Assembly (NCBI GenBank): GCA_944323135.1
Contig: CALURI010000008.1
Span: 1 to 64,000 of the forward strand
Direction: 5' to 3'
Source: Candidatus Gastranaerophilales bacterium
Lineage (GTDB): Bacteria > Cyanobacteriota > Vampirovibrionia > Gastranaerophilales > Gastranaerophilaceae
Length of the DNA: 64,000 bases
This document shows positions 1 through 64,000 of the stretch, piece by piece; within the stretch, counting starts at the first letter, position 1, and each line of letters begins with the position of its first letter. The translations under genes and the position numbers were made by a program. The notes under the pieces were generated by a model. That model searched no databases and was not told the origin of the DNA. It saw nothing but the letters and a program-made list of their open reading frames with translations.

Positions 1-338
1 AAAGTAACTCATAAGCCGTGTTCTGTTTCTAAATAATCATCTGTCTTGTATTGAAATTACTTTCAATCTCTAGCGATTTTTCTGAAGTTGGCGGACAGCC
101 TTTATAACCTTCAATTTAATCTTGCATTCGATTGGGGTTTACCTAGCCGACACTTCTCAGTATCGCTGGTGAAGCTCTTAACTCACCGTTGCACCATCGC
201 CTGTGATAAATCCATCGGCAGTCTACATTTCTGTGGCACTTTCCACCGGCTCACGCCGTCCGGAGTTTCTCCGGCAACCTGTCCTTGAATGCACGGACTT
301 TCCTCACCTGAAATTCAGGCGCGATTATTCGATTACTT
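1..338 (-). ncRNA. rnpB: RNase P RNA (bacterial type A)
   Basis: Catalytic RNA of RNase P, which removes 5' leaders from precursor tRNAs. Read on the minus strand it opens with the conserved GAGGAAAGTCCG block (rc of about 294-305) and closes with the conserved ACAGAACACGGCTTA block (rc of 12-26). The ends AAGTAA (rc of 333-338) and TTACTT (rc of 2-7) pair to form helix P1, so nearly the whole molecule is inside the window. The 3' terminus lies at or just beyond base 1. Length and layout fit the ancestral (type A) class. The small plus-strand reading frame across it is not a gene. Confidence 0.95.
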
Positions 339-346
339 TAAAAATA

Positions 347-1024
347 TTATGATGAACTATCTCTAATAGCAGTATTAATTGTTGCATACTCAACAGCTTT
401 TGCATCTTCAGGATTTATTCGTAATTTACCGTTAGATAATATTTGAATTTGATACTGGTCAAAACTATCAGCATCACTCTCTTTTTGTCTCTTATTTATA
501 CCTGCAGAACCATCTACATCAATCAATATAGTTCCGATATTACTTGGAGCAGTGCTACCTTCAAATTTTCCGGGGACTTGTCCTGCTGGCCAAGCGCCAT
601 CTAATCCATTTAAATTCCATCTTACACCATCTGTTGTATAAAATTCCAAACCATTACTTCCTGCAACTTCTGATTTAACATTTAACCTATTTTTAAATAA
701 TTTTGCAAATTTCGTATCACCGCTATATGTTTCACCTTCATATTCTACAGGTTCTTTATAATCAAAGCCATAAGCACAATAAATATCACTGGCACCTGAA
801 ACAACACCAGTACCACAGGCATCACGCATATCAGGATACAATCTTTCATCATTAATTAAAGAACTTACAATTTGTTCTGTAGTATAGAAAGTCTTTTTAA
901 TCATCATTTTATTCTTATTCGGTCTTGTTCTCATAATAGCCGGTGTAACAACCGCAACAAGAATACCTATAACTGCCAGAGCAATCATAAGTTCTGTAAG
1001 TGTAAAACCTTTAAATCTTCTCAT
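347..1024 (-). CDS. Type IV prepilin/pseudopilin-like protein
   Basis: A 225-residue protein with a class III signal: MRRFKG, then FTLTELMIALAVIGILVAVV. A prepilin peptidase would cut after Gly and methylate the Phe, and the Glu at +5 is present. The hydrophobic helix is the assembly scaffold of type IV pili or type II secretion pseudopili. The C-terminal domain (about 190 residues) has two Cys (DACGTG and IYCAYG) that may form a disulfide, and an IDVDG stretch. I start at the ATG at 1024, because the in-frame ATG five codons upstream overlaps the GAGGGA ribosome site that serves this one. It faces away from the 1265 gene. Which pilus-like machine it serves cannot be told, as no assembly genes are in the window. 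Confidence 0.85.
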   Translation of the reverse strand: MRRFKGFTLTELMIALAVIGILVAVVTPAIMRTRPNKNKMMIKKTFYTTEQIVSSLINDERLYPDMRDACGTGVVSGASDIYCAYGFDYKEPVEYEGETYSGDTKFAKLFKNRLNVKSEVAGSNGLEFYTTDGVRWNLNGLDGAWPAGQVPGKFEGSTAPSNIGTILIDVDGSAGINKRQKESDADSFDQYQIQILSNGKLRINPEDAKAVEYATINTAIRDSSS

Positions 1025-1060
1025 TAATATTTCCCTCATAATTTAACAAAATATATTATT

Positions 1061-1089
1061 ATAATAACATATTCATCAAATTTTTTCAA
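1061..1089 (-). promoter_or_regulatory. Promoter of prepilin-like gene
   Basis: On the minus strand, TTGAAA (rc of 1084-1089), a 17-nt spacer and TATTAT (rc of 1061-1066) form a good sigma-70-type promoter. Transcription would begin near 1054, leaving a leader of about 30 nt before the ATG at 1024. Confidence 0.6.
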
Positions 1090-1264
1090 CACGAAATGTC
1101 TGAAAGGATAAATATATAATAATTAAAATTAAATTCAAATTATTTTTATATTTGTAAACTTTTATTAAATAGATAGCAAAATAATATTTTCAGATGAGTT
1201 AATATAATATTCAATCTGGTAGGATTATAGGAGATTGAATAAAAATAAACAGAGGGTTAAACGT

Positions 1265-1678
1265 ATGGTCGATAACAGATCAGCCGGATTTTTCGGAATC
1301 GGAGGCTCTTTCAATTTTAAAAGCGGAGATATTTCAGGAACAGCTGCCAAAACCCAAGACGATAAAATGGGACAGGGTGGGGAATATTTTGCTCAACAAA
1401 GAAATTCCGAAGAAGAAGAGAACCAAAACAGCCAAAAATATACAGACCGAAGTGCACAACTACGTGCAACCCTTAATTCACTGGCAATGATGAATGTAGC
1501 AAATGTTATCAATGCCCGTAAAAAAGCCATTGAAGAACAAAAAGAACGGGAAGCTAATTCAAATAAAGATAATAATTCAAAAAATCCAAATGAACAAAGG
1601 CAAGAAAATGCTGAAAAAGAGCTGGAAGAAGAATTTTATAATCTTGCAAAAGAAATAAAAAATGACAATAAACAATAA
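1265..1678 (+). CDS. Hypothetical charged, Gln/Asn/Glu-rich protein
   Basis: A 137-residue protein of unknown function, not recognised. It has no signal peptide or membrane segment. After a short Gly/Phe-rich start (SAGFFGIGGSFNF) the body is strongly hydrophilic and rich in Glu, Lys, Asn and Gln, and the last 60 residues (KAIEEQKEREANSN to the C-terminus) look like a charged helix or coiled coil. I use the ATG at 1265, preceded by AGAGGG at 1251-1256 with 8-nt spacing; the in-frame TTG 30 nt upstream lies too close to its GGAG. The 3' end carries a weak AT-rich hairpin (1670-1695) shared with the convergent secreted-protein gene. Confidence 0.65.
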   Translation: MVDNRSAGFFGIGGSFNFKSGDISGTAAKTQDDKMGQGGEYFAQQRNSEEEENQNSQKYTDRSAQLRATLNSLAMMNVANVINARKKAIEEQKEREANSNKDNNSKNPNEQRQENAEKELEEEFYNLAKEIKNDNKQ

Positions 1679-1696
1679 AATATGTATTATTGTTTT

Positions 1697-2053
1697 TTAA
1701 TATCCCATAAACATATTCTGCATACCGTTTTGCACACCCCGCATCATCATCATACTATTTGAACTATCATAATTTTGGGGGAATTGACTGTAAGTCATAG
1801 GAGTTCTACCATCATTAGAAGGAGTAATTTGTCCCATTTCTTTAACTGATTTTGGGCTCATAATACTTCTTTCATTTTGTTCCTCTACGATATCAGCGGC
1901 AGAAACAGGTTCTCCTAAACGTGGGTATTTAGGACGTGCAGCGTTATTATTAAAACCAGAAAAAGAATTCTTTGGAGTCAGATTAATTTCTTCTGAAAAT
2001 ACAGGCAAAGCAAAAGTTAGCAACACTAAACTCAAAATAATTTTTTTCAACAT
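1697..2053 (-). CDS. Small secreted protein, Met-rich C-terminus
   Basis: A 118-residue protein of unknown function. Residues 1 to about 20 (MLKKIILSLVLLTFALPVFS) form a standard Sec signal peptide with likely cleavage before EEINL, so the product is probably periplasmic or exported. The mature part is low in hydrophobic residues and rich in Asn, Ser and Pro, and ends with a Met-rich patch (SNSMMMMRGVQNGMQNMFMGY) of a kind sometimes seen in metal binding, though this is only a guess. The ATG at 2053 is preferred over the GTG at 2059, since GGAGGG sits 6 nt upstream of it. It converges with the 1265 gene. Confidence 0.65.
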   Translation of the reverse strand: MLKKIILSLVLLTFALPVFSEEINLTPKNSFSGFNNNAARPKYPRLGEPVSAADIVEEQNERSIMSPKSVKEMGQITPSNDGRTPMTYSQFPQNYDSSNSMMMMRGVQNGMQNMFMGY

Positions 2054-2174
2054 ACACACCCTCCATACTTTATAATCTGATTATATCAAAAAAATACCCT
2101 CTTGAACAGTCTTTTTATTTTGTACGGCGTATGATGTAATTTTTCCACAATATATATATTTAAAGGCTATTTTT

Positions 2175-2183
2175 TGATATAAT
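2175..2183 (+). promoter_or_regulatory. Extended -10 promoter element
   Basis: TGATATAAT is a consensus extended -10 box about 22 nt before the glycosyltransferase ATG at 2206, with AGAGG lying between. No good -35 box is visible, as expected for an extended -10 promoter. Confidence 0.4.
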
Positions 2184-2205
2184 TAAGCAGAGGTTTTTAT
2201 AAAAT

Positions 2206-3831
2206 ATGGATTTAAATGTAGAAATAAAAAATACTAAAATTATTGTTTCATGGGTTCCGACAGATGCAGACTATTACAAAGTTTTTTGCAAAAACAACGG
2301 GGTATATTGTGAATGTGCAAAAATATATGATAATAACTCCATAAGATTTTCACTTTTACCTTACGGAGATAATGAATGTTTTGTACAAGCAATTAAAGAC
2401 GGGGTCGTTATTGATGAATCACGTAGACACCAGTTTTTATTTGATGAAATTGATCTCATATATAGACATGAAAACAATGACGAAGTAAAATTTTTCTGCA
2501 GTAAATACAATGGAGCAAAAGGATATAGACTATACAAAGATGAAAAAGAAATAGGATTTAACGGTTATAAAAATTCGGATACAAATTTTCTGACAGTAAA
2601 AACAGGTGAAGAAAAAGATTTTAAAATCAAACCTTTTACAAAAGATGAAAATGGAAAACGAAATTTTCTTGCATCATCAGCAGTTGTAGATATTACAAAA
2701 AACAAATTTGAAAATATTTCTGTTTATAAATCATATAATTATAATCTTTTCCTTTCTTGGAATTTCAATGGAGATGCAGACGGCTTCCTTGTATATACAG
2801 AAAACAGTGAAAAGCCTATATTTGAAACAAATGACGGATTAAGGCATTATTTACCTTTATACGATTATAAAAGCAGTTTGAAATTTATTGTAAAAGCTTT
2901 TGTAAACACAATTGACGGCAGAGTAATTATTGCAGAATCAAACCCTGTATCTTTAGGATTGAGAAAATATAAAAAACCTGAGGTATCATTGATAATACCT
3001 GCATATAATGCTAAAGATTATATAGCACGAAGCATTGATAGTGCACTGGCGTCTGATTTTAATGATTTGGAAATAATAATAGTAAATGACGGCTGTACTG
3101 ATGATACGCAAAAAATTATCGACTGGTATGTAAAAAATTATCCGAACATTGTTTCAATAATAAAAGAAAACGGCGGAGTAGCAGATGCCAGAAATAAAGG
3201 AATTGATGCCGCAAAAGGTCAATTTATCGCATTTATGGATAATGATGATTTAATAAGACCTGATATGATTAGCAAACTTTACAATTCTATTGTAAAAAAC
3301 AATTGTGATGTTGCAATAGCACCACTATACAGAATTACCGATAACGGATACACTCTTCACTGTAACTTGCCGTTTATGGAAGACATACCTCTTGATATTG
3401 ATAAATATTTTGAAATTATGTACACTCCCGGCTACTATAATTGCGCGATATGGAACAAACTCTATAAAGCATCAATTGTAAAAGAACATCCTTTGGGAAT
3501 TTTAAAATACGAAGATGTATCTTGGACACCTTGCATTTTATCCTATGCAGAAAAATTCTGCTTTTTAAAAACTCCGTTTTACGAATGGGACAGAAAAACA
3601 CGCCCGCAAACTTTCGGAGATATACTTGCCAAAATGCCTGAAGAAAAATTGTTTGAAAACAGAAAACAGGCAATGCTATTCTTTGTAAAAAACGGCAATC
3701 CTGAAAGGATTGAAGATTTAAAAACAGTTGCAAAACGTAGATTAATGCGTTATGCAAAAAAATCCCCGTTAAAAAATAAATATGAAGATTTGATTGATAA
3801 AATAGAAAATAATAAATATAACGAAATATAA
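2206..3831 (+). CDS. Family 2 glycosyltransferase with N-terminal beta-sandwich-like modules
   Basis: A 541-residue protein. The C-terminal half, from about residue 258 (VSLIIPAYNA), is a GT-A fold family 2 transferase: VNDGCTDDT binds the nucleotide, and FMDNDD near residue 348 is the DXD-type metal/sugar-nucleotide site. Such enzymes move a sugar from a nucleotide donor onto a glycan, lipid or protein. The N-terminal 250 residues have about three repeats of an SW-x(n)-Y-V/F pattern (IIVSWVPTDADYYKVF, LFLSWNFNGDADGFLVY) typical of fibronectin type III-like sandwiches, which may bind substrate or partners. No signal peptide is seen, so it probably acts at the cytoplasmic face. It is followed at once by two convergent glycosyltransferase genes, marking a surface-glycan cluster. 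The exact sugar is unknown. Confidence 0.85.
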   Translation: MDLNVEIKNTKIIVSWVPTDADYYKVFCKNNGVYCECAKIYDNNSIRFSLLPYGDNECFVQAIKDGVVIDESRRHQFLFDEIDLIYRHENNDEVKFFCSKYNGAKGYRLYKDEKEIGFNGYKNSDTNFLTVKTGEEKDFKIKPFTKDENGKRNFLASSAVVDITKNKFENISVYKSYNYNLFLSWNFNGDADGFLVYTENSEKPIFETNDGLRHYLPLYDYKSSLKFIVKAFVNTIDGRVIIAESNPVSLGLRKYKKPEVSLIIPAYNAKDYIARSIDSALASDFNDLEIIIVNDGCTDDTQKIIDWYVKNYPNIVSIIKENGGVADARNKGIDAAKGQFIAFMDNDDLIRPDMISKLYNSIVKNNCDVAIAPLYRITDNGYTLHCNLPFMEDIPLDIDKYFEIMYTPGYYNCAIWNKLYKASIVKEHPLGILKYEDVSWTPCILSYAEKFCFLKTPFYEWDRKTRPQTFGDILAKMPEEKLFENRKQAMLFFVKNGNPERIEDLKTVAKRRLMRYAKKSPLKNKYEDLIDKIENNKYNEI

Positions 3832-3842
3832 TATATTTTTTT

Positions 3843-4664
3843 TTAATAGTATAAAAATATTAAAAATGCAGTCTTAAATTTTTTAAAAAAGCTTATTTGA
3901 GTTTTCTTAAATACAGAATATAAAAATTTTCTATCTTTTTCATCAGACGCCAAAAATTCCAATATCACATTTTTTACTTTTAAGCTTTCTGCTTTCATAC
4001 ATTCTTTATCCCGACTTACATTATCCGGATGTCTCCTGTATTTTAAAATCGGTTCTTGAAGATTTGCAAATTTAAGATATCTTACCGCCTTTGCAAACAG
4101 TGCATAATCTTGTGCTCCATAATAACCTTCTTCATAGATTAAATTAAATCTTTCAAAATCACTTCTTCTCCACATACAAGCAGGATGAATTAATTCACAC
4201 CTTTTCAAAAAATCAAGAATTTTCGGATAAGTTTTTGTTTTCCAAATTTTTAATACCGGTTTTTTCAAACTGCAATTACGCTCAGAAAAAACTTCTATCC
4301 AACCGGATATAACAGAAATTTCTTTATTATTCTCCAAAAAATTATATTCTTTTTCAAATCTGTCTGAAAAAGATATATCATCATGATCATGAACTGCTAT
4401 ATACTTACCTTTTGCCAATTTTAACAATTGATTTCTACACTTTGTTATTCCTTGTGTTTTTTCATTCTTATAATAACAAATTCTTTTATCATTATAGGAT
4501 TTTATAATTTCTTCTGCATTATTCGAAGAACCATCATTTAAAATTACAAGTTCAAAATTCTCAAATGTTTGATGAAGTATACTTTCAATACATTCTCTCA
4601 AGTATTTCTCTTTTGTATTATATACCGGCAGTAAAACCGAAATTTCAGGATTCTTATTCCCCAT
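3843..4664 (-). CDS. Family 2 glycosyltransferase
   Basis: A 273-residue GT-A enzyme. The start EISVLLPVYNT and LNDGSSNN are the nucleotide-binding elements, and AVHDHDD (about residues 93-99) is the DXD-type metal site. The central part (CELIHPACMWRR, EEGYYGAQDYALF) matches the usual acceptor-side motifs of polysaccharide or O-antigen transferases. The C-terminus is basic and hydrophobic (KKFKTAFLIFLYY) and may sit on the membrane. Its start overlaps the end of the upstream transferase (4654-5625) by 11 nt, so both are probably co-transcribed and translationally coupled. Donor and acceptor are unknown. Confidence 0.88.
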   Translation of the reverse strand: MGNKNPEISVLLPVYNTKEKYLRECIESILHQTFENFELVILNDGSSNNAEEIIKSYNDKRICYYKNEKTQGITKCRNQLLKLAKGKYIAVHDHDDISFSDRFEKEYNFLENNKEISVISGWIEVFSERNCSLKKPVLKIWKTKTYPKILDFLKRCELIHPACMWRRSDFERFNLIYEEGYYGAQDYALFAKAVRYLKFANLQEPILKYRRHPDNVSRDKECMKAESLKVKNVILEFLASDEKDRKFLYSVFKKTQISFFKKFKTAFLIFLYY

Positions 4665-5625
4665 AATATACTCTCTGTCTTAATAAAATTGCACCCGATA
4701 GCTTTCCAAAATTTTTCACAAACCTTGTAACTGAATTAAAAAATCTTGTTGTACCAAATGGAATTGAAAATGGAATGATTAATAAATTTATAAATACCGT
4801 AAAAATTTTTTCTAATATATAAAAAAACCTTTTAAAAAAATTTTGTTTATTGAAAAACCTTGTAATTGAAACAGAGTAACCGTTATGAAAGGCACGATTT
4901 AAAATCCATTTTATATTTGCCCGCTCATCATTTACGAGTTCAAAATTCACAGCATTATAATTCCAACCAATATTGTAACCTTCATCATTTAATCTTGAAA
5001 AGAAATCTGTATCTTCACTGCCAGAAAAATTAAAATCCTCAGAAAAATAAATATTACTGTCTTTAATTATATTAAGCGGAAAGAAAACGTTTCCACTCGC
5101 ACAAGTCTTTTTATATACACCTAATTTTTTTGAAGAATGCGTCGCAAATACAGGGTTATTTATTATATAAGAAGGATAATCATTCTCAAATTTTTTATAA
5201 GTAGGCCCGCTGCTTATGTAAATATCCTCAAATTTTTGATAAAACTCTATATGATTGACCAACCAATTTATATCTGCAATCTCGTCATCATCAATAAATG
5301 CAATATGGCTTGCTCCATAATTCATAGATTCTTTTATTGCACAATTTCTCGCATTAGATAAACCTTTGTTTGCTTCTGTAACATAATGAATCGGGAGAAT
5401 TTTACAAAATTGCAATGCAATCTTTTCAGAACTTTTTTCCTTATCATTATCAATAACAAGAACTTCTGTCTTTATGTTCTTAGGGTAATGTATACCACAC
5501 AAATTATCCAGCAGTCTTTCTAATTTCTCAGATCTCTTATATGTACAACAACAAATCATTATATAAGTAATTGATAATTTTCTGACTATATCTTTGTTAC
5601 TTTTATTCTTATAAACTATATGCAT
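4654..5625 (-). CDS. Family 2 glycosyltransferase
   Basis: A 323-residue protein. Residues from about 20 (YIMICCCTYKRSEKLERLL) form the GT-A fold, with VLVIDNDK and AFIDDDE (about residue 113) as nucleotide and metal sites. SGSEDTDFFSRL is the ED-type catalytic-base region typical of GT2. The C-terminal third is hydrophobic and aromatic (FFYILEKIFTVFINLLIIPFSIPFG), suggesting membrane association. The start is uncertain: the ATG at 5625 has no clear ribosome site and overlaps the first ATGCAT site of the upstream array; a second ATG (MICCC) lies about 22 codons further in. It is first in a two-gene operon with 3843-4664 and divergent from the XRE regulator at 5771, which probably controls it. 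Confidence 0.85.
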   Translation of the reverse strand: MHIVYKNKSNKDIVRKLSITYIMICCCTYKRSEKLERLLDNLCGIHYPKNIKTEVLVIDNDKEKSSEKIALQFCKILPIHYVTEANKGLSNARNCAIKESMNYGASHIAFIDDDEIADINWLVNHIEFYQKFEDIYISSGPTYKKFENDYPSYIINNPVFATHSSKKLGVYKKTCASGNVFFPLNIIKDSNIYFSEDFNFSGSEDTDFFSRLNDEGYNIGWNYNAVNFELVNDERANIKWILNRAFHNGYSVSITRFFNKQNFFKRFFYILEKIFTVFINLLIIPFSIPFGTTRFFNSVTRFVKNFGKLSGAILLRQRVYYGE

Positions 5626-5744
5626 ACGTATAGTAAATCATAAATCATTATATGCATGCAACAAATTGTTAAGTTTTATATATGTATACATCTAATTAAT
5701 AGAGAATATATGCATTAATGTTCTTAAAAACTATTCGTATGCAT
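5620..5744. promoter_or_regulatory. Phased ATGCAT operator-like array
   Basis: Five copies of a palindromic hexamer lie between the glycosyltransferase operon and the divergent XRE gene: ATGCAT at 5620-5625, 5652-5657, 5710-5715 and 5739-5744, and ATGTAT at 5682-5687. Start-to-start spacing is 32, 30, 28 and 29 bp, close to three helical turns, so bound proteins would face one side of the DNA. Most copies are preceded by TAT. The simplest reading is an operator for the adjacent XRE protein; this is inferred. Confidence 0.5.
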
Positions 5745-5770
5745 CATATTTTAATATTGGAGATGCGGTA

Positions 5771-6139
5771 ATGATGAAGTTTGATGACAAAAAATTTATA
5801 GCGGAAAGAATTAAATATCACCGAAAAAAGATGAATTTAACTCAATCTGAACTTGCAGAAATGGCTGATTTGAGTGATCAACACATTTCAAGGATAGAAA
5901 GAGGATGCTACACACCTTCTCTGACCACATTTTTTCTGCTTGCAAAAATTTTAAAAATTGATTTGAAAGAATTCGGTTTTGATATAAAAGAAACAAATAA
6001 TCCGAAAAAAGACAAGCTTATAGATATTATCAATAAAGCAAATGATAATGAACTTATATTTTTAGATGATATAATTTCTGCACTTGAAAATGCTATGAAA
6101 AAAGTCAGAAAAAATATTCGTAATCATTATTTTATGTAA
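5771..6139 (+). CDS. XRE-family transcriptional regulator
   Basis: A 122-residue DNA-binding protein. Residues 8-65 (IAERIKYHRKKMNLTQSELAEMADLSDQHISRIERGCYTPS and on) form the lambda-repressor-like HTH_3 domain; LTQSELAEMADLSDQHISRIERG is the classic helix 2, turn and recognition helix. The C-terminal part (residues 75-122) is a charged helix for dimerisation or partner binding, with no catalytic or peptidase domain. The first of two adjacent ATGs (5771) is 8 nt after GGAG. It is transcribed away from the glycosyltransferase operon across an array of ATGCAT repeats, so autoregulation and control of surface-glycan genes is likely. A role as antitoxin is less likely, since no small toxin gene is adjacent. 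Confidence 0.85.
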   Translation: MMKFDDKKFIAERIKYHRKKMNLTQSELAEMADLSDQHISRIERGCYTPSLTTFFLLAKILKIDLKEFGFDIKETNNPKKDKLIDIINKANDNELIFLDDIISALENAMKKVRKNIRNHYFM

Positions 6140-6150
6140 AAAAGATTTCT

Positions 6151-6957
6151 TTATAAATAACATTTAGGTTCTTTACCTTGCACAGCAGCATATAATTCAA
6201 CATACTGTTTGGCAGGGCTGGAATCTATTTTTGTTAATAACACTTCTTCAATTTGGAAATATCCGACATCTCCGGACATTTCAATATCAATTCTTATAGG
6301 TTTCTTTTCCCCGTGGTGAATTCCTATTCTTTCAATTGCATTAGCTGAATATTTATGAATATCACCGACTTTTGGAGTAGTATTAATCGCCATCGGGATT
6401 CGTGCCCTTCCTTTTGTCATATCACAACCATCTGCAATCAGGATTATTCCTGCTTCAACAGAATGAATTTTTCTTGAAGACATGTGACCTATAATCGCTT
6501 CTATAGCAAGAGATTTAATTATAGTTCTTCTGTGAAGATTATCAGGAAATACATGCATTAAAGTTCTTTCGATAATTGGTTTTGCAAGAATTACGGACAT
6601 ATCTTCATGCCCTTGTCTGCCAATCATCATACCCAAATCATGCATAAGACCCGCAATTATTACAGCACACATACTATCTTCAAATGTTCCTATCTCTTCT
6701 TTTTCCAAAGAAGTTTGTATCCCGGAATCCTGCAAAAGATTAAGCATTTTTATAGCATTAGCAGCAACCTGCCTCATATGCACAGGTCCATGATCATTGT
6801 AACCAAGACGTTTGATAGAAACATTGTTAGCATAATCCTGCATTTCTTGTAATTCTTCATCTGCAAATAAATAATTAACAAGTTCTGTACAAACAGGATT
6901 TTTCTGTAATCTTTTTAATATTTTAGCTTCTAATGATTGTTCTTTTATCGATTTCAT
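6151..6957 (-). CDS. HD-domain phosphohydrolase
   Basis: A 268-residue protein of the HD superfamily of metal-dependent phosphohydrolases. DHGPVHMRQVAANA (about residues 55-68) gives the first His, LMHDLGMMIGRQGHED (about 104-119) gives the paired HD ligands, and a later IGHMSS and LIADGCDMTKGRARIP supply the distal His and Asp. The RARIP segment after the last Asp is shared with a group of uncharacterised HD proteins. The substrate cannot be told (nucleotide, cyclic nucleotide or another phosphoester). AGGA stands before the ATG, and a consensus TATAAT lies further upstream. It reads toward the XRE gene, with only 11 nt between the stops, and follows the terminator of the rubrerythrin unit. 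Confidence 0.8.
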   Translation of the reverse strand: MKSIKEQSLEAKILKRLQKNPVCTELVNYLFADEELQEMQDYANNVSIKRLGYNDHGPVHMRQVAANAIKMLNLLQDSGIQTSLEKEEIGTFEDSMCAVIIAGLMHDLGMMIGRQGHEDMSVILAKPIIERTLMHVFPDNLHRRTIIKSLAIEAIIGHMSSRKIHSVEAGIILIADGCDMTKGRARIPMAINTTPKVGDIHKYSANAIERIGIHHGEKKPIRIDIEMSGDVGYFQIEEVLLTKIDSSPAKQYVELYAAVQGKEPKCYL

Positions 6958-7029
6958 AATTTTATCCTACTTCTATAATTATATTATACCCCGATTTTTT
7001 TATTTTTCTATCATGGGAATTTTGATATA

Positions 7030-7060
7030 AAAACAGACGGCAATTAAACCGTCTGTTTTT
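7030..7060 (-). terminator. Rho-independent terminator of rubrerythrin
   Basis: The inverted repeat CAGACGG...CCGTCTG is flanked by A and T runs and lies about 20 nt after the rubrerythrin stop. On the minus strand it reads as an 11-bp stem followed by a U tract. Confidence 0.8.
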
Positions 7061-7080
7061 GTTTAAGATTATGACTTTAA

Positions 7081-7623
7081 TTATGAAAAATATCTTTTTA
7101 AAAGTCCGTCAAATGCTCTGCCGTGACGAGCTTCATCTTTAGCCATTTCATGAACAGTATCATGAATTGCATCATATCCTAATTGTTTTGCACGAGCTGC
7201 AATAGCAAGTTTACCTTCGCAAGCTCCTTGTTCGGCATCAGCACGCAACTCCAAATTTTTCTTTGTAGAATCAGTTACAACTTCGCCTAATAATTCTGCA
7301 AATTTAGCAGCGTGTTCTGCTTCTTCAAAAGCATATCTTTTATAAGCTTCTGCAACTTCAGGGTATCCTTCTCTTTCTGCAACTCTTGACATTGCAAGAT
7401 ACATACCTACTTCTGTACATTCGCCGTTAAAATGAGCTCTCAAACCTTCCATAACTTCTTTATCTTCAACTTTTCCGTCACCTACTTTATGTTCACAAGC
7501 ATATACTTTTCCTTCTGCTGTATTTATTTCTTTAAATGTAGTTGCGCCGCAAAGAGGGCATCTTTCCGGAGCTTTATCTGCCTCTGTAGACCAGCCGCAT
7601 ACTGTACATACAAATTTTGCCAT
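7081..7623 (-). CDS. Reverse rubrerythrin (N-terminal rubredoxin domain)
   Basis: A 180-residue non-haem iron peroxidase of the cytoplasm that reduces hydrogen peroxide (and oxygen) in anaerobes. Residues 1-38 are a rubredoxin-like FeS4 domain with CTVCGW and CPLCGA. Residues about 50-180 are the ferritin-like four-helix bundle with carboxylate ligands in [30 protein letters not shown] and [10 protein letters not shown]. The FeS4 domain comes first, the order called reverse rubrerythrin, rather than last as in classical rubrerythrin. AAGGTGG before the ATG and a TTTACA-N17-TATTAT promoter suggest strong expression. It has its own terminator, so it is monocistronic. The family suits an oxygen-exposed anaerobe such as a gut bacterium. 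Confidence 0.93.
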
Positions 7624-7673
7624 TTTTTACCACCTTTCTTAATTAAAAAATGATCTCTCTTTTTTACATGAAT

Positions 7674-7702
7674 ATAATACTACATAAACTTTTATTTGTA
7701 AA
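7674..7702 (-). promoter_or_regulatory. Promoter of rubrerythrin
   Basis: On the minus strand, TTTACA (rc of 7697-7702), 17 nt and TATTAT (rc of 7674-7679) lie about 50 nt before the rubrerythrin ATG. No peroxide-regulator operator could be recognised with confidence. Confidence 0.6.
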
Positions 7703-7754
7703 GTAGGAATTATTCTCATTTTTATCCAATTGTTACATTTTATCAATATTTTAC

Positions 7755-7782
7755 AAAAAAAAGACCTTGTATCATCAAGGTC
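7755..7782 (-). terminator. Terminator-like hairpin on the minus strand
   Basis: GACCTTG (7763-7769) and CAAGGTC (7776-7782) pair around a 6-nt loop. On the minus strand the hairpin is followed by eight Ts, an ideal intrinsic terminator. On the plus strand no T tract follows. No annotated minus-strand gene ends just to its right, so it may end a small unlisted transcript from the 7785-7900 region or read-through from 8349-8942. The rest of 7624-7925 holds only promoter sequences. Confidence 0.6.
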
Positions 7783-7925
7783 AAGGTTGGTTATTTTGGT
7801 TATGTTATAGTTTTATATATTATGTAGTTATTAACGACTTCTTACATTTGATATAATTACCCTGAACAATCAAATTTGCCATAACCTATTAAAATGTTTA
7901 CAAAACTTTATGATATTATGTTGAT

Positions 7926-8354
7926 ATGTTTGAAAATCTTAAAAAGTTTTTTTTGTCGAAAATTCTCAGACGTAAATATTACAGAACAGGCAAATGCAAA
8001 GCCTGCGGTAAATGCTGTACACAAATATATGTGAAGCACTACAAACATGTTGTGCAAGACGAAAAAGAATTTGAAAAACTACAATATCTTCATAGGTTTT
8101 ATACTTACTTAAAAATTATCGGCAAAGACGATATCGGACTAATCTTTGAATGCCAAAACCTTGATCCAATCAGCCATAAATGTAAAATTCACAAAACACG
8201 TCCTGGCATTTGCAGGCGTTATCCGCAAGAAGAATTATTTTCAATGGGTGGGGCACTATCAGATGATTGCGGGTACAAAATGGAACCTATTATTCCGTTT
8301 TCCGAAATATTAGCAAAAACAGCCAAAAAGAACAGGAAAAGGAATAAATTATAA
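7926..8354 (+). CDS. YkgJ-family cysteine-cluster protein
   Basis: A 142-residue protein of the YkgJ/zinc- or iron-chelating family (PF03692 type). The ligand Cys are visible in order: CKACGKCC (residues about 23-30), FECQNLD, HKCKIHKTRPGICRRYP and DDCGY. These proteins bind a metal or small cluster and are of poorly defined function. The N-terminus (ENLKKFFLSKILRRKYY) is basic and amphipathic, and the C-terminus is very basic. There is no Shine-Dalgarno site; TGATATTAT (-10 box 7914-7919) ends 6 nt before the ATG, so the mRNA is probably leaderless. Its stop overlaps the end of the convergent 8349 gene by 6 nt. Confidence 0.82.
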   Translation: MFENLKKFFLSKILRRKYYRTGKCKACGKCCTQIYVKHYKHVVQDEKEFEKLQYLHRFYTYLKIIGKDDIGLIFECQNLDPISHKCKIHKTRPGICRRYPQEELFSMGGALSDDCGYKMEPIIPFSEILAKTAKKNRKRNKL

Positions 8355-8942
8355 AATAGAGATATCAGTATTATTTAATTCAACTATATCAAAATATCTG
8401 CTTAAATATGCTTCATCAGGTTTGTTTTGGCAAGCTTTCGGATTGACAAATTTATCCAATACAATTTCTAAAAAGTTATTTTTTGTATGAAGGACAATTT
8501 TTTCTTCACCTTTTAAACTACCTGCAAGAATTGATGTATCAATATCAGGTCTGTCACATATAATCTCAGCAAGTTTATTAACAGCATTAATTGTTCTTTC
8601 ACCGTTAACGCTTTTAATTGCTTCGCCGCCAATAATCCAAGCTGTTAATTTCCCTTTTGCCATTGTTTGTAATTCTTCTACTTTTTTAGAAATTTCATCA
8701 AGTACATGCTGAATTTTCCCATTTATCGGTACAAATTTAAGAATACCATCTTTTTCATTACGAACAATAACTGCAAGATTTTGTGCACCAGCTTCTGAGG
8801 TAAATACTTTTCCATTTGTCAGTTTACAATTATTGCCTAATCCTAAATGCCGATATGCACCGGAGGTAATTTCCCTTGCCTTATCATAGGCTTTTGGATT
8901 TAAAACTAAAAAAGAATGTCCCTGAAAACTAATATTATCCAT
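8349..8942 (-). CDS. Hypothetical protein with N-terminal ISFQG motif
   Basis: A 197-residue protein without a recognised domain. It opens MDNISFQGHSFLVLN, one of several proteins here with an N-terminal hydrophobic-x-F-[QT]-G motif. There is no signal peptide or transmembrane helix. The predicted composition is mixed alpha/beta with regular hydrophobic strands (LAVIVRNE, ILKFVPING, KLTAWIIGGEA, KIVLHTKN, FLEIVLDKF), consistent with one globular domain of about 180 residues. AWIIGGEAI resembles a Gly-turn but is not enough to call a nucleotide site. A ribosome site GGAG precedes the ATG. It is alone in its transcription unit. Function unknown; the shared start suggests a lineage-specific group. 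Confidence 0.7.
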   Translation of the reverse strand: MDNISFQGHSFLVLNPKAYDKAREITSGAYRHLGLGNNCKLTNGKVFTSEAGAQNLAVIVRNEKDGILKFVPINGKIQHVLDEISKKVEELQTMAKGKLTAWIIGGEAIKSVNGERTINAVNKLAEIICDRPDIDTSILAGSLKGEEKIVLHTKNNFLEIVLDKFVNPKACQNKPDEAYLSRYFDIVELNNTDISIL

Positions 8943-9068
8943 ATTAAAAACTCCTTATGTTGGACATAAAAATACAAACAAAAAAAATTTTGCTACTTTC
9001 GGGCAATGAAAATTTTTGCATTGTAATTTAAGCTTATAATGTGGAATATTTAGAAAGGCTGAAAAAAT

Positions 9069-9398
9069 ATGAAAAATTATATATTATTATTTATTATGTT
9101 AACTACATTAATTATATCTGCACCTGTTTGGGCAACATGCTCAATAACAGGAGGAGCATGTACCGCACCGTCAAATCTTGATCCTAAAACACTCGAAGAA
9201 AAGCTTGTACCTAATTATTTAAAAGAAATGAAAAGAACAGATGCTTTCCAATCTTCTTACCAAAAGCCATATTATGATATGCTTATCAACACAGAAGACA
9301 ATGTAACAAACTTACCTCCTGAAGACAACTATAATTCTAACTGCCAATTTGGCGTGTGCTTACCCGGAGAAGAAGCTGGCGAAGAATTAATAGAATAG
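9069..9398 (+). CDS. Small secreted Cys-containing protein
   Basis: A 109-residue protein of unknown function. Residues 1 to about 22 (MKNYILLFIMLTTLIISAPVWA) are a Sec signal peptide with an A-x-A-like cleavage site before TCSITGG. The mature part has four Cys in two pairs, CSITGGAC and CQFGVC, so two disulfides are likely in the periplasm. The C-terminus is acidic (GEEAGEELIE). AAAGG lies before the ATG, TATAAT (9035-9040) lies upstream, and a strong terminator follows, so the gene is monocistronic and probably well expressed. It is not homologous to anything I recognise. Confidence 0.7.
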   Translation: MKNYILLFIMLTTLIISAPVWATCSITGGACTAPSNLDPKTLEEKLVPNYLKEMKRTDAFQSSYQKPYYDMLINTEDNVTNLPPEDNYNSNCQFGVCLPGEEAGEELIE

Positions 9399-9404
9399 CG
9401 GAAG

Positions 9405-9437
9405 AAGACGGGAAAAAATACTCCCCGTCTTTTTTTA
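9405..9437 (+). terminator. Rho-independent terminator
   Basis: AAGACGGG (9405-9412) pairs with CCCGTCTT (9424-9431) and a run of Ts follows. It closes the 9069-9398 unit before dnaK. Confidence 0.85.
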
Positions 9438-9619
9438 AATATGTATAATTTTTATAAATTCAAATTAAACAATGTTCAAAAACAAAAACACTTATTGCCC
9501 TAATTTTATCCGAATTTGGAAATATTAATTTTTTGTTTATTTTTTTAAGATTTGAAAAAAAAAGTGTTATAACATAAATATAATTTATGGAAGGTAATAA
9601 TTTACAGTAAAGGAGATAA

Positions 9620-11461
<1,842 letters not shown>

Positions 11462-11484
11462 TCTTAACACCATAAAATAACAAC

Positions 11485-11514
11485 AAAAACGGGCTTTAAC
11501 AAAAGCCCGTTTTT
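11485..11514. terminator. Bidirectional terminator (dnaK / prepilin gene)
   Basis: AAAAACGGGCT and AGCCCGTTTTT form an 11-bp stem flanked by A and T runs, so it can stop both dnaK and the convergent prepilin-like gene, whose stop codon is 3 nt away. Confidence 0.9.
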
Positions 11515-11516
11515 GT

Positions 11517-12140
11517 TTACCAAGGATAATCTCTGCTTATTTCCCATCCGTCAAATTGAATTAGCTTTGCACACATCCCACTTCCAGTTTTAGAGCATAA
11601 ATGATTGCAGGAATTTTTTATAAAAAGTTCTTCTCTTGTACCTTTCCAGCCACAATCATAAGGTCCAAAACCATAAGTTGTTGAAAATTTAAAAATAAAT
11701 CTGGAATGAGAATTATTATAACGTTCTGTTGCTTTTTTACAATCAGAATAATTTACACAAAAAAAATACAAACTATTATAATTTGAGAATCCTGAACCAT
11801 TTGGAAGAGCAACTAATGCATATTTATCAGAATAACTTGCTTCTGTATATTTAATGTGAGGTAGTAAATATTTTTGAAGCCACTCCATTTGTTTTTTCCC
11901 GTCACCATTACTAGATAGACTGTCTCCAAAGATATTCGAATCCCAATTATCCCAATCTCCGTAATCTGATTTTGCAGTATTAAAAGCTTGTGCCATTATA
12001 GAATTAAATGCTTTTAATTTTGTAGCAACAACTTTTTTTTGATGATTCTCTATTAACGAAGGTAATGTCAATGCTGCAACTACACCAATTATGCCTATCG
12101 TTATTAACACTTCTGCAAGTGTAAAAGCTTTTGACTTCAT
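11517..12140 (-). CDS. Prepilin-like protein (FTLAEVL class)
   Basis: A 207-residue protein with the class III signal MKSKA then FTLAEVLITIGIIGVVAAL, Glu at +5 after cleavage. The remaining 170 residues are a Cys-rich extracellular domain with CVNYSDC, PYDCGW, SCNHLCSK and GMCAKL, ending IQFDGWEISRDYPW. This C-terminal ending (C-x-K-[LI]-IQ-x-[DN]-GW-x-I-x-x-DYP) is shared with 14409-15149, so the two are paralogues. GGAG lies 7 nt before the ATG, and a perfect promoter precedes it. The divergent XRE gene at 12242 shares the promoter region. Assembly of such proteins into a pilus or pseudopilus is inferred from the signal; no assembly genes are in the window. Confidence 0.88.
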   Translation of the reverse strand: MKSKAFTLAEVLITIGIIGVVAALTLPSLIENHQKKVVATKLKAFNSIMAQAFNTAKSDYGDWDNWDSNIFGDSLSSNGDGKKQMEWLQKYLLPHIKYTEASYSDKYALVALPNGSGFSNYNSLYFFCVNYSDCKKATERYNNSHSRFIFKFSTTYGFGPYDCGWKGTREELFIKNSCNHLCSKTGSGMCAKLIQFDGWEISRDYPW

Positions 12141-12195
12141 TATAATCTCCTGTCAATATGTTGTTGTTAAATAGTAATATATTGATATTATCATC

Positions 12196-12224
12196 ATTAT
12201 ATTCACTTATATAAATATTGTCAA
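12196..12224 (-). promoter_or_regulatory. Perfect sigma-70 promoter of prepilin-like gene
   Basis: On the minus strand TTGACA (rc of 12219-12224), a 17-nt spacer and TATAAT (rc of 12196-12201) match the consensus exactly. The -35 box lies within the short control region of the divergent XRE gene, so one bound repressor could affect both genes. Confidence 0.8.
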
Positions 12225-12241
12225 GGTTATATAATTTTCTA

Positions 12242-12463
12242 ATGAAAAATGACATTAAATATAAATTAGGGCGCAATATAAAAATCGAACGGATAAGAAA
12301 AGATATAACTCAAGAAGAATTTGCAGAAAAAATAGATATGAGCTTGAGTTATATTAGCAAATTAGAACAGGGATTAACTTCTCCCACTGCATTAGTGCTT
12401 TTTAAAATGGCTAAAGTTTTAGATGTACCTATGGAAGAATTTTTCAATAATATTGAAATATAA
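12242..12463 (+). CDS. Small XRE-family regulator
   Basis: A 73-residue protein that is essentially one HTH_3 domain: LGRNIKIERIRKDITQEEFAEKIDMSLSYISKLEQGLTSPT, with the recognition helix in MSLSYISKLEQG, followed by VLFKMAKVLDVPMEEFF. The ATG at 12242 is used rather than the in-frame TTG at 12218, because that TTG is part of the opposing promoter. There is no Shine-Dalgarno site: TATAAT (12230-12235) ends 6 nt before the ATG, which predicts a leaderless mRNA. It is divergent from a prepilin-like gene, an arrangement repeated at 15252, so it probably represses itself and its partner. Confidence 0.85.
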   Translation: MKNDIKYKLGRNIKIERIRKDITQEEFAEKIDMSLSYISKLEQGLTSPTALVLFKMAKVLDVPMEEFFNNIEI

Positions 12464-12525
12464 GAGATTTTTTATGCTATATTAAATATTATTAATTAAA
12501 ATTTATAGAACAAATAAGAAGATAA

Positions 12526-12801
12526 ATGAGACTTTCAAAAATAAAAAATAACATTTACGCTGGCATACTTGCACTCAAAAATGCAAATTCCGAAAGAAAA
12601 CTTGTAAAACAAATTGATACAGGTATCAGAAGATTACATAACATGACCGAAATACATCAAGATTTGTATTTAAAAAGCGCAACAGAAAACGGGCACTATT
12701 CTAAAAATCCTATAAAACGTTTTATTTCATTTATAAAATCTTGGAATTCTAACAGAAAAAAAAATAGCTTCTCAAAAATAAAAAGACGATTTTTGAAATA
12801 A
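12526..12801 (+). CDS. Hypothetical small basic protein
   Basis: A 91-residue, strongly basic protein (many Lys and Arg, especially the last 30 residues) with no signal peptide, membrane segment or known motif. The middle (ERKLVKQIDTGIRRLHNMTEIHQDLYLKSA) is probably helical. It could bind nucleic acid or ribosomes, but that rests only on charge. AAGAAG lies a few bases before the ATG. It follows the small XRE gene by 62 nt, so they may be co-transcribed, and the next terminator overlaps its stop codon. Confidence 0.55.
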   Translation: MRLSKIKNNIYAGILALKNANSERKLVKQIDTGIRRLHNMTEIHQDLYLKSATENGHYSKNPIKRFISFIKSWNSNRKKNSFSKIKRRFLK

Positions 12802-12811
12802 CCGTCTTTTT
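12780..12811. terminator. Terminator between convergent genes
   Basis: AAAAAGACG (12780-12788) pairs with CGTCTTTTT (12803-12811). The 5' arm lies in the last codons of the 12526 gene. It can also stop gatA transcription from the other side. Confidence 0.75.
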
Positions 12812-12836
12812 ATTAATTATATTTTGTTTTCCTGAA

Positions 12837-14300
12837 TTATATATTAGCTAACTGTAAATAATAATCATTAGCTCTTTCAAATTTATGAGCTGCATTAAAC
12901 AATCTGCTTTCCTGCAACTGCGGAGCAAGAATTTGTAAACCTATTGGCATACCGTCTTTATCAAATCCAGCAGGTACGCTTAAGCCCGGAATTCCTGCAA
13001 GGTTAGCAGAAATTGTTGCAATATCTGTCAAATACATAGCTAAAGGATCAGATGCTTTAGCACCCAAATCAAATGCTGTGTTTGGACAAGTTGGTGAAAT
13101 CAAGATATCAGCCTTCTTGAAAGCTTCCGCAAAATCTTGAGTAACTAATGCTCTCATTTGCTGGGCTTTTTTGTAATAAGCATCATAGTAACCTGATGAC
13201 AATGCGTAAGTTCCAAGCATTATACGACGTTTAACTTCAGGCCCGAAGCCTTCAGCACGGGTTTTTGTATACATTTCTAATAAGTTTTTAGCATCAGGTG
13301 TTCTATATCCGTATTTTACACCGTCAAAACGCGCTAAATTTGATGAACATTCAGCAGTTGCCAAAATATAATAAATCCCGATTGAATATTTTAATCTTGG
13401 CAATGAAATTTCAACAATTTCACAGCCTAATTTTTTATAATCTTCAATAGCTTTTTCAACAGCTTTTTGAACATCTTCAGACAACCCTTCTGACATAAGT
13501 TCTTTTATAACGCCGACTTTCATACCCTTAATATCATCATTAAGATGTGCTGAATAATGTTCAACCGGCAAATTCAATGAAGTAGAATCTTTAGGATCAT
13601 GACCTGAAATAACTTCCAATAAATTAGCAGCATCTTCAACTGTTCTTGCAAAAGGCCCAATTTGATCTAAAGAAGAAGCAAATGCAATAAGTCCGTATCT
13701 TGAAACACGACCATACGTAGGCTTCATTCCGACAATACCGCAGAAAGATGCCGGAAGTCTGATAGATCCGCCGGTATCAGAACCAAGAGCTAAAGTTGCT
13801 TCACAAGATGCAACAGAAGCAGCTGAACCGCCTGATGAACCACCGGGAACTTTATTTAAATTCCACGGATTATGAACTTTTTTAAATGCTGAATTTTCAT
13901 TTGAAGAACCCATTGCAAATTCATCTAAATTTGCTTTTCCGACAATCGGAACAAGATTGTTCAATAATTTTTCACTTATTGTAGCATTGAAAGGTGATAC
14001 AAAGTTTTCCAAAATTTTTGAAGAAGCAGTTGTTTTTGATCCTTTCAAATTCATATTATCTTTTAAAGCAAGAGGAATACCGGCTAATAAAGGTAATTCT
14101 TCTCCTTTTGCTATTTTTTCGTCAACTTTTTTAGCTGTTTCCAACGCAATATCTTTTGTTAAAGAATTGAAGGCACCTAATTTTTCATCAAGATTATTAA
14201 TTCTTTCAAAAGCCGCATTTGTCAATTCAACAGCAGAAATTTCTTTATTTTTAAGAGCTTTTGCCTGCTCCGTAGCTGATTTTTTTAGAAGCTCGTTCAT
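12837..14300 (-). CDS. gatA: Glutamyl-tRNA(Gln) amidotransferase subunit A
   Basis: A 487-residue amidase subunit of the GatCAB complex, which converts Glu-tRNA(Gln) to Gln-tRNA(Gln) using ammonia from glutamine; it is needed where no glutaminyl-tRNA synthetase exists. The Ser-cisSer-Lys triad is visible: Lys in GIPLALKDN (about residue 79), the Ser-rich GGSSGGSAAS (about 153-162) and DTGGSIRLPAS (about 175-185) with the nucleophile. Length matches the family. GGAG stands 7 nt before the ATG. gatB and gatC are not adjacent, so the complex is encoded at dispersed sites. It lies between the two prepilin/XRE modules. Confidence 0.97.
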   Translation of the reverse strand: MNELLKKSATEQAKALKNKEISAVELTNAAFERINNLDEKLGAFNSLTKDIALETAKKVDEKIAKGEELPLLAGIPLALKDNMNLKGSKTTASSKILENFVSPFNATISEKLLNNLVPIVGKANLDEFAMGSSNENSAFKKVHNPWNLNKVPGGSSGGSAASVASCEATLALGSDTGGSIRLPASFCGIVGMKPTYGRVSRYGLIAFASSLDQIGPFARTVEDAANLLEVISGHDPKDSTSLNLPVEHYSAHLNDDIKGMKVGVIKELMSEGLSEDVQKAVEKAIEDYKKLGCEIVEISLPRLKYSIGIYYILATAECSSNLARFDGVKYGYRTPDAKNLLEMYTKTRAEGFGPEVKRRIMLGTYALSSGYYDAYYKKAQQMRALVTQDFAEAFKKADILISPTCPNTAFDLGAKASDPLAMYLTDIATISANLAGIPGLSVPAGFDKDGMPIGLQILAPQLQESRLFNAAHKFERANDYYLQLANI

Positions 14301-14408
14301 ACTTTCTCCTTAGTTCTGATGTAACTTTGCCCAAAATTGTAAGGCTAAAAGTGTCTATGAAAAAATTTTATGACAAAAATAACTGTTTAGCAAGTATGAA
14401 CATAACAA

Positions 14409-15149
14409 CTAAAATCTAAGAGGATAATCTTTGGGAATTTTCCAACCGTTCATTTGAATAATTTTTGTACAATATGCTCTTTCATTTGTTACTTCTTCTT
14501 TACAACCCAAAGAATTATTATTATACAAATCTTCTTCAGTCCCATCCCAATAAAGAGTATACGGTTCAACTCCTTTTGAACTGTCATAAATAAATGTAAA
14601 ATATTTTATTCCTGATATTTCCCAAGGATTTCTACGGGTACCGGAATCTGAGGTTACATAATCTTGAAAATCTTTTGCATTTGGATAAGCCTTTATAGAA
14701 GTAGAACTTAAAAGGCACAGACTTCCATCCGAAAAATATATCATAATTTTACCTGCAGAGTCTACATCTAATTTTGTATAACTTAAATATGGTTTTAAAT
14801 ATTTATTAAACCAAGGCATAGGAAGCGGTTTAGTCATATCAGGATTTCCGTCCTCATCCTCTTCAAAACCTGTTTTACCCATTGTATCCCAATGTTCCTT
14901 TGGCCCGTTTTCATTCTCAGAAAGTTCTAAAGCCTGATTGATTGTACTGTAAAATTTTGCAAGACGTGTTTCTGTTACTTTTTTTCTATGATTTGCGATT
15001 AATGCAGGTAAAGTTAAAGCTGCAACTACTCCGATAATACCTATTGTTATTAGTACTTCAGCAAGAGTAAAAGCTTTTTTATTGATATATCTTTTTTCAA
15101 AAAAATTTTTTTTTAAATTTTTTATCTGATAAATTTTTTTTTGCTGCAT
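14409..15149 (-). CDS. Prepilin-like protein (FTLAEVL class, long leader)
   Basis: A 246-residue paralogue of the prepilin-like protein at 11517. Its leader before the cleavage site is unusually long and basic (about 25 residues, MQQKKIYQIKNLKKNFFEKRYINKKA), followed by FTLAEVLITIGIIGVVAAL. The extracellular part contains SLCLLSS, LGCKEEV and AYCTKI, and ends IIQMNGWKIPKDYPLRF, the same ending as the 11517 protein. The ATG at 15149 is chosen because GAGG lies 6 nt upstream; the TTG at 15161 lies before that site. A TTGACA-N17-TATTAT promoter precedes it and the divergent XRE gene at 15252 shares the control region. It has no separate terminator that I could see. Confidence 0.86.
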   Translation of the reverse strand: MQQKKIYQIKNLKKNFFEKRYINKKAFTLAEVLITIGIIGVVAALTLPALIANHRKKVTETRLAKFYSTINQALELSENENGPKEHWDTMGKTGFEEDEDGNPDMTKPLPMPWFNKYLKPYLSYTKLDVDSAGKIMIYFSDGSLCLLSSTSIKAYPNAKDFQDYVTSDSGTRRNPWEISGIKYFTFIYDSSKGVEPYTLYWDGTEEDLYNNNSLGCKEEVTNERAYCTKIIQMNGWKIPKDYPLRF

Positions 15150-15205
15150 TCTTAACCTCAAAATCTTTTTATTACTTTTTACAATATATACATTGTATCA
15201 CACAA

Positions 15206-15234
15206 ATAATATATTGTAGCAATGAAATTGTCAA
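15206..15234 (-). promoter_or_regulatory. Promoter of second prepilin-like gene
   Basis: On the minus strand TTGACA (rc of 15229-15234), 17 nt and TATTAT (rc of 15206-15211). The block TTGTCAAG followed by ATAAAATTTTC just before the XRE ATG resembles the one at 12218-12241. Half-sites ACAAT/ATTGT at 15181-15196 and 15213-15223 are possible operators. Confidence 0.7.
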
Positions 15235-15251
15235 GCTCATAAAATTTTCAT

Positions 15252-15485
15252 ATGAATAAAAAAGAAATATTAAAAGAATTTGGTAGAAATTTAAAAGCTG
15301 AAAGAAATAGAGCTGGGCTATCGCAAGAACAATTAGCAGAAAAAATAGGACTCTCTTACGGACAAGTAATAGGCACAATCGAAAGAGGTGAAATAAATAC
15401 ATCAATTTCTGTTGTTATTGCAATAATGAATGCATTAAATATAGATTTTGAAGATTTATTTGATATAAAAAATTTAATGAAATAA
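15252..15485 (+). CDS. Small XRE-family regulator
   Basis: A 77-residue HTH_3 protein: FGRNLKAERNRAGLSQEQLAEKIGLSYGQVIGTIERGEINTS, with the recognition helix in LSYGQVIGTIERG, then VVIAIMNALNIDFEDLF. It parallels the 12242 protein in size, domain content and position, being divergent from a prepilin-like gene. No Shine-Dalgarno site is present; TAAAAT (15240-15245) ends 6 nt before the ATG, predicting a leaderless message. Likely role: repression of itself and of the adjacent prepilin-like gene. Converges with the coiled-coil gene at 15492, only 6 nt away. Confidence 0.85.
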   Translation: MNKKEILKEFGRNLKAERNRAGLSQEQLAEKIGLSYGQVIGTIERGEINTSISVVIAIMNALNIDFEDLFDIKNLMK

Positions 15486-15491
15486 CTGATT

Positions 15492-16070
15492 TTACAGGCT
15501 TTTCATTTTTTTATTTATTTCAGAATGAATTCTATTTGCACGGTAAAGGTAGTTTGTTAATTTTTCATAATTCGCTTTTGTTTCTCCATACGGAACTTTC
15601 ATCGCAATAAGTTCATCAACATTTTCATTTATACTTGTCAATGTATCTAAGGAATCACTTAAATCAAGAATTGATTTAACTTTTCTTGACATACGTGAAA
15701 TTATTTGTCTTGAAACAAACCGCGCAAGTCGATGAATTGGAGACAACTTCGGTTTAGGTTTTTTAAAAATTATTGCATCAGTTATTTTTTCAGCCATATT
15801 CTTTTTTGAATACTGCTCTTTTAAATCAGCAATTTCATTTTCAATTTGTTTGGCTTGAATTTTTAAATCCATAACATCAAGAAGTTTACCCAAAAGCTCT
15901 GCACCTTTAATCTTATTATTTAAATTATCAAGTGCTTCTTCTTTTTCCGCAATAAGACATTCGAGCTTTAAAGTTTTATCATCCAAATCTTTAAATGAAT
16001 TGTCATTTAAAATATTCAAATCATAATCATTTAATCTTTTATAATTGTTTTGAAATAAATTATTGTTCAT
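15492..16070 (-). CDS. Hypothetical coiled-coil protein
   Basis: A 192-residue protein, largely helical, with no signal peptide or membrane span. Residues about 28-95 (DDKTLKLECLIAEKEEALDNLNNKIKG, then AKQIENEIADLKEQYSKKNM) have heptad-like hydrophobics typical of a coiled coil. A basic segment KKPKPKLSPIHRLARFVSRQIISRMSRK follows at about 103-130, then a second helical region. It might tether or scaffold, but no family was recognised. The upstream ribosome site is weak (AAGAA). It lies next to the tandem palindromic repeat at 16090-16238. Confidence 0.6.
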   Translation of the reverse strand: MNNNLFQNNYKRLNDYDLNILNDNSFKDLDDKTLKLECLIAEKEEALDNLNNKIKGAELLGKLLDVMDLKIQAKQIENEIADLKEQYSKKNMAEKITDAIIFKKPKPKLSPIHRLARFVSRQIISRMSRKVKSILDLSDSLDTLTSINENVDELIAMKVPYGETKANYEKLTNYLYRANRIHSEINKKMKSL

Positions 16071-16089
16071 TTCTTTAACTGTTGTATCT

Positions 16090-16238
16090 GGGCGGCTACG
16101 CTCATTTTTTTTTACGATTGCCTATTAAATTTTGCCAACCACCTGAGTGGCGGGTGGAGCGGCTACGCTCATTTTTTCTTTACGATTACCTATTAAGTTT
16201 TGCCAACCACCTGTGTGGCGGGTGGAGCGGCTACGCTC
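16090..16238. repeat. Tandem palindromic repeat, 67-68 bp period
   Basis: The palindrome GAGCGGCTACGCTC occurs at 16157-16170 and 16225-16238, and its near-copy GGGCGGCTACGCTC at 16090-16103, so unit starts are 67 and 68 bp apart. The spacer also repeats with few changes: a T run, TTACGATT, CCTATTAA, TTTTGCCAACCACCTG, TGTGGCGGGTGG. A second inverted repeat, CCACC...GGTGG, lies inside each unit. The GC content is clearly above the surroundings. It resembles a REP or MITE-like element between two minus-strand genes. Confidence 0.8.
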
Positions 16239-17369
16239 CTATTCAATTGTGTAAACTTTTTTATAATAAAGCATTGTTCCTATGATTGTTAAAACAATAT
16301 TCGGCATCCAAGCCGCCAAAAACGGCTGTAATGTCCCAGCTTCACCAAAAGATATAGATAAAGCTCTTATCAAATAATATGCAAATATGATAAGAATACT
16401 AAATAAAAATCCTCTGTTATAACGGACTCTCGGAGGTGTAATCGCAAGAGGAACACCGATTAAAACAAGAGCAATTGTAGTCAATGGCAAAGCTAGTTTG
16501 TCATACAATTCAATATGAAAAATATTAAGCTGTTTTTCTTCTATATGATTATGCCTGATATAATCTATAAGTTTTGTAAAATTCATCTCTTTTGCCACAT
16601 TTTTATTTAATTCTTTTGACATATCAAGTCCGAATTTTACAACAGAACTTTCAAAAAGAGTTGTGTTTAAAATTTTACCTTCATTATCGACAGTATAAAC
16701 AGCACCTTTTTCAAATTCCCATCCTTCTGGCGAAGTTTTTCCCTCATCAGCTTGAAGTACCTGAATTGTACCGTCTTTTGAAGTATCAAGAACTGTAATA
16801 TTATGCAAAACTTTATCTTCGCAATAACCAACGTAGAATAACCTTTTAATACTCCCACCGTCATTTAATTCTTTAAAAACAAAATTTTGTTTACCTTCAG
16901 GAATATTTTTTTGTCCCAAAGACCATAATGCCAAATCTTTAGATTGCTTTGTCATTACAGGAACAACCGTTTCATTTATAACGAAACTGCAAACAGACAT
17001 TAAAAGAGCAAATACAAATATAGGTTTTGCAATTCTATTCAACCCTATTCCGCATGCTCTCATAACCGTAATTTCCGATTTCAAGCTCAAACCGTTTAGA
17101 GTCATAACAGTTGCAAGCAAAACCCCCATAGGAATTGTCATAACAATTACCTGAGGCAGGTTTAGAATAATCATCATTAATGCAACTTTAAACGGAATCC
17201 CGAATAATGAAATCTGTTTTATAAGAGTTATAAAAGTATCCGATGCAAAAATAATAGATGTAAAAACGCATACACCCATAATAAACATTTCGATTACCTG
17301 CTTCAAAATATATTTATCAAGAAGCGTAATCTTTCCGGAAAATTCTTTTTCTCTTACTTCAGTATCCAT
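16239..17369 (-). CDS. LptF/LptG-family permease
   Basis: A 376-residue inner-membrane protein of the YjgP/YjgQ family. LptF and LptG form the membrane part of the LptB2FG ABC transporter, which lifts lipopolysaccharide from the inner membrane to the LptC-A-D bridge. It opens with LLDKYILKQVIEMF and two membrane helices, has a central periplasmic jellyroll domain (about residues 130-270), and ends with three or four helices (LPLTTIALVLIGVPLAI, FSILIIFAYYLI, NIVLTIIGTMLYYKK). I start at the ATG at 17369; a TTG at 17405 would add an odd hydrophobic tail, and neither has a clear ribosome site. Only one of the pair is present here. It supports a diderm cell. Confidence 0.85.
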   Translation of the reverse strand: MDTEVREKEFSGKITLLDKYILKQVIEMFIMGVCVFTSIIFASDTFITLIKQISLFGIPFKVALMMIILNLPQVIVMTIPMGVLLATVMTLNGLSLKSEITVMRACGIGLNRIAKPIFVFALLMSVCSFVINETVVPVMTKQSKDLALWSLGQKNIPEGKQNFVFKELNDGGSIKRLFYVGYCEDKVLHNITVLDTSKDGTIQVLQADEGKTSPEGWEFEKGAVYTVDNEGKILNTTLFESSVVKFGLDMSKELNKNVAKEMNFTKLIDYIRHNHIEEKQLNIFHIELYDKLALPLTTIALVLIGVPLAITPPRVRYNRGFLFSILIIFAYYLIRALSISFGEAGTLQPFLAAWMPNIVLTIIGTMLYYKKVYTIE

Positions 17370-17408
17370 ACATACAATGATAATTGAAACAAATAGAATA
17401 GGCAAATA

Positions 17409-18374
17409 TTAAAATTCAAGAAGAACTTTTAATGTTTCTTTTTCCTTATTTTTTTCAAATGCCTCTAACGCATCATCTGCCTTATATCTGGCTGAAATCA
17501 AAGGAGAAAAATCTATTTTTTCTGATTTTAATAATCTTAATGCAGCAGGAAATTGTCCGCATCTTGAACCGAGTACAGTAATTTCATCAATCACGATAGG
17601 AGCGAGATTAAATTCTTTTGATGCTGCAACTGTACTTTTTAAGACTAAAACACCGCGTGGCTTTGTCAGTGCCAAAGCTGTTTCAAAACCGGAAATTGAA
17701 CCTGTTGCTTCTACGACTACATCATAAATTTTTTCAACTTTTAAATCATTAAGAAGTTTTGTTTCAACCCCCTGAGCACGAGCAATGTCAAGTTTGTTTT
17801 GATGCTTCCCGACAAGTGTTACATCTATATTTTGAGCATTTAATGTCAAAGCTGTAATAAGCCCGAGTTTTCCATCACCCAAAACAATTACTTTTTCAAA
17901 AGGTTTTATATGTAACTGCTCCGTAATTTCACAAGCAGCAGCAAGAGGTTCAACAAAAACAGCCTGTTCATCAGGAACATTATCAGGTACTTCAAACAAT
18001 ACTTCTAACGGCATTGTAAAATATTGTGCAAATACACCGTCTTTTCTCCAAATTCCTAAAGTATGACGCTCAGGACAGTGACGGTATAATTTTTCAGCAC
18101 AATAAGGACATTCAGGTTTTTTGCAGCCATAACTGATTTCTGCAACAACTCTTTTACCTAAAAGAGATTGATTATCATCATTAATTTCTTCAACGACTCC
18201 GACTGCTTCATGACCTAAAATTCCTTTATAGCCCATATAACCTTTTGTTATTTCATAATCGGTATTACAAATACCTGCCAAAGTAACACGTATCAGAGCT
18301 TCGCCTTTTTGCGGAACCGGTTTTTTATAATCGTTTACGAGCTTTAATCCTTCATCAAATACTACTGCTTTCAT
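17409..18374 (-). CDS. Zinc-dependent alcohol dehydrogenase (MDR family)
   Basis: A 321-residue medium-chain dehydrogenase, an NAD(P)-dependent enzyme that oxidises an alcohol or polyol. Catalytic zinc ligands: Cys in GICNTDYEI (about residue 36), GHEAVG (about 54) and VEPLAA (about 142). The structural zinc lobe is GCKKPECPYCAEKLYRHC (about 81-98). The Rossmann fold begins VIVLGDGKLGL (about 162), with GDGKLG in place of the usual GxGxxG. It is slightly short for the family (usually about 340). GAGG lies 7 nt before the ATG. It is 3 nt from the LptF/G frame and 22 nt from miaB, all minus, so it is probably in one operon. Substrate unknown. Confidence 0.87.
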   Translation of the reverse strand: MKAVVFDEGLKLVNDYKKPVPQKGEALIRVTLAGICNTDYEITKGYMGYKGILGHEAVGVVEEINDDNQSLLGKRVVAEISYGCKKPECPYCAEKLYRHCPERHTLGIWRKDGVFAQYFTMPLEVLFEVPDNVPDEQAVFVEPLAAACEITEQLHIKPFEKVIVLGDGKLGLITALTLNAQNIDVTLVGKHQNKLDIARAQGVETKLLNDLKVEKIYDVVVEATGSISGFETALALTKPRGVLVLKSTVAASKEFNLAPIVIDEITVLGSRCGQFPAALRLLKSEKIDFSPLISARYKADDALEAFEKNKEKETLKVLLEF

Positions 18375-18396
18375 TGTTAATCCTCACTTATAAAAT

Positions 18397-19746
18397 CTAT
18401 ACTAATTCACCTTTAAGATACCAAGTTTTCGCACCTGATATTTTTACATTTACAAATTGACCTGTCAAATCTTTATCACAAGGAATATGAACCGTTTTAA
18501 AGTTTCTTGTTTTTCCTGAGTTTATCATTTGCCCTTTGTGCTCGTAAAAACTTTCGACTAAAACTTCCATCTCACGACCAACATATTTCAGATTTGATTT
18601 AAGACAATTCTCCTGAATTTTTTTGTTTAATCTTTGAAATCTCTCATTTTTTACATCTTCAGGGATAAATTTATCAACCCATTTTGCCGCAACTGTTTTT
18701 TCTCTGGGAGAATAAGCAGCTACATTACAATAATCAAGTTCAAATTCATCAATCGCAGTTAAAGTTTCTTTAAACTGTTCTTCTGTTTCTCCGGGAAAAC
18801 CTGCAATAAAATCACTTGTAATTGTAACGTCAGGAACCATTTGACGAACTTTTTTTACAATTTCCGCATAAGTGTCCCTGTCATAACGCCTGTTCATTGC
18901 TTTTAAAACTTCAGAACTACCTGATTGCATAGGAATATGAAAATATTCACAAACCTTATCAAGCTCAACTGCAGTTTTAATAAGCTCATCTGTAATATCT
19001 GTAGGATAAGAAGTAACAAAACGTATCCTAAAATTTCCATCAACAGCATTTAAATCTCTTAAAAGCTGAGCTAATCTGTAATTTTTAAGATCATCTCTAT
19101 CAGGAAGTTTTGTCGGAAAATCTTTACCATAACTGTCAACATTTTGTCCCAAAAGCGTAATCTCTTTAAAACCTGAATTTAGGGCATCTTTTGCTTCTTT
19201 AATAATAATTTCCGGCATCCTAGAACGTTCTCTTCCTCTTGTATAAGGAACAATACAATATGTACAGAAATTGTTACAACCCTCAGTAATAGGAATCCAA
19301 GCATTTACACCTTTTACACGTTCAATATTGTATTCTTTTGCAATATTATCTTCAGTAGAATTTGTTTCCGTACATTCACAAACTCTTTCGCCATTATTTA
19401 TCTTTTTTATAATTTCAGGTAATGAATATATTTTATGTGTTCCCAAAACAAAATCCACATAAGGAGCTCTTGAAAATACCTTATTTGCTTTTTGCTGAGC
19501 GACACAACCGCAGATTCCGATTTTTATATCTTTACCTTCCTGCTTCCATTTTCCCCAAACTCCAAGTTGACTGAAAGCTTTATCTTCACTCAACTGTCTT
19601 ATTGAACAAGTATTGACCATTAACAAATCAGCTTTCTCAGGCTCTTTTATCTCATCATAACCAACATTTGATAACATACCGAGCATTCTTTCGGTATCTG
19701 ATTTATTCATTTGACAGCCCATAGTCTCTATATAAACATGTTTCAT
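18397..19746 (-). CDS. miaB: tRNA-2-methylthio-N6-dimethylallyladenosine synthase
   Basis: A 449-residue radical-SAM methylthiotransferase that adds a methylthio group to i6A37 of tRNAs reading UNN codons. The N-terminal MTTase domain has YIETMGCQMN, NTCSIR and GICGCVAQQ with the three Cys of the auxiliary 4Fe-4S cluster. The radical-SAM CxxxCxxC motif is CNNFCTYC (about residue 159), within ITEGCNNFCTYCIVPYTRGRERSR. A C-terminal TRAM domain (about 380-449) binds tRNA. I start at the ATG at 19746, 8 nt after AGGG, as MKHVYIETMGC is the normal family start; the frame extends 16 codons further with no ribosome site. It heads the operon with the dehydrogenase and perhaps the LptF/G gene. Confidence 0.95.
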   Translation of the reverse strand: MKHVYIETMGCQMNKSDTERMLGMLSNVGYDEIKEPEKADLLMVNTCSIRQLSEDKAFSQLGVWGKWKQEGKDIKIGICGCVAQQKANKVFSRAPYVDFVLGTHKIYSLPEIIKKINNGERVCECTETNSTEDNIAKEYNIERVKGVNAWIPITEGCNNFCTYCIVPYTRGRERSRMPEIIIKEAKDALNSGFKEITLLGQNVDSYGKDFPTKLPDRDDLKNYRLAQLLRDLNAVDGNFRIRFVTSYPTDITDELIKTAVELDKVCEYFHIPMQSGSSEVLKAMNRRYDRDTYAEIVKKVRQMVPDVTITSDFIAGFPGETEEQFKETLTAIDEFELDYCNVAAYSPREKTVAAKWVDKFIPEDVKNERFQRLNKKIQENCLKSNLKYVGREMEVLVESFYEHKGQMINSGKTRNFKTVHIPCDKDLTGQFVNVKISGAKTWYLKGELV

Positions 19747-19809
19747 TTTTTTATCCCTGCTATTCATAATCTTACAAAGTAAATTATAATACAAAAATAG
19801 TTAATATAT

Positions 19810-19838
19810 TTGACTTTTAAAGAATATAATATTATCAT
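19810..19838 (+). promoter_or_regulatory. Promoter of acyl-CoA synthetase operon
   Basis: TTGACT (19810-19815), 17 nt, TATCAT (19833-19838). Transcription would start near 19845, about 26 nt before the ATG at 19871, leaving room for the AAGGTG ribosome site. Confidence 0.5.
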
Positions 19839-19870
19839 TTATCTAGATGGTTTAAAAAGGTGTATATTAT

Positions 19871-21544
19871 ATGGGGTATGAAAAGAAAAATGTTCTCATG
19901 CTTTTACAAGAGAGAACAGACAAATTTGCAGATAAAGTCGCATTAGGAATGAAAACACAATATGGCTGGAAGGAATTTACTTATAAAGGGGTAGGACTTT
20001 TATCCAGAAAGCTTGCTTATTACCTTTTAACAAAGCTTAATGTAAAAAAAGGAGACAGATTGGCAATTCTTTCCGAATCCAAACCGGAATACGGAGCATG
20101 CGTATTTGCATCAGTAATTTCCGGAATGATTACTGTTCCTTTAGATATCAAACTTACAAAATTTGAATTAAAATCAATTCTTACAGATTGTGAACCTTCT
20201 GTTATTCTTGTTTCTAAAAATTATATTGAAATGGCAAAATTCTTAAAAGAAGAAATCCATTCCATAAAGGAAATTCTTGTAATCGATGAACCTTCATACA
20301 GCTTTAATGAAAAAAGTATATATCAACTTGAAGATAATTATGATTGCAAATGGAGTTTAAGAAGTTCCAAATCAACAGCTTTTATTATATATACCTCCGG
20401 AACAACCGGCTGCCCTAAAGGGGTTGAAATAACATTTGACAATATGCTCGCTCAACTTGATGATTTAAGGTATGTGTTAGAACAAATATTACCGTATAAA
20501 AATATAAATATCTTGTCTATTCTTCCGATGAATCATCTTTTTGAAATGACAGTGGGATTTTCAACATTTTTACACTTCGGCTTTTCAATATACTATACAC
20601 CAAGCCTTAAACCAAAAGATATTTTAAGTATAATGCGGGAAAAACAAATTGAATTTATGATTGTAGTCCCAGCATTTTTAAAATTGTTGAAAACAGGCAT
20701 TGAAACTGAATTGAATAATTCATCTAAAATAGTTAAAACAGCCTTTAAAATATTATTTTTTGCAGCAAAATTTATTCCGTCATACAGAATAAAGAAAATA
20801 TTATTTAAGAAAATTCATGACAAATTCGGCGGACATTTTTCAGGCTGTATATCAGGCGGTGCACCGTTAGATATTTCTGTAGGTGAATTTTTTGAAAGAA
20901 TCGGGATAAAAGTATATCAAGGATATGGTTTGTCAGAAGTTAGTCCTGTTGCATCAGTAAACTTTGACAGACGAGGAGATATCGCATCTGTAGGCAGACC
21001 GCTAAACAGTTTTCAAGCAAAAATAGATCCTGAAACAGGTGAATTAATGCTAAAAGGACCTGCCGTTATGAAAGGGTATCATAATCAACCTCAAATGACT
21101 GCTGAAGTTATAGAACCTGACGGATGGCTGCATACAGGTGATGTTGCCAAAATAAGTAAGGAAGGACATATCTATATAACAGGAAGAATTAAAAATATGA
21201 TAGTCCTTTCAGGCGGGAAAAAAGTTTTTCCGGAAGAAGTAGAAAGTATTCTTGAAAAAAGTCCTTATTTCAGTGAAGTCTGCGTATTAGGAATCAAAAA
21301 AACTTTCGGAGTAAAAGACGGAGCAGAAGAAATTACAGCAATTATTGTACCGCGTCAAAATCTTTATGAAGAATTGGATCAGGATGCGGTAGAAAAACTT
21401 GTAAAAGCAGAAGTTAAAAAATTATCTTTATATTTGACTGCTTACAAAAGACCTGTTAATATTGTAATCAGTAAAGAACCTTTACCGAGAACTGCGACAA
21501 ATAAAGTTAAACGCAATAAGGTAAAAGAACTTGTAACAGCCTAA
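19871..21544 (+). CDS. AMP-binding protein, long-chain acyl-CoA synthetase-like
   Basis: A 557-residue adenylate-forming enzyme that activates a fatty acid with ATP and, in most relatives, passes it to CoA. Motifs: the P-loop YTSGTTGCPKG (about residue 174), the substrate-site YGLSEVSPV (about 354), the adenylate-binding WLHTGD (about 416), GRIKNMI (about 433) and a C-terminal Lys in TATNKVKRNK. It resembles FadD-type and acyl-ACP synthetases; which acceptor it uses cannot be seen. There is a hydrophobic patch (FKILFFAAKFIPSYRIKKILFKKI, about 295) that may touch the membrane. AAGGTG precedes the start. The small secreted-protein gene follows after 20 nt and is probably co-transcribed. Confidence 0.9.
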   Translation: MGYEKKNVLMLLQERTDKFADKVALGMKTQYGWKEFTYKGVGLLSRKLAYYLLTKLNVKKGDRLAILSESKPEYGACVFASVISGMITVPLDIKLTKFELKSILTDCEPSVILVSKNYIEMAKFLKEEIHSIKEILVIDEPSYSFNEKSIYQLEDNYDCKWSLRSSKSTAFIIYTSGTTGCPKGVEITFDNMLAQLDDLRYVLEQILPYKNINILSILPMNHLFEMTVGFSTFLHFGFSIYYTPSLKPKDILSIMREKQIEFMIVVPAFLKLLKTGIETELNNSSKIVKTAFKILFFAAKFIPSYRIKKILFKKIHDKFGGHFSGCISGGAPLDISVGEFFERIGIKVYQGYGLSEVSPVASVNFDRRGDIASVGRPLNSFQAKIDPETGELMLKGPAVMKGYHNQPQMTAEVIEPDGWLHTGDVAKISKEGHIYITGRIKNMIVLSGGKKVFPEEVESILEKSPYFSEVCVLGIKKTFGVKDGAEEITAIIVPRQNLYEELDQDAVEKLVKAEVKKLSLYLTAYKRPVNIVISKEPLPRTATNKVKRNKVKELVTA

Positions 21545-21564
21545 AAATTCTCTATGGAGACATC

Positions 21565-22032
21565 ATGAAAAAAATAATATTATTATCAATTTTGTTTTTA
21601 TTTGCAGGTATACCTATACTTGCAAATGAAGTAAATGAAGCACAATCTGACTATCAAGAACAGGTTGAATCATTAGACCCGTCTGAAATTACACAGATGC
21701 CTGCACCGGTTAAAACAGAAAAAACTCTGGTTGTACCTCCGAAATGGACTGATTTTTGCGAATCAGGGTATGAAAATGCAGTTTATAAAGACAGCCATGA
21801 TGTGTTTAACATTTTCAGTTTTGTTAAATCAGAACGTGTTAAAAAGAATTACTGGGCTGAACGCCGTGTCAGTTTTGAAAATTATTTAAAAACTTGTAAT
21901 GCTTTAGATGACGAAGCGAAAGTCACCTGTTATCAAGAACTTACAAAATCCGAAGAACAAAAAAATGATTTGTATAAGCTTAAACGTAAACAACTGTTAT
22001 ATGAAAATAACATTGAACTTAACAGAAGATAA
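21565..22032 (+). CDS. Secreted protein of unknown function
   Basis: A 155-residue protein. Residues 1 to about 20 (MKKIILLSILFLFAGIPILA) are a Sec signal peptide. The mature part has a Pro-rich linker (QMPAPVKTEKTLVVPPK) and a helical, charged domain with three Cys (DFCESG, KTCNAL, VTCYQEL), two of which could pair. No family was recognised. GGAG lies before the ATG, and the gene starts 20 nt after the acyl-CoA synthetase stop, so it is probably the second gene of that operon. It ends 16 nt from the convergent 22048 gene. Confidence 0.7.
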   Translation: MKKIILLSILFLFAGIPILANEVNEAQSDYQEQVESLDPSEITQMPAPVKTEKTLVVPPKWTDFCESGYENAVYKDSHDVFNIFSFVKSERVKKNYWAERRVSFENYLKTCNALDDEAKVTCYQELTKSEEQKNDLYKLKRKQLLYENNIELNRR

Positions 22033-22047
22033 ATAACAAATCACAAA

Positions 22048-22539
22048 TTATGCTGCAGTTTCTTCTTGTTCCTTATCTTTCTTAATAAATAAGAATTCAC
22101 CTTTATATGATGGTGCTGAACCGTTTTTATCTTTACCGGCAGCTAAACTTATTATACTGTTAAATTTTGGTGCTTCATCATTTTTTTGAACATTACCGAC
22201 ACCTTCATTTAAAGCAACAGTAATTTTACCTTCAACATTTTTCTGTACATTTTGAGCAGCTTTAGAATTCAAGTATTGAATAGATTTTAATACATCTTGA
22301 CTCAATTGAATTTGTAAACCAGAATTATTCATAGCAACTTGACGTGCAACAGAAACATCTACATTTCCCTTATATAAATCAATATCAAGAGTTTGTGCTC
22401 TAAAATTGATACCTGATGAAGAGGTATTATATTGGCTGTTTTTTTCTGCAGCACGTTTCAAAATTTCATTTGAAACCTGTTTTAATGTTGTTGTATCAAT
22501 CCCTAATTTGTATTGTGCATTAAAAAGACCAATTGCCAT
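22048..22539 (-). CDS. Hypothetical protein
   Basis: A 163-residue protein of unknown function without a signal peptide or membrane span. It starts MAIGLFNAQYKLGID, has an Asn/Ser/Gln-rich middle with GINFRAQTLDIDLYKGN, and an amphipathic helical stretch around VARQVAMNNSGLQIQLSQDVLKSIQYLNSK. GINFRAQ is weakly like the F-x-G motif of other proteins here but lacks the Gly and is internal. I prefer the ATG at 22539, with AAGGGA 9 nt upstream, over a GTG at 22593 that has no ribosome site; the 18 extra residues there are basic. Confidence 0.6.
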   Translation of the reverse strand: MAIGLFNAQYKLGIDTTTLKQVSNEILKRAAEKNSQYNTSSSGINFRAQTLDIDLYKGNVDVSVARQVAMNNSGLQIQLSQDVLKSIQYLNSKAAQNVQKNVEGKITVALNEGVGNVQKNDEAPKFNSIISLAAGKDKNGSAPSYKGEFLFIKKDKEQEETAA

Positions 22540-22715
22540 ATCTTTAAATCCCTTTTCTATTTGTTTCCTTATTATTGTTATCGGCTTTTTCACTGATAAA
22601 CTTTAATTTTTGAGAGGTGCTCGTAACAATACTTAACATTTTTTAAATAAAAAGGCAATTTTAAATTAACGATATACTTTATATATATAAGAGTATATAA
22701 ATTAAGAGAGGTATT

Positions 22716-23162
22716 ATGGGTTTAGATAATACTTTATACACACTTAGTAATGTTAATGCCCTGCTCGGCAGCGCAGTCGGTTTTGCAGACGCAAAAAATA
22801 ACGGTGTTCCAACAGGCGAAGCTCTTATGGACTTTGGCTTTAACATTATGAACGGAGCCATAAGAAACGAAGCAGCAAGAGATATAAGAAGACATACAGG
22901 CAGTTATCTTGGCTATGCAGTCAATTCAGCAGCAGGATACGGCAATCCTATTGCTAATGCTCAAGGTACTATGGGTTTAATCGGGGCATCAATGGTTACA
23001 TCACCTTTTGGGATTTTCGGATGCGGATTTAATCCTTATATGACATCATCAATTTATGGATGCGGACCTTGGGGCGGAGGCTTTTTCGGCGGCTGCGGGT
23101 GTGGACCGGGATTTATGTTTGGCGGGCCGTCTTTCTTCGGAGTAAGAGGTTTTTGGTGCTAA
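22716..23162 (+). CDS. Hypothetical protein with Gly/Cys/Phe-rich C-terminus
   Basis: A 148-residue protein. The first 100 residues contain small-residue helices (NALLGSAVGFADAK, EALMDFGFNIMNGAI, GTMGLIGASMV). The last 50 are a low-complexity Gly/Phe/Cys region: FGIFGCGFNPYM, YGCGPWGGGFFGGCGCGPGFMFGGPSFFG, ending FWC, with six Cys in about 45 residues. Such a tail could cross-link by disulfides or bind metal; no family is known to me. A strong AGAGAGG ribosome site precedes the ATG. The stop overlaps that of the convergent solute-binding gene by 4 nt. Confidence 0.65.
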   Translation: MGLDNTLYTLSNVNALLGSAVGFADAKNNGVPTGEALMDFGFNIMNGAIRNEAARDIRRHTGSYLGYAVNSAAGYGNPIANAQGTMGLIGASMVTSPFGIFGCGFNPYMTSSIYGCGPWGGGFFGGCGCGPGFMFGGPSFFGVRGFWC

Positions 23163-24385
23163 TCCGCCTGAATTAATTTAATTTTATCAGAAACATCATT
23201 GAGAATATTTTCAGTGGTGTTTTTGTTTAAAAGAATTTGTTGAACTGCTGTATTTATAATTGTATTAATTTCCTTTTGATCTTTCATCGGTTTGAATGAA
23301 GGTTCAATATCATTAAGTTGCTTGGCACTAATTACACGAGCCTTTGCAATAAGATCATTTTCAGCATAAGAATTATAGAAATCATCTCTTAAAGTATCTT
23401 TATTAACGGCCAGTATGTTTGTCAATTTTGCAAGCTCCAATTGATTTTCAGTATTTGTTAAAAATAGAGCAAACTTTAATGCTTCATTTTTATGCTTAGC
23501 ACGTATAGGGATTACAAAATTCATTAAAGAAAAATCATTTTGCCCGAGTTTTCCTGTAATTTGAGGTGCAACATCCGTATTTTTATAAGTTGAAGGAGCA
23601 TTTTCTTTTATCATATTCAAGAAATTTGCACCGGCTTGAAAAAATACTATCTGTTCTGCCATATATTTTTCTAATGCTTCCCGATGAGTTTGGGTTACTG
23701 ATTCTTTCGGGATTAAATTATTTACATATAAGTGTTTAAAATATTCAAAAACCTTTACGGATTCATCAGAATTTATATTTGATGCAGTCACTCCATATTT
23801 ATTCAAAATTCTTAGCATAGTATCATTTTCAGTTATATTTGGCAAAAGAACATAAGCACCTGTTTTTGCTTTAAGCTGAGGTGCAATTTCGCCTAAATCT
23901 TCAAAAGTTTCAGGCATTTTTACACCGGACTCAGATAATAATTTTTTATTATAAATAGTTACGGCAGAAGTAGCATACCAAGGAAGAGAATACAACTTCC
24001 CGTTATATTTAAGAGAATTTATAATATCTTTATTAAATTGTTGAGTAAAATTGTCATCAATCTCATATAACGCACCTCTTTGAGCTAAAAGCGCAGAAAA
24101 ATCAGGATTAAGATTAATTAAATCAGGCGGATTATCACTTAAAACAGATGCCAAAGTACGTTTTTCGCCTTCCGAAAAAGGTACATCAACCCATTTAATT
24201 TTTATTTCAGGATTTTGCGCCTCGAATTCTTTAATAACCTTATTCATATAAGGTGAAAAATCGCTCATTTGTAAAGTCCAAAAAATAACTTCATTATCAG
24301 AAGATTTTTTATTAACCGGAATTGTTATCCCAACGAGAAAAATAACAAATATAATAATACATATTTTTATTACAAAACTTTTCAC
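23159..24385 (-). CDS. Extracellular solute-binding protein (family 1, sugar ABC type)
   Basis: A 408-residue periplasmic binding protein like those that deliver sugars to ABC importers. The N-terminal hydrophobic segment (FVIKICIIIFVIFLVGITIPV) is an uncleaved anchor or signal, with no lipobox Cys. Then come VIFWTLQMSDFSPYMNKVIKEFEAQNPEIKIKWVDVPF, the typical opening of the family, NPPDLINLN, and YSLPWYATSAVTIYNKKLL, the hinge and ligand-cleft motifs. The start is a GTG at 24385 with only a weak ribosome site. No permease or ATPase gene is adjacent, so it must work with components encoded elsewhere. The ligand is unknown. Confidence 0.87.
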   Translation of the reverse strand: MKSFVIKICIIIFVIFLVGITIPVNKKSSDNEVIFWTLQMSDFSPYMNKVIKEFEAQNPEIKIKWVDVPFSEGEKRTLASVLSDNPPDLINLNPDFSALLAQRGALYEIDDNFTQQFNKDIINSLKYNGKLYSLPWYATSAVTIYNKKLLSESGVKMPETFEDLGEIAPQLKAKTGAYVLLPNITENDTMLRILNKYGVTASNINSDESVKVFEYFKHLYVNNLIPKESVTQTHREALEKYMAEQIVFFQAGANFLNMIKENAPSTYKNTDVAPQITGKLGQNDFSLMNFVIPIRAKHKNEALKFALFLTNTENQLELAKLTNILAVNKDTLRDDFYNSYAENDLIAKARVISAKQLNDIEPSFKPMKDQKEINTIINTAVQQILLNKNTTENILNDVSDKIKLIQAD

Positions 24386-24427
24386 TTTATACCACTCACT
24401 TTTGCCTAACCATGTTACAATTATACT

Positions 24428-25660
24428 ATGAATAATCTATTTACGGAACTGGAAAATCAAAATAAGCAAATTCCGCTGGCAGAACTTTTGCGTCCCAAAA
24501 CGATAGAAGAATTTTTGGGACAAAGTAATGTTATTTCTCCAAATAGTCCGATATTAAATTTGTTAAAAACAAACAGACTTTTTTCAATGATATTCTGGGG
24601 AACACCTGGCTGCGGAAAAACTACACTTGCAAGATTAATTGCGACAAAAACAAATGCTAATTTTATAGAAATTTCTGCCGTAACCTCAGGTGTAAAAGAT
24701 ATAAAAGATGCTGTTGAAAACGCTAAAGAAGCATTAAGAAGCGGGATTAAAACAATTCTTTTTATAGATGAAATCCATAGATATTCAAAAACTCAGCAAG
24801 ATGCACTTTTACCTCATCTTGAAAACGGAACATTATTTTTAATCGGTTCGACAACAGAAAATCCGTCATTCCAAGTTGTCCCTGCACTTTTATCAAGAGT
24901 TCAGGTTGTAAGATTAAATTCCATTGACGATACAAGCATGGAAAAAATTATTAAAAAAGGTTTTTCATACCTTGCAAAGAATTATCTGCCAATGGATTGT
25001 GAAAGCGGAGCCATAGATTTTATTATAAATCTCGCTCGCGGAGATGCTCGTTATGCCCTTAATGTCGTTGAAAATGCATATTTTGCAAGTGATTTAAAAG
25101 ACAACAGGCGAAATTTAACAGTCAAAATTATTGAAGAAATTTGTCAAAAAAGAAACACCAGATATTCTCAACAAGAACATTATGATTGTGCTTCAGCTTT
25201 TCAAAAAAGCCTTAGAGGAAGTGATCCTGATGCCGCAATTTATTATCTTGCAAAAATGATTACAGCAGGAGAAGACCCCAGATTTATTGCAAGAAGACTC
25301 ATTACCTGTGCAGCAGAAGATGTTGGGAATGCCGACACTAATGCTTTAAATGTTGCACTTAATGCATATAAAGCTGTTGAATTACTGGGGCTTCCTGAAG
25401 GCAGAATCCCTCTTGCTCAAGCTGTAATTTATGTTGCTAGAGCACCAAAATCAAATGAAACCATAACTGCAATTGATACGGCATTACAAGATATTGCCTC
25501 CGGAAAAGATTTTCCGCCTCCAATGCATCTTAGAGATGCACATTATAAAGATGCGAAAAATTACGGATTCGGGATAGGCTATATTTACAGCCATGATGCA
25601 CCTGACGTTAAACAACAGTTTCTACCTGATGAACTTATAGGCAGAAAATATACAAAATAA
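24428..25660 (+). CDS. rarA: Replication-associated recombination protein A (AAA+ ATPase)
   Basis: A 410-residue AAA+ ATPase (RarA/MgsA, WRNIP1 family) that acts at stalled forks and binds SSB. Walker A GTPGCGKTTLA (about residue 58) and Walker B ILFIDEIHRYSKTQQDALLPHLE (about 113) are present, with sensor 1 GSTTENPSF and sensor 2 GDARYALNVVE. The C-terminal tetramerisation region contains SLRGSDPDAAIYYLAKM and RRLITCAAEDVGNAD. There is no Shine-Dalgarno site: TACAAT (24416-24421) ends 6 nt before the ATG and is followed by TATACT, the same TATACTATG join seen at mfd, so a leaderless mRNA is likely. A bidirectional terminator follows. Confidence 0.95.
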   Translation: MNNLFTELENQNKQIPLAELLRPKTIEEFLGQSNVISPNSPILNLLKTNRLFSMIFWGTPGCGKTTLARLIATKTNANFIEISAVTSGVKDIKDAVENAKEALRSGIKTILFIDEIHRYSKTQQDALLPHLENGTLFLIGSTTENPSFQVVPALLSRVQVVRLNSIDDTSMEKIIKKGFSYLAKNYLPMDCESGAIDFIINLARGDARYALNVVENAYFASDLKDNRRNLTVKIIEEICQKRNTRYSQQEHYDCASAFQKSLRGSDPDAAIYYLAKMITAGEDPRFIARRLITCAAEDVGNADTNALNVALNAYKAVELLGLPEGRIPLAQAVIYVARAPKSNETITAIDTALQDIASGKDFPPPMHLRDAHYKDAKNYGFGIGYIYSHDAPDVKQQFLPDELIGRKYTK

Positions 25661-25668
25661 TAAATTAT

Positions 25669-25702
25669 AAAAAAAGACCGTTTTTCAAAACGGTCTTTTT
25701 TT
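25669..25702. terminator. Bidirectional terminator
   Basis: AAGACCGTTTT and AAAACGGTCTT pair across a 3-nt loop, flanked by A and T runs. It is shared by rarA and the convergent LysM gene. Confidence 0.9.
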
Positions 25703-25705
25703 TAT

Positions 25706-26269
25706 TTATTCAGCTTGTTTTTCTTCCATCGGAATTATCAATTTTTGCCCGATGCTAAGCTTATTCGGATTTGTAAGGTTATTTGTCTTTAGCACCAGAG
25801 ATTCTTTTTCTTTACTGTATGAACCGTAAAATCTGATTAAAATACTCTCCATAGTATCGCCGCTTTGTACTGTATAAGTTTCATTTATAGCAACGGATTC
25901 TGATTTTTCCGCAGAAGAAGGAATAAAATTAAGACTTAATTTTTCTTTCTTAGCCGGAGCCGGAGAAGAAGCCATTTTTTCCTTTAATGAATTAAATCCG
26001 TTAGCTGAAAAGCTAATCATAACTGTTAATATAAGCATTACAACAGCGCCGACAATAAAACCAGCCGCAAGATAAACACTCGGAGATTTATCGTTTTTTT
26101 GATTAACTTTAAAATTTTGCCATAAAACGTCTAATTCTCTTTCCTTATTTGGTCTGACATAAACGCCTGGCGAATTATCATATTGGTCACGTCTGTACTG
26201 AGACAATGCTTCTAATACAGCCATTTTTTCCTTAGATAGATTTGATCTTCTGATAGTTGAACTCTTCAT
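25706..26269 (-). CDS. LysM-domain membrane protein
   Basis: A 187-residue protein. A basic cytoplasmic N-terminal part (about 75 residues, with EKMAVLEALSQYRRDQYDNSPGVYVRP) precedes one transmembrane helix (VYLAAGFIVGAVVMLILTVMISF), then a Pro/Ala/Lys linker and a C-terminal LysM domain (TYTVQSGDTMESILIRFYGS... LTNPNKLSIGQKLIIP), which binds the glycan strands of peptidoglycan. The topology puts LysM in the periplasm and suggests a cell-wall-anchored bridge to the cytoplasm. Two ATGs (26278 and 26269) are possible; AGGG is only 1 nt before the first and 10 nt before the second, so I use 26269. It converges with rarA. Confidence 0.82.
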   Translation of the reverse strand: MKSSTIRRSNLSKEKMAVLEALSQYRRDQYDNSPGVYVRPNKERELDVLWQNFKVNQKNDKSPSVYLAAGFIVGAVVMLILTVMISFSANGFNSLKEKMASSPAPAKKEKLSLNFIPSSAEKSESVAINETYTVQSGDTMESILIRFYGSYSKEKESLVLKTNNLTNPNKLSIGQKLIIPMEEKQAE

Positions 26270-26402
26270 TTTTTCCATACCCTAATAATAAATTGTTCTT
26301 AATAAATGAAATATATCATAAGGATATTTTTAATTCAAGTACTTATAAAAACGTTACAATTCAAGGGTTTAAGTCATACCTTAACTTAATTTAACATGCT
26401 TC

Positions 26403-26430
26403 TTGATTTTTCTCATTTTTAATATATTAT
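26403..26430 (+). promoter_or_regulatory. Promoter of rpmB
   Basis: TTGATT (26403-26408), 16 nt, TATTAT (26425-26430), about 36 nt before the rpmB ATG. Confidence 0.55.
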
Positions 26431-26466
26431 TAAAATACACAAACTAGCTAGAAAAGGAAATAAATT

Positions 26467-26658
26467 ATGTCAAAAAAATGTGATGTATGCGGTAAAGCAC
26501 CGATTAAAGCAGCGAAATTAACTTTCTCGCATAAACAAATTGTTCATACTCAAGAACCTAACTTGCAATCAGTAAAAGTTAACGTAAACGGAACTGTTAA
26601 AAGAATTAAAGTTTGCACATCTTGTTTAAGAGCAGGCAAAGTTCAAAAAGCTGTTTAA
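26467..26658 (+). CDS. rpmB: 50S ribosomal protein L28
   Basis: A 63-residue ribosomal protein of the large subunit. It keeps the zinc-binding pairs of the four-Cys form of L28: CDVCGK (residues 5-10) and CTSC (51-54). The KAAKLTFSHKQIVHTQEPNLQSVKV stretch is typical of the family, and length is normal (60-78). AAAAGGA precedes the ATG. It is alone between a TTGATT-N16-TATTAT promoter and a strong terminator. Confidence 0.96.
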   Translation: MSKKCDVCGKAPIKAAKLTFSHKQIVHTQEPNLQSVKVNVNGTVKRIKVCTSCLRAGKVQKAV

Positions 26659-26684
26659 TTTTAAATTATTAAAACAATTATATT

Positions 26685-26716
26685 AAAAAGTCCGAAATTG
26701 TAATTTCGGACTTTTT
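26685..26716. terminator. Terminator of rpmB (bidirectional)
   Basis: AAAAAGTCCGAAATT (26685-26699) and AATTTCGGACTTTTT (26702-26716) form a 15-bp perfect stem with a 2-nt gap as loop, flanked by A and T runs. It can also stop the convergent TonB-C gene. Confidence 0.9.
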
Positions 26717-26740
26717 AATTATATAAATAATATTTTGTTT

Positions 26741-27538
26741 TTAAATAACAGATTTTCTGAAAAACTTATATTCAAATACAAATTGCACATCAATATTTCT
26801 GGTATTTGATTTTATATTTGAGATTTCTTTAAATGGGGATGAAAGCTCAACAGCACTCATTATTGACCTGTCTGTTAATTTATCCCCTGAAGATTTTGCG
26901 AATCTGTAATTTTGTAAACTTCCATCAGGCCCGATTTCCACAATTAATATTGCATTTGTATTACGTCCTGATTTCGGAGGATACCAATTTTCTTGAATTT
27001 TTTTCCCAGAAACCGCAACAAATTCTTTCATGGCATTCACATTTTTTACAGATTTTTCCACAGTTACATTTTTCTGCGAGGAGTTTTCTTTTACAGTTGT
27101 TTTTTTCTTATCTTGATTTAATTTTTCATTTTTCAGATTTTGTTTAGGCTCTTTTGCAATTTGCGGAATTGAATTGGAAACCCATCTATGAGCAATAGTT
27201 AAAAAAGATTCTTGCGAAACAGGCTTCATAAATACTCTTGGATTTGCAAAAACCGCTTGAGGACGATATTCATTTTCATCAAACAAACCTGCTTGTATTA
27301 CACCTATATTATTATTGTTGAAATTTGATTTAATATATGCAACCTGCTCAGGTCTATATCCAATTCTATATCTGACAGCATATAAATATTCACCTGGATT
27401 AATATTTTTAACAGAATCTCTGTCAACATACAAACTTAAATTAGGTCTGTCAGTATCAACGGACTGCCAATCAACAGCATACAAACATCCACTGCTGAAT
27501 AATACTAAAACCATTAATAATAAAAAAATCTTTCTCAT
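26741..27538 (-). CDS. Exported protein with TonB-like C-terminal domain
   Basis: A 265-residue exported protein. The start MRKIFLLLMVLVLFSSGCLYA is either a lipoprotein signal (SSGC) or a Sec signal cut after LYA. Residues about 22-115 form a beta-rich domain (LSLYVDRDSVKNINPGEYLYAVRYRIGY), like the small YVDxxS domains found in secreted bacterial proteins. A Lys/Asn-rich linker (about 125-165) leads to a TonB/TolA C-terminal-type domain: ENWYPPKSGRNTNAILIVEIGPDGSL... SSGDKLTDRSIMSAVELSSPF. It lacks the N-terminal membrane helix that a real TonB has, so it is not an energy transducer. AAGGCGGG lies before the ATG. Confidence 0.75.
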   Translation of the reverse strand: MRKIFLLLMVLVLFSSGCLYAVDWQSVDTDRPNLSLYVDRDSVKNINPGEYLYAVRYRIGYRPEQVAYIKSNFNNNNIGVIQAGLFDENEYRPQAVFANPRVFMKPVSQESFLTIAHRWVSNSIPQIAKEPKQNLKNEKLNQDKKKTTVKENSSQKNVTVEKSVKNVNAMKEFVAVSGKKIQENWYPPKSGRNTNAILIVEIGPDGSLQNYRFAKSSGDKLTDRSIMSAVELSSPFKEISNIKSNTRNIDVQFVFEYKFFRKSVI

Positions 27539-27652
27539 ACTACCCGCCTTTTTCTTTTATTAAATAAAAAACAAAAAAGTAAAGCAAGTTCTATATTTTA
27601 TCCATTTAAAAAAAATATATATTAAGTGATGTTACAAGATTGTTAAATCTGT

Positions 27653-27681
27653 TTGTCTTTTTTTTATATATAAAATACAAT
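27653..27681 (+). promoter_or_regulatory. Promoter of MerR-like/recA unit
   Basis: TTGTCT (27653-27658), 17 nt, TACAAT (27676-27681), 29 nt before the ATG at 27711. No LexA-box-like palindrome was seen overlapping it. Confidence 0.6.
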
Positions 27682-27710
27682 ATAGTTGGAGAAATTTTGA
27701 GGGATAACAG

Positions 27711-28208
27711 ATGATATTAGAACAAGAATTAAAGGGGAAAACTTTATCTCCACAAGAAGTTAGAAGTATTCTTAAAACCGATAATAAGGAAATAGTCGAA
27801 TTATGTAAACGAGCTTCTATATTGCCGAGAAAAAACAGCAAAGGTCAAACTTATTTTTCTTATGAAGAAGTAAAAAATCTAAGAAAAGTTCAAGCGATGA
27901 AAGGAGCTGCAATGCCCCCTGCGAAAGCAGAACCAAAACAACCATCGGCTATTATGAATATTTTAGCATCATTAAAAGACATGGAAAATAAACTCAGCAA
28001 CAGAATTTCCAAAATTATTGACGAAAAACTTGAAGGCATGGATGAAGTTGTTGTTGAACTTATTCGTTGTAAAACAGATAATGAAACTTTAAGACAAAAA
28101 ATTATTGATTTGAATAAAGAAATTTATCAGCTAAAAAATGATCTTAACAGTTACAAACCGGTAGGTTTAGGCTTTTATAAAAAGAAAGAAAAACATATCT
28201 GGGATTAG
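27711..28208 (+). CDS. MerR-like HTH and coiled-coil protein upstream of recA
   Basis: A 165-residue protein. Residues about 10-65 (KTLSPQEVRSILKTDNKEIVELCKRASILPRKNSKGQTYFSYEEVKNLRKV) have the layout of a MerR/excisionase winged helix: helix, turn, a tyrosine-containing wing (GQTYFSYEEV), then a helix. A Pro/Ala-rich linker follows, then a long helix with heptads (IMNILASLKDMENKLSNRISKIIDEKLEGMDEVVVELIRCKTDNETLRQKIIDLNKEIYQLKNDL), probably a dimerising coiled coil. It is separated from recA by 25 nt and shares its promoter, so a link with DNA repair or recA control is plausible, but no direct evidence exists. Confidence 0.7.
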   Translation: MILEQELKGKTLSPQEVRSILKTDNKEIVELCKRASILPRKNSKGQTYFSYEEVKNLRKVQAMKGAAMPPAKAEPKQPSAIMNILASLKDMENKLSNRISKIIDEKLEGMDEVVVELIRCKTDNETLRQKIIDLNKEIYQLKNDLNSYKPVGLGFYKKKEKHIWD

Positions 28209-28233
28209 ACAATAATAAAAAAGGGAATAACAA

Positions 28234-29259
28234 ATGGCTGTAAAAGAGAAAGACACTGAAATAACATCACAATCAGATGAAAGAAGTAAAGCCCTAAAAC
28301 TTGCTATTGAAAAAATCGAAAAAGATTTTGGAAAAGGCTCCATAATGAAACTTGGCGATAAAGCTACAGTTAATGTTGATGCTATCCCGACCGGAGCTTT
28401 ATCTCTTGATGTAGCTTTAGGAATTGGCGGAGTTCCACGCGGACGTATTATTGAAATATATGGACCGGAAAGTTCAGGTAAAACAACTCTTGCACAGCAT
28501 ATTGTAGCAGAATGCCAAAAACGCGGCGGTATTGCAGCATTTGTTGATGCAGAACACGCATTAGACCCTGAATATGCAAGAAATTTAGGTGTTCAAGTTG
28601 ATGATTTACTTATTTCTCAACCGGATACCGGAGAACAAGCACTGGATATAACAGAAGAACTTGTACGTTCAGGTGCAGTTGACGTTGTAGTTGTAGACTC
28701 AGTTGCAGCTCTTGTTCCTAAAGCCGAAATTGAAGGCTCTATGGAAGATCAGCAAATGGGGCTTCAAGCAAGACTTATGAGTAAAGCTTTAAGAAAATTA
28801 ACAGGTATTATAGGCAAAACAAATACCACTGTTATTTTTATTAACCAGCTTAGAATGAAAATCGGTGTTATGTACGGCAATCCTGAAACTACAACAGGCG
28901 GTAATGCATTAAAATATTATGCATCAGTTCGTATGGAAATAAAACGTACCGACGGTGTAAAAGGTGAAGAAGGCGACGTAGGGAATCACGTAAGAGTCAG
29001 AGTCGTAAAAAATAAAGTAGCTCCACCATTTAGAACTGCTGAATTTGATATTATGTTTGGAAAAGGAATCTGCAAAATCGGAAATATTTTAGATGTTGCA
29101 GTTAATCTTGATATAGTTAAAAAAGCAGGTTCTTGGTTCAGCTTTAATGAGGAAAAATTAGGACAAGGCAGAGATAAAGCAAGAGACTTTTTATCAGAAA
29201 ATCCTGATATTTTAAATACAATTGAAACGCTTGTCAGAGAAAAACTTGCAAATAATTAA
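28234..29259 (+). CDS. recA: Recombinase RecA
   Basis: A 341-residue strand-exchange ATPase that forms filaments on single-stranded DNA and triggers the SOS response where LexA exists. The N-terminal segment is followed by [14 protein letters not shown], Walker [12 protein letters not shown] (about residue 76), the MAW-region [14 protein letters not shown], Walker [13 protein letters not shown], and the L2 loop [30 protein letters not shown]. Length is normal. AAGGGA precedes the ATG. It is the second gene after the MerR-like protein and is followed by a long hairpin at 29317. Confidence 0.98.
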
Positions 29260-29316
29260 TAATATATTACGATTTGTGAAGTCCTAGAAACACAGCTATA
29301 CCAATAGATTTAATAT

Positions 29317-29366
29317 AAAACATGTTTTTGGTAAAATTTTATTAGCAACTAAAAACATGTTTTGTA
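29317..29366. terminator. Long hairpin after recA
   Basis: AAAACATGTTTTT (29317-29329) and AAAAACATGTTTT (29351-29363) form an inverted repeat of 13 bp, extendable with GGT/ACT to about 16 bp with one G-U pair. The loop is about 15 nt. A short T run is part of the 3' arm, so it may terminate recA transcription. Each arm is itself a palindrome centred on ACATGT, so a protein binding site is also possible. Confidence 0.55.
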
Positions 29367-29415
29367 TTTATATACATACATATAAAAAGTGTAGAAATCG
29401 GAGGTTAATATCAAA

Positions 29416-30435
29416 ATGGATGTTAAAGCAATTAATAGTATGAGCGTTTTAAACTTTCAAGGAAAGTCCCAACGCCCGCAAAAATCACAAAAAAATAAAG
29501 AATTTAATCCTAATTATAATTCAAAACCTGTTATTGACAGCAGTAATGCAATGAGAAATCTTGTACTTGGCTTAATGGCATTAGGAGCAACAGCAGGGAC
29601 TTTATCAAGCTGTACTGAAGACATAATTGCAGAAGCATCATCATCTTCTTCTTCATCTTCTTCTGCAAATGCATCAATTCAAATCGGCGGACATTGCCAC
29701 CACCACGACACAGTAACAATTATTAAACCTGATACAATTCATGATACAGACACAGTAATTCATACAGAAATTGTACCGGTTTATGTAAAAGATTATCCGT
29801 TCCACATTGCAGATTCTTTAATCGCGCAAGGACAAAATATAGGAGTTCCTGTAGACGGCCCTGTACCTAACGGAACAGGTCGTGACAGTGTTGTATATGT
29901 AGGTTCTAAAGCTCATAACAGATATGACAATCAATTCTACGAATCAATGGTTGATAGCATCGGAACAAATAAACGTGAATTATCAGTTGTAACAAAAGTT
30001 GTTGATATGTATGAAGATGATAACCCTAAAACATATTATCTAAAAGGTGTAGTAACAGATGTTCCGGGAAAAGGAATTAAAATTACACGTTACATAGCTA
30101 ACACAGATAAAAAACCAGGAGACAAAGATCAATATCTTTGGAATTATGCCGGTTACGAAGTTCGTACAAATCAAAGAGACGGTAAACAAAATATTCGCTC
30201 AATCTTTGATAATAACAATAACTTGGTTTACCGCGGCAATTACGAAAGAGGACTAAACCCGGGATCATTTATGTACGGATCAATAATTTTAGATCCTGAT
30301 ACAGGTAACCCTGTCTACGATGAAAACGGAGAACCTCAATTTGCACAATATGACTTCGATCAAGCAGTAATTTATTCAGATTACGCAAGAAGAAGTGACG
30401 ATTTCGAATATCCGGGTTGGCAATACGGAGAATAA
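29416..30435 (+). CDS. Lipoprotein-like protein with N-terminal LNFQG motif
   Basis: A 339-residue protein of unknown function with an odd order of parts. Residues 1-46 are polar and contain LNFQGKS (12-18). Only then comes a lipoprotein-type signal: MRNLVLGLMALGATAGTLSSC (46-66), with lipobox LSSC. A poly-Ser/Ala stretch (75-87) and HCHHHD (93-98) follow, then an acidic beta-rich domain with DTVTIIKPDTIHDTDTV repeats and YYLKGVVTDVPGKGIKITRY. GGAGG lies 10 nt before the ATG at 29416, whereas the internal ATG at residue 46 has no ribosome site, so the long N-terminus is real. If lipidated at Cys66, a 65-residue leader must be removed. It lies in a single unit between recA and a terminator. 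Confidence 0.75.
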   Translation: MDVKAINSMSVLNFQGKSQRPQKSQKNKEFNPNYNSKPVIDSSNAMRNLVLGLMALGATAGTLSSCTEDIIAEASSSSSSSSSANASIQIGGHCHHHDTVTIIKPDTIHDTDTVIHTEIVPVYVKDYPFHIADSLIAQGQNIGVPVDGPVPNGTGRDSVVYVGSKAHNRYDNQFYESMVDSIGTNKRELSVVTKVVDMYEDDNPKTYYLKGVVTDVPGKGIKITRYIANTDKKPGDKDQYLWNYAGYEVRTNQRDGKQNIRSIFDNNNNLVYRGNYERGLNPGSFMYGSIILDPDTGNPVYDENGEPQFAQYDFDQAVIYSDYARRSDDFEYPGWQYGE

Positions 30436-30470
30436 AATATTATCTAAAGATTTTTCTACACTAATTATAA

Positions 30471-30497
30471 AAAACCCTCTTGAATAAAGAGGGTTTT
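30471..30497 (+). terminator. Rho-independent terminator
   Basis: AAAACCCTCTT (30471-30481) pairs with AAGAGGGTTTTT (30488 onward), followed by Ts. It ends the lipoprotein gene. Confidence 0.85.
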
Positions 30498-30517
30498 TAC
30501 GATATAAAATAAAAATT

Positions 30518-30922
30518 ATGAAAACATTGGCACAATTTATACAACATAAAAGAGATGATATAGGACTTTCACCTAAAGGTTTAGCAAAAGAATGCAACCT
30601 GCCTTTGACTTTGATAGAAGATATTGAAGCCGGGAAAGAGCTTTTTCTTCCTGTAACTGTAAGGCAAACTTTAGCTAAAGTATTGAAGTGTTTACCCGAA
30701 GAAATAAAAGCATTAGAAAAAGATTACACAAGCTACACAGTATCGCAAGAAATCATTGACAGCTTAAAAGAATTAATTTTAAACGGTGCAGGAGGCTTAA
30801 AATGTCCGAAATGCGGCGCGCCATTGGTTACAAGAATTGCAAAATTATATGATTTAGAAGACAATTTAATGCTTCATCCAAAAGCACATTGTTCAAAATG
30901 TTCATTCCACATAACTGAATAA
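30518..30922 (+). CDS. XRE-type regulator with C-terminal zinc ribbon
   Basis: A 134-residue protein. Residues 1-68 (TLAQFIQHKRDDIGLSPKGLAKECNLPLTLIEDIEAGKELFLP...LAKVLKCLPEEI) are an HTH_3-like domain, degenerate relative to the consensus. Residues about 93-130 hold two Cys pairs, CPKCGAP and CSKCSFH, with a loop of 33 residues, as in a zinc ribbon. It may bind DNA or RNA; the combination is unusual. No Shine-Dalgarno site is seen; TAAAAT (30505-30510) ends 7 nt before the ATG, so it may be leaderless. It lies between the lipoprotein's terminator and tmRNA. Confidence 0.75.
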   Translation: MKTLAQFIQHKRDDIGLSPKGLAKECNLPLTLIEDIEAGKELFLPVTVRQTLAKVLKCLPEEIKALEKDYTSYTVSQEIIDSLKELILNGAGGLKCPKCGAPLVTRIAKLYDLEDNLMLHPKAHCSKCSFHITE

Positions 30923-30982
30923 TCGCTTGAAATAAATGCAAAATAGTTTATAATATAAAATAGCACATTTACAATTAAATAT

Positions 30983-31389
30983 GGGGACGTTTTGGATTTG
31001 ACAGGACGTTCGGTTGAGATAGGTTGCGAGTGCGGGCGCTGTTCCCGCTTATCAACGAGCACAATAAATTAAATGCTAACAATGAAAACAACGTAATCAA
31101 AGGCGTATTTGGCGCTGAAAGATATGCATTAGCTGCATAATCTAGATTACTATAGCTACTCATATTTCCCAGCTTGCCGGAGATATGGGTCCATTATGCA
31201 AGCGGCAGTGCATTGATAACGGTAGATGCATCAAGATAACCGTTAAAGGTTAGTGTTTCCTAAAAAAACACTTTGGATTATGAATATAGGTTTTGATATT
31301 CCCTTAATAATCTGAGCTAATTAATATCTACACTCGTAGAGATTTATCAAGATCCGTTTTGGACAGGGGTTCGACTCCCCTCGTCTCCA
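30983..31389 (+). ncRNA. ssrA: Transfer-messenger RNA (tmRNA)
   Basis: Rescues stalled ribosomes by trans-translation. The tRNA-like ends are clear: GGGGACG (30983-30989) pairs with CGTCTCC (31382-31388) and GGTTCGACTCC is the T arm; the terminal CCA is not encoded. The tag reading frame starts at GCT (31075) and ends with TAA at 31138-31140, coding 21 residues that begin ANNENN and end RYALAA. The ALAA end is the usual protease signal. Pseudoknots follow the tag. It needs SmpB, not in the window. As a known insertion target, note that the next 5.5 kb look accessory. Confidence 0.97.
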
Positions 31390-31490
31390 ATTTTACCAGT
31401 CATAGTAAGGTTAGCGCCGTTTTATATAGAACAAATGTGCACACTGTGCGCGATTTAGTAAAGTTAAGAGAATTTAGAAAGAGAAAATTT

Positions 31491-31527
31491 AGAGAATTTT
31501 GAGTTAAGAAATCGCAAATTCTCTTTT
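31491..31527 (+). terminator. Possible AT-rich terminator after ssrA
   Basis: AGAGAATTT (31491-31499) pairs with AAATTCTC plus TTTT (31516-31527). The stem is weak and the loop long. The rest of 31390-31641 contains short direct repeats (GAGAATTT, GAAAATTT) and no gene. Confidence 0.4.
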
Positions 31528-31641
31528 GGCAAATAAAAAGAGTCCTTTTGTATTTAATTACTCTGCATTTTCGAATTGACAATTTATTTAATGAAAGTTT
31601 TAACTTAATGTCTATTGATAGAAATAATTAGGTAAGAAATT

Positions 31642-32151
31642 ATGAAAAAAATAATTTTAATATTGTGTATAATCTTTCAACTTGTTATACCTGTATATGC
31701 AGAATATAAACCTATACCGGAAAGTTTAAGTGAGCAATATAAAACTGAAATTGAACAAATTATTGATGAAGAATATCCGCAAGTTATAAAAAAAATTGAC
31801 GATGAAGTTAATTATGCAAAATCCTTGCGAGATAAAATTCTTAAAAATGGTTTTAATTTTGAGGATTATATAGCTTTATCACTTATCCCAGACACTTGCA
31901 TTCCAGCAGCAGATTTAGATTTGTATGGAATAATGTTAAAACTTACCAGAGAAAAATATTTGGGTATAGAATATACTCCCATAGGCACAGATAGCGTAAA
32001 TCCTATTGATGCTATTCTAACCCCATATTTTAAGGATAATAATGTCAATAGAAAAAAACTGAAAAAGATTGTACTTTATGAGAATAAAAAAATTAAGGTA
32101 GTAGAAAAATATATTAAAGAAGTTGAGAAATTGCGTTCTACTAATAATTAA
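31642..32151 (+). CDS. Secreted protein of unknown function
   Basis: A 169-residue protein with a Sec signal peptide (MKKIILILCIIFQLVIPVYA, cleavage before EYKPI). The mature 149 residues are helical and charged (SLSEQYKTEIEQIIDEEYPQVIKKIDDEVNYAKSLRDKI), with one Cys (PDTCIPAADLD) and a Lys-rich C-terminus (NVNRKKLKKIVLYENKKIKVVEKYIKEVEKL). No family was recognised. AGGTAAG lies before the ATG. The last 11 nt overlap the end of the convergent MuF-M23 gene. It is the first gene after ssrA in a block I regard as accessory. Confidence 0.65.
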   Translation: MKKIILILCIIFQLVIPVYAEYKPIPESLSEQYKTEIEQIIDEEYPQVIKKIDDEVNYAKSLRDKILKNGFNFEDYIALSLIPDTCIPAADLDLYGIMLKLTREKYLGIEYTPIGTDSVNPIDAILTPYFKDNNVNRKKLKKIVLYENKKIKVVEKYIKEVEKLRSTNN

Positions 32152-33127
32152 AATATTTATTAGGATTCACAGGAATCCCTTTATAAGCTCCTTCTCTTAT
32201 TGTGATATGCAGATGTGGACCTTGCGAATGTCCAGTATTTCCAGATTTTGCAATAATTTGTCCTTGCTTAATTGATTGACCAGCCTGTACATTCCAAGAT
32301 GATAAATGACCATATTCACTTGTTACTATTTTTCCATTTTGTGTATGTGTAATAATAACATATTTGCCATAACCATTAGGATCATTAGCTCCAGCATAGT
32401 AAACTTTTCCATCCGCAACAGCTTTTATTGGCGTTCCGATAGGTACTGCAATATCAATTCCATTATGAACGTGTGTGCTTCTTGGTTCTCCATAATGTCC
32501 AACAATAGGTCCGTTACAAGGCTTTATCCATTTTTGAGGTTGAGTTTGCTGAGGTACTTTAAGAACAGGATTTGGATGTGGAGTTTTAGATGTTGATTGC
32601 GGTGCAGAAGTTCGAGGATTTTGGCTTTCAGATGGTACTTTAGTTATATTATCATTTTCTATTGTATAAGTTTCAGAATTATCATTTGAATTTGTTTCTT
32701 CGATAATTTCAACAGTACATTTGCAATTTGGATGAGGTCTTTGAGGGACTTCGTCATAAAAATCGAATTCTTGCCCATCCAAGGATTTGCATATATCACA
32801 AGTATCTTCACTATTTTCAAAGTGCCAAACATATTTGTTATAACTAATACCACCTTTTAGTACAACAGTTTCTACATTTTCTTTTTCTTCTTCCGCATCC
32901 TGACTATAATCATTTTCTGATAATTTATTAAAACAATATATTGATTTTTCAATATTTTTTAAAGTATTAAATTTTTTAAGAATTTTATTTTTATCTTTTT
33001 GTTTAATGGCTGGATTAGAGTAATTTTTTAATAAATTTTCTTGAGATATAGATAAGTCATCTAATACCATATCTACTTGTTTATTATATTTTAACGCTTG
33101 TAATATTTTTTCTTTTAGATTAGCCAT
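32141..33127 (-). CDS. MuF-like domain fused to M23 (LytM) peptidase
   Basis: A 328-residue protein with two recognisable parts. Residues about 98-142 match the Cys/His end of the phage Mu gpF-like (MuF) head-morphogenesis domain: Trp101, then the CDIC pair (110, 113), LDGQEF, and RPHPNCKCTVE (130-140) with His132, Cys135 and Cys137. A Pro/Gln/Ser-rich linker follows (about 160-198). Residues 200-328 are a LytM peptidoglycan endopeptidase, with His221/Asp225 (HNGID), GHL (273-275) and HLH (305-307) as zinc and catalytic residues. No Sec signal is seen, so it is either phage-derived or exported by another route. The 20-90 region is helical. The ATG at 33127 has only a weak ribosome site. Confidence 0.83.
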   Translation of the reverse strand: MANLKEKILQALKYNKQVDMVLDDLSISQENLLKNYSNPAIKQKDKNKILKKFNTLKNIEKSIYCFNKLSENDYSQDAEEEKENVETVVLKGGISYNKYVWHFENSEDTCDICKSLDGQEFDFYDEVPQRPHPNCKCTVEIIEETNSNDNSETYTIENDNITKVPSESQNPRTSAPQSTSKTPHPNPVLKVPQQTQPQKWIKPCNGPIVGHYGEPRSTHVHNGIDIAVPIGTPIKAVADGKVYYAGANDPNGYGKYVIITHTQNGKIVTSEYGHLSSWNVQAGQSIKQGQIIAKSGNTGHSQGPHLHITIREGAYKGIPVNPNKYFNY

Positions 33128-33418
33128 TTAATATTTATCCCATATTGCTCAGTAATTAAAATAAAAATTTATAAACAATCATATTATAATAGTCGTTAAT
33201 GCCATTTGCTAGTCCGTATTTTCACCTACCTCTTTAGAGTGATTGACATGGAAACATCTGCAGCAAAATATTTTGGGAACATTTAAATACATAGATATAA
33301 TAAAATTTACAAAATTTTTGTAAAAATAGTTCTTTACAATTAATGTATCTAATTGATAATAAAGTTTTAAAAATCCTTGATATAGCTAAAATATAGAGTA
33401 ATTCTATAAGGATGTAAT

Positions 33419-33487
33419 ATGCTAAAATGGGAAAATCTTTGGACATTGTTTTGGCTGTCATATATCCCAGTTTTATATTTAAAATAA
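33419..33487 (+). CDS. Possible 22-residue small membrane protein
   Basis: A short frame, ATG 33419 to TAA 33485-33487, encoding a Trp-rich hydrophobic peptide that begins MLKWENLW and ends VLYLK, with a hydrophobic core long enough to span a membrane. AAGGA (33408-33412) lies 6 nt before the ATG. This is all the evidence for translation. It could be a small membrane protein or a type I toxin-like peptide. The rest of 33128-33705 shows no other gene except the remnant at 33555. Confidence 0.4.
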   Translation: MLKWENLWTLFWLSYIPVLYLK

Positions 33488-33554
33488 AACAAATATTTAT
33501 TTTCAATATAAGAATGATTGGATGTATAGTTTTTTTGATACTGTGAATATTATA

Positions 33555-33728
33555 TTAATCTCTTCTTTCGAATTCATCTAATGTAGTTCCATCAGATAAT
33601 TTCCATTCAATTCTACCATTTATTGCTCTGTTTTTAATTATAGCCGCTGCGGCAGAACATGATTCAAGAGGAATATCTTCTTTTGCTTTCCACAAACCAT
33701 TTACATCAGATTTTATAAATAAACTTTC
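33555..33728 (-). pseudogene. Truncated DUF4357-like remnant
   Basis: A 57-codon open stretch on the minus strand that begins straight after a TGA and has no start codon with a ribosome site. It reads ESLFIKSDVNGLWKAKED, then IPLESCSAAAAIIKNRAING and RIEWKLSDGTTLDEFERRD before TAA. The S-AAA-x(6)-NG-x(2)-W-x(4)-DG-x-TL pattern is that of the DUF4357 C-terminal domain found at the end of GIY-YIG and similar proteins. It overlaps the last 23 nt of the kinase-like gene in another frame. A decayed gene or a frame-shifted tail of that protein is possible. Confidence 0.55.
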
Positions 33729-35415
33729 TCATATTTTCATAACCTTTTACAGTTATATTTCTTGGATTTGCAAACTTTAATCCGGTAAAAATATTGTTAA
33801 AAAGTTCTTCTGAGAAATTAATGGTATTTTCTAACAAATTATTTAAAGTTTCATTTGCAATATAAGAAGAAAAATTATGTTTTGCATGATTTCTGAATTC
33901 TCTCACCTTTAATACTGCAACTTCTGAGATATTAAGAGTATCTAAAATTTTACCGTTATAGACCGTATTTTGAGATTTTTTCATAATATTTTGTATTTTT
34001 TTTATTTTGTGAATTGACTTAGAATCATTTAAGGTGTTGTCTAATATTTTTATAGGGGTATCATAAAGATCTACAACATTGCTTAACAATAATCTGGATG
34101 AATTAAAATTTGTTTCATATAAGGGTCTGTATTTAAATCCTAAATTTTCCAATAAATCTAAATTTGGTGTAAAAATTCTTGGGTTTCTGTCATTGATATA
34201 AAATTTATGAACGTTTTCTTCTTCATTAGGCATTTTGGCTGCCATTCTTATTATGTAATCATAAGTATCTTGAGTATAATTTGTCAAATTCTTATACCAA
34301 TAATTACCATAATCTAACATTGATTTCAGATAATCTGATTTTGTTTTGTTAAAACTTGAATCTAATTGTCTTACAGCTTCTTTTCTAAAATCTTGAACAG
34401 AACTTATTGAACAAAGATATGATGACGGAGACGCTAAAATATTACGATCAGGGAGGTTTGGGTCAACGTGAGAATATGCATCACGATAATCAGAAAGAAA
34501 TTGTAATTTTTTCATTTCTAATTTTAAAATATTATCGTCAACTTTTTTATAAACTTCTGCTTTAGATTTTTCTGATTCAAGAGAACGATTTATATATACT
34601 TTTTCTGATGAATATGGCCAATTTTTAGTAATTTTTTTAATATATTCATATCTCATCTTATGATAATTTGATTTTGCATCAAGGTATGACCTCATGAATT
34701 GTTCTTTCTCGGCTAAATTATCGAAACTTTCCAGATATCGAGGCATTGATGCCATTTCAAACATTTGCGCATTTTCCGGGAATTCTGATAACGGTAATAA
34801 TATTTTTTGACTTTTTTGATTATCAAAAAAATTTATTTTATTTATTTTTTCAGTCCATTGGTAGTCTATAAAATTTACGATACCGTTTTCTCCGATAAGA
34901 ATATTTTTTCCGTTTAAATCTCCATGGTATATGCCCAATTTGTCTAATTCAAACATTTTATTAAAAAGAGAATTTAAATGTTCTTTTGTATACCGATTAT
35001 GTTTTGAAACACACTTACCTGGGACAAATGTTGATATCAAATAATGTTGACCTGAATTTTCAACTCTTGCAACAGGTTCTTGACCTCCAACTATATTCGT
35101 AGGGATTAATGACAAATTTTCGTATTCTTTTAAATAGTCATCATTATAACCAATTTTATTCTTTTTTATAACAATGTCAGAAAGCTTCGGATGATTAAAT
35201 CGGTATGTTTCACCTCCAATACCTTCACCTAACTTTATAACATTTAAACCATTATTAATAAATTCATCAACTTCATTTCGCAACAAAGTTTTTATCGAAT
35301 TATATTTGCTGTTAAAATCTTCAAAATCTGAACTTCCGAAACTAACCTGTTTTTTCTGAGAGAAATTATTCTTTTTATTATACTTTTGATAACTTAATAT
35401 TGGTACTATTTCCAC
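33706..35415 (-). CDS. Protein-kinase-like protein
   Basis: A 569-residue protein with a bacterial kinase-like fold at residues about 58-200. It has a G-loop (LGEGIGGETYRF, 62-73), a Lys pair IVIKK (81-85), a Glu-rich helix (DYLKEYENLS), the catalytic loop IYHGDLNGKN (162-171, HxD with Asn171) and a metal Asp in NFIDYQW (Asp184). All major motifs appear intact. The remaining 370 residues are helical and unrecognised. Near the start is VSFGSS (24-29), related to the F-x-G motif of other proteins here. The GTG start at 35415 has AAGGA 7 nt upstream. It overlaps the HAD phosphatase gene by 38 nt. Substrate (protein, sugar or lipid) unknown. Confidence 0.78.
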   Translation of the reverse strand: MEIVPILSYQKYNKKNNFSQKKQVSFGSSDFEDFNSKYNSIKTLLRNEVDEFINNGLNVIKLGEGIGGETYRFNHPKLSDIVIKKNKIGYNDDYLKEYENLSLIPTNIVGGQEPVARVENSGQHYLISTFVPGKCVSKHNRYTKEHLNSLFNKMFELDKLGIYHGDLNGKNILIGENGIVNFIDYQWTEKINKINFFDNQKSQKILLPLSEFPENAQMFEMASMPRYLESFDNLAEKEQFMRSYLDAKSNYHKMRYEYIKKITKNWPYSSEKVYINRSLESEKSKAEVYKKVDDNILKLEMKKLQFLSDYRDAYSHVDPNLPDRNILASPSSYLCSISSVQDFRKEAVRQLDSSFNKTKSDYLKSMLDYGNYWYKNLTNYTQDTYDYIIRMAAKMPNEEENVHKFYINDRNPRIFTPNLDLLENLGFKYRPLYETNFNSSRLLLSNVVDLYDTPIKILDNTLNDSKSIHKIKKIQNIMKKSQNTVYNGKILDTLNISEVAVLKVREFRNHAKHNFSSYIANETLNNLLENTINFSEELFNNIFTGLKFANPRNITVKGYENMRKFIYKI

Positions 35416-36883
35416 TTTTAATTCCTTTTTTATTTTCCAAAAAACGATATCCGGTATAACCTAATAAACCCGCCAATATAACAAGAGTCAGAGTTTTAAA
35501 ATATTGAAAATTTTTTGCAGATTTTTTTTTTGCTCCAAAAATTAATGTTTTTAAATTTTCAGACATTGAATTTTTAAATATTTTATTTTTTTCTGCATGA
35601 ATTTTTATAACTTTTTTAATCCCATCATCCAAACAAGCAAAATCTGCAACAACTATTTTATTTATATGAGAAAATGCATCAATTAGCAACTGTAATTTTG
35701 TATTTTTATTTTTCATTACAATTCCGTATATTGGTAAATCTTCAATTTTCTTAAGATAACCGTTTTTATTTAATTCTTTTCTCAATCCATTTATATATTG
35801 ACTATTTTCACCGCTATATACTTTATGTAAATCTTTAAGCCTTTCTTTCATATCTTTTCTGTAAAAATCTTTATATAATGAGTTTTGTTCACAGGTTTTT
35901 ATAAAATCTTCATCTAAATATTCTAACGGATTTAACATTTCAAAATCGTTTGAACCATCGCCTGCGGCAATTACAATATCATTATTTTTTATAGCTTGTT
36001 TCAATGATTTTTTTGTATCATACAATTTTGTTAACGGACCGTCTTCTATTTTAGGAGTGATTGAACAAGATTTTCTATAGTGATTATTCTCATCTGCCGG
36101 TTCCCAAGCTATATGGTACTGTATTTTTTGAGAATCCATATATTTTTTTAAATCATTAATGAAATTATCATATATCCAATTTCTCTCGGGGCAAAAACCA
36201 TAATCCGGAGGGAATATTAAATTAAATTTTAATTTACCGTCGTTACGGGAACCTAAAACATATTCAGCAATTGGAGTTTTATGTTCCTGAATTTTCCCAT
36301 TATCTAAAGGGAGTCTTTTCCATTCATCCGGATTTAATTTCCATTTGCTAAAAAGGGATCTCTTACCGTAGTCAGATACAGAATTTTCAGAATCTGCTTC
36401 TATGAATTTAATATAATATTTATCAGTTAACCGTTTTAATTCCGAATGAATTTTATCACCGTCCCAATTTGTTAATTTTTTAATATCTGCTTCTTTCTCT
36501 TTTTGCGGAACATTATAATCAAATGGGAATTGGTTTCTAATATAAAAATCATTATCATTTCGCAATTTAACAAATCTGTCACTGCCGTCTTTAGTAATTA
36601 CCGTTTCAGGAAACGGTAATTTAAAATCTCGCATTTTTAACAACCAAGAAATTGACTCATATTCTCCTAATGTTCGTCCCGTAGTTATATTAAAATGTAT
36701 ATCTTCCTGTGTGTTTTGGAAAAATTTACTTATTTTATTACAATATTCAGGCATAAAACTGTTAGCATTAGGATTGTGAAGAGAAGAATGAGTTGCAGGA
36801 CAATAAGTACCGTCAAAATCTGAATATAAATCAACTTTTCCTGCAGTAAACACTATTTTATTATTTATACCTGATACTCGCAC
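35378..36883 (-). CDS. HAD-superfamily phosphatase with C-terminal membrane anchor
   Basis: A 501-residue protein. Motif I is DFDGTYCP (22-29; Asp22 nucleophile, Asp24 acid/base), motif II is the Thr/Gly region NITTGRT, and motif IV is GDGSNDFEML (308-317). This Cof/sucrose-phosphatase-like arrangement with a large cap usually hydrolyses sugar phosphates, but protein or lipid substrates are not excluded. The N-terminus carries IVFTAGK (10-16), related to the F-x-G motif elsewhere in the window. A single helix, TLTLVILAGLLGYTGYRFL (464-482), near the C-terminus anchors it, tail-anchored style, with the catalytic domain cytoplasmic. The GTG start at 36883 has AAGGA 9 nt upstream. It is the first gene of a two-gene unit with the kinase-like protein. 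Confidence 0.8.
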   Translation of the reverse strand: MRVSGINNKIVFTAGKVDLYSDFDGTYCPATHSSLHNPNANSFMPEYCNKISKFFQNTQEDIHFNITTGRTLGEYESISWLLKMRDFKLPFPETVITKDGSDRFVKLRNDNDFYIRNQFPFDYNVPQKEKEADIKKLTNWDGDKIHSELKRLTDKYYIKFIEADSENSVSDYGKRSLFSKWKLNPDEWKRLPLDNGKIQEHKTPIAEYVLGSRNDGKLKFNLIFPPDYGFCPERNWIYDNFINDLKKYMDSQKIQYHIAWEPADENNHYRKSCSITPKIEDGPLTKLYDTKKSLKQAIKNNDIVIAAGDGSNDFEMLNPLEYLDEDFIKTCEQNSLYKDFYRKDMKERLKDLHKVYSGENSQYINGLRKELNKNGYLKKIEDLPIYGIVMKNKNTKLQLLIDAFSHINKIVVADFACLDDGIKKVIKIHAEKNKIFKNSMSENLKTLIFGAKKKSAKNFQYFKTLTLVILAGLLGYTGYRFLENKKGIKSGNSTNIKLSKV

Positions 36884-36947
36884 ACTTAAAAATCCTTGAA
36901 AACCTAATTTAACAAATTATAGAAATAATACTAAAGCTTTGTCAAAT

Positions 36948-37373
36948 CTATTTAGCTGGATATGAATAAGATACTGAAGGACGTTTTAATGCCCCGTTAC
37001 CTATTTTATAAGCAGCTCCGTTTCTAACCGTAGTGACATGACCTACATTTGGGGAAGAGATATTCATTCCGCCGCCAAAATTAGGTTTTGGAAGCGGGAA
37101 AGCACTATAAATTATATGTGAGCCACCGCCTCTTTTTTTAGGGACATTTTCTGACAAATAATAACCGTTTTCATCATATTTGCTTTTTTCATAAGGATTA
37201 ACATAAACATATTTTACTTGCGGTTCAGGTTTTTTATATGGATAATAATTAATTCTCGCACCTGTAGCATTATTTTGAGAATTTCCATATTTTAAAACAG
37301 TTCTTGCTTCTGCAGGTAATGATAAAATCACAACCAGAATAAACACAAACAAATATGCTATATTCCTTTTCAT
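36948..37373 (-). CDS. Small secreted Tyr/Pro/Gly-rich protein
   Basis: A 141-residue protein with a Sec signal peptide (MKRNIAYLFVFILVVILSLPAEA, cut before RTVLKYG). The mature part has no long hydrophobic stretch and is rich in Tyr, Pro, Gly, Asn and Lys (YYPYKKPEPQVKYVYVNPYEKSKYD; PKPNFGGGMNISS), so it is probably extended or loosely folded outside the inner membrane. GGAG lies before the ATG. It is alone on the minus strand, between pgeF and the HAD/kinase pair. Function unknown. Confidence 0.65.
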   Translation of the reverse strand: MKRNIAYLFVFILVVILSLPAEARTVLKYGNSQNNATGARINYYPYKKPEPQVKYVYVNPYEKSKYDENGYYLSENVPKKRGGGSHIIYSAFPLPKPNFGGGMNISSPNVGHVTTVRNGAAYKIGNGALKRPSVSYSYPAK

Positions 37374-37506
37374 TTTTACTCCTATAAAAATTTCCCTACA
37401 TATATAAAAACGAAAAAATTATAAATTTGCTATAAAATACTTTATTTTTTGTAAATTTTTGTAAACGTACGAGAGCAAACTTTCATTCTCGAAAAGAATA
37501 AATCTT

Positions 37507-38247
37507 TTATAATTTAATAACTGCACTGTGTCTGTTTGTTGTAGCATTTTCCTTGCGGTAAGAAAAGAACAAACTATTATTACATACTGTACAATAAGGG
37601 CAAACATCAATATTTTCAGATTTCACCCCTGCTTCTGTTAATTGACGTTTATTTATACCCTTTAAATCAACATAAATATTTCCTTGACGTATTTCATAAA
37701 GTCCGGAAAAATCCTTAACCGTTTTAGAAAGCTGCCTATAAACATCTTCTCCAACATTGTAACAACAAAATGATATTGCAGGACCTATTGCGCATTTTAA
37801 ATTTTCCGGGTTTGAATAAAATTCATTTTTCATTTTTTGAACTGTTTTTGTGGCAATCATGCCGGCCGTTCCTCTCCAGCCTGCATGGGATACTGCTGCA
37901 ATATTATTTTCACAGTCATAAATAATTATAGGAGTACAATCAGCGAAATTTAAGAAAACCGCTTGTTCCTTATTGGTTAAAATTAAACCGTCTGTATCAG
38001 GGTATTCTGAAACTCCAACCCTCGCTACATCAACATTTGAAGTATGAGTTTGAGAAGGGTGTATTAAATTTTTTTCATCAATTCCCAAATATTTACAGAT
38101 ATCTTTTTTATTATTGTCAACAATTTTTTCAAAATCAGGTTCTTTTGTTTTAATAACAGTTTCACGCGTTGTAAAAAAGTTGCTGAAACCTGTTAAAACA
38201 GATGTTTTTAATATTTTTTTCCCATTAATCTCTTCAAAATAAAACAT
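37507..38247 (-). CDS. pgeF: Polyphenol oxidase / purine nucleoside phosphorylase (YfiH family)
   Basis: A 246-residue protein of the laccase-domain (YfiH/LACC1) family. Members are named for multicopper oxidase and peptidoglycan editing, and newer work gives them purine nucleoside phosphorylase/adenosine deaminase activity. Zinc-site residues lie in HPSQTHTSNV (His about 72), NFADCTPI (Cys about 103) and SHAGWRGT (His about 120). ENIDVCPYCTVCN and SYRKENATTNRHSAVI complete the C-terminal signature. There is no Shine-Dalgarno site: TGTTATAAA has its -10 box (rc of 38254-38259) 6 nt before the ATG, predicting a leaderless mRNA. It is divergent from the aquaporin gene. Confidence 0.92.
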   Translation of the reverse strand: MFYFEEINGKKILKTSVLTGFSNFFTTRETVIKTKEPDFEKIVDNNKKDICKYLGIDEKNLIHPSQTHTSNVDVARVGVSEYPDTDGLILTNKEQAVFLNFADCTPIIIYDCENNIAAVSHAGWRGTAGMIATKTVQKMKNEFYSNPENLKCAIGPAISFCCYNVGEDVYRQLSKTVKDFSGLYEIRQGNIYVDLKGINKRQLTEAGVKSENIDVCPYCTVCNNSLFFSYRKENATTNRHSAVIKL

Positions 38248-38273
38248 AATTAATTTATAACATAAAAGAATAA

Positions 38274-38302
38274 TTGAATGAAATTAAAAAATATGTTAAA
38301 AT
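38274..38302 (+). promoter_or_regulatory. Promoter of aquaporin gene
   Basis: TTGAAT (38274-38279), 17 nt, TAAAAT (38297-38302), 24 nt before the aquaporin ATG. The -35 box lies 20 bp or less from the -10 box of the divergent pgeF promoter. Confidence 0.6.
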
Positions 38303-38326
38303 TTTTACGAAAAAAAGGAGAGAGAT

Positions 38327-38965
38327 ATGAAAGAACTTTTAAAGAAATGTCTTGTTGAATTTATAGGAACATTTTTTCTTGTATTTACTATTGGATGTGC
38401 TTTATTTCCTAACAGCAGTAATGGATTCCCGCCAATGGCAATCGGTTTTGTATTGATGGTCATGGTTTATGCAGGAGGTCATGTTTCTGGCGGACATTAT
38501 AATCCTGCAGTATCACTTGCAGCTGCTATAAGAGGAGCATTGAATTGGATAGATTTCATACCTTATATTATTTCACAATTTATCGGCGGAGTTTTGGCTG
38601 CATTTTTAGTAAAATATATTGTTGCAATTCCGCCTTTTGCAAGTGAAACATCTTATTCTATGATTCCTATGATTATTTGTGAATTTTTATTCACTTTTGC
38701 ACTTTGCTATACAGTTTTACATACAGCAACATCTGAAGATACAAAAGAAAATTCTTATTACGGATTTGCAATCGGTTCGGTTGTTCTTGTAGGTTTGCTT
38801 GCAACAGTTGGAACATGCTATGGAGCATTTAACCCTGCAGTTGCTCTCGGAATATTCACTATGGGAATTACTCAAACTAAACTTATTCTTGCAACATTAC
38901 TTACAAATTTTGTTGCAGGAGCTGTTGCAGCAGGAGCATATAAAATAACTTCAAATCAAAATTAA
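38327..38965 (+). CDS. MIP-family aquaporin/glycerol-type channel
   Basis: A 212-residue integral membrane protein with six helices. Both NPA boxes are present: SGGHYNPAVSLAAAI (about residue 64) and CYGAFNPAVALGIF (about 168). The second half-helix and the residues near it (FNPA, no aromatic/Arg region clearly visible) do not settle whether it conducts water or small solutes. Slightly shorter than AqpZ (about 230). A very strong AAAGGAGAGAG ribosome site precedes the ATG and a strong terminator follows, so it is monocistronic. Confidence 0.92.
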   Translation: MKELLKKCLVEFIGTFFLVFTIGCALFPNSSNGFPPMAIGFVLMVMVYAGGHVSGGHYNPAVSLAAAIRGALNWIDFIPYIISQFIGGVLAAFLVKYIVAIPPFASETSYSMIPMIICEFLFTFALCYTVLHTATSEDTKENSYYGFAIGSVVLVGLLATVGTCYGAFNPAVALGIFTMGITQTKLILATLLTNFVAGAVAAGAYKITSNQN

Positions 38966-38976
38966 TAAAAATTATC

Positions 38977-39007
38977 AAAAAAGTACCCGTTTAATGGGTA
39001 CTTTTTT
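38977..39007. terminator. Bidirectional terminator
   Basis: AAAAAAGTACCC (38977-38988) and GGGTACTTTTTT (38996-39007) pair around a 7-nt loop. It is shared by the aquaporin gene and the convergent Cys-rich peptide gene. Confidence 0.9.
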
Positions 39008-39009
39008 AT

Positions 39010-39240
39010 TTATAACTGTAAACCTTTATTTTCGTCCATAAAACATTGACAGGTAGGACTTAAAGTCCCATCACAGCATCTTGTTCTCCCGTTTGAGCAT
39101 CCGCAAACGCCGCCATGACTAGAGCAACAGCCTCTGCCGGCAATTAAACAATTTTCACTTTTTAATGAATAATTCAAATTAATCAGCATACCTAAAGAAA
39201 AAAATGCGATTAAACCAAAAATAAATAATCCTTTTTTCAT
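39010..39240 (-). CDS. Small Cys-rich membrane-anchored or secreted peptide
   Basis: A 76-residue protein. Residues 1-25 (MKKGLFIFGLIAFFSLGMLINLNYS) form a signal peptide or anchor. The mature 45 residues hold eight Cys: ENCLIAGRGCCSSHGGVCGC, then NGRTRCCDGTLSPTCQC. The CCSxHGGVCGC and CCDGTLSP-x-C blocks recur in small bacterial Cys-rich proteins of unknown role, so it is a known motif type rather than a toxin call. Disulfides are likely outside the cytoplasm. AAGGGG lies 6 nt before the ATG. It is between aquaporin and the 39291 gene, both divergent or convergent. Confidence 0.75.
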   Translation of the reverse strand: MKKGLFIFGLIAFFSLGMLINLNYSLKSENCLIAGRGCCSSHGGVCGCSNGRTRCCDGTLSPTCQCFMDENKGLQL

Positions 39241-39290
39241 AAAAAACCCCTTTTGCTTCTATAACAATAAATTTGTGTTATCATATTAAC

Positions 39291-40487
39291 ATGAAAAAGA
39301 TTTTAGGGATTATTTTAGGTTTAGTTATGTTACAAAATATTTGTCTGGCAGAAACAGGCATAAGTTTTGTATACATTAACGGTTCAAACAATAATGATGA
39401 AAAAATGCACAAATGGTACGTTGAAGGTGTGCAAAAACTTCATCCTGTTTTAAAAGAAAAATTTGAAAACAGCAAAGAAATTAAAGAAGCTTTTTCGGAT
39501 AAATCACAATTTAAAATCAATGAAGAACCCGTTATATTCTTTTGGGGCGATAAAAGTCAAAAAGATTTAAAGTTTGTACAACAACAATTAGATTTATCAA
39601 AAGCTTTCAGCCCAACACTTGCCTATAAAGTTCGTTCAATGCTCACCGCATATCTTCATGATGCTATATGGGTACAAAAACAACATAATATGCTCCCTGT
39701 TCTTGATGAATTAAACGAAACTGTTATAAAAGAAGCTCAAAAAGGGAATAAAGTTATATTATACGGATATTCGGCAGGAACATTTGTAACTTATGAATAT
39801 ATGTTCAATAAACTTCCATATCTGAATCCTGAAGATTTGTTTAACGAAATTGAAGTAAGCGACAGTGTAAAAAAATTTGCAACAGAACACCCGTTAGAAA
39901 ATACTTGTATTTCTGCGCTTTCAAAAGCTCAAATCGGTACTGTTTCACAAAACGGTCATCTTCTATTAAAAAAAATTGATGACAACTCACTCGAAGAAAG
40001 TTACCTACAATTACAGGAAGCAACAAAAACAGCTTGTGCACCTGTTAATGCTTTGCAAGGTGTTGTAAATTTTGCAAGTCCTTTAGTACTTTTTTATTCA
40101 GATCTTGCAGATTCTGATTACGAACTAAATTATTATAATAAATTAATGCTTAAATACATAATCGAAAACGGGCTGTTTTTTATTACGGTAAACTTTAGAG
40201 AAGATCCATTAGGATTTCCAAGTACAAGGAATTTGACTATTGATGAAATGCAAAAACTTGCAAATATTGATATCCAAAATCCGAAAGGTTTTGTATATGA
40301 TAATTCTTCAGTATGGTCAAAACGCTCGGTATTGTTTGCTCATACATCTTATTGGAGTGCAAGAAAAACTTTTGCAAAAGCTGTTGTAAAAGCATTCGCA
40401 AACGGATATAAGCTTCAATATGATAAAAATTTTCAAGAAAAAGTCTTGAAAAATAACAAGAAAAAATTTAAATTTGAAATGATATAA
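39291..40487 (+). CDS. Exported serine-hydrolase-like protein (GYSAG)
   Basis: A 398-residue exported protein. A signal peptide (MKKILGIILGLVMLQNICLA) precedes TGISFVYINGSNNND, a first beta-strand and oxyanion-type loop. NKVILYGYSAGTFVTYEYMF (about residue 165) is the nucleophile elbow G-x-S-x-G of an alpha/beta hydrolase. A His/Asp pair could not be assigned with confidence, although VLFAHTSYWSA near the end may supply His. It may be a lipase, esterase or a non-enzymatic relative. There is no ribosome site; TGTTATCAT has its -10 hexamer (39279-39284) 6 nt before the ATG, so the message is probably leaderless. The TTG at 39273 lies within that promoter and is rejected. Confidence 0.72.
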   Translation: MKKILGIILGLVMLQNICLAETGISFVYINGSNNNDEKMHKWYVEGVQKLHPVLKEKFENSKEIKEAFSDKSQFKINEEPVIFFWGDKSQKDLKFVQQQLDLSKAFSPTLAYKVRSMLTAYLHDAIWVQKQHNMLPVLDELNETVIKEAQKGNKVILYGYSAGTFVTYEYMFNKLPYLNPEDLFNEIEVSDSVKKFATEHPLENTCISALSKAQIGTVSQNGHLLLKKIDDNSLEESYLQLQEATKTACAPVNALQGVVNFASPLVLFYSDLADSDYELNYYNKLMLKYIIENGLFFITVNFREDPLGFPSTRNLTIDEMQKLANIDIQNPKGFVYDNSSVWSKRSVLFAHTSYWSARKTFAKAVVKAFANGYKLQYDKNFQEKVLKNNKKKFKFEMI

Positions 40488-40522
40488 AAAATAAAAACTT
40501 TTAAATAGAGGAAGGAGTTAAA

Positions 40523-41110
40523 ATGATTGATATAAAAGACGGTGTACAGTTTGATCCAGGATTCATACAACACATATCGGCTTTTGAACCAAACATTGAA
40601 TATGTTTATAATACATTAAATACTTGCAGAAATTTCAACCAGAAAAAAATGCAATTTAAAATGTTGTGCCCTAAAATACAATCACTTTTAAAGAACTATT
40701 TAGGGTTTTATCTTGGTTGTATTTTGTGGGCTGTTTATATATCAAATCTTGATGAAAAACCGATTTTAAATAACTTATGTTTTGGCGGAGAATATTCCGA
40801 AAACGATACTCTTGAAGAAGTTGATTTTATCGAAAAATATATTGAACAATTAAAAAAAGACATAAAATATTATACAGGTCAAAATTTTTCTTTTGATGAA
40901 AAAAATTTAACAATTCTGACAGCTTACAGAGAATTTTTAAAAATAAATAAAGGATTTGTAGAAGCTAAAACCACAAAAGATATAAAACTTCCGACAAATC
41001 TGAAAACACCATCTGAAAAAGATTTGGGAGAAATTTTATCAGAAATTGAAAAAGTAATTGATAACGGAAAATTGTATGAATTATTCCCGTTAGCTGAAAA
41101 GGTTTTATAA
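40523..41110 (+). CDS. Hypothetical protein
   Basis: A 195-residue cytoplasmic protein of unknown function. No signal peptide is seen; one moderately hydrophobic stretch, LGFYLGCILWAVYISNL (about residues 60-76), could be a buried helix. The rest is charged and helical (EEVDFIEKYIEQLKKDIKYYTGQNF; SEKDLGEILSEIEKVIDNGKL). GAAGGAG precedes the ATG. The nagZ gene starts 3 nt after its stop, so the two are translationally linked and may share a role in cell-wall recycling, an inference from position only. Confidence 0.65.
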   Translation: MIDIKDGVQFDPGFIQHISAFEPNIEYVYNTLNTCRNFNQKKMQFKMLCPKIQSLLKNYLGFYLGCILWAVYISNLDEKPILNNLCFGGEYSENDTLEEVDFIEKYIEQLKKDIKYYTGQNFSFDEKNLTILTAYREFLKINKGFVEAKTTKDIKLPTNLKTPSEKDLGEILSEIEKVIDNGKLYELFPLAEKVL

Positions 41111-41113
41111 AAA

Positions 41114-42139
41114 ATGGATCTGAAAACAAAATTATACCAAATGTTCATACTCGGTACAGAAGGAGAAGGCTACATTCAGGCACTTGAAAAAGGGCTTGGA
41201 GGAATGATTTTCTTTACTAAAGATATTCAATCAAAAGACCAATTCAAAAACTTGGTCTCTGATATTAAATCAAAATCTTTAATCCCGCCTTTTTTATCAA
41301 TAGATCAAGAAGGCGGCAGAGTTGAACGTACTGAAAATATTCATAACGGTAAAAAATACCTGTCTGCAAAATATGCTTATGAAAAAGGAGAAGACTTCTT
41401 ACGCAATCAAACAGAAGAGATTGCAAAAGAATTAAAAAGCTACGGACTTAACTTAAATTTTGCCCCCTGTATTGATGTCAACACAAACCCTAATAATCCA
41501 ATCATCGGGGAACGAGCTTTTTCAAACAATCCTGATGAGGTTATAAAATGTGAAAAAATAGTTTCACAAACATATAGAGAAAACGGAATTATACCTTGTG
41601 CAAAACATTTCCCCGGACACGGGGACGCTAATGCAGACAGTCATTTGACACTTCCTGAAATTAACCTACCGTTAAAAGAAATGGAAAAAACTCATATAAA
41701 ACCTTTTGCCTCCTGTGCAAAAACAATAGAAATGATAATGGTAGCACATCTTCACTGCACCTGCTTTGAAAAAAATGTAATTCCGACATCTTTAAGCAAA
41801 AACGCAATTTCTTATTTGAGAAATAAATTAGGTTTTGAAGGTGTAATAATTTCTGACGACATGATAATGAAGGGTGCTACGCACATAGTCCTGCAACACA
41901 AGCTCTGTGAAAACTTATCAAATCATAGCAATAGTTTAGCTCAAAAAATTGAAACTTGTGAAATGGGGATTCGTGCAGGTTTGAATATGTTTATTTACAG
42001 GAATTCCACTCCTGAAACGATCAACATAATTGAAACAATTGCTCAAAAAGCATTAACAGACAAAGAACTCCAAGAAAAAATTGAATATTCATTCGAAAAA
42101 GTAAATAATTTAAAATCTAAATTCTTAACAAATAAATAA
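41114..42139 (+). CDS. nagZ: Beta-N-acetylhexosaminidase (GH3)
   Basis: A 341-residue GH3 enzyme that removes GlcNAc from GlcNAc-anhydroMurNAc in peptidoglycan recycling. FLSIDQEGGRVER (about 62-74), NFAPCIDVN, KHFPGHGDANADSH (the flexible His/Asp acid/base loop, about 163-176) and ISDDMIMKGA (Asp nucleophile in SDD, about 253) are all present. After the nucleophile there is a Cys/His-containing segment (THIVLQHKLCENLSNHSNSLAQKIETCEMGIRAGLNMF) that is longer than usual for cytoplasmic NagZ. No signal peptide, so cytoplasmic. Start is 3 nt after the previous stop, with no ribosome site of its own. The symbol is inferred from length and motifs. Confidence 0.88.
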   Translation: MDLKTKLYQMFILGTEGEGYIQALEKGLGGMIFFTKDIQSKDQFKNLVSDIKSKSLIPPFLSIDQEGGRVERTENIHNGKKYLSAKYAYEKGEDFLRNQTEEIAKELKSYGLNLNFAPCIDVNTNPNNPIIGERAFSNNPDEVIKCEKIVSQTYRENGIIPCAKHFPGHGDANADSHLTLPEINLPLKEMEKTHIKPFASCAKTIEMIMVAHLHCTCFEKNVIPTSLSKNAISYLRNKLGFEGVIISDDMIMKGATHIVLQHKLCENLSNHSNSLAQKIETCEMGIRAGLNMFIYRNSTPETINIIETIAQKALTDKELQEKIEYSFEKVNNLKSKFLTNK

Positions 42140-42141
42140 AT

Positions 42142-42726
42142 TTATTTATTAGATTTATAATTCAATAAATGATAAAAATTTTCTCTTGGTAAATACATTC
42201 TATCAGAAAACATGTCAATTGGTATAACTTCATTATTATCTATAAAATTTTGAATCATATCGTTTTCTTTTTTATTTAATTTTCTCAACCCTAATTTATA
42301 ATAAAAAGCATCTGGAGATGTTAATCCATCTACACATTGAGCATCTAACACCAATCTTTTATCAGTGTACAGTCCAGCATCTCTAGCAGCAAATTTCATT
42401 AATTGAGCACCACACCTTTTACCTTCAAGATGAGAAACAAAAATACTTGGTTTTAAAGTTTTCATAAATGTTCCACTATCTTCAAGATAATATTCTGGAT
42501 ATTTTCCAATATTTCCTTTAATTATATTATATCTTATTTCCCCAACTTGCCTTCCATCACGAATATAGCGACGAATTTTTTCATTATTTTTACCTTGAAT
42601 AGATATAATAAATTCATTTTTATTAATTTTAGGATTTTTTGTCAACAAAACACTTTGTTTTCCAGTTTTATTTAACCAGTTGACTGTCTTTTGAGCAAGA
42701 CTCAAACCAATCTTTTCTAATCCCAT
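42142..42726 (-). CDS. GNAT-like acetyltransferase-fold protein
   Basis: A 194-residue protein. The middle resembles a GNAT N-acetyltransferase: PSIFVSHLEGKRCGAQLMKFAARDAG (strand 4, then a motif A-like loop with G-K-R-C-G in place of the Q/RxxGxG/A consensus), KRLVLDAQCVDG (strand 5) and SPDAFYYKLGLRKL (the FYxKLGF helix). The N-terminal 85 residues (YIRDGRQVGEIRYNIIKG) may be further strands. The acetyl-CoA loop is imperfect, so activity is not assured. A convergent neighbour of nagZ, 2 nt away. The start ATG at 42726 has no obvious ribosome site. Confidence 0.6.
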   Translation of the reverse strand: MGLEKIGLSLAQKTVNWLNKTGKQSVLLTKNPKINKNEFIISIQGKNNEKIRRYIRDGRQVGEIRYNIIKGNIGKYPEYYLEDSGTFMKTLKPSIFVSHLEGKRCGAQLMKFAARDAGLYTDKRLVLDAQCVDGLTSPDAFYYKLGLRKLNKKENDMIQNFIDNNEVIPIDMFSDRMYLPRENFYHLLNYKSNK

Positions 42727-42810
42727 AAATCTATTTTCCTTATTTTCCCCTGATATTTAAATAAAGAATTTTGAGATTGAGAAATTGCTTAGTAGTTATC
42801 AAATTATAAA

Positions 42811-43299
42811 TTAATGTAAATATTTCTGTAAAATCAGTTTTTTCAACGCTCTTGAATACACAGCCTGAGGCTCAATTTCCAAAACTTTATCCAAAGTTTC
42901 AACAGCTCCCTTATAATCCTCAAGTTTCATTTGCACTACTGCTTTATAATAAAGAGCATCTACAAATTTTGGGTCTAATTCAACAGCTTTATCAAGATCT
43001 TTTAATGCTGATTTTAATTTTTCATTATCTGCATTTTTATCCAAAAGCAAAACTTGAGCACGATTGTAATATGCATCAATCATTTTATGATTTAATTCAA
43101 TAGCTTTTGTATAGTTTTCATAAGCAGGTTCTAATTCATTCAAATTATGAAAAACTATTGCCAGAGAAAAATAAGGCATTGCATTATCAGGGTTCAATGC
43201 TATCGCTCTATTCAGGGAATGCATTGCTTCATCAAATTTCCCTTCATTAGTTTCTGAAATTCCTTTATCTAAATAAAATTTATAATCGTGCTTACTCAC
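42811..43299 (-). CDS. Tetratricopeptide-repeat protein
   Basis: A 162-residue protein made almost only of TPR units: FDEAMHSLNRAIALNPDNAMPYFSLAIVFHNL, LEPAYENYTKAIELNHKMIDAYYNRAQVL, LKSALKDLDKAVELDPKFVDALYYKAVV, YKGAVETLDKVLEIEPQAVYSRAL. Each has the A-x(3)-A/L-x(6)-P pattern of a 34-residue helix-turn-helix. Four repeats form a small solenoid for protein binding, in the cytoplasm as no signal is seen. Start is a GTG at 43299 with AAGGA 8 nt upstream. The partner is unknown. Confidence 0.88.
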   Translation of the reverse strand: MSKHDYKFYLDKGISETNEGKFDEAMHSLNRAIALNPDNAMPYFSLAIVFHNLNELEPAYENYTKAIELNHKMIDAYYNRAQVLLLDKNADNEKLKSALKDLDKAVELDPKFVDALYYKAVVQMKLEDYKGAVETLDKVLEIEPQAVYSRALKKLILQKYLH

Positions 43300-43385
43300 T
43301 TTTATATTCCTTTTTTAATCTGTTTTTTATAATTAAACCACATAATGTATAAAACCTCAACCCGCCTTATGATATAATAATTCGT

Positions 43386-44453
43386 ATGAATATTCTTTTT
43401 ATAACAGATTTATATCCGGTAAACGAAAATGAAAAAACAACACCAAGAACACTTTTTGACTTTGTCCAAGAGTGGCAAAAACAAGGGCACAATGTCAATG
43501 TTATAAAACCTAACTTTATTTTGAATTCATTTTTACGAGGCAAACCTTTTTACAAAACAGGACAATATGGAAAAGTCTTCAATGCAAATTATTGGACTCC
43601 GTTTTGGTTTGACATTAAACGTAAAATACCTAAATTAGCGAATTACGATATAGTAATCGCACATATGCCATCAGGGATTTTATTTGCAGACAAACTTAAA
43701 ATCCCATTTGTTGCAGGTATTCACAATTCTGATTTAGAAGTGCTTACAAATCCTTTATACAAATTTCATTTCAAAAAAAGGCTTGAAAAAGCTCTGCATA
43801 ATGCAAAAGCAATAGCCTGCCGCTCTTTTGTAATAAAAGAAAAACTCCTAAAATTTTATCCCGAATTTGAAAACAAAACATTCACAGCACCATCAGGTAT
43901 AAAAAAAGAAATTATAAAAAAAGATTTTCACCCCATAAACAAAGAAAAAATCAAAGTTTTGACCTGTGCTAATTTCAAAAAAAGAAAAAATATTGATAAA
44001 GTAATTGAAGCCTGCAAAGGACTTGAAAACTTTGAATTGACAGTAATTGGTGATGGTAAAGAAAGAAAATCTTTAGAAGAAATTGATAAATCCGTAAAAT
44101 TTACAGGACATCTTCCACATAATGAAGTTCTTGCCAAAATGCACGATAGTGATATTTTTATCCTGCCTAGCATCGGCGAAACCTTTGGTATGGTATATTT
44201 AGAAGCTATGTCACAAGGCTGTATTACAATCTGCACAAAAGATGACGGCATATCTGGAATTATCAAGAATGGCGAAAACGGTTTTTTAACTCTTCCGATT
44301 TCAAATGAAATCAGAAAAATACTTCTTAATATAAAAAACATGGATGATGACAAGCTGAATACATTGCGCTACAATAGTTTTCATACAATCAAAGAGTACA
44401 CCTCAGACAGATGTGCAGGTGAATATTTGCAACAAATGTTTAAGATTTTGTAA
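43386..44453 (+). CDS. Family 4 (group 1) glycosyltransferase
   Basis: A 355-residue GT-B enzyme. The N-terminal domain starts MNILFITDLYPVNENEKTTPRT, with VAGIHNSD at the acceptor cleft. The C-terminal domain has the sugar-nucleotide site: KVLTCANFKKRKNIDKVIEA, LTVIGDGKERKSLE, VKFTGHLPHNEV and the E-x7-E motif SIGETFGMVYLEAMSQG (about 277). Membership in GT4 is clear; the sugar and acceptor are not. Extended -10 TGATATAAT ends 7 nt before the ATG and there is no ribosome site, so it may be leaderless. It is followed by the leader of the symporter gene. Confidence 0.9.
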   Translation: MNILFITDLYPVNENEKTTPRTLFDFVQEWQKQGHNVNVIKPNFILNSFLRGKPFYKTGQYGKVFNANYWTPFWFDIKRKIPKLANYDIVIAHMPSGILFADKLKIPFVAGIHNSDLEVLTNPLYKFHFKKRLEKALHNAKAIACRSFVIKEKLLKFYPEFENKTFTAPSGIKKEIIKKDFHPINKEKIKVLTCANFKKRKNIDKVIEACKGLENFELTVIGDGKERKSLEEIDKSVKFTGHLPHNEVLAKMHDSDIFILPSIGETFGMVYLEAMSQGCITICTKDDGISGIIKNGENGFLTLPISNEIRKILLNIKNMDDDKLNTLRYNSFHTIKEYTSDRCAGEYLQQMFKIL

Positions 44454-44495
44454 AGATTTGACATCATGTGAGCATGTTTTTGGTAGTATAAATCT

Positions 44496-44567
44496 GGGTT
44501 GGTGATTTACCCTTGTGTGTGTAGTAGCCGAAAACCTTGAGAGGACAAACCCGAAAGGAAATATTTA
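44496..44567 (+). promoter_or_regulatory. Structured 5' leader of the symporter gene
   Basis: Between a possible -10 (TATAAA, 44487-44492) and the ribosome site (AAAGG, 44554-44558), a 60-nt leader allows two exclusive pairings: GGGT (44496-44499) with ACCC (44509-44512), or GGGTT (44496-44500) with AACCC (44548-44552). A third hairpin, CCT-TGAG-AGG, sits between, and GTAGTAGCCGAAAA is single-stranded in both. A shared arm that changes partner next to a Shine-Dalgarno site looks like a riboswitch or attenuator. No known class was recognised. Confidence 0.45.
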
Positions 44568-46148
44568 ATGAACAGAATTTTAATTGTACTTTTGACACTA
44601 TTATTTAACATTCAACAGGCAAATGCATTTAATATTGATGCTTTTATGGACAAAAATGTCGCGCCGGTATCAGATGCTATCGCAAAAATTATATTCCATC
44701 CTGTGCATGTTTTTGGTGCAGATGTACCAATTATTATATTTTGGATTTTGTTCGCAGGAATATTTTTTACATTCTATTTAAGAGGTATTGCCGTTTGGGG
44801 GTTTAAACACGCAATAGATTTGGTATTTAAACCTAAAAAAGGAGATGACGGCTCCGGCGAAACATCACCGTTTCAAGCTTTAATGACAGCTTTGTCAGGG
44901 ACTATCGGTTTGGGAAGTATTGCAGGTGTTGCAATTGCTATTTCTATGGGTGGTCCGGGGGCTGCTTTTTGGATTATAGTCGGAGCACTTTTAGGTATGT
45001 CATTAAAATTTGTAGAAGCTGCTTTAGCAGTTAAATACAGAAGATTTAATTTGGACGGTTCAATATCAGGCGGACCTATGCATTATATGGCACACGGTCT
45101 AACACGTAAAAAATTGAGATGGTTGGGACAACCTTTATCTGTAATTTTTGCAATACTTTGTATTTGCGGAGGTATTACAGGCGGTAATATGATTCAAATT
45201 AATCAGGCAGCTAATCAGTTTGTTAACGTATGCGGCGGTGAAAACGGTTTTATGCATAATTTCCACTGGGTAATAGGTTTATGTATGGCAATTGTTGTAG
45301 GTCTGATTGTCATCGGTGGTATTAAAAATATCGTTAAAGTTACTGAAAAAATTGTTCCTTTAAAGATTTTTGTATATTTATTTGCTGCAATGGCAGTTAT
45401 TGTATGTAACATAAAACTTGTTCCGCACGCTGCTTGGATTATAGTAAAAGAAGCATTCAGACCTGAATCTGTATATGGCGGTATGTTTGTTGCAATGATT
45501 ATGGGTTTAAGACGTTCTGTACAATCTAATGAAGCTGGTACAGGTTCAGCCCCGATAGTATATGCAACAGTTAAAACTGATGAACCTTTATCTCAAGGAT
45601 TTGTTGCATTGCTTGATCCATTTTTAACAGGATTTATGTGCACTCTTACAGCTTTCGCAATTGTAATTACAGGCGTTTATAAAACACATGCCGGTGAAAC
45701 TTCAGGTATTGAAATGACATCTGATGCAATTTCTTCAGTAATGCCTTTCTTCCCGACACTTTTAGCAGGTATTGTTCTTTTATATGCTTTATCTACAATA
45801 ATAAGTTGGGCATATTACGGACAAAAATCTTGGAACTTCTTATTCGGAGAAGGAAAGAAAAGAACTCTTACATTCCAGTTTATATATTGCGGATTTATTT
45901 TAATAGGTTCTGTATTAAATGTAACTTCAGTTATTAACATTACAGATGCTATGATGATTGCGATGTCAGTTCCAAATATTATTGCAATGTATATTCTTGC
46001 TCCAGAAATCAAGAAAGATTTAGCGGAATACTGCAGAGCTCACCAATTAGGCAAATTAATTAATCGTGATTGGCTAAAACCGGCAACAGTACCAGCTGAA
46101 AATGAAGAGGATGATGAGGTAACATGTCAGATCAACAAATTATCATAA
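44568..46148 (+). CDS. Sodium:alanine/glycine symporter (AGCS family)
   Basis: A 526-residue membrane transporter that couples sodium to uptake of alanine, glycine or a related amino acid. ETSPFQALMTALSGTIGLGSIAGVAIAISMGGPGAAFW (about residue 98) is the family signature region, and GGITGGNMIQ plus SNEAGTGSAPIVYA (about 324) are the cation/substrate motifs. About ten membrane helices are visible. An extra N-terminal segment (MNRILIVLLTLLFNIQQANAF) looks like a signal sequence, which is uncommon for the family. The last 25 nt overlap the ACT-domain gene. The 5' leader is structured. Substrate cannot be fixed from sequence. Confidence 0.93.
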   Translation: MNRILIVLLTLLFNIQQANAFNIDAFMDKNVAPVSDAIAKIIFHPVHVFGADVPIIIFWILFAGIFFTFYLRGIAVWGFKHAIDLVFKPKKGDDGSGETSPFQALMTALSGTIGLGSIAGVAIAISMGGPGAAFWIIVGALLGMSLKFVEAALAVKYRRFNLDGSISGGPMHYMAHGLTRKKLRWLGQPLSVIFAILCICGGITGGNMIQINQAANQFVNVCGGENGFMHNFHWVIGLCMAIVVGLIVIGGIKNIVKVTEKIVPLKIFVYLFAAMAVIVCNIKLVPHAAWIIVKEAFRPESVYGGMFVAMIMGLRRSVQSNEAGTGSAPIVYATVKTDEPLSQGFVALLDPFLTGFMCTLTAFAIVITGVYKTHAGETSGIEMTSDAISSVMPFFPTLLAGIVLLYALSTIISWAYYGQKSWNFLFGEGKKRTLTFQFIYCGFILIGSVLNVTSVINITDAMMIAMSVPNIIAMYILAPEIKKDLAEYCRAHQLGKLINRDWLKPATVPAENEEDDEVTCQINKLS

Positions 46149-46402
46149 CAGTATCAGGCGTTGATAAAATCGGAATAGTCGCAAAAGTTTCCGCAAAACT
46201 TGCTGAATATGAAGTTAATATTGAAGATATAAAACAAACTTTGATGCAAGGTCATTTTGTAATGTTTATGCTTTGTAATATTGAAAAATCGAAATTTTCT
46301 TTTAAAGAAATCAAAGATGCCCTAACAAAAACAGGTGAAGAGCTTGGAATGGAAATTTGGGTTCAGAGAAAAGAAATTTTTGACAACATGCATAACATTT
46401 AG
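46124..46402 (+). CDS. ACT-domain protein
   Basis: A 92-residue protein that is one ACT regulatory domain: IIITVSGVDKIGIVAKVSAKLAEYEVNIEDIKQTLMQGHFVMFMLCNI. The Gly-x-Asp-[KR]-x-Gly-Ile turn (SGVDKIGIV) is where ACT domains bind a small amino acid at the dimer interface. The free-standing form resembles the UPF0237 proteins, which usually sit by a DUF711 gene; that partner is absent here. Instead it overlaps the end of the symporter gene by 25 nt, so an amino-acid-sensing role linked to the transporter is possible. AGGATGATGAGG lies before the ATG. Confidence 0.88.
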   Translation: MSDQQIIITVSGVDKIGIVAKVSAKLAEYEVNIEDIKQTLMQGHFVMFMLCNIEKSKFSFKEIKDALTKTGEELGMEIWVQRKEIFDNMHNI

Positions 46403-46414
46403 TCATCATTAAAA

Positions 46415-47152
46415 TCATTTATTATTTGCCATAAAATCCATAAACAATTCATCACGAGATTTAATAGTTTTTAAAACATAATTATAATCCTCAAGAGATA
46501 AAAGCTTATAATCATCCGTAATCTCGTAAGCAATTTGTTCCGGAGAAATATCTTTTTCTAATTTTTTCAAATGAGAATTTATATTTTGTTTGTCTTTCTC
46601 ATTTAAATTATATTTTTTAACCAACTTGTCACATACCAAATCGTTTTTCATAGTGTTTATTGTTAACGGTATAATAACCTCAGCAAGGCTTTCATCTTCT
46701 TTTAATGCTTTTGCCATACTATTTATAATTGCTTGTTTGAATAAAAAATCATATAATGTCTCAACTTTTTCATCTGACAACTCAAGTCCATCTACCACAT
46801 TTTCAATAAAAGAATCAACAATTTCTTCATTAGCAAAAGATGAACATAAATCTGCTGTTGATGAAAGGTTGTTAGTCTTCAAGAATTTATTAACAATTTT
46901 TTTTAATTTATGTATATCTTTATCTGATAATTCTAATTTTTTTGAAATATCATCATAAAAATTTTTGTCAAATTCATCCGATTCATTATTGCTAATTCCG
47001 GTAAATTTTACCTGACTTCTGCCTAAAACTTCTAAGGGGTTTAATTTATTATTAAAACTGGCTTGCTCACATTTTTGATTTTGTTCAAAATTGTTAATAT
47101 TTTTAGGCGTGTAATTATTATAACTAAAAAGATTTATACTATTAATTTTCAT
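46415..47152 (-). CDS. Hypothetical helical protein with N-terminal VKFTG motif
   Basis: A 245-residue protein of unknown function. It begins MKINSINLFSYNNYTPKNI and has VKFTGIS at about residues 47-53, the F-x-G motif shared with other proteins in the window, after a polar N-terminal stretch. The remaining 185 residues are acidic and helical, with two similar halves: LELSDKDIHKLKKIVNKFL, LELSDEKVETLYDFLF, and YNLNEKDKQNINSHLKKLEKD. No membrane helix. The ATG at 47152 is preferred because the MKINSIN opening resembles related starts (MNISPVS, MDVKAINS); an upstream ATG at 47188 also lacks a ribosome site. It is divergent from the GH57 gene. Confidence 0.65.
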   Translation of the reverse strand: MKINSINLFSYNNYTPKNINNFEQNQKCEQASFNNKLNPLEVLGRSQVKFTGISNNESDEFDKNFYDDISKKLELSDKDIHKLKKIVNKFLKTNNLSSTADLCSSFANEEIVDSFIENVVDGLELSDEKVETLYDFLFKQAIINSMAKALKEDESLAEVIIPLTINTMKNDLVCDKLVKKYNLNEKDKQNINSHLKKLEKDISPEQIAYEITDDYKLLSLEDYNYVLKTIKSRDELFMDFMANNK

Positions 47153-47181
47153 ACAAGTATTAACAATTGAGAAAATATTTT

Positions 47182-47210
47182 TTGCCATTAATTGAAATTT
47201 TTGTTACAAT
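47182..47210 (+). promoter_or_regulatory. Promoter of GH57 gene
   Basis: TTGCCA (47182-47187), 17 nt, TACAAT (47205-47210). Transcription would start within about 5 nt of the ATG at 47221, so the leader is very short and no ribosome site fits. Confidence 0.55.
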
Positions 47211-47220
47211 TATCAACATA

Positions 47221-49446
47221 ATGATGAGTCAAACAAAAAAATTATCTATAGCATTCTATTGGCACATGCATCAACCTGTTTATCAACTTTCTCCACAGGG
47301 AGACTATTTAATGCCATGGGTTAGATTACACGCCGTTAAAGATTACCTTGATATGCTGCTTATTGTTGACAAGTTTAAAAAACTCAAATTAAATTTTAAT
47401 CTTGTCCCCGTATTATTAGATGCTTTAATAGATTACGGCGAAAATGATATGCATGATATCCATTCAAGATTAACTGTTACTGATGTAAATGATTTAACCG
47501 ATGATGACAAAGAATTTATTATAAATAATTTTTTTGATGCAAATTTTCATTCAATGATTTTGCCTAATGAAGAATACCATAAACTTTTTCAAAAATATCA
47601 AACAAACGACGAAAATAATATCAATATATTTTCTCCGCAAGAATATTCTGATTTAATGGCTTTATTTAACCTTGCTTGGTTTGATCCTACATACAAAAGT
47701 CAATATCCTGAATTGAAAAAACTTATCAAAAAAGGGAAAAATTATACACTTGATGACAGAATTAAAATTATTGATATTCAGCGCGATATTATAAGAAAAA
47801 TAATCCCGACATACAAAGAATATATTAAAAAAGGGAAAATCGAAGTAACAACAAGTCCTTATTATCATCCGATTTTGCCTATTTTACTTGATATAAAAAG
47901 TATTAAAAAATCATCAGGCAGCGATTTGCCATCAAATTTAAAAATGGAACTCGATGCAAAACTTCAAACAAAAATGGCACTTGACAGAGTTGAGGAATTA
48001 TTAGGAAAACGTCCTCAAGGGATTTGGCCTTCTGAACAATGTATTAATTCCAAAGTTACAGAAATGCTTAAAGAACTTGATGTTAAATGGACAATATCCG
48101 ATGAAGGTATTTTGTCTAATTCTATCAAATTTGAATTTGTCAGAGATTTTAGAGGATATTTAGAAGATCCTTATCATCTTGTAAAGTCTTATGACTACAA
48201 AGGAACAAAAATAATTTTTAGAGATTCCGTAATCCCAAATTTAATCGGTTTCGAATATCCTAATCACCCTGCAGAAGCTAGTGCAAATGATTTATATGAC
48301 AGAATTAAAGTTATACAAAGCAAACTTTTAACTTCCCCTGATGAAAATCACCTTTTAACAATAGCAATGGACGGTGAAAACTGTTGGGAAAATTATACTC
48401 AAGATGGTGAAGTATTTTTAAAGACAATTTATTCTTTAATAGAAAAGGACCCTACACTTGAAACAGTTTTAATTAGTGATTACCTTGAAAAAGATACCCC
48501 AAAAACTTTAAATAAATTAAGTCCCGGCTCTTGGATTAACCGAAATTTCAAATTGTGGATTGATGAACCTTTAAAAAATCTTGCCTGGACATATTTAAAA
48601 CAAGTCAGAGATGATTTTTGTTCTTTTGTAAAACAAAACCCGCTTAATCCAAATATTGAAGCAGCAAGACGTGAACTATTTATTTGCGAAGGAAGTGATT
48701 GGTTCTGGTGGTATGGTGAACCGAATGATTCAGGACGTGACAACATTTTTGATTATATTTTCAGAGAACATTTAAAAAATATTTATTTATATCTTGGGCT
48801 TCAGCCGCCAGAATACCTTGATTCTCCGCTTTTGTCAGCAATTTCTAAACCGTCAAGATACCCAAAAGGGGAAATTACTCCGGTTTTAGACGGAAAAGAA
48901 CATGATGATGAAACCTGGCTTAATGCAGGTTGTATAAAAATCCCTGACGGACCTGTTTTAGATGAATTCAAATTTTACGATAAAATTTGTTTCGGATATG
49001 ACAAAGATAATTTGTATTTAAGATTTTACATAAATGAATACAATAAAGAATTGATTAAAAATTCAAAACGCGTAAGCCAAATGTACGTTTACATGAGAAA
49101 TCAAGACAAAAAACAATCACTTTCTCCAATAAGAATTATCCAAAAAACTGAAAGTATTCTTCCTATATCAAAAGAAAAATTTCATAATGAAATGCAAATT
49201 TCTATATATAACGGAGAAATAAATCTTGTAAGACTTGTAAAATCTTTACCGAATAATCTGTGGGCTATTGCTTCTCCGAAGAATATTACCGCAATTTATG
49301 ATAAAGTGTTAGATGTAAGCATTCCGTTTGACAATATAGGAATTGAAAAAGGTGATACGTTGGAATTCTTATTCATAAATGCAACTTTTGGGGTTAAGGA
49401 TTATTTCATTCCAAATGAAATGCTCTTAACAATAAAAAGGATGTAA
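47221..49446 (+). CDS. Family 57 glycoside hydrolase (alpha-amylase/glucanotransferase-like)
   Basis: A 741-residue protein. The start KKLSIAFYWHMHQPVYQLSPQGDYLMPWVRLHAVKDYLDM is the GH57 N-terminal signature. The catalytic nucleophile Glu lies in GIWPSEQC (Glu272) and the Asp acid/base in AMDGENCWENY (Asp384). GSDWFWWYGEPNDSGRDNIFDYIFREH (about 505) is another conserved part. From about residue 560 comes a C-terminal beta-rich domain, a possible carbohydrate-binding module. Such enzymes act on alpha-glucans such as glycogen. No signal peptide, so the likely substrate is stored glycogen. The start at 47221 (ATGATG) follows a -10 box by 10 nt; the open frame to 47167 is part of the promoter. 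Confidence 0.92.
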   Translation: MMSQTKKLSIAFYWHMHQPVYQLSPQGDYLMPWVRLHAVKDYLDMLLIVDKFKKLKLNFNLVPVLLDALIDYGENDMHDIHSRLTVTDVNDLTDDDKEFIINNFFDANFHSMILPNEEYHKLFQKYQTNDENNINIFSPQEYSDLMALFNLAWFDPTYKSQYPELKKLIKKGKNYTLDDRIKIIDIQRDIIRKIIPTYKEYIKKGKIEVTTSPYYHPILPILLDIKSIKKSSGSDLPSNLKMELDAKLQTKMALDRVEELLGKRPQGIWPSEQCINSKVTEMLKELDVKWTISDEGILSNSIKFEFVRDFRGYLEDPYHLVKSYDYKGTKIIFRDSVIPNLIGFEYPNHPAEASANDLYDRIKVIQSKLLTSPDENHLLTIAMDGENCWENYTQDGEVFLKTIYSLIEKDPTLETVLISDYLEKDTPKTLNKLSPGSWINRNFKLWIDEPLKNLAWTYLKQVRDDFCSFVKQNPLNPNIEAARRELFICEGSDWFWWYGEPNDSGRDNIFDYIFREHLKNIYLYLGLQPPEYLDSPLLSAISKPSRYPKGEITPVLDGKEHDDETWLNAGCIKIPDGPVLDEFKFYDKICFGYDKDNLYLRFYINEYNKELIKNSKRVSQMYVYMRNQDKKQSLSPIRIIQKTESILPISKEKFHNEMQISIYNGEINLVRLVKSLPNNLWAIASPKNITAIYDKVLDVSIPFDNIGIEKGDTLEFLFINATFGVKDYFIPNEMLLTIKRM

Positions 49447-49527
49447 CAATATCTTAACAAAATTAATAAAAAGATTAAAGTTTTTTTATTTATTGACGTT
49501 ATAAAAAACAGCAAAGGGAAATTATAT

Positions 49528-49704
49528 ATGGTTGATTTTAACAGTGACATACCAAAAGGTTTACCAAAATTAGACAACGATTATTGGAACAAACAAAAAG
49601 GGACTGATAATCAAAATCAAGATCCGCTTTTTGACATAAATACAAAATTTACTCTTGAAAATGATCTTGCCAAAATTTCTGTTTTCAATGGTAATAAAAA
49701 ATAA
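49528..49704 (+). CDS. Hypothetical 58-residue protein
   Basis: A short gene, ATG 49528 to TAA 49702-49704. It encodes a hydrophilic peptide that begins MVDFNSDIPKGLPKLDNDYW and continues rich in Asn, Asp, Gln and Lys, with FDINTKFTLENDLAK near its C-terminus. No signal or known motif. AAAGGGA lies 9 nt before the ATG, and TTGACG (49493-49498) with GTTATAAAA could be part of a promoter. A terminator follows at 49742. The spacing to dut and GH57 leaves room for its own unit, and the codon use looks like its neighbours. Unknown function. Confidence 0.6.
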   Translation: MVDFNSDIPKGLPKLDNDYWNKQKGTDNQNQDPLFDINTKFTLENDLAKISVFNGNKK

Positions 49705-49741
49705 GTTTTATATTTTTTCCTCCTTTTCCTCGATATTTAAT

Positions 49742-49777
49742 AAAAAAAGAACCTTTTGCAAATAAGGTTCTTTTTTT
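49742..49777. terminator. Bidirectional terminator
   Basis: AAAAAAAGAACCTT (49742-49755) pairs with AAGGTTCTTTTTTT (49764-49777) around an 8-nt loop. It follows the 58-codon gene and faces dut from the other side. Confidence 0.9.
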
Positions 49778-49800
49778 ATGCTAATTAAAATCAAACAAAT

Positions 49801-50238
49801 CTATTTTCCGGTAGAACCGAAGCCGCCTTCTCCCCGTGATGTGGAAGAAAGCTCAACTGCAACTTTTATCTGTGCCTGCTCAACGCGTGAAATAACCATT
49901 TGAGCAATCCTTTCATCAGGCTGAATTGTATAAGTTTCATTAGAAAGATTTACAACAGGCACGCAAACTTCTCCCCTGTAATCTTCATCAATTGTTCCTA
50001 TACAATTAATCAATGTAATACCGTGTTTTATGGATAAACCTGAGCGAGGTCGGACTTGTGCTTCATACCCGTGTTCAAGTTCAATTTTTAATCCTGTCGG
50101 AATAAGCGTTCTTTCTAAAGGTTTTAATGTAATTGGTTCGGATATTGCAGCACACAAATCCATACCTGCAGCACCTTCCGTTTTGTATTCCGGAAGGAAT
50201 TTGTTATGCGGTAGTCTTTCTATTTTCAATACTGTCAT
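49801..50238 (-). CDS. dut: dUTP diphosphatase
   Basis: A 145-residue trimeric enzyme that hydrolyses dUTP to dUMP and diphosphate, keeping uracil out of DNA. Motifs in order: AGMDLCA (about 24), [11 protein letters not shown] (about 65), [10 protein letters not shown] (about 81), ERIAQMVI (about 108) and the C-terminal [13 protein letters not shown]-loop-like arm (about 133-144). Length is normal. The ATG at 50238 follows AGAGAG; the TTG at 50259 would give a poorer start. It begins 1 nt after the stop of the HTH gene, so both come from one mRNA. Confidence 0.96.
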
Positions 50239-50239
50239 A

Positions 50240-50446
50240 TTATTTCTCTCTAAATTCAATTGTATAACCTAAAATTTTTGCAATAGTTTCAAATTCATTT
50301 ACACTTAATGTATCTCTGCGAAGTTTAGCATTAATACTGCCTCTGGTATATCTTTTTCCTGTAATTTCGGTCATTTTCTCAGCTAACTTTTCATAAGTAG
50401 ATTGATTAAGTGATAACCAAAAATTTATTTGCGCTCTTACATTCAT
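50240..50446 (-). CDS. Small HTH-like protein, co-transcribed with dut
   Basis: A 68-residue protein: [68 protein letters not shown] (described here in blocks: residues 12-30 a first helix, 31-48 a turn and second helix with [10 protein letters not shown] as recognition helix). The layout resembles a compact XRE-like fold found in phage and plasmid regulators, related to DUF6471 proteins. No Shine-Dalgarno site: TATAAT (rc of 50453-50458) ends 6 nt before the ATG, so it is probably leaderless. Dut follows after 1 nt. It is divergent from the XRE gene at 50554; the two promoters overlap. Confidence 0.6.
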
Positions 50447-50464
50447 TATTACATTATAAAAGAA

Positions 50465-50493
50465 TTGACAAAAATCAAAAAACAATTTATAAT
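50465..50493 (+). promoter_or_regulatory. Perfect sigma-70 promoter of XRE gene
   Basis: TTGACA (50465-50470), 17 nt, TATAAT (50488-50493), an exact consensus match. Expected start near 50500, about 54 nt before the XRE ATG. It lies just upstream of, and divergent to, the minus-strand promoter of the HTH-dut unit. Confidence 0.8.
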
Positions 50494-50553
50494 ATGGTAC
50501 TTATAAGGACTATTATATACTAATAAGAATAAATATATACACAAAGGATTAAG

Positions 50554-50781
50554 ATGAATAAATTTGCGCAAACACTAATTCTACTCGGCAAACGAATAAA
50601 AGAACTTAGATTAGAACAAAATATGTCAATCAAAGATTTATCAATTAAGTCAAAAATCTCAACAAATTATTTGCAAAAAATAGAAAGCGGTAAAGCTGTC
50701 GGGATTAATACCTCACACCTATACCGCCTTTATAAATGTTTTAATTTAAAATCATTAAAAGATTTATTAAACTTTTACTGA
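50554..50781 (+). CDS. XRE-family transcriptional regulator
   Basis: A 75-residue HTH_3 protein: LGKRIKELRLEQNMSIKDLSIKSKISTNYLQKIESGKAVGI, with the recognition helix in ISTNYLQKIESG, then HLYRLYKCFNLKSLKDLLNF. AAAGGA precedes the ATG and a perfect promoter precedes that, so it should be well expressed. Its last 15 nt overlap the end of alaS in the opposite orientation. It is divergent from the HTH-dut unit and could regulate that promoter. Confidence 0.85.
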   Translation: MNKFAQTLILLGKRIKELRLEQNMSIKDLSIKSKISTNYLQKIESGKAVGINTSHLYRLYKCFNLKSLKDLLNFY

Positions 50782-53394
50782 TTTCAAATCACCTTCAATC
50801 TTAGATAAAATTTCATCTAATTTAGAAGCATCTTTTACACCGCCTTGAGCAAAATTTGGTCTGCCGCCGCCGTTGGCTCCTGTTGCACGAGCAATTTCTC
50901 CTACAATCTTACCAGCATTAATACCTTTTTTAACAAAGCTGTCAGATACTTTTACGGCTACTGTTTTCTCTGATGCGAGGATAACTATACTTTCACCAAA
51001 TTTATTAGCCATAAATTCAATACCTATCTTAATTGCATTTCCATCAAAGTTTTCGACTTTTGAAATAAATAACTTTCCGCCGTCAATATCTTGAACTTTT
51101 GATAAGAAAGTTGTAAATTTTGCACGGGCATTTTCTTCTTTAGCATGTGCCAAGTCTTTTTGAAGTTCTTTATTTTCATCAAGAAGCTTTTCAACACGTT
51201 CTACAATTTCATCATAATGAGCTTTAAACATTAAAGAAAGTTTATCCATTTCTTTAACTTTTGCATTCATAAAATCAAATGCAGAACGGCCTACAACAAG
51301 TTCAATACGTCTTGTACCTGCTGCAATTGCACCTTCAGTAACTATTTTTACTAAACGTAAATCACGAATATTTCTTGCATGAGTTCCGGCACAAAATTCT
51401 TTTGAAATACATATTTTACCATCAGTAATTGAAACAACTCTGACAATATCATCATATTTTTCGCCAAATAATGCTGTTGCACCTGTTAATTTTGCTTGTT
51501 CAATATCCATTACATCAGTTACAACATCATAACCTTTTGCAATCCAATTGTTCATGATTTCTTCAACTTTGAATATTTCGTCAGGAGTCATTGCACGTGA
51601 GAATGTAAAGTCAAAACGCATTCTGTTTTCTTCCACCTGAGAACCTGCCTGATGAACTTCATCACCTAAAACTTTGATTAATGCAGCTTGCAATAAGTGA
51701 GCTGAAGTATGATGTAATCTTATATTTTCTCGTCTTTGCAAATCAATTTTTGCAGAAACTTCTACGCCGACTAAATCATCACCGTTAATTATCTTACATC
51801 TATGGACAAAAAGTTTATTAACCTTAAAAGTTGTTAAAACTTCAAGTTTTACTGCCTGTCCGTTAGTTTTGATATCTTCTATTGTACCACTATCGCCAAC
51901 CTGACCACCGCATTCAGCATAAAATGGCGTCTTATCTAAAACAATGTCGGTGTATCCGTCGCCGTCAATTGTTGCAAGAATTTTTGCATTACATTCGTTT
52001 TCTGTGTAACCTATAAATTCTGTTGAACCAACTTTTTCTTCAATTTTTGCATACTTTATATCGCCTGTAACACTAATTTTAGCGGCAGCAGCTTTTGCTC
52101 TATCTTTTTGTTCCTGCATAGCTTCTTTATAACCGGCTTCATCTACTTTTAAACCGTTTTCTGAAGCAATTTCTTTTGTAAGTTCAAATGGGAAACCGTA
52201 AGTATCATAAAGTTTAAAAGCACTTTCCCCATCAATATCTTTTTTTGCTTCAATAAACTCATCTAACATTTTATAGCCGCGATCTAGTGTTTTTGCAAAA
52301 CGTTCTTCTTCTTTTTTAATTGTATCAATAATTTTTTCTTTATTCTTAATTAAATCAGGATAAGCTTCGCCGTAATTTTCAACAACAACATCGACAAGTT
52401 TATATAAGAACGGCAAATCCATACCTAAAATTTTTCCATGACGCAATGCACGTCTCAAAATCATTCTTAATACATAACTTCTTCCTTCGTTGCCTGGAAT
52501 AACTCCATCTGAAATTAAGAAAGTTACACATCTTGCATGGTCTGTAATTATCCTCAATGAAATATCAGTTTTATCAGATTTTTTATATGGGATATTACTC
52601 ATCTCAGAAACTTTATCCATAATCGGTTTTAAAAGATCAGTTTCAAAAGTTGAAGCCACGCCTTGACATACCATTGTAATACGTTCAAGTCCCATACCTG
52701 TATCAACATTTTTACTTTCCAGCGGAGATTGATTCCCTTCTTCATCTTGATAAAGCTCTGTGAAAACAAGATTCCAAATTTCAACCCATCTGTCACATTC
52801 ACAAGTATCAATTCCACAGCCTCTCGGATCATTACATTTATATTGTTCACCTAAATCATAATGAATTTCAGAACAAGGCCCGCAAGAACCTGATGCTCCC
52901 GGAGGTCCCCAAAAGTTATCCTTTTTGCCTTTACGTTTAATACGTTCAGCCGGAACTCCAACACTTCTCCAAATTTCATAAGCTTCATCATCAGTTTCAA
53001 AAATCGTAATCCATAATCTGTTTTTATCAAGTTTCAAAACTTCCGTTACGAATTCCCAAGCCCAAGGAATAATTTCTTTTTTATAATAATCTCCAAATGA
53101 AAAATTCCCCAACATTTCAAAAAATGTATGATGTCTCGGAGTTCTGCCTACATTTTCAATATCAGAATCTTTTCCGCCAGCTCTTGCACATTTTTGACAA
53201 GAAGTAGCTCTTGCAGGGTTGTACGGAGATTTAACGATACCTAAAAATATAGGTAAAAATTGCAACATGCCTGCAGTTGTTAACAAAACTGTCGGATTAT
53301 CAGGCACAAGACTTGAGCTTTCAACAATTGTATGTTGATGTTTATCTTTAAAATAATCTAAATATAATTTTCTTATTTGATTTCCGGTTAGCAT
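50767..53394 (-). CDS. alaS: Alanyl-tRNA synthetase
   Basis: An 875-residue class II synthetase that charges tRNA(Ala). N-terminal catalytic domain: SSSLVPDNPTVLLTTAGMLQFLPIFLG, ARATSCQKCARAGGKDSDIENVGRTPRHHTFFEMLGNFSFGDYYK (motif 2) and NVDTGMGLERI (motif 3). The editing domain has HTSAHLLQAAL (His/His pair, about 563-573) and CAGTHARN (about 666-673). The C-Ala domain ends with the glycine-rich GANGGGRPNFAQGG. GCGIDTCECDRW is a Cys-rich insert near residue 200. Length is normal. Ribosome site is weak. Its end overlaps the XRE gene by 15 nt. Confidence 0.98.
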   Translation of the reverse strand: MLTGNQIRKLYLDYFKDKHQHTIVESSSLVPDNPTVLLTTAGMLQFLPIFLGIVKSPYNPARATSCQKCARAGGKDSDIENVGRTPRHHTFFEMLGNFSFGDYYKKEIIPWAWEFVTEVLKLDKNRLWITIFETDDEAYEIWRSVGVPAERIKRKGKKDNFWGPPGASGSCGPCSEIHYDLGEQYKCNDPRGCGIDTCECDRWVEIWNLVFTELYQDEEGNQSPLESKNVDTGMGLERITMVCQGVASTFETDLLKPIMDKVSEMSNIPYKKSDKTDISLRIITDHARCVTFLISDGVIPGNEGRSYVLRMILRRALRHGKILGMDLPFLYKLVDVVVENYGEAYPDLIKNKEKIIDTIKKEEERFAKTLDRGYKMLDEFIEAKKDIDGESAFKLYDTYGFPFELTKEIASENGLKVDEAGYKEAMQEQKDRAKAAAAKISVTGDIKYAKIEEKVGSTEFIGYTENECNAKILATIDGDGYTDIVLDKTPFYAECGGQVGDSGTIEDIKTNGQAVKLEVLTTFKVNKLFVHRCKIINGDDLVGVEVSAKIDLQRRENIRLHHTSAHLLQAALIKVLGDEVHQAGSQVEENRMRFDFTFSRAMTPDEIFKVEEIMNNWIAKGYDVVTDVMDIEQAKLTGATALFGEKYDDIVRVVSITDGKICISKEFCAGTHARNIRDLRLVKIVTEGAIAAGTRRIELVVGRSAFDFMNAKVKEMDKLSLMFKAHYDEIVERVEKLLDENKELQKDLAHAKEENARAKFTTFLSKVQDIDGGKLFISKVENFDGNAIKIGIEFMANKFGESIVILASEKTVAVKVSDSFVKKGINAGKIVGEIARATGANGGGRPNFAQGGVKDASKLDEILSKIEGDLKSVKV

Positions 53395-53474
53395 AATCTT
53401 ATTCCCTTATAATTTTCTACATTATAAAAAAATTATATCTTAAACAAAAAACTCTTGCAAAAAACAAATAAAAA

Positions 53475-53527
53475 AGCCTTAATTTTGTTAAAAAAGTTTG
53501 ATTTAAAGCTTTTACAAAACTAAGGCT
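53475..53527 (-). terminator. Terminator of the hendecad-repeat gene
   Basis: AGCCTTAATTTTGT (53475-53488) and ACAAAACTAAGGCT (53514-53527) form a 14-bp stem with one mismatch. On the minus strand it is followed by a T tract. It lies 25 nt past the stop of 53552-54796. Confidence 0.75.
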
Positions 53528-53551
53528 AATAATAATTTTTATTAATTAATT

Positions 53552-54796
53552 TTATTTTTTAAATTTATCGAATAATTCATTAAAATTCTTTTTCTCAACT
53601 GATGATTCTTTGGTGCTTTCTGGTTGCTGAGATTCTTTAAGATTATTTGTTTTTTTAAGTTTTTCAGATTTAAATTCAGGAATTTCATAAAAAGGTTCAG
53701 GTTCTTGTTTGGGGAATTCATTTTCCGCATTTTCAGTTTCTTTTCCAAGATCTGCTGAAAGTTCAAGATTAATTTCTTTTCGTTTTCGTTCCAGCTCTCT
53801 GTCACTCAAAACAATTTGGTCAGAGAAATTAGCTAAATCATTTAACAATTCTTTCTTTTTATTGTGCGGAAGATTTGATTGCATAATATTATCTCTCATA
53901 TTTTCAACAGTTTTAACAGTTTCTGTTGTATGAGGTTGATATCCGTTTGTCAAAACATCTGAAATTTTAGAAGATAAAGACTCTAATTCCTGAGTTTCTT
54001 TTGCATTTTCCCGAACTTCATTTCTTGTTTCTGCTCCTTGTTGACGAACAACATTTTTGGTCTCAGTTGCTTCTTCATGAATTGTATTACGAGTCTTAAA
54101 CCCTTCAAATCTTACTGTATTTCTTGTTGCAGCTCCTTCATTATGTACAGCTTCACGAGTTGCTGCGCCTTCATTATGAACAGCTCTACGAGTTGCAGCT
54201 CCTTCACTATGTACGGCTTTTCTTGTCGCTGCACCTTCTCTGTCAACATTATCATTGATTTCTTCTGCATTGATATTATCATTATTAATAATAGCTTCAC
54301 CTGTGGCTAAAGTAATACCCGCATTAATTGCAGCATTTCTGTTATCATTCATGATAATATTACCTGCAATTTCTTCGGTACTTTTTTCTCTTGCATTAGC
54401 AATCTGAGTTAATGCAAAGTCTTTCCAATCTTCCAATTGTTGTTGGTAATTGAAAAATCCTTCACGCTTTTTCCCGCATTTTGTAGGATCAGGCATTGGT
54501 TCAAATTGCAATACAACAGTCGGAAATTCATGTTGTAGCTGCATATATGCTTTTTTTACATCATTGGCAGCAGTTTGCGTCATACGCATAGCATCATTTT
54601 TATCATTCCCTTTAAATTTTTCAAAATTAGTAATATCTTTTCCATAAACATTAAATTCTTGTGTTTTTTCAGGTTCCCCATTTTTCGGAAATTTAATATT
54701 AACCTTTGAAGCATCCTGTTTTGTAACATCAATTTGCTTAGTTTGATCAAATTGAGTTTGTTGAATTCCGTTTACACCGTTAATTTCATTTGCCAT
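53552..54796 (-). CDS. Coiled-coil protein with eight 11-residue repeats
   Basis: A 414-residue protein of unknown function. It starts MANEINGVNGIQQTQF with a Gln/Asn/Lys-rich polar segment, then an acidic domain (about 60-180) with CGKKREGFFNYQQQLEDWKD. Residues 184-271 are eight tandem 11-residue units, consensus V-[HR]-x-E-G-A-A-T-R-x-x, which should form a right-handed coiled coil. The C-terminal 140 residues are highly charged and disordered (FPKQEPEPFYEIPEF, ESTKESSVEKKNF). No signal peptide or membrane span. GGAG lies before the ATG. Possibly a structural or scaffolding protein; not in any family I know. Confidence 0.7.
   Translation of the reverse strand: MANEINGVNGIQQTQFDQTKQIDVTKQDASKVNIKFPKNGEPEKTQEFNVYGKDITNFEKFKGNDKNDAMRMTQTAANDVKKAYMQLQHEFPTVVLQFEPMPDPTKCGKKREGFFNYQQQLEDWKDFALTQIANAREKSTEEIAGNIIMNDNRNAAINAGITLATGEAIINNDNINAEEINDNVDREGAATRKAVHSEGAATRRAVHNEGAATREAVHNEGAATRNTVRFEGFKTRNTIHEEATETKNVVRQQGAETRNEVRENAKETQELESLSSKISDVLTNGYQPHTTETVKTVENMRDNIMQSNLPHNKKKELLNDLANFSDQIVLSDRELERKRKEINLELSADLGKETENAENEFPKQEPEPFYEIPEFKSEKLKKTNNLKESQQPESTKESSVEKKNFNELFDKFKK
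53984..54247 (-). repeat. Eight tandem 33-bp units (11-residue repeats)
   Basis: Within 53552-54796, V-D-R-E-G-A-A-T-R-K-A begins at residue 184 and is followed by seven more 11-residue units with decreasing similarity: VHSEGAATRRA, VHNEGAATREA, VHNEGAATRNT, VRFEGFKTRNT, IHEEATETKNV, VRQQGAETRNE, VRENAKETQEL. The first four are nearly identical and recent-looking. Confidence 0.85.
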
Positions 54797-55017
54797 AAAA
54801 TTTCTCCTTTAAATTAAGATTTACACTAACAAATGATTTTTACGGAATTTTAAATAAAAAACTTTAAATAATAACCAAAAATCAATTTACATAAATTTAC
54901 AAATAAAAATTTTTGAATAATCTTGCAAAGAAAAATTTTTGTGTTAACATAAAATTTATGAGGGATTATACAGGTACCCCACTAAACCAAACACTTGTCT
55001 AAGCCCTCTGGATCCAA

Positions 55018-55091
<74 letters not shown>

Positions 55092-55094
55092 AAT

Positions 55095-55127
55095 AAAAAA
55101 GGACGGGATTTATCTCGTCCTTTTTTA
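55095..55127 (+). terminator. Terminator of tRNA-Arg
   Basis: GGACGGGA and TCTCGTCC pair with one G-U, with a poly-A run before and a T tract after. The 54797-55017 stretch upstream holds only a possible hairpin (GAGGG at 54960-54964 with CCCTC at 55004-55008) and promoter-like AT-rich DNA. Confidence 0.85.
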
Positions 55128-55269
55128 TTTGCAATAGATAGTCATGAGATAAGTACATACTTAACTTCCATTCCTCCTAAAACTTTTTAAAATTGACATT
55201 CTTTTTATTGTTATGTTACCGTTATAATAGAAGTAGAGATAAATTTATCTGTAAATTTACGGAGGGAAT

Positions 55270-56823
55270 ATGAATACTGATACCCCAATTATTCATAATG
55301 AAAAACATTTTAATCCTTGGATTGTAATGATACCGGTTATGCTTTCAGTCTTTATGTTCGCGTTAGACGAAACAATTTCAAACGTTGCATTACCTTACAT
55401 GGCCGGAAGCTTTTCTATAAGCCATAACGAATCTACTTGGATTATTACCAGCTATTTGGTTGCAAGTGGTGTCGTAATTCCTGCTGTTGATTTTTTCTCT
55501 AAACTTATGGGAAGAAAAACATACTTTTTGATAAGTGTAACTATATTTACGATTGCTTCTGTACTTTGCGGGCTTTCTAAATCTATGACAATGATACTGT
55601 TCTCAAGAATCTTACAGGGTATCGGCGGCGGTGGAATTATGCCGATTTCTCAGGCTATAATTTTTGAAATTTTCCCAAAAGAAAAACGTGCTGCGGCTAT
55701 GGCTGTATTTGGATTGGGTGTTGTTATGGCGCCGATTATGGGACCGGCTCTCGGAGGTTGGCTTACTGAAACGTGGTCTTGGCCATTTATTTATTTCATT
55801 AATGTCCCTTTTGGAATTATTGCTTTTCACTTGATTAAAAAACTTGTTTTTGATCCACCTTATGCAAGAAAACAGAAAAATGTTACAATGGATTATTCAG
55901 GATTTTTCTTCCTGTGCGTCTGGCTTTTAACTTTACAGATTGTACTTGATAAAGGTAATGATGCAGATTGGTTCGGAGCTGCTTGGATTTGCAAAACATT
56001 TGCTATTTCAATGATGGCAATGTTAGCATTCTTCACTATTCAAATAAAAAAAGAAAAACCATTAATAGATTTATCTATTTTAAAAGATAGAAATTTCTTT
56101 TTTGGAACAATTGTACTAATGGTATTAATGGGTGTAATGATGGCATCTGCTGCCATTTTACCTTCTATGTTACAACAATTAATGGGATATACGTCATTTT
56201 TAAGCGGCATTTCCATGGTACCCAGAGGTGCAGGTTGTCTTTTAGCTACTGTAATATGTGGTATACTTACAACCAAAATAGGAACAAAACCTCTTATTAT
56301 TGTAGGATTAGCAATTCTTGGAATCGGCGGTTTGATGTTCGGAGAAATTAATACAAATATTGCATTAGTTGATATTGCTTTGCCAAATATGGTATTCGGA
56401 CTTGGAATGATTATGGCAATGGTACCTATGATGAATTTATCTTGCAGTACATTAACAAATGATCAACAAACTAATGCTGCAGGTGTACAAAACCTATTAA
56501 AAAACATAGGCGCTGCTGTCGGCACATCTCTTGCAACAACAATGATTTCTCGTTTCGGACAAGTTCATCAGATGATGATGGTAGGACATTTAAATTTTTC
56601 AAATGATATTTATACCCAAAAATTAAATACACTTGCTGCAAGTTTTTCATCAGGTACAGATATATCAACAGCTTTAAATATGGCACAAGCTCAAATTTAT
56701 AACCAACTTTTGCAACAATCAAGTTTGTGGGGATATGTTGAAACATTCAGATATTTCGGAATAGCTGCATTTATAATAATCCCGCTTGTCGTAATTTTTA
56801 TCAAACATAAAAAAACTGCTTAA
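55270..56823 (+). CDS. DHA2-family MFS drug/multidrug efflux transporter
   Basis: A 517-residue, 14-helix antiporter of the EmrB/QacA type that exports drugs or small molecules in exchange for protons. Motif C-like GVVMAPIMGPALGGWL (about 155), motif A region DFFSKLMGRKTYF (about 77-88) and the family start ALDETISNVALPYMA (about 32) with the conserved Asp are present. Arg-rich SRILQGIGGGGIMPIS (about 110) is motif B. A very strong ACGGAGGG ribosome site lies before the ATG. TTGACA (55193) is 24 nt before TATAAT (55223-55228), too far for a normal promoter. No EmrA partner is adjacent. Confidence 0.92.
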   Translation: MNTDTPIIHNEKHFNPWIVMIPVMLSVFMFALDETISNVALPYMAGSFSISHNESTWIITSYLVASGVVIPAVDFFSKLMGRKTYFLISVTIFTIASVLCGLSKSMTMILFSRILQGIGGGGIMPISQAIIFEIFPKEKRAAAMAVFGLGVVMAPIMGPALGGWLTETWSWPFIYFINVPFGIIAFHLIKKLVFDPPYARKQKNVTMDYSGFFFLCVWLLTLQIVLDKGNDADWFGAAWICKTFAISMMAMLAFFTIQIKKEKPLIDLSILKDRNFFFGTIVLMVLMGVMMASAAILPSMLQQLMGYTSFLSGISMVPRGAGCLLATVICGILTTKIGTKPLIIVGLAILGIGGLMFGEINTNIALVDIALPNMVFGLGMIMAMVPMMNLSCSTLTNDQQTNAAGVQNLLKNIGAAVGTSLATTMISRFGQVHQMMMVGHLNFSNDIYTQKLNTLAASFSSGTDISTALNMAQAQIYNQLLQQSSLWGYVETFRYFGIAAFIIIPLVVIFIKHKKTA

Positions 56824-56891
56824 TAAGATTACCTTAAAGCGTATAGAAATAAATTATTTTCCCTTGTTTAATTAAAAAAAAGGAGGGAAAT

Positions 56892-57197
56892 ATGTTTTAT
56901 AATGTTTTAAAAGCTAAAGATATTGTCAGTTTAGGAGAAGAAAAATTTAAACGCGAAATTCTTATGCAAAATAATGAAAGCAGCCTTAATATAATAGCTA
57001 TTAAAAAAAATGAGATTATCGATACACATACATCAACTTGTGATGCGGCAGTGTATGTTCTTGACGGAGAAATTGAGATGCATTTTGATGCAGAAAAATT
57101 TAAGGTAGATAAAGGCGAAATTTTAATGTTTAAAAAAGATACAGAGCACAAAGTTGCAGCTTTAAAAGACAGTAAATTTTTATTAATTAAAATTTAA
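56892..57197 (+). CDS. Cupin-domain protein
   Basis: A 101-residue single-domain cupin. The first cupin motif is degenerate (IDTHTSTCDAAVYVLDGEIEMHFD, with one His where two are usual) and the second is GEILMFKKDTEHKVAAL (one His). The beta-barrel pattern is clear but the metal ligands are incomplete, so it may sense or bind rather than catalyse. AAAAGGAGGG is a near-perfect ribosome site. It begins 68 nt after the MFS stop; a promoter between is not evident, so co-transcription is possible. A bidirectional terminator follows. Confidence 0.82.
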   Translation: MFYNVLKAKDIVSLGEEKFKREILMQNNESSLNIIAIKKNEIIDTHTSTCDAAVYVLDGEIEMHFDAEKFKVDKGEILMFKKDTEHKVAALKDSKFLLIKI

Positions 57198-57230
57198 AAA
57201 TGTATAATTAAATTATTTCTACAAATAAAG

Positions 57231-57252
57231 AGCCCTTTTTATAAAAAGGGCT
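57231..57252. terminator. Bidirectional terminator
   Basis: AGCCCTTTTT (57231-57240) and AAAAAGGGCT (57243-57252) pair with a 2-nt gap, flanked by A and T runs. It is shared by the cupin and parvulin genes. Confidence 0.85.
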
Positions 57253-57282
57253 TTTTTGATATTGATATGTTTTTATTATTTA

Positions 57283-58434
57283 TTATTTTTTAGTTTTGGC
57301 ATTTGCTTCTTCTTGCATTTGTTTTTCTTGTTCTGCACTCTTTTTGATAGTTTCCTGAACACCTTTTTGAACATTTGCAGGATCATAATCAGGATTTACA
57401 TATTCAATTTTTGCATTTTTCTTCAATGATTCTGTAAGGTCATCAATAAGTTTAAGTTGTTTTTGATTTTCAAGATAAGCTTTAATATTATCTTTCACTT
57501 TTTCAAAAGGTTCTGTGCTTGCTGCAGCTCTGTCAGTAACCATTATAATGTGATAACCGTATTGAGATCTTACAGGTTTATCAGAAATAGAATTTGGCTT
57601 CATTGAAAATGCGGCTTTTGAAAATTCCGGAACCATATCTTTTTCTGCGAAGAATCCTAAATCACCGCCTTTAGAAGCTGTTGTTGTGTCTTCAGAATTT
57701 TCTTTTGCAAGTTTTGCAAATTGTGTCATATCTTTTTTAGCTTCTGCTAAAATTTGATTAGCTTTAGCTTCTTTTGCTTTTATCTCTTCTGCAACTTTTG
57801 CTTTTACCGCTGCATCATCAAGATTTTTATTATTTGGATCTGATTTAACAATTTCTGTTATTTCTTGAGGATTTACTGCAATAAGAATATGAGAAGCTCT
57901 TACTCTGTCAGGATGTTTAAATTTATTTAAGTTGCTGTCATAGAATTTTTTAGCATCCGCATCAGAAACTGCTGCTGTACCTAAAGATTTTGCAAGTTTT
58001 TTCATTTTAACTTCTTCTTTTAAATCTCTTTTAAAGTCAGCATTTGACATACCGTATTGTTTCAAAAGAGCGTTAAGTTGTTCTTTTGAACCTAATTTGT
58101 CGATAATTTCTTTTACAGCATCATCTACATCTTGATTTGTAACTTTTATACCGCGTTTTTGCATTTCTTGATCAAGAAGTGATCTTACAATTAATTCATT
58201 AATAACTCTTTCTTTAATTAAAAGATATAAAAAGTCGTTCTTACCATCTTTAACATTTATACCAAAAGCTTTTGCAAATCCGGTATTTGCTTGTTTATCA
58301 AATTCCTGATCAAACTGACCTTGCGTAATTGTTTGGTCATTAACTTTAATAATAGCCTCACCTGATTTCAAGCCGCATCCTGTAAATAATACTGCTGAAA
58401 GCGCAAGCGTTGCCAGTAATTTTTTCCCTCTCAT
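57283..58434 (-). CDS. Parvulin-type peptidyl-prolyl isomerase lipoprotein (SurA/PrsA-like)
   Basis: A 383-residue exported folding factor. MRGKKLLATLALSAVLFTGC is a lipoprotein signal with lipobox FTGC, so it is lipid-anchored outside the inner membrane. An N-terminal chaperone region (IIKVNDQTITQGQFDQEFDKQ) is followed by a parvulin domain: VRASHILIAVNPQEI, then after an insert FAKLAKENSEDTTTASKGGDLGFFAEKDMVPEFSKAAFSMKPNSISDKPVRSQYGYHIIMVTDR. The insert is about 60 residues and charged. The C-terminal tail is disordered. The ATG at 58434 has GGAG 6 nt upstream; the frame extends 15 codons further without a ribosome site. It begins 25 nt after mfd, so likely the same operon. Confidence 0.9.
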   Translation of the reverse strand: MRGKKLLATLALSAVLFTGCGLKSGEAIIKVNDQTITQGQFDQEFDKQANTGFAKAFGINVKDGKNDFLYLLIKERVINELIVRSLLDQEMQKRGIKVTNQDVDDAVKEIIDKLGSKEQLNALLKQYGMSNADFKRDLKEEVKMKKLAKSLGTAAVSDADAKKFYDSNLNKFKHPDRVRASHILIAVNPQEITEIVKSDPNNKNLDDAAVKAKVAEEIKAKEAKANQILAEAKKDMTQFAKLAKENSEDTTTASKGGDLGFFAEKDMVPEFSKAAFSMKPNSISDKPVRSQYGYHIIMVTDRAAASTEPFEKVKDNIKAYLENQKQLKLIDDLTESLKKNAKIEYVNPDYDPANVQKGVQETIKKSAEQEKQMQEEANAKTKK

Positions 58435-58459
58435 AGTGTCTCCTTTTTTAATATCTGAT

Positions 58460-61400
58460 TTATTTATAAGCAAATTCATTACTTACTTTATATATATAAT
58501 AAAACAAATCTGTTAAAATGTTAAATATTTCATTAAAATTCATATAGGAATTATTTAATAATAATATAGAATTTCCATCTGTACAAGCTTTTGGAGCTAT
58601 TGTAAATTTTATACGTTTCAATATTTCAGAAGGCAATGAATGCTGTATAATTTTCCATTCCGGCTGGCTAAAAGGTGTGTAAATCCTTATATTATCTTCG
58701 GTTTCTCTTATTAATGAAATTTTTACCTCTGTAGCTGCAAGTCTTATCCTGATAAGTTTTATTAAATTTTCAACACTTTCAGGAGGTTTGGCAAATCTAT
58801 CTTTCCATTCCTCGGTTATATAATCCAATTCAACATCAGATTTTACATCCGCCAAACGTTTATATTCAATCATTTTTTGTTCTGCTGAACCTACCCATTC
58901 ATCAGGAATAAATGCTGTTACATTAATATCAACAATAGTAGGTTCAGATTTTTCAACAGCTTGACCTTGAAGCTCTTGAACTGTCTCTTCTAATAATTGA
59001 CAATATGTATCAAAACCTACATTCACCATGTGACCGTGTTGTTTTGTACCTAAAATATTACCGACTCCTCGAATTTCAACATCACGCATTGCAATTTGAT
59101 AACCGCTTCCGAGATTTGTAAACTCTTTTATAGCCTTCAATCTTTGGACAGCATCCGGAGTAATTTCCTTTGATTTTGTATATAAACAATAACAATAAGC
59201 CTGTCTTTGAGAACGTCCGACACGGCCTCTAAGCTGATAAAGCTGTGCCAAGCCAAACTTATCAGCATTATGGATAATCATAGTATTTGCATTTGGGATA
59301 TCAATCCCGTTTTCAATAATTGTGGTTGCCAGAAGAATGTCATACTCATGATTTGCAAAATCTATGATAACTTTTTCCAAAGTTTTTTCATCCATTTGCC
59401 CGTGTCCTATTGCAATACGTGCATTGGGAACAAGTTTCTGAAGTTGAATTCTGAATTCATCAATAGTTTCTACCCGATTGTATAAATAAAATACCTGTCC
59501 TTCACGGTCTAATTCATGAATTATTGCATTTTTTACCATGTTTTCATTCCACTCGCCGACATAAGTTTTTATCGGAAGTCTGTTTTTTGGCGGAGTATTA
59601 ATTATTGACATATCTTTTATACCGGATAATGACATGTATAATGTCCTTGGAATTGGGGTTGCAGACATTGTAATAATATCAATATTTTCACGGAATTGTT
59701 TTAATTTTTCTTTATGTCTTACACCAAAACGATGTTCTTCATCAATTACTAAAAGACCTAAATCTTTAAAAATAATACCTTCTTGCAAAAGTCTGTGAGT
59801 CCCGACAACAACGTCGCATTCACCTGTTGCAAGATGCTTAATAGTTTCCTTTTGTTCTTTTTGAGAACGAAAACGGGATAAAAGTTCAACATTAACCCCA
59901 AATGGTTTAAATCTTTCACTTATTGTTTGATAATGCTGAAATGCCAAAATTGTTGTCGGAACAACAACAGCAACTTGTTTCCCTGATGTTACTGCTTTAA
60001 ATATTCCGCGCATAGCAACTTCGGTTTTCCCAAACCCTACATCGCCGCATATCAACCTATCCATTGGTTGTTCGCTTTCCATATCAGCCTTAACATCATT
60101 GATAGCCTTCATCTGATCAGGTGTCTCTGTGTATTCAAAAGCCTCTTCCATTTCAACCTGCCAAGTTGTATCAGGCAAGAATTGAATTCCTTGTTGCATT
60201 TTGCGTTTAGCATAAAGTCTTAATAAATCATAAGCAACTTGTTCAACTTCTTTTTTAACACGAGTTTTAGTATTCTCCCAGTCTTTTCCGCCCATTCGGG
60301 AAAGTTTTGGTTTTATAGCTCCTGAACCTCTGTATCGTACAAGCAGATTTATCTGTTCTGCAGGGATATGCAGTCTGTCTTTATTTGCATATTCAATAGT
60401 TAAATAATCTTTTAACTGGCCGTCAATTTCTTGCTGTGATAATCCTTTGTATATTCCGACACCATGAATACTGTGAACAACATATTCTCCCTCTTTTATA
60501 TCGTTAATATTTTCGATATACTCCGGTTTTTCTTTGTAATAAGAACGCTTTGTAGAGGTAATTTCTTTTGTACGTTTATTAAATAGTTCTCTGTCCGTAA
60601 TTATTATGGTTTTAAAATCTTCTAAAACAGAACCGTGAGATGAAATACTCTCATTATATTCAATATCAAAAATATTACGCTCTGCAAGAATTTCCTTAAC
60701 CCTTTCAGGATAATCAGTTGCGATTATAATTCTGTAATCGTTTTTTAAAGCTATGAAATTTGCGATATCATCAAGTTTTGCCCCAAAATTTTGAATAGTT
60801 TGAGTATTAAATTCAATAACCTCATCCATTTCACTGTCAAGAAAATTATTAAACCCAACCTTTACAAATCCAGCACACTTTTGTATAAATTCTTCAAAAG
60901 GCAGATGATTACGCCCTTTTAAATCAATATTAAGACCAAGTTTTAAATTTTCTTGAAGTTGTTCTTCAAAATTTTTATCTAAATTTTCATACTTTGTATA
61001 AATTTCAGAAGTTTCATCAAAAACAAGAATATAATCTTTAAAATAATCTAAAATGCTTACAAAATCAGAATTAAAGTAATTTTGATATACTTCAATCCCC
61101 TCAAAATACCCATCATCATCTTCAGGTTTAATTTCAGAGGGAATTCCTTTTTCAATCGTAAATTTATACATCGGCATAACTTTTGCTGACTTTAATTTTT
61201 CGATTGATTTTTGAGTTTCGTTGTTAAAATATCTGATATCAACAATTTCATCTCCCCAAAGTTCAACTCTTACAGGATGTTTATCTAATGAATAAAAATC
61301 TATTATATCTCCTCTTATGCTGAATTCTCCTATATCAGAAACCATAGTTGAACGTTGAAATCCCAGATTTATAAATTTTTGTGCAAGTTCTTTTATATCA

Positions 61401-61822
61401 ATTTCATCACCTATTTTTAGAGAAATTGAATTAGTTTCATAAAAATTATTTGTCGGGAATTTTTCAAGAACAACTTTTACAGGTACTAGAACAATATCCG
61501 GTTTTTCTCTTAAAATTCTAACCTGCTCAGCATAATCATACCTGTTAGGCGGTACACTTTCGTACATTGAAATATTTTGAAAAGGCATAATTTCAGCATT
61601 TTCGCCAAAAGCTTTTAATAAATCATTTTGATATTTTAATGCGTTTTGCTCGGTTGAGGTTATTACAAGAATTTTTTTATCCGTAATTTTTTTAATTTTT
61701 GTAATTAGCAATAACCTCAAAAGAGTTGTCAAACCAGTAACGGCAAAAGAATATGACCTTGTAAGAAATCGCTCAAACAAAGCATAATTTTCGTTATTTT
61801 CGGGTGCATTAATTTTAAACAT
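58460..61822 (-). CDS. mfd: Transcription-repair coupling factor
   Basis: An 1120-residue DNA translocase that removes stalled RNA polymerase and recruits UvrA. The N-terminal UvrB-homology module has PPNRYDYAEQVRIL and VLEKFPTN; a CarD-like RNA polymerase interaction domain (GEYVVHSIHGVGIYKG, about 455) leads to the RecG-like helicase: CGDVGFGKTEVAMRGIF (Walker A, about 600), VIDEEHRFGVRHKEKL (DEEH box, about 705), SATPIPRTLYMSL and the second RecA domain with QLRGRVGRSQRQAYCY. The TRG and C-terminal domains complete it. Length is typical. TAAAAT (rc of 61829-61834) ends 6 nt before the ATG, followed by TATACT as at rarA, so leaderless. Confidence 0.97.
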   Translation of the reverse strand: MFKINAPENNENYALFERFLTRSYSFAVTGLTTLLRLLLITKIKKITDKKILVITSTEQNALKYQNDLLKAFGENAEIMPFQNISMYESVPPNRYDYAEQVRILREKPDIVLVPVKVVLEKFPTNNFYETNSISLKIGDEIDIKELAQKFINLGFQRSTMVSDIGEFSIRGDIIDFYSLDKHPVRVELWGDEIVDIRYFNNETQKSIEKLKSAKVMPMYKFTIEKGIPSEIKPEDDDGYFEGIEVYQNYFNSDFVSILDYFKDYILVFDETSEIYTKYENLDKNFEEQLQENLKLGLNIDLKGRNHLPFEEFIQKCAGFVKVGFNNFLDSEMDEVIEFNTQTIQNFGAKLDDIANFIALKNDYRIIIATDYPERVKEILAERNIFDIEYNESISSHGSVLEDFKTIIITDRELFNKRTKEITSTKRSYYKEKPEYIENINDIKEGEYVVHSIHGVGIYKGLSQQEIDGQLKDYLTIEYANKDRLHIPAEQINLLVRYRGSGAIKPKLSRMGGKDWENTKTRVKKEVEQVAYDLLRLYAKRKMQQGIQFLPDTTWQVEMEEAFEYTETPDQMKAINDVKADMESEQPMDRLICGDVGFGKTEVAMRGIFKAVTSGKQVAVVVPTTILAFQHYQTISERFKPFGVNVELLSRFRSQKEQKETIKHLATGECDVVVGTHRLLQEGIIFKDLGLLVIDEEHRFGVRHKEKLKQFRENIDIITMSATPIPRTLYMSLSGIKDMSIINTPPKNRLPIKTYVGEWNENMVKNAIIHELDREGQVFYLYNRVETIDEFRIQLQKLVPNARIAIGHGQMDEKTLEKVIIDFANHEYDILLATTIIENGIDIPNANTMIIHNADKFGLAQLYQLRGRVGRSQRQAYCYCLYTKSKEITPDAVQRLKAIKEFTNLGSGYQIAMRDVEIRGVGNILGTKQHGHMVNVGFDTYCQLLEETVQELQGQAVEKSEPTIVDINVTAFIPDEWVGSAEQKMIEYKRLADVKSDVELDYITEEWKDRFAKPPESVENLIKLIRIRLAATEVKISLIRETEDNIRIYTPFSQPEWKIIQHSLPSEILKRIKFTIAPKACTDGNSILLLNNSYMNFNEIFNILTDLFYYIYKVSNEFAYK

Positions 61823-61845
61823 AGTATAATTTTATCACATAAAAT

Positions 61846-61873
61846 AAAAAAGCCCTTTCAAAAGAGCTTTTTT
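61846..61873 (-). terminator. Terminator of murA operon
   Basis: AAAAAAGC (61846-61853) pairs with GCTTTTTT (61866-61873), with CTTT/AAAG stacking inside. On the minus strand a T tract follows, so it ends the murA unit 2 nt past the 61875 gene's stop and near the mfd promoter. Confidence 0.7.
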
Positions 61874-61874
61874 A

Positions 61875-62219
61875 TTATTTTATATCTGTTTTATTAGGAC
61901 TTTCGTATTCAATTCCCATCTCTTTAAGTGTCCTTATAAAGTTTTGAGCACAAATTTTTTGCGCTTCAGGTGGGACAAATCTTAAAATTTCAACGGTTTT
62001 AGAAATAACAGGATCTTTATCGTACCAGCGGTTATTTGCATTAACAGGTTTGACCATTGCATAAAATTTATCAATTGTTTCTTTTGAAACTTTTTCTTCT
62101 ATTTTTTGAAGAAAAATTTCAGCCTGAGCTCTTAATTCCGTTTGGTAATTTCTTAAAAGCTCAATAACTTCAAGTAACAATGGATCATGATCATACCAGC
62201 GTTTGTATGCAGGTGCCAT
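61875..62219 (-). CDS. Small conserved-looking protein coupled to murA
   Basis: A 114-residue protein with an internal duplication: KRWYDHDPLLLEVIELLRNYQTELRAQAEIFL and NRWYDKDPVISKTVEILRFVPPEAQKICAQNFI. The repeated RWYD-x-DP-x(6)-[EV]-x-[IL]-LR element is followed by a helix each time. No signal or membrane helix. Its ATG shares one base with the murA stop (TAATG), so translation is coupled and it may act with MurA or in cell-envelope synthesis, which is inferred from position. I recall similar RWYD-DP proteins in Cyanobacteria but cannot verify it here. A terminator follows. Confidence 0.7.
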   Translation of the reverse strand: MAPAYKRWYDHDPLLLEVIELLRNYQTELRAQAEIFLQKIEEKVSKETIDKFYAMVKPVNANNRWYDKDPVISKTVEILRFVPPEAQKICAQNFIRTLKEMGIEYESPNKTDIK

Positions 62220-63544
62220 TACAACAAGCCCTCCGTTATATTGATTTTCGGTTCAACAGGAGAAGAAATAACTTCCTCATCTCTTCTTTCTATTTTGCCT
62301 CCTAATAATCTTAGCTTACTTTCGAAATTTTCGTATCCTCTATCTATATGATGTAAGTTTTCGATAGTAGAATTTCCGTCAGCCATTAGAGCTGCAACAA
62401 CAAGCGATGCCCCTGCACGTAAATCACTTGCAGCAAGTGTTGCACCAGTTAATTTTTTAACACCTTTAATAATTGCATGGTTTCTGTCTTGGTGAATATC
62501 TGCACCCATTCTTCTAAGTTCAGGGACTTGCATAAACCTGTTTTCATACAAACTTTCGGTAATAATTCCAACACCGTTTGCAGTAGTCAGTAATGTCATT
62601 GCCATTGACTGCAAATCTGTAGGGAATCCTGGATAAGGCTGTGTGACAAAATTTATTGAATTTAATCTGTTTTTGCAAGAGACTTCTAAAGAATTCGGTT
62701 CAATAAGTTTAATATTTGCACCCATCTTAAGTAACTTATCAGTAAAGAATGTCAAATGAGCAGGGAATACATTTTTTATAATAGCTTTACCTTTTGTGGC
62801 AATAATAGCTGACATAAATGTTCCTGCTTCAATTCTGTCAGGAATTGTTGTATATTCAATCGGATGTAAACTATCTTGTTTTACACCGTTTATAACTATT
62901 TCTGATGTACCTGCTCCGTTAACATCTGCACCCATAGAGTTTAAGAAATTAGCCAAATCAACAATTTCAGGTTCTTGAGCTGCATTTTGAATTCTTGTAG
63001 AACCATCTGCAAGAATTGATGCAAGCATGATATTTTCAGTTGCTCCAACAGAGGGGATATCAAGGTAAATATCAGTACCCACAAGTTTTGGGACTTTTGC
63101 ATGTACATAACCATTTTCTATTTTAATTTTTGCGCCAAGTGCCTCTAAACCTCTTATATGAAAATCAACTCTTCTTTCTCCGATTGCACAACCGCCCGGA
63201 AGTGCAACTATTGCTTCACGGCAACGTGAAACCAATGCTCCGAGAACAATAAAAGAAGCCCTCATTTTGCTTACAAGTTCATATTTTGCAGTTATACTTG
63301 TCAAATCTGTAGCATCAATAGTAACTGATTTTTCTTTTTTATCATAAGTTGTTTTTGCCCCGAGATCACTAATAACATTAAGCATAATTTCAACATCTGT
63401 TAAATCCGGAACATTATGAATTTTAGTTTCACCTTTCGCTAATAAAGCAGCAGCCATCAACTTTAATACAGAATTTTTTGCGCCGCCGATAGAAACCTCA
63501 CCTTTTAACGGGGTACCGCCCTTTATATAATATTTTTGAGTCAA
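62219..63544 (-). CDS. murA: UDP-N-acetylglucosamine 1-carboxyvinyltransferase
   Basis: A 441-residue enzyme that makes the first committed step of peptidoglycan: transfer of enolpyruvyl from PEP to UDP-GlcNAc. YYIKGGTPLKGEVSIGGAKNSVLKLMAAALL is the N-terminal signature with the catalytic Lys. The loop with the active-site Cys is ALPGGCAIGERRVDFHI (Cys about 118), the residue modified by fosfomycin. SVGATENIMLAS, TIPDRIEAGTFM and YPGFPTDLQSM are further conserved parts. The start is a TTG at 63544, 8 nt after AAAGG. It leads an operon with the 114-residue gene. TATAAT lies upstream. Confidence 0.96.
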   Translation of the reverse strand: MTQKYYIKGGTPLKGEVSIGGAKNSVLKLMAAALLAKGETKIHNVPDLTDVEIMLNVISDLGAKTTYDKKEKSVTIDATDLTSITAKYELVSKMRASFIVLGALVSRCREAIVALPGGCAIGERRVDFHIRGLEALGAKIKIENGYVHAKVPKLVGTDIYLDIPSVGATENIMLASILADGSTRIQNAAQEPEIVDLANFLNSMGADVNGAGTSEIVINGVKQDSLHPIEYTTIPDRIEAGTFMSAIIATKGKAIIKNVFPAHLTFFTDKLLKMGANIKLIEPNSLEVSCKNRLNSINFVTQPYPGFPTDLQSMAMTLLTTANGVGIITESLYENRFMQVPELRRMGADIHQDRNHAIIKGVKKLTGATLAASDLRAGASLVVAALMADGNSTIENLHHIDRGYENFESKLRLLGGKIERRDEEVISSPVEPKINITEGLL

Positions 63545-63714
63545 TTTTCTTACCTTTAAATAATATTTTACTTTACCTTAATTATAATAATACAATCAGA
63601 TTTGAATGATGTAAATAAGTTAAATTATGTAAAGAAAATCATAAAATTATTTGAATTATTGTTTAAAAAAAAATTTTTTAGTTTTATAAAAAAACAAAAG
63701 GAGAAAATACTTTG

Positions 63715-64000
63715 ATGAATATAAGCCCAGTAAGTTTTACAGGAATAAAAAATATCGGTTTTGCAAAAATTTCAAAAGACACTCCGGAAATACAAATATC
63801 ACGTAACATTTTGAATATGGAACTTACTAATGATGTTGAACATAAAGATTTATCAGAATATAAAAAAATATTAAAAAATTTTCCAACATTAAAAAATAAT
63901 ATTAATGATAAATTTGTAAATATCGAAATGACATCAATTTATAATAATACTGGTGATTTAACATTTATCCCACGTTTAAACGGGCAGGTTATTCCGTTTT
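63715..64000 (+). CDS. Partial F-x-G-motif protein (5' part only)
   Basis: An open frame from the ATG at 63715 to the window edge, at least 95 codons. It starts MNISPVSFTGIKNIGFAKISK and continues with strands and helices rich in Asn, Ile and Lys (EIQISRNILNMELTNDVEHK, FVNIEMTSIYNNTG). PVSFTG near residue 6 matches the motif at the start of other proteins here. GGAG lies 12 nt before the ATG; a TTG directly upstream (63712) has 9-nt spacing and is in frame, so the start may be three bases earlier. It is divergent from murA. The rest is outside the window. Confidence 0.65.
   Translation, partial: MNISPVSFTGIKNIGFAKISKDTPEIQISRNILNMELTNDVEHKDLSEYKKILKNFPTLKNNINDKFVNIEMTSIYNNTGDLTFIPRLNGQVIPF

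Follow-up and report, generated by a model that had tools for sequence, protein, structure and literature searches.

The window, by which we mean the whole 64,000-nucleotide stretch of DNA that was analysed, carries on its minus strand a gene for a HAD phosphatase-like protein and, overlapping its 3' end, a gene for a kinase-like protein. The features of the pair are as follows.

35378..36883, minus strand: HAD (C2B-cap) phosphatase-like ORF, 501 aa in the genomic frame, GTG start, C-terminal membrane helix
33706..35415, minus strand: kinase-like ORF, 569 aa, GTG start; disordered leader (residues 1-26), kinase domain and helical C-terminal extension, without a tail anchor
35378..35415, minus strand: 38-nt overlap, in which the kinase start is covered by the anchored HAD frame
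36893..36897, minus strand: AAGGA upstream of the HAD GTG, 9-nt spacer, read from the sequence
35423..35427, minus strand: AAGGA upstream of the kinase GTG, 7-nt spacer, read from the sequence
36839..36850, minus strand: F-T-A-G in the HAD leader (residues 12-15), immediately 5' of HAD motif I
35522..35531, minus strand: A10 tract (T10 on the plus strand), HAD codons A-K-K-K just 5' of the anchor; proposed slippage site
35438..35494, minus strand: C-terminal membrane helix of the HAD protein, approximately residues 464-482, from hydropathy, the AlphaFold model and homologues
35332..35340, minus strand: F26-G-S motif of the kinase, where the disordered leader ends

Both reading frames are intact and AAGGA precedes each GTG, which bears out the earlier note's account of two genes overlapping by 38 nt, each with its own Shine-Dalgarno site. 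That note also treated kinase and phosphatase as one unit, and their co-occurrence in related genomes was set beforehand as the test that could refute it. With the HAD protein as the only query, 35 of 48 HAD loci had a kinase homologue no more than 7 kb away, and both genes stood within 5 kb of each other on one contig in 25 of the 28 genomes carrying both, in codirectional, reversed or divergent order. By this test the pair is conserved. Matches to the HAD protein were confined to the gut order Gastranaerophilales. Distribution within the order is patchy: the HAD gene occurs in 37 and the kinase gene in 60 of 241 genomes, the former without a kinase in 9 of its 37 genomes and the latter (diverged paralogues included) without a HAD gene in 32 of its 60. 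HAD-only genomes exist in the window's own genus, where the kinase was found in no other genome searched. Gene order from pgeF rightwards is largely conserved in the relatives examined, and none of eight same-genus loci has the pair beside pgeF; the insertion site is therefore variable, and no mobile element was found.

The kinase-like protein retains the motifs reported for it, namely an LGEGIGG loop, K84, E97, HGDLNGKN (D166, N171) and D184. In an alignment of 35 sequences (the window's and those of 34 loci, L133 being omitted), E97, D166, N171 and D184 are invariant, and the K84 position holds lysine in 30 and arginine in five. The 370-residue C-terminal part, which had been regarded as unexplained, is accounted for by the kinase C-lobe and a conserved all-helical extension with P208, N215, F219 and E220 invariant. 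The window protein itself falls below the Pfam gathering cut-off of Pkinase (13.0 bits against 31.7) and below the Pfam/NCBIfam cut-offs of APH (13.2 against 23.2) and APH_3p (25.3 against 205). In a profile search its best match is to Ser/Thr protein kinases (E 2e-14), and among the matches listed in a fold comparison (VIA) it is protein-kinase-like, with Hanks-type Ser/Thr kinases and the CurKC kinase domain at Z 9.8-10.5. By profile and fold, then, it is closest to protein kinases. The family nevertheless differs from the Hanks type in its long helical C-terminal extension and in its catalytic motifs, since the HRD arginine is present in only one of the 35 aligned members and the DFG (DxG) glycine in 18; the window kinase has HGD and DYQ and lacks both residues.

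The HAD protein likewise carries the phosphatase motifs described earlier (DFDGT, TTGR, K286 and GDGSND). D22, D24, K286, D309 and D313 are invariant in all 43 HADs of an alignment made without L123, L133, L137, L143, L146 and L147 (partial, short or near-duplicate sequences), and the T68 position is T or S in every one. It reaches the cut-off of none of the curated families HAD-IIB (21.2 bits against 41.8), Cof and S6PP, and scores below that of Hydrolase_3 (13.6 against 20.9). The best listed fold match (VIA) is the Synechocystis sucrose-phosphatase (sucrose-6F-phosphate phosphatase, 1s2o; Z 17.1, rmsd 4.2, 239 residues aligned), which shares the HAD core and a C2B-type cap; the window protein departs from it in its long inserts, leader and C-terminal anchor. 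The next listed matches are HAD phosphatases of the same kind. By fold the HAD protein is closest to small-molecule (sugar) phosphatases, which points to small molecules more than to proteins; with a kinase closest to protein kinases, the target of the pair may be a protein or else a sugar or lipid.

These affinities bear on the most probable of the rival explanations, in which a sugar-type kinase and a sugar-phosphate phosphatase serve one metabolite without any protein signalling. The sucrose-phosphatase match, S6PP matches in 10 of the 43 HADs, and a kinase with HGDLNxxN and IDYQ in place of HRD and DFG are in its favour, as is the profile of a neighbour in divergent loci, which weakly matches a maltosyltransferase (1gju, E 5.3e-05). 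It is opposed by the Ser/Thr protein kinase profile match, by the tally of family members matching Pkinase (20 of 35 at E<=0.001, the best at 3.3e-10) against APH (four of 35), and by the finding that no sugar genes lie directly beside the pair in the window. We regard a metabolic pair as a serious possibility, though below an even chance; it is a reading of the substrate and would be compatible with the recoding of the anchor considered below.

The C-terminal membrane helix attributed to the HAD protein is corroborated by the AlphaFold model, which places a helix at residues 457-489, and by relatives above the hydropathy cut-off; the window's own tail peaks at 1.47, under the cut-off of 1.6 that was used and that relatives reach. 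Among 35 loci a tail helix is found on the HAD protein in nine, on the kinase in 18, out of frame behind the HAD gene in four and on neither in four. The anchor usually sits on a single partner: on the phosphatase where the pair is codirectional and on the kinase where it is divergent (18 of 18), in the latter case in frame and without an A-run of nine or more. This pattern is a new observation; the earlier note has neither the anchor on the other partner in many relatives nor the recoding-prone A10 tract.

In the window the anchor lies immediately behind the A10 tract. Exactly ten adenines stand 5' of the anchor in 12 HADs (window, L101, L102, L064, L061, L062, L217, L219-L222 and L128), although L217 nearly duplicates L064 and the genes are related, so that they do not count as independent. 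L148 has A9 at the junction, and L102 has A10 although the search of its genome (G074) turned up no kinase. Ten aligned HADs of the set are 47-90% identical (median 62%), and all ten keep A10, whereas only 12 of 138 amino-acid-invariant columns are codon-invariant; the tract persists although synonymous change at other sites is close to saturation. Elsewhere such runs are almost absent: 408 non-HAD genes, 423,351 nt in all, contain two. It can be seen that the HAD tract has the properties of a dnaX-type slippage site, being a coding-strand A-run of at least nine that is kept in relatives and avoided elsewhere. In all 10 A10 pairs with a placeable kinase start the HAD frame overlaps that start, against none of six in-frame anchored pairs without a recoding device (the count leaves aside L219, whose kinase start was not placed, L102, which has no kinase in the locus, and L148, and takes the gap of L104 from the survey of HAD loci).

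Other relatives reach the anchor by different junctions. In L112, L114 and L115 the HAD junction reads CCC TAA, with GGGAGG three nucleotides upstream in L114 and L115, and the anchor lies in the +1 frame; in L106 an A7 run precedes an anchor in the -1 frame. A slippery codon before a stop with continuation in the +1 frame is confined to those three loci and absent from the window. Their junction sequences presumably resemble that of prfB (RF2), with continuation from the codon directly before the stop, and differ from the prfB and PSA shifts in adding an anchor rather than serving autoregulation. For PSA, a Listeria phage, PMC5009743 describes a +1 shift on a Pro codon preceding a stop. Nine anchored HADs (L104, L105, L107, L108, L109, L116, L213, L139 and L142) have no such device, which indicates that dual forms are not needed everywhere.

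The device-less relatives, in which positive residues also flank the helix, lend some weight to a simpler explanation, namely that the lysine run merely marks the cytosolic edge of the helix and that the phosphatase, without slippage, is always anchored. Lysine residues often precede a membrane helix, and AAA makes up 88% of the lysine codons. However, a survey of four genomes found ten or more adenines at just two of 96 KKK sites, both of them in this HAD gene, and none of the 94 others reaches A10; the retention of A10 at near-saturated synonymous divergence and the three relatives with a stop and the anchor in the +1 frame speak against it as well, and we consider it unlikely. A contingency (phase-variation) locus, in which DNA replication slippage toggles the anchor between cells in place of RNA or ribosome slippage within a cell, appears more improbable still: L065 (genome G041) does have A11 with the anchor out of frame, but this lone case could be an assembly error, and all other clade members examined have exactly A10 in frame, whereas a variable tract should differ more between assemblies.

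Programmed recoding that yields soluble and anchored phosphatase, with the anchored frame crossing the kinase start, is what we infer from these sequence patterns. The reading we hold somewhat above even is that an enzyme of kinase fold and a phosphatase of HAD-IIB type work together in Gastranaerophilales as an accessory unit tethered to a membrane through one of its two partners. In the window's clade the tether belongs to the phosphatase and lies behind the A10 tract, where predicted slippage would set soluble against anchored enzyme and the level of the kinase. The gene pair and its conservation, the retained catalytic residues that opposing activities would need, the kept A10 and the position of the anchor are observed, whereas slippage, the two forms, coupling and opposing action on a shared substrate, as the earlier note proposed, are inferred. 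The genomic frame would give the 501-aa anchored form, while an mRNA with one A more or fewer, or ribosome sliding on AAA AAA AAA, would give soluble forms of 462 or 464 aa that stop shortly after the folded domain. The anchored frame extends 38 nt into the kinase gene, whereas the soluble frames stop far short of it, and for this reason frame choice probably also determines the amount of kinase through translational coupling.

More tentatively, and a little short of even confidence, a single recoding event may decide both the tethering of the phosphatase and the run-on of ribosomes into the kinase start, with clades differing in their device (A10 slippage, a +1 shift at CCC TAA or a -1 shift at A7) or having relocated the anchor to the kinase. 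One slippery site would then control where the phosphatase is located as well as the kinase-to-phosphatase ratio. Paired kinases and phosphatases have precedents, as has programmed slippage; we are aware of no enzyme in bacteria for which one slippery tract governs membrane anchoring and also affects how a partner gene is read. If true, this would be a compact switch and an initial entry point to signalling in a gut order that is common but hardly cultured, and shifted members may be treated as broken genes by gene callers or by the polishing of metagenome-assembled genomes. In a limited literature collection we found no paper joining haloacid dehalogenase with transcriptional slippage and, among the entries listed, nothing on this kinase-HAD pair.

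A close precedent is dnaX (tau/gamma) of Thermus thermophilus, in which, according to PMC1088944, transcriptional slippage on A9 gives the short form and standard decoding the long one. Like the window's HAD gene it has a long coding-strand A-run near its 3' end; here, on the other hand, slippage is predicted, and what it would include or omit is a membrane anchor whose frame overlaps the next gene. In the Ebola virus glycoprotein, A-run slippage selects between soluble and transmembrane forms (PMC5009743), a parallel of logic only, between a viral structural glycoprotein and a bacterial enzyme.

A KKP-like toxin-antitoxin or anti-phage module, with the kinase as toxin and the phosphatase as antitoxin, is the least probable of the readings: the adjacent genes acting as a module, the accessory and patchy distribution, the HAD gene standing first in codirectional pairs and the HAD-only genomes of the window's genus are reminiscent of it, but KKP, in the portion of PMC11341870 available, combines two Ser/Thr kinases with a PP2C phosphatase, is prophage-borne and is described with no mention of recoding, whereas here one kinase accompanies a HAD protein, defence models match only the kinase fold and that weakly, genome G170 has a core-type kinase without the HAD gene, and no mobile-element context was seen. 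An anti-phage reading was rejected, PADLOC giving only weak kinase-fold matches for the kinases and one weak unrelated match for the HAD protein; a PHROGs search with the window pair gave no matches. Export of the pair by a type III secretion system (T3SS) was also set aside: FHIPEP, the export-gate family, is present in 241 of 241 genomes, so its presence gives no contrast.

The F-x-G-like motifs ascribed to both proteins hold only loosely, the kinase having F26-G-S and the HAD protein F12-T-A-G. The pattern [ISVN][SN]F[KTQRNSMG][GAS], chosen after inspection of the data, is commoner N-terminally in the window's genome minus the pair (15/25025 at residues 5-70 against 10/102274 in the rest). 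In fresh stretches of G023, G138 and G091 used as hold-out the pattern failed (5/22295 against 14/87065, p 0.34), the reversed pattern giving 7/22295 against 8/87065, and a genome-wide N-terminal tag was rejected on this failure. Within the families, F26 is phenylalanine in 31 of 35 aligned kinases, and every one of the 43 HADs keeps F12; conservation of the HAD F-x-x-G may be structural, as the motif adjoins the first core strand.

An earlier note had proposed, as a functional pair with intact motifs, an overlapping kinase-like gene and HAD phosphatase-like gene with separate ribosome sites. This arrangement was borne out in the window, where the two genes share 38 nt on the minus strand and an AAGGA site precedes each GTG start.

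35378-36883, minus strand, HAD gene, GTG start, AAGGA site
33706-35415, minus strand, kinase gene, GTG start, AAGGA site
35522-35531, minus strand, A10 tract (ten A before the membrane anchor), HAD codons GCA AAA AAA AAA TCT

Curated family models gave matches below threshold only for both window proteins, and the HAD sequence profile found no relative among solved structures at E<=0.01. The AlphaFold model of the kinase (pLDDT 88.3; residues 1-26 disordered) aligns to protein kinases, best to PKMYT1 (Z 10.5, rmsd 4.2, 217 aligned) and with Z 9.8 to the CurKC kinase domain, and the kinase family profile matches Ser/Thr kinases at E 2e-14. The HAD model has pLDDT 91, with disorder over residues 1-11 and a helix at 457-489. 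It superposes on Synechocystis sucrose-phosphatase with Z 17.1 (rmsd 4.2, 239 aligned), and mannosyl-3-phosphoglycerate phosphatase was ranked top by Foldseek. Catalytic residues are retained across the kinase and HAD families alike.

When single sequences were searched against 241 genomes of the order, 34 gave a kinase hit and 36 a HAD hit; with profiles (E<=1e-8 for each) the counts were 60 and 37, and 28 genomes had both. The neighbourhood check set by the earlier note was run, and proximity is kept: the partners lie within 5 kb in 25 of these 28 genomes and are farther apart or separate in G088, G150 and G199. The HAD occurs without the kinase in nine genomes (G006, G023, G042, G046, G074, G095, G131, G164, G212). 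The pair is real, conserved and catalytically intact.

In a phylum-wide sample of 292 genomes the HAD was matched in 28, every one inside the order; relatives fetched by name were nearly all Gastranaerophilales MAGs, and the few other labels look mis-assigned. Among the genomes searched from the window's genus the kinase is present only in the window's genome, and the site beside pgeF is empty of the pair in the eight relatives compared; the unit is therefore accessory. Window 36948-38247 forms a synteny boundary, with the pgeF-like gene and genes rightward conserved in same-genus relatives and gene content to the left variable. The gene at window 32141-33127 combines Peptidase M23 and a Phage_Mu_F-like region in one protein, of which a second copy (63% identity) lies on the same contig at C8:103336-104310.

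A HAD-only scan of genome contigs gave 48 loci. At 35 of them the kinase is present too, with 15 pairs in HAD-then-kinase order, 18 divergent, one in kinase-then-HAD order and one convergent (2.5 kb apart). When C-terminal membrane helices were scored at these 35 loci (hydropathy >=1.6 over 18 residues), 9 carried the helix on the HAD and 18, namely every divergent locus (18/18), carried it on the kinase, which points to a single anchor for each pair. In four further loci (L106, L112, L114, L115) the helix directly follows the HAD in a different frame, and the scan found no tail helix in L117, L138, L140 and L141. The hydrophobic stretch about 88 residues before the C-terminus of the L139 and L142 kinases is read as a buried helix and not an anchor. 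Since the divergent loci could represent a small number of lineages, the anchor pattern may count few evolutionary events.

The A10 tract of the window, a proposed slippage site, lies 27 nt upstream of the helix-coding part. Exactly ten A occupy the equivalent place in L101, L102, L064, L061, L062, L217 (a near copy of L064), L219, L220, L221, L222 and, in a differing codon phase, L128; L065 has A11 with its anchor out of frame, and L148 has A9. Across ten aligned members (47-90% identity) the codon is invariant in 12 of 138 amino-acid-invariant columns, and A10 is intact in 10/10. The HAD tract is itself the one run of >=10 in 398,838 coding nt sampled from the window's genome; four genomes together have 96 KKK sites, and the 2 that reach A>=10 both lie in the HAD gene; 408 non-HAD genes (423,351 nt) hold 2 such runs. 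Runs of this type are avoided outside the HAD gene. PMC1088944 reports that runs of nine are selected against in many bacteria and that T. thermophilus dnaX undergoes slippage at an A9 run. Loss of one A is predicted to yield a 464-aa product and gain of one A a 462-aa product, both terminating directly past the folded domain. Putative programmed recoding of the membrane tether is a strong new lead.

Other putative recoding devices occur at this same position in relatives. In L112, L114 and L115 the HAD frame stops at CCC TAA and the helix carries on in the +1 frame, with GGGAGG three nt upstream of CCC in L114 and L115. Their genus (65 genomes searched, HAD in 19) has this arrangement in these three only, L115 sharing 87% and 64% identity with its relatives there; its remaining readable HADs keep the helix in frame except L225, a partial gene with the helix out of frame at a T-run, which may be an assembly error. 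The stop after A7 with a -1 helix in L106 is a weak case from a single genome.

The anchored HAD frame covers the kinase start by 4-50 nt in the 10 A10 pairs with a placeable kinase start, and the shifted frames of L112, L114 and L115 cover it by ~20-41 nt, whereas codirectional anchored pairs without such a device overlap in 0/6 (L104, L105, L109, L139, L142, L145). This suggests that ribosomes reading into the anchor could couple translation of the kinase.

Neighbours of the pair vary. Pentapeptide-repeat proteins with an F-x-G-ended leader adjoin the HAD in some relatives (L067:6534-7562, L072:10121-11674, L073:9744-11327), and a conserved cluster around divergent pairs (L118-L136, L144) includes a radical SAM/SPASM protein, a methyltransferase, coiled-coil-like proteins with a conserved leader like AIKSNFLSNVSFKG, and a 606-649-aa protein weakly matching maltosyltransferase. 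The flanks of the window pair hold no pentapeptide-repeat, radical SAM/SPASM, coiled-coil-like, maltosyltransferase-like or methyltransferase neighbours. PHP-domain phosphoesterase-like proteins with a similar leader lie near the HAD at L144:5563-6849, where the protein stands in the kinase's position, and at L131:12313-13611.

With regard to flagellar export, FHIPEP (FlhA) is present in 241/241 genomes of the order and Flagellin_N in 74/192, the latter being absent from genome G000. The G000 sample holds FlhA, FliH, YscJ/FliF, FliE, FlgE/F/G and FliK-like genes (L163:8030-14152, L151:182-2362), predicted to form a flagellar-type export system without flagellin; a similar loss in MEL.A1 is interpreted as genome reduction in a passage of PMC3787301. 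A leader-bearing HAD lies directly upstream of flhA in both genomes of one genus (L205:7458-8459 in G150; C3:31834-32817 in G148).

What the first reader, a model, noticed from the sequence alone, without database searches (positions are those of the whole stretch)
63715..64000. A recurring N-terminal F-x-G motif marks otherwise unrelated proteins
Several proteins share a short hydrophobic-x-F-[QT]-[GA] element near their N-termini but not their main domains: ISFQG (8349-8942), LNFQG (29416-30435), VSFG (33706-35415), VFTAG (35378-36883), VKFTG (46415-47152) and VSFTG (63715 on). Most are preceded by Asn/Ser-rich starts. They include a kinase-like protein, a phosphatase and a lipoprotein. A shared tag on different cargo suggests a lineage-specific sorting, docking or recruitment signal. 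I know of no named family that explains it.
Basis: partly seen in the sequence, partly recalled or inferred. Interest (0 to 1): 0.75.

Follow-up and report, generated by a model that had tools for sequence, protein, structure and literature searches.

The report
Conserved N-terminal tag, probable export signal
Gut bacteria of the order Gastranaerophilales put the same short two-part tag at the start of many otherwise unrelated proteins, and evolution protects it as strictly as active-site residues; gene-neighbourhood evidence suggests, but does not prove, that it is the export ticket for a flagellum-like secretion machine that all of them keep even when they have no flagellum.

Summary
It is a bipartite N-terminal element, M-x-[IV]-x-x-[IV]-[NQS], a variable Asn/Ser/Lys-rich linker, then [VIPA]-[NSAT]-F-x-[GA] (F-x-R in one family). 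The two-part model is enriched in held-out DNA, and orthologues settle it: Phe and Gly are invariant in 27 orthologues of the 8349 protein and in 13 of the 35378 phosphatase family. They also persist in 22 orthologues of an AAA+ ATPase, and 67 of 75 matched GH77 glucanotransferases keep the element as F-x-R/K. Linker length varies, glycine codons vary freely, and AlphaFold leaves the tag outside the fold. Untagged paralogues (FtsH, cytosolic GH77) lack it. The tag is found in the window's family and, by one GH77 tag, its sister family, not in other sampled lineages. Every genome tested carries a divergent flagellar-type type III export apparatus; 35 of 60 lack flagellin. A tagged GH77 gene forms a conserved operon with a soluble FlhA C-domain protein (75 of 79 loci), and in one genome a tagged phosphatase lies between flhB and flhA. 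Best explanation: an N-terminal export/docking signal for this apparatus (about 50%). Export itself is untested.

The parts
8919..8942 (-). Tag MDNISFQG (no linker) of protein 8349-8942, a CheD/NTAN1-like fold
   Evidence: 27 same-genus orthologues begin M[ND]x[IV]SF[QC]G or the same one to two residues in; tag residues lie outside the predicted fold
8349..8942 (-). Tagged 197-aa protein, CheD/NTAN1-like fold
   Evidence: AF2 pLDDT 89, pTM 0.88; Foldseek CheD E=3.7e-4; VIA-align Z 9.3 to CheD and 9.5-9.8 to NTAN1
29416..29463 (+). Tag MDVKAINSMSVLNFQG of protein 29416-30435; followed by a hydrophobic stretch and a lipobox-like LSSC
   Evidence: no orthologue among held loci
35329..35415 (-). 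Tag MEIVPIL...QVSFGSS of kinase-like protein 33706-35415
   Evidence: weak kinase/phosphotransferase matches
36836..36883 (-). Tag MRVSGINNKIVFTAGK of HAD-like phosphatase 35378-36883
   Evidence: M1, F12 and G15 invariant in 13 aligned orthologues; bipartite tag with linker of variable length in orthologues; residues 1-12 pLDDT<50
35378..36883 (-). Tagged HAD-like phosphatase; overlaps the tagged kinase-like gene by 38 nt
   Evidence: Weak HAD matches; aligned invariants DFD, GR, GD, ND; pLDDT 85.5
46997..47152 (-). Tag MKINSINLF...(linker)...SQVKFTG of protein 46415-47152
   Evidence: the relative in G287 (23% identity) keeps MKIQPQI...SLVNFQG
63715..63744 (+). Tag MNISPVSFTG of the 226-aa protein 63715-64395 (runs out of the window)

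Best explanation
The element is a protein-level N-terminal targeting signal, about 8-65 residues long and disordered. It is made of a short hydrophobic start, M-x-[IV]-x-x-[IV]-[NQS], and a downstream anchor, [VIPA]-[NSAT]-F-x-[GA/R], joined by a flexible Asn/Ser/Lys-rich linker. It sits on roughly 4-5% of the genes of Gastranaerophilales, on enzymes that also exist as untagged cytosolic paralogues and on many lineage-specific proteins. Most likely it is the docking and export signal of the lineage's divergent flagellar-type type III secretion apparatus ('system B': FlhA, FliP, FliE, FliF, FliH and rod proteins; no flagellin in this genome). That would work in the way early flagellar subunits use an N-terminal hydrophobic signal plus a second docking motif. 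The soluble FlhA C-domain protein encoded beside the tagged GH77 enzyme is the best candidate receptor or sorting factor. Shown: the tag, its conservation, its taxonomic limits, its disorder, the universality of system B and the gene neighbourhoods. Inferred: recognition by the T3SS and export.
For: Tag as signal: invariant residues with a variable linker in four unrelated families; absent from FtsH paralogues and from six cytosolic GH77 paralogues; catalytic D, E and H-D kept in all 29 tagged GH77 examined, so the tag appears to relocate a working enzyme; Gly codons 8/6/7/6 across synonyms, so selection is on protein; tag outside the fold in two AF2 models. T3SS link: system B FliP in 60/60 genomes of 41 genera; full-length system B FlhA in 54/60 plus fragments in 3; flagellin in exactly the 25 genomes that also hold a second, canonical FlhA; system B FlhA is a separate, short-branched clade, that is conserved rather than decaying. 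FlhA-C-only gene in 57/60 genomes, closest to system B FlhA, in same-strand tandem with the tagged GH77 in 75 of 79 loci. A tagged HAD gene lies between flhB and flhA in G262. The FlhA-C-only gene is absent from five f3 genomes, where the tag is not enriched either. The anatomy resembles the two-signal export code of flagellar rod/hook subunits (PMC8983047).
Against: No secretion, binding or localisation data. The flagellar gate-recognition motif FxxxPhi is not matched (24 of 106 tags), and most tags (78 of 106) put F before residue 20, whereas Salmonella FlgD needs at least 19 residues between its two signals (PMC8983047). G083 keeps tagged AAA and GH77 genes although no full-length FlhA was found in a 99%-complete assembly (it does have FliP). 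f3 genomes have a related FlhA but no tag. The operon and the flhB-flhA insertion are each probably one ancestral event, so the counts are not independent. The flhB-flhA insertion is in the canonical system A. Tagged AAA+ and kinase-like proteins need ATP, which fits a cytosolic role at least as well, unless they are injected into another cell.
Confidence: 0.5

Rival explanations
1. The tag is a cytosolic docking or recruitment peptide: it brings enzymes to an intracellular hub (the FlhA-C-only protein, a membrane microdomain or a granule) without export.
For: Tagged proteins include ATP-using AAA+ and kinase-like enzymes, adenylate kinase and an active-looking GH77, which make sense in the cytosol. 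The FlhA-C-only protein matches only the C-terminal part of FlhA and is nearly universal. G083 keeps tags without a detected FlhA.
Against: No shared partner fold or granule gene was identified. The FlhA-C module is known as a docking platform of export machines, and many tagged proteins are fast-turnover, lineage-specific proteins, as export substrates tend to be (the 46415 protein has relatives in 2 of 96 other genomes).
Confidence: 0.28
2. The tag directs proteins to the envelope or out of the cell by another, unidentified route (for example a type IV pilus/type II-like system or an N-terminally guided membrane insertase).
For: Several tagged proteins have a Gly-rich hydrophobic segment after the tag, and the 29416 protein has a lipobox-like LSSC about 65 residues in.
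Against: Most tagged proteins show no membrane segment by hydropathy. No gene neighbourhood pointing to such a system was seen; CIS, T4SS, T6SS and T2SS were not searched.
Confidence: 0.12
3. A nucleotide-level effect: AT-rich early codons favour translation, and the amino acids are a by-product.
For: Tags encode Ile, Asn, Lys and Ser, cheap codons in a 31% GC genome.
Against: Free synonymous variation at the invariant Gly, F-part at a distance varying from residue 5 to 64, absence in an equally AT-rich Prochlorococcus-like control.
Confidence: 0.03
4. Chance resemblance: a loose regex applied to 60 proteins.
Against: Orthologue conservation in four families at 25-70% identity and held-out enrichment of the two-part model.
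Confidence: 0.03

Closest known systems
Two-signal export code of early flagellar subunits (N-terminal hydrophobic signal plus gate recognition motif FxxxPhi; Bryant et al. 2022, PMC8983047)
   Same: Extreme N-terminal small hydrophobic residues, disordered linker, a second Phe-centred element, and a flagellar-type export gate present in the genome
   Different: The second element is F-x-G/A/R rather than FxxxPhi; spacing is often shorter than 19 residues; cargo are enzymes and lineage-specific proteins rather than rod/hook subunits; the sequence is conserved across unrelated families
N-terminal signals of type III secretion effectors
   Same: N-terminal, disordered, polar/Ile-Ser-Asn rich, on many unrelated enzymes
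   Different: Effector signals are thought to lack a conserved sequence (own knowledge); here there is a recognisable bipartite consensus. System B is flagellar-type (closer to the FlhA than to the SctV model) and no target cell is known
'Incomplete flagella' of Gastranaerophilales (Di Rienzi 2013, PMC3787301; Soo 2014, PMC4040986)
   Same: The same kind of observation: partial flagellar gene sets without filament genes in gut members
   Different: Those papers read the partial sets as loss of the flagellum; here the filament-less set is a separate FlhA/FliP clade kept in all 60 genomes tested, alongside a complete flagellar set in the 25 flagellin-bearing ones
Encapsulation peptides of bacterial microcompartments and encapsulin cargo-loading peptides (own knowledge)
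   Same: Short modular terminal tags joined by flexible linkers
   Different: No helix predicted in the tag; different consensus; shell genes were not looked for

Membership tests
Early flagellar export signal (N-terminal hydrophobic signal + GRM) | Small hydrophobic residues within about the first 7 positions | tested here: met
   I/V/L at positions 3 and 6 in 18/22 AAA, 12/15 HAD and 66/75 GH77 orthologues
Early flagellar export signal (N-terminal hydrophobic signal + GRM) | GRM of the form F-x-x-x-hydrophobic | tested here: not met
   Hydrophobic at F+4 in 7/22 AAA, 1/15 HAD, 16/69 GH77
Early flagellar export signal (N-terminal hydrophobic signal + GRM) | At least 19 residues between the two signals | tested here: not met
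   F before residue 20 in 78 of 106 tags; F at residue 6 in the 8349 protein
Early flagellar export signal (N-terminal hydrophobic signal + GRM) | Intrinsically disordered N-terminus | tested here: met
   8349: first residues pLDDT<50 and no secondary structure in residues 1-8; 35378: residues 1-12 pLDDT<50
Early flagellar export signal (N-terminal hydrophobic signal + GRM) | Export through FlhAB-FliPQR | not testable with these tools
   Needs secretion assay
Flagellum (system B) | Export gate and basal-body genes (FlhA, FliP, FliE, FliF, FliH, rod) | tested here: met
Flagellum (system B) | Filament protein flagellin | tested here: not met
   No Flagellin_N match in own genome nor in 34 other genomes without the canonical second FlhA
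Flagellum (system B) | Rotor protein FliG beside FliF | tested here: inconclusive
   The 338-aa gene between fliF and fliH has no FliG match, but could be strongly diverged; motor genes were not searched
Sec/lipoprotein signal peptide | Short basic n-region followed directly by a hydrophobic core | tested here: not met
   Most tagged proteins show no hydrophobic segment after the tag; 29416 is a partial exception with a lipobox-like site about 65 residues in
CheD/NTAN1 deamidase fold (8349 protein only) | Fold similarity | tested here: met
   Foldseek E=3.7e-4 to CheD; VIA-align Z 9.3-9.8
CheD/NTAN1 deamidase fold (8349 protein only) | Conserved catalytic Cys | tested here: inconclusive
   No fully invariant Cys or His among 27 orthologues, one nearly invariant Cys; not superposed on the CheD site

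The most novel reading that the evidence does not exclude
Gastranaerophilales, including the many species without flagella, keep a filament-less flagellar-type secretion machine that exports on the order of 80-100 tagged proteins per genome. They would use a sequence-conserved bipartite signal read by a duplicated, soluble FlhA C-domain receptor: a lineage-specific protein-sorting code that gut bacteria could use on their neighbours or host.
Probability: 0.35. Interest if true: 0.92.

Novelty: new variant of a known kind. Interest (0 to 1): 0.78.

Why it matters
These uncultured, common gut bacteria were thought to be losing their flagella. If the filament-less set is a working secretion system with a readable address tag, its whole substrate list can be predicted from sequence. 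The poorly understood rule for what T3SS machines recognise also becomes testable, because here the signal is conserved enough to mutate residue by residue. Even if the tag only sorts proteins inside the cell, it is a protein-sorting code for which no published description was found, on about one gene in twenty.

Tried and rejected
Pfam and NCBIfam: no model covers the tag. Unbiased three-residue motif search of N-termini: dominated by type IV pilin signals, not the tag. Class f3, families f4, f6, f13 and f14 and a Prochlorococcus-like control: no enrichment; for the sister family f2 the scan is also flat (2 observed, 1.7 expected), but its GH77 carries a tag. Identity with the flagellar gate recognition motif: rejected on FxxxPhi and spacing. 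mRNA-level explanation: rejected by codon variation. Literature searches found no description of the tag or of a T3SS in this order.

Full report
WHAT WAS CLAIMED AND WHAT IS THERE. The six motifs are present where stated. The window is contig C8, positions 1-64000, of a 1.95-Mb genome with 31% GC. Contigs matching one of its conserved genes are mostly labelled Candidatus Gastranaerophilales, with two Candidatus Scatousia. The protein at 63715 continues to 64395 and is 226 aa long. Reading the hits side by side shows a clearer object: a start of the form M-x-[IV]-x-x-[IV]-[NQS], then an Asn/Ser/Lys/Gln-rich linker, then [VIPA]-[NSAT]-F-x-[GA]. Examples outside the window: MTIQAVNPINGNQNNNSSVSFNGKK (L042:5600), MKINPVQIYTKNVNFQSQN (L100:1970), MRISPVQNYYR...NVLSFMG (L032:6841).

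STATISTICS. A two-part position-weight model was trained on the window, on sampled stretches L030-L049 and on HAD orthologues, and tested on stretches not used for training (own L090-L109 and L220-221). Of 376 genes, 51 score for the first part and 11 of these carry the F-part, against 4.9 +/- 2.0 in 1000 shuffles of residues 3-72 (P=0.005). Other genera of the family: 4 against 1.5 (P=0.048) in random stretches and 10 against 3.2 (no shuffle of 1000 reached it) in stretches around T3SS genes; the latter include orthologues of training families. No excess in class f3 (2 against 1.8), families f4, f6, f13, f14 or the Prochlorococcus-like control (1 against 1.1). The scan of sister family f2 is also flat (2 against 1.7). 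About 38 hand-picked tagged proteins in about 860 kb suggest 80-100 per genome; that number is an extrapolation.

ORTHOLOGUES ARE THE STRONGEST EVIDENCE. (i) 8349 protein: 27 same-genus orthologues begin M[ND]x[IV]SF[QC]G or the same one to two residues in. Ser, Phe and Gly are invariant although identity falls to 32%. (ii) HAD phosphatase 35378: relatives in 20 of 97 family genomes and 14 of 41 genera. In 13 aligned proteins of 25-61% identity, M1, F12 and G15 are invariant together with the catalytic-type residues, while the linker varies so that F falls between residues 12 and 56. (iii) AAA+ ATPase L032:6841: 22 tagged orthologues, F at residues 11-64; FtsH paralogues in the same search lack the tag. 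(iv) GH77 4-alpha-glucanotransferase: 67 of 75 matched sequences keep F-x-R/K after the same start; six cytosolic-type GH77 paralogues have none. The tagged enzymes keep the GH77 D, E and H-D residues in 29 of 29. One relative of the 46415 protein, at 23% identity, keeps both ends of the tag. No orthologue was available for 29416, 33706 and 63715.

PROTEIN-LEVEL, DISORDERED SIGNAL. At the invariant Gly of the 8349 family the four synonymous codons are used 8, 6, 7 and 6 times. AlphaFold2 gives confident folds (pLDDT 89 and 85.5), but the tag itself is without secondary structure: in 8349 the first residues are below 50 and nothing forms before residue 9; in the HAD protein residues 1-12 are below 50. 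A part that is most conserved yet unfolded is the pattern of a linear recognition motif. The 8349 domain has the CheD/NTAN1 fold.

WHAT READS IT? Cargo: AAA+ ATPases, GH77, HAD, PHP-like, kinase-like, CheR-type methyltransferase, transglutaminase-like, adenylate kinase and FtsH-like proteins, and many unknowns. The gene neighbourhoods point to type III export. All 60 sampled family genomes (41 genera) hold a divergent FliP; 54 hold the matching full-length FlhA and 3 more hold fragments. Twenty-five genomes have a second, canonical FlhA, and flagellin occurs in exactly those 25. The divergent FlhA ('system B') forms its own clade with short branches and scores below the flagellar FlhA model's cut-off (704 against 772 bits) but above its score for SctV (584). 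In this genome system B includes FliE, FliF, FliH and FlhA in one cluster and rod proteins elsewhere, with no FliG match between fliF and fliH and no flagellin in the genome. Earlier papers described such incomplete flagellar sets in this order and inferred loss (PMC3787301, PMC4040986).

A soluble protein with only the FlhA C-terminal domain, most similar to system B FlhA, occurs in 57 of 60 genomes. In 75 of 79 Gastranaerophilales-type loci it has the GH77 gene on the same strand within 1 kb, mostly 20-60 bases away. In G262 a tagged HAD gene lies between flhB and flhA; in G279 it lies just upstream of flhA. The sister family f2 has the FlhA-C-only gene and a tagged GH77; five f3 genomes have a related FlhA but neither the FlhA-C-only gene nor tag enrichment.

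MECHANISM, MARKED. Shown: tag, conservation, disorder, taxonomic limits, universality of system B, conserved neighbourhoods. Inferred: the tag is recognised by the export apparatus or its FlhA-C-only companion, and the proteins leave the cell. Early flagellar subunits use an N-terminal hydrophobic signal plus a Phe-containing docking motif (PMC8983047), so the idea has a direct precedent. The tag is nevertheless not a member of that motif class: FxxxPhi is met by 24 of 106 and the spacing rule by 28 of 106. Therefore 'works like' is proposed and 'is a' is not.

LIMITS. The operon association is probably one ancestral arrangement inherited by many genomes. G083 keeps tags without a detected full-length FlhA. 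The flhB-flhA insertion is in the canonical flagellar system A, not B. No cellular data exist. An intracellular docking role is the main rival.

Noticed in passing
L095:7847-9322 (G000:C3:147847-149322, minus strand) and L283-L362: A soluble FlhA C-domain-only protein with an extra N-terminal domain of about 140 residues, conserved across the order and in tandem with a tagged GH77 gene in 75 of 79 loci. No published description was found.
   Followed up: partly
L220:8033-14152 (G000:C12), L107:11552-13945 (G000:C6), G000:C13:12996-13571: Filament-less flagellar-type export system kept in flagellin-less species; the gene between fliF and fliH has no FliG match.
   Followed up: partly
window 8349-8942: CheD/NTAN1-fold family with strictly conserved tag and conserved C-terminal FDIVELNNT, but no invariant Cys or His among 27 orthologues: possibly not a deamidase.
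   Followed up: partly
window 11517-12140, 14409-15161 and many loci (e.g. L036, L096, L107, L220, L221): Very many pilin-like proteins with the near-identical start FTLAEVLITIGIIGVVAALTLPSLI; this dominated the unbiased N-terminal motif search.
   Followed up: no
L236:3342-4058 and L236:5778-8840 (G276): Tagged adenylate kinase and a tagged AAA + peptidase M41 protein: further tagged versions of normally cytosolic or membrane enzymes.
   Followed up: no
G052 and G067 (family f14): Ten to twelve separate matches to the FlhA family in one genome, many C-domain-only: an independent expansion of FlhA C-domain proteins in another lineage of the phylum, without the tag in the stretches sampled.
   Followed up: partly
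window 29416-30435: Tagged protein whose tag is followed by a hydrophobic stretch, an LSSC lipobox-like site and a long serine run: an unusual combination of the tag with an apparent lipoprotein signal.
   Followed up: no
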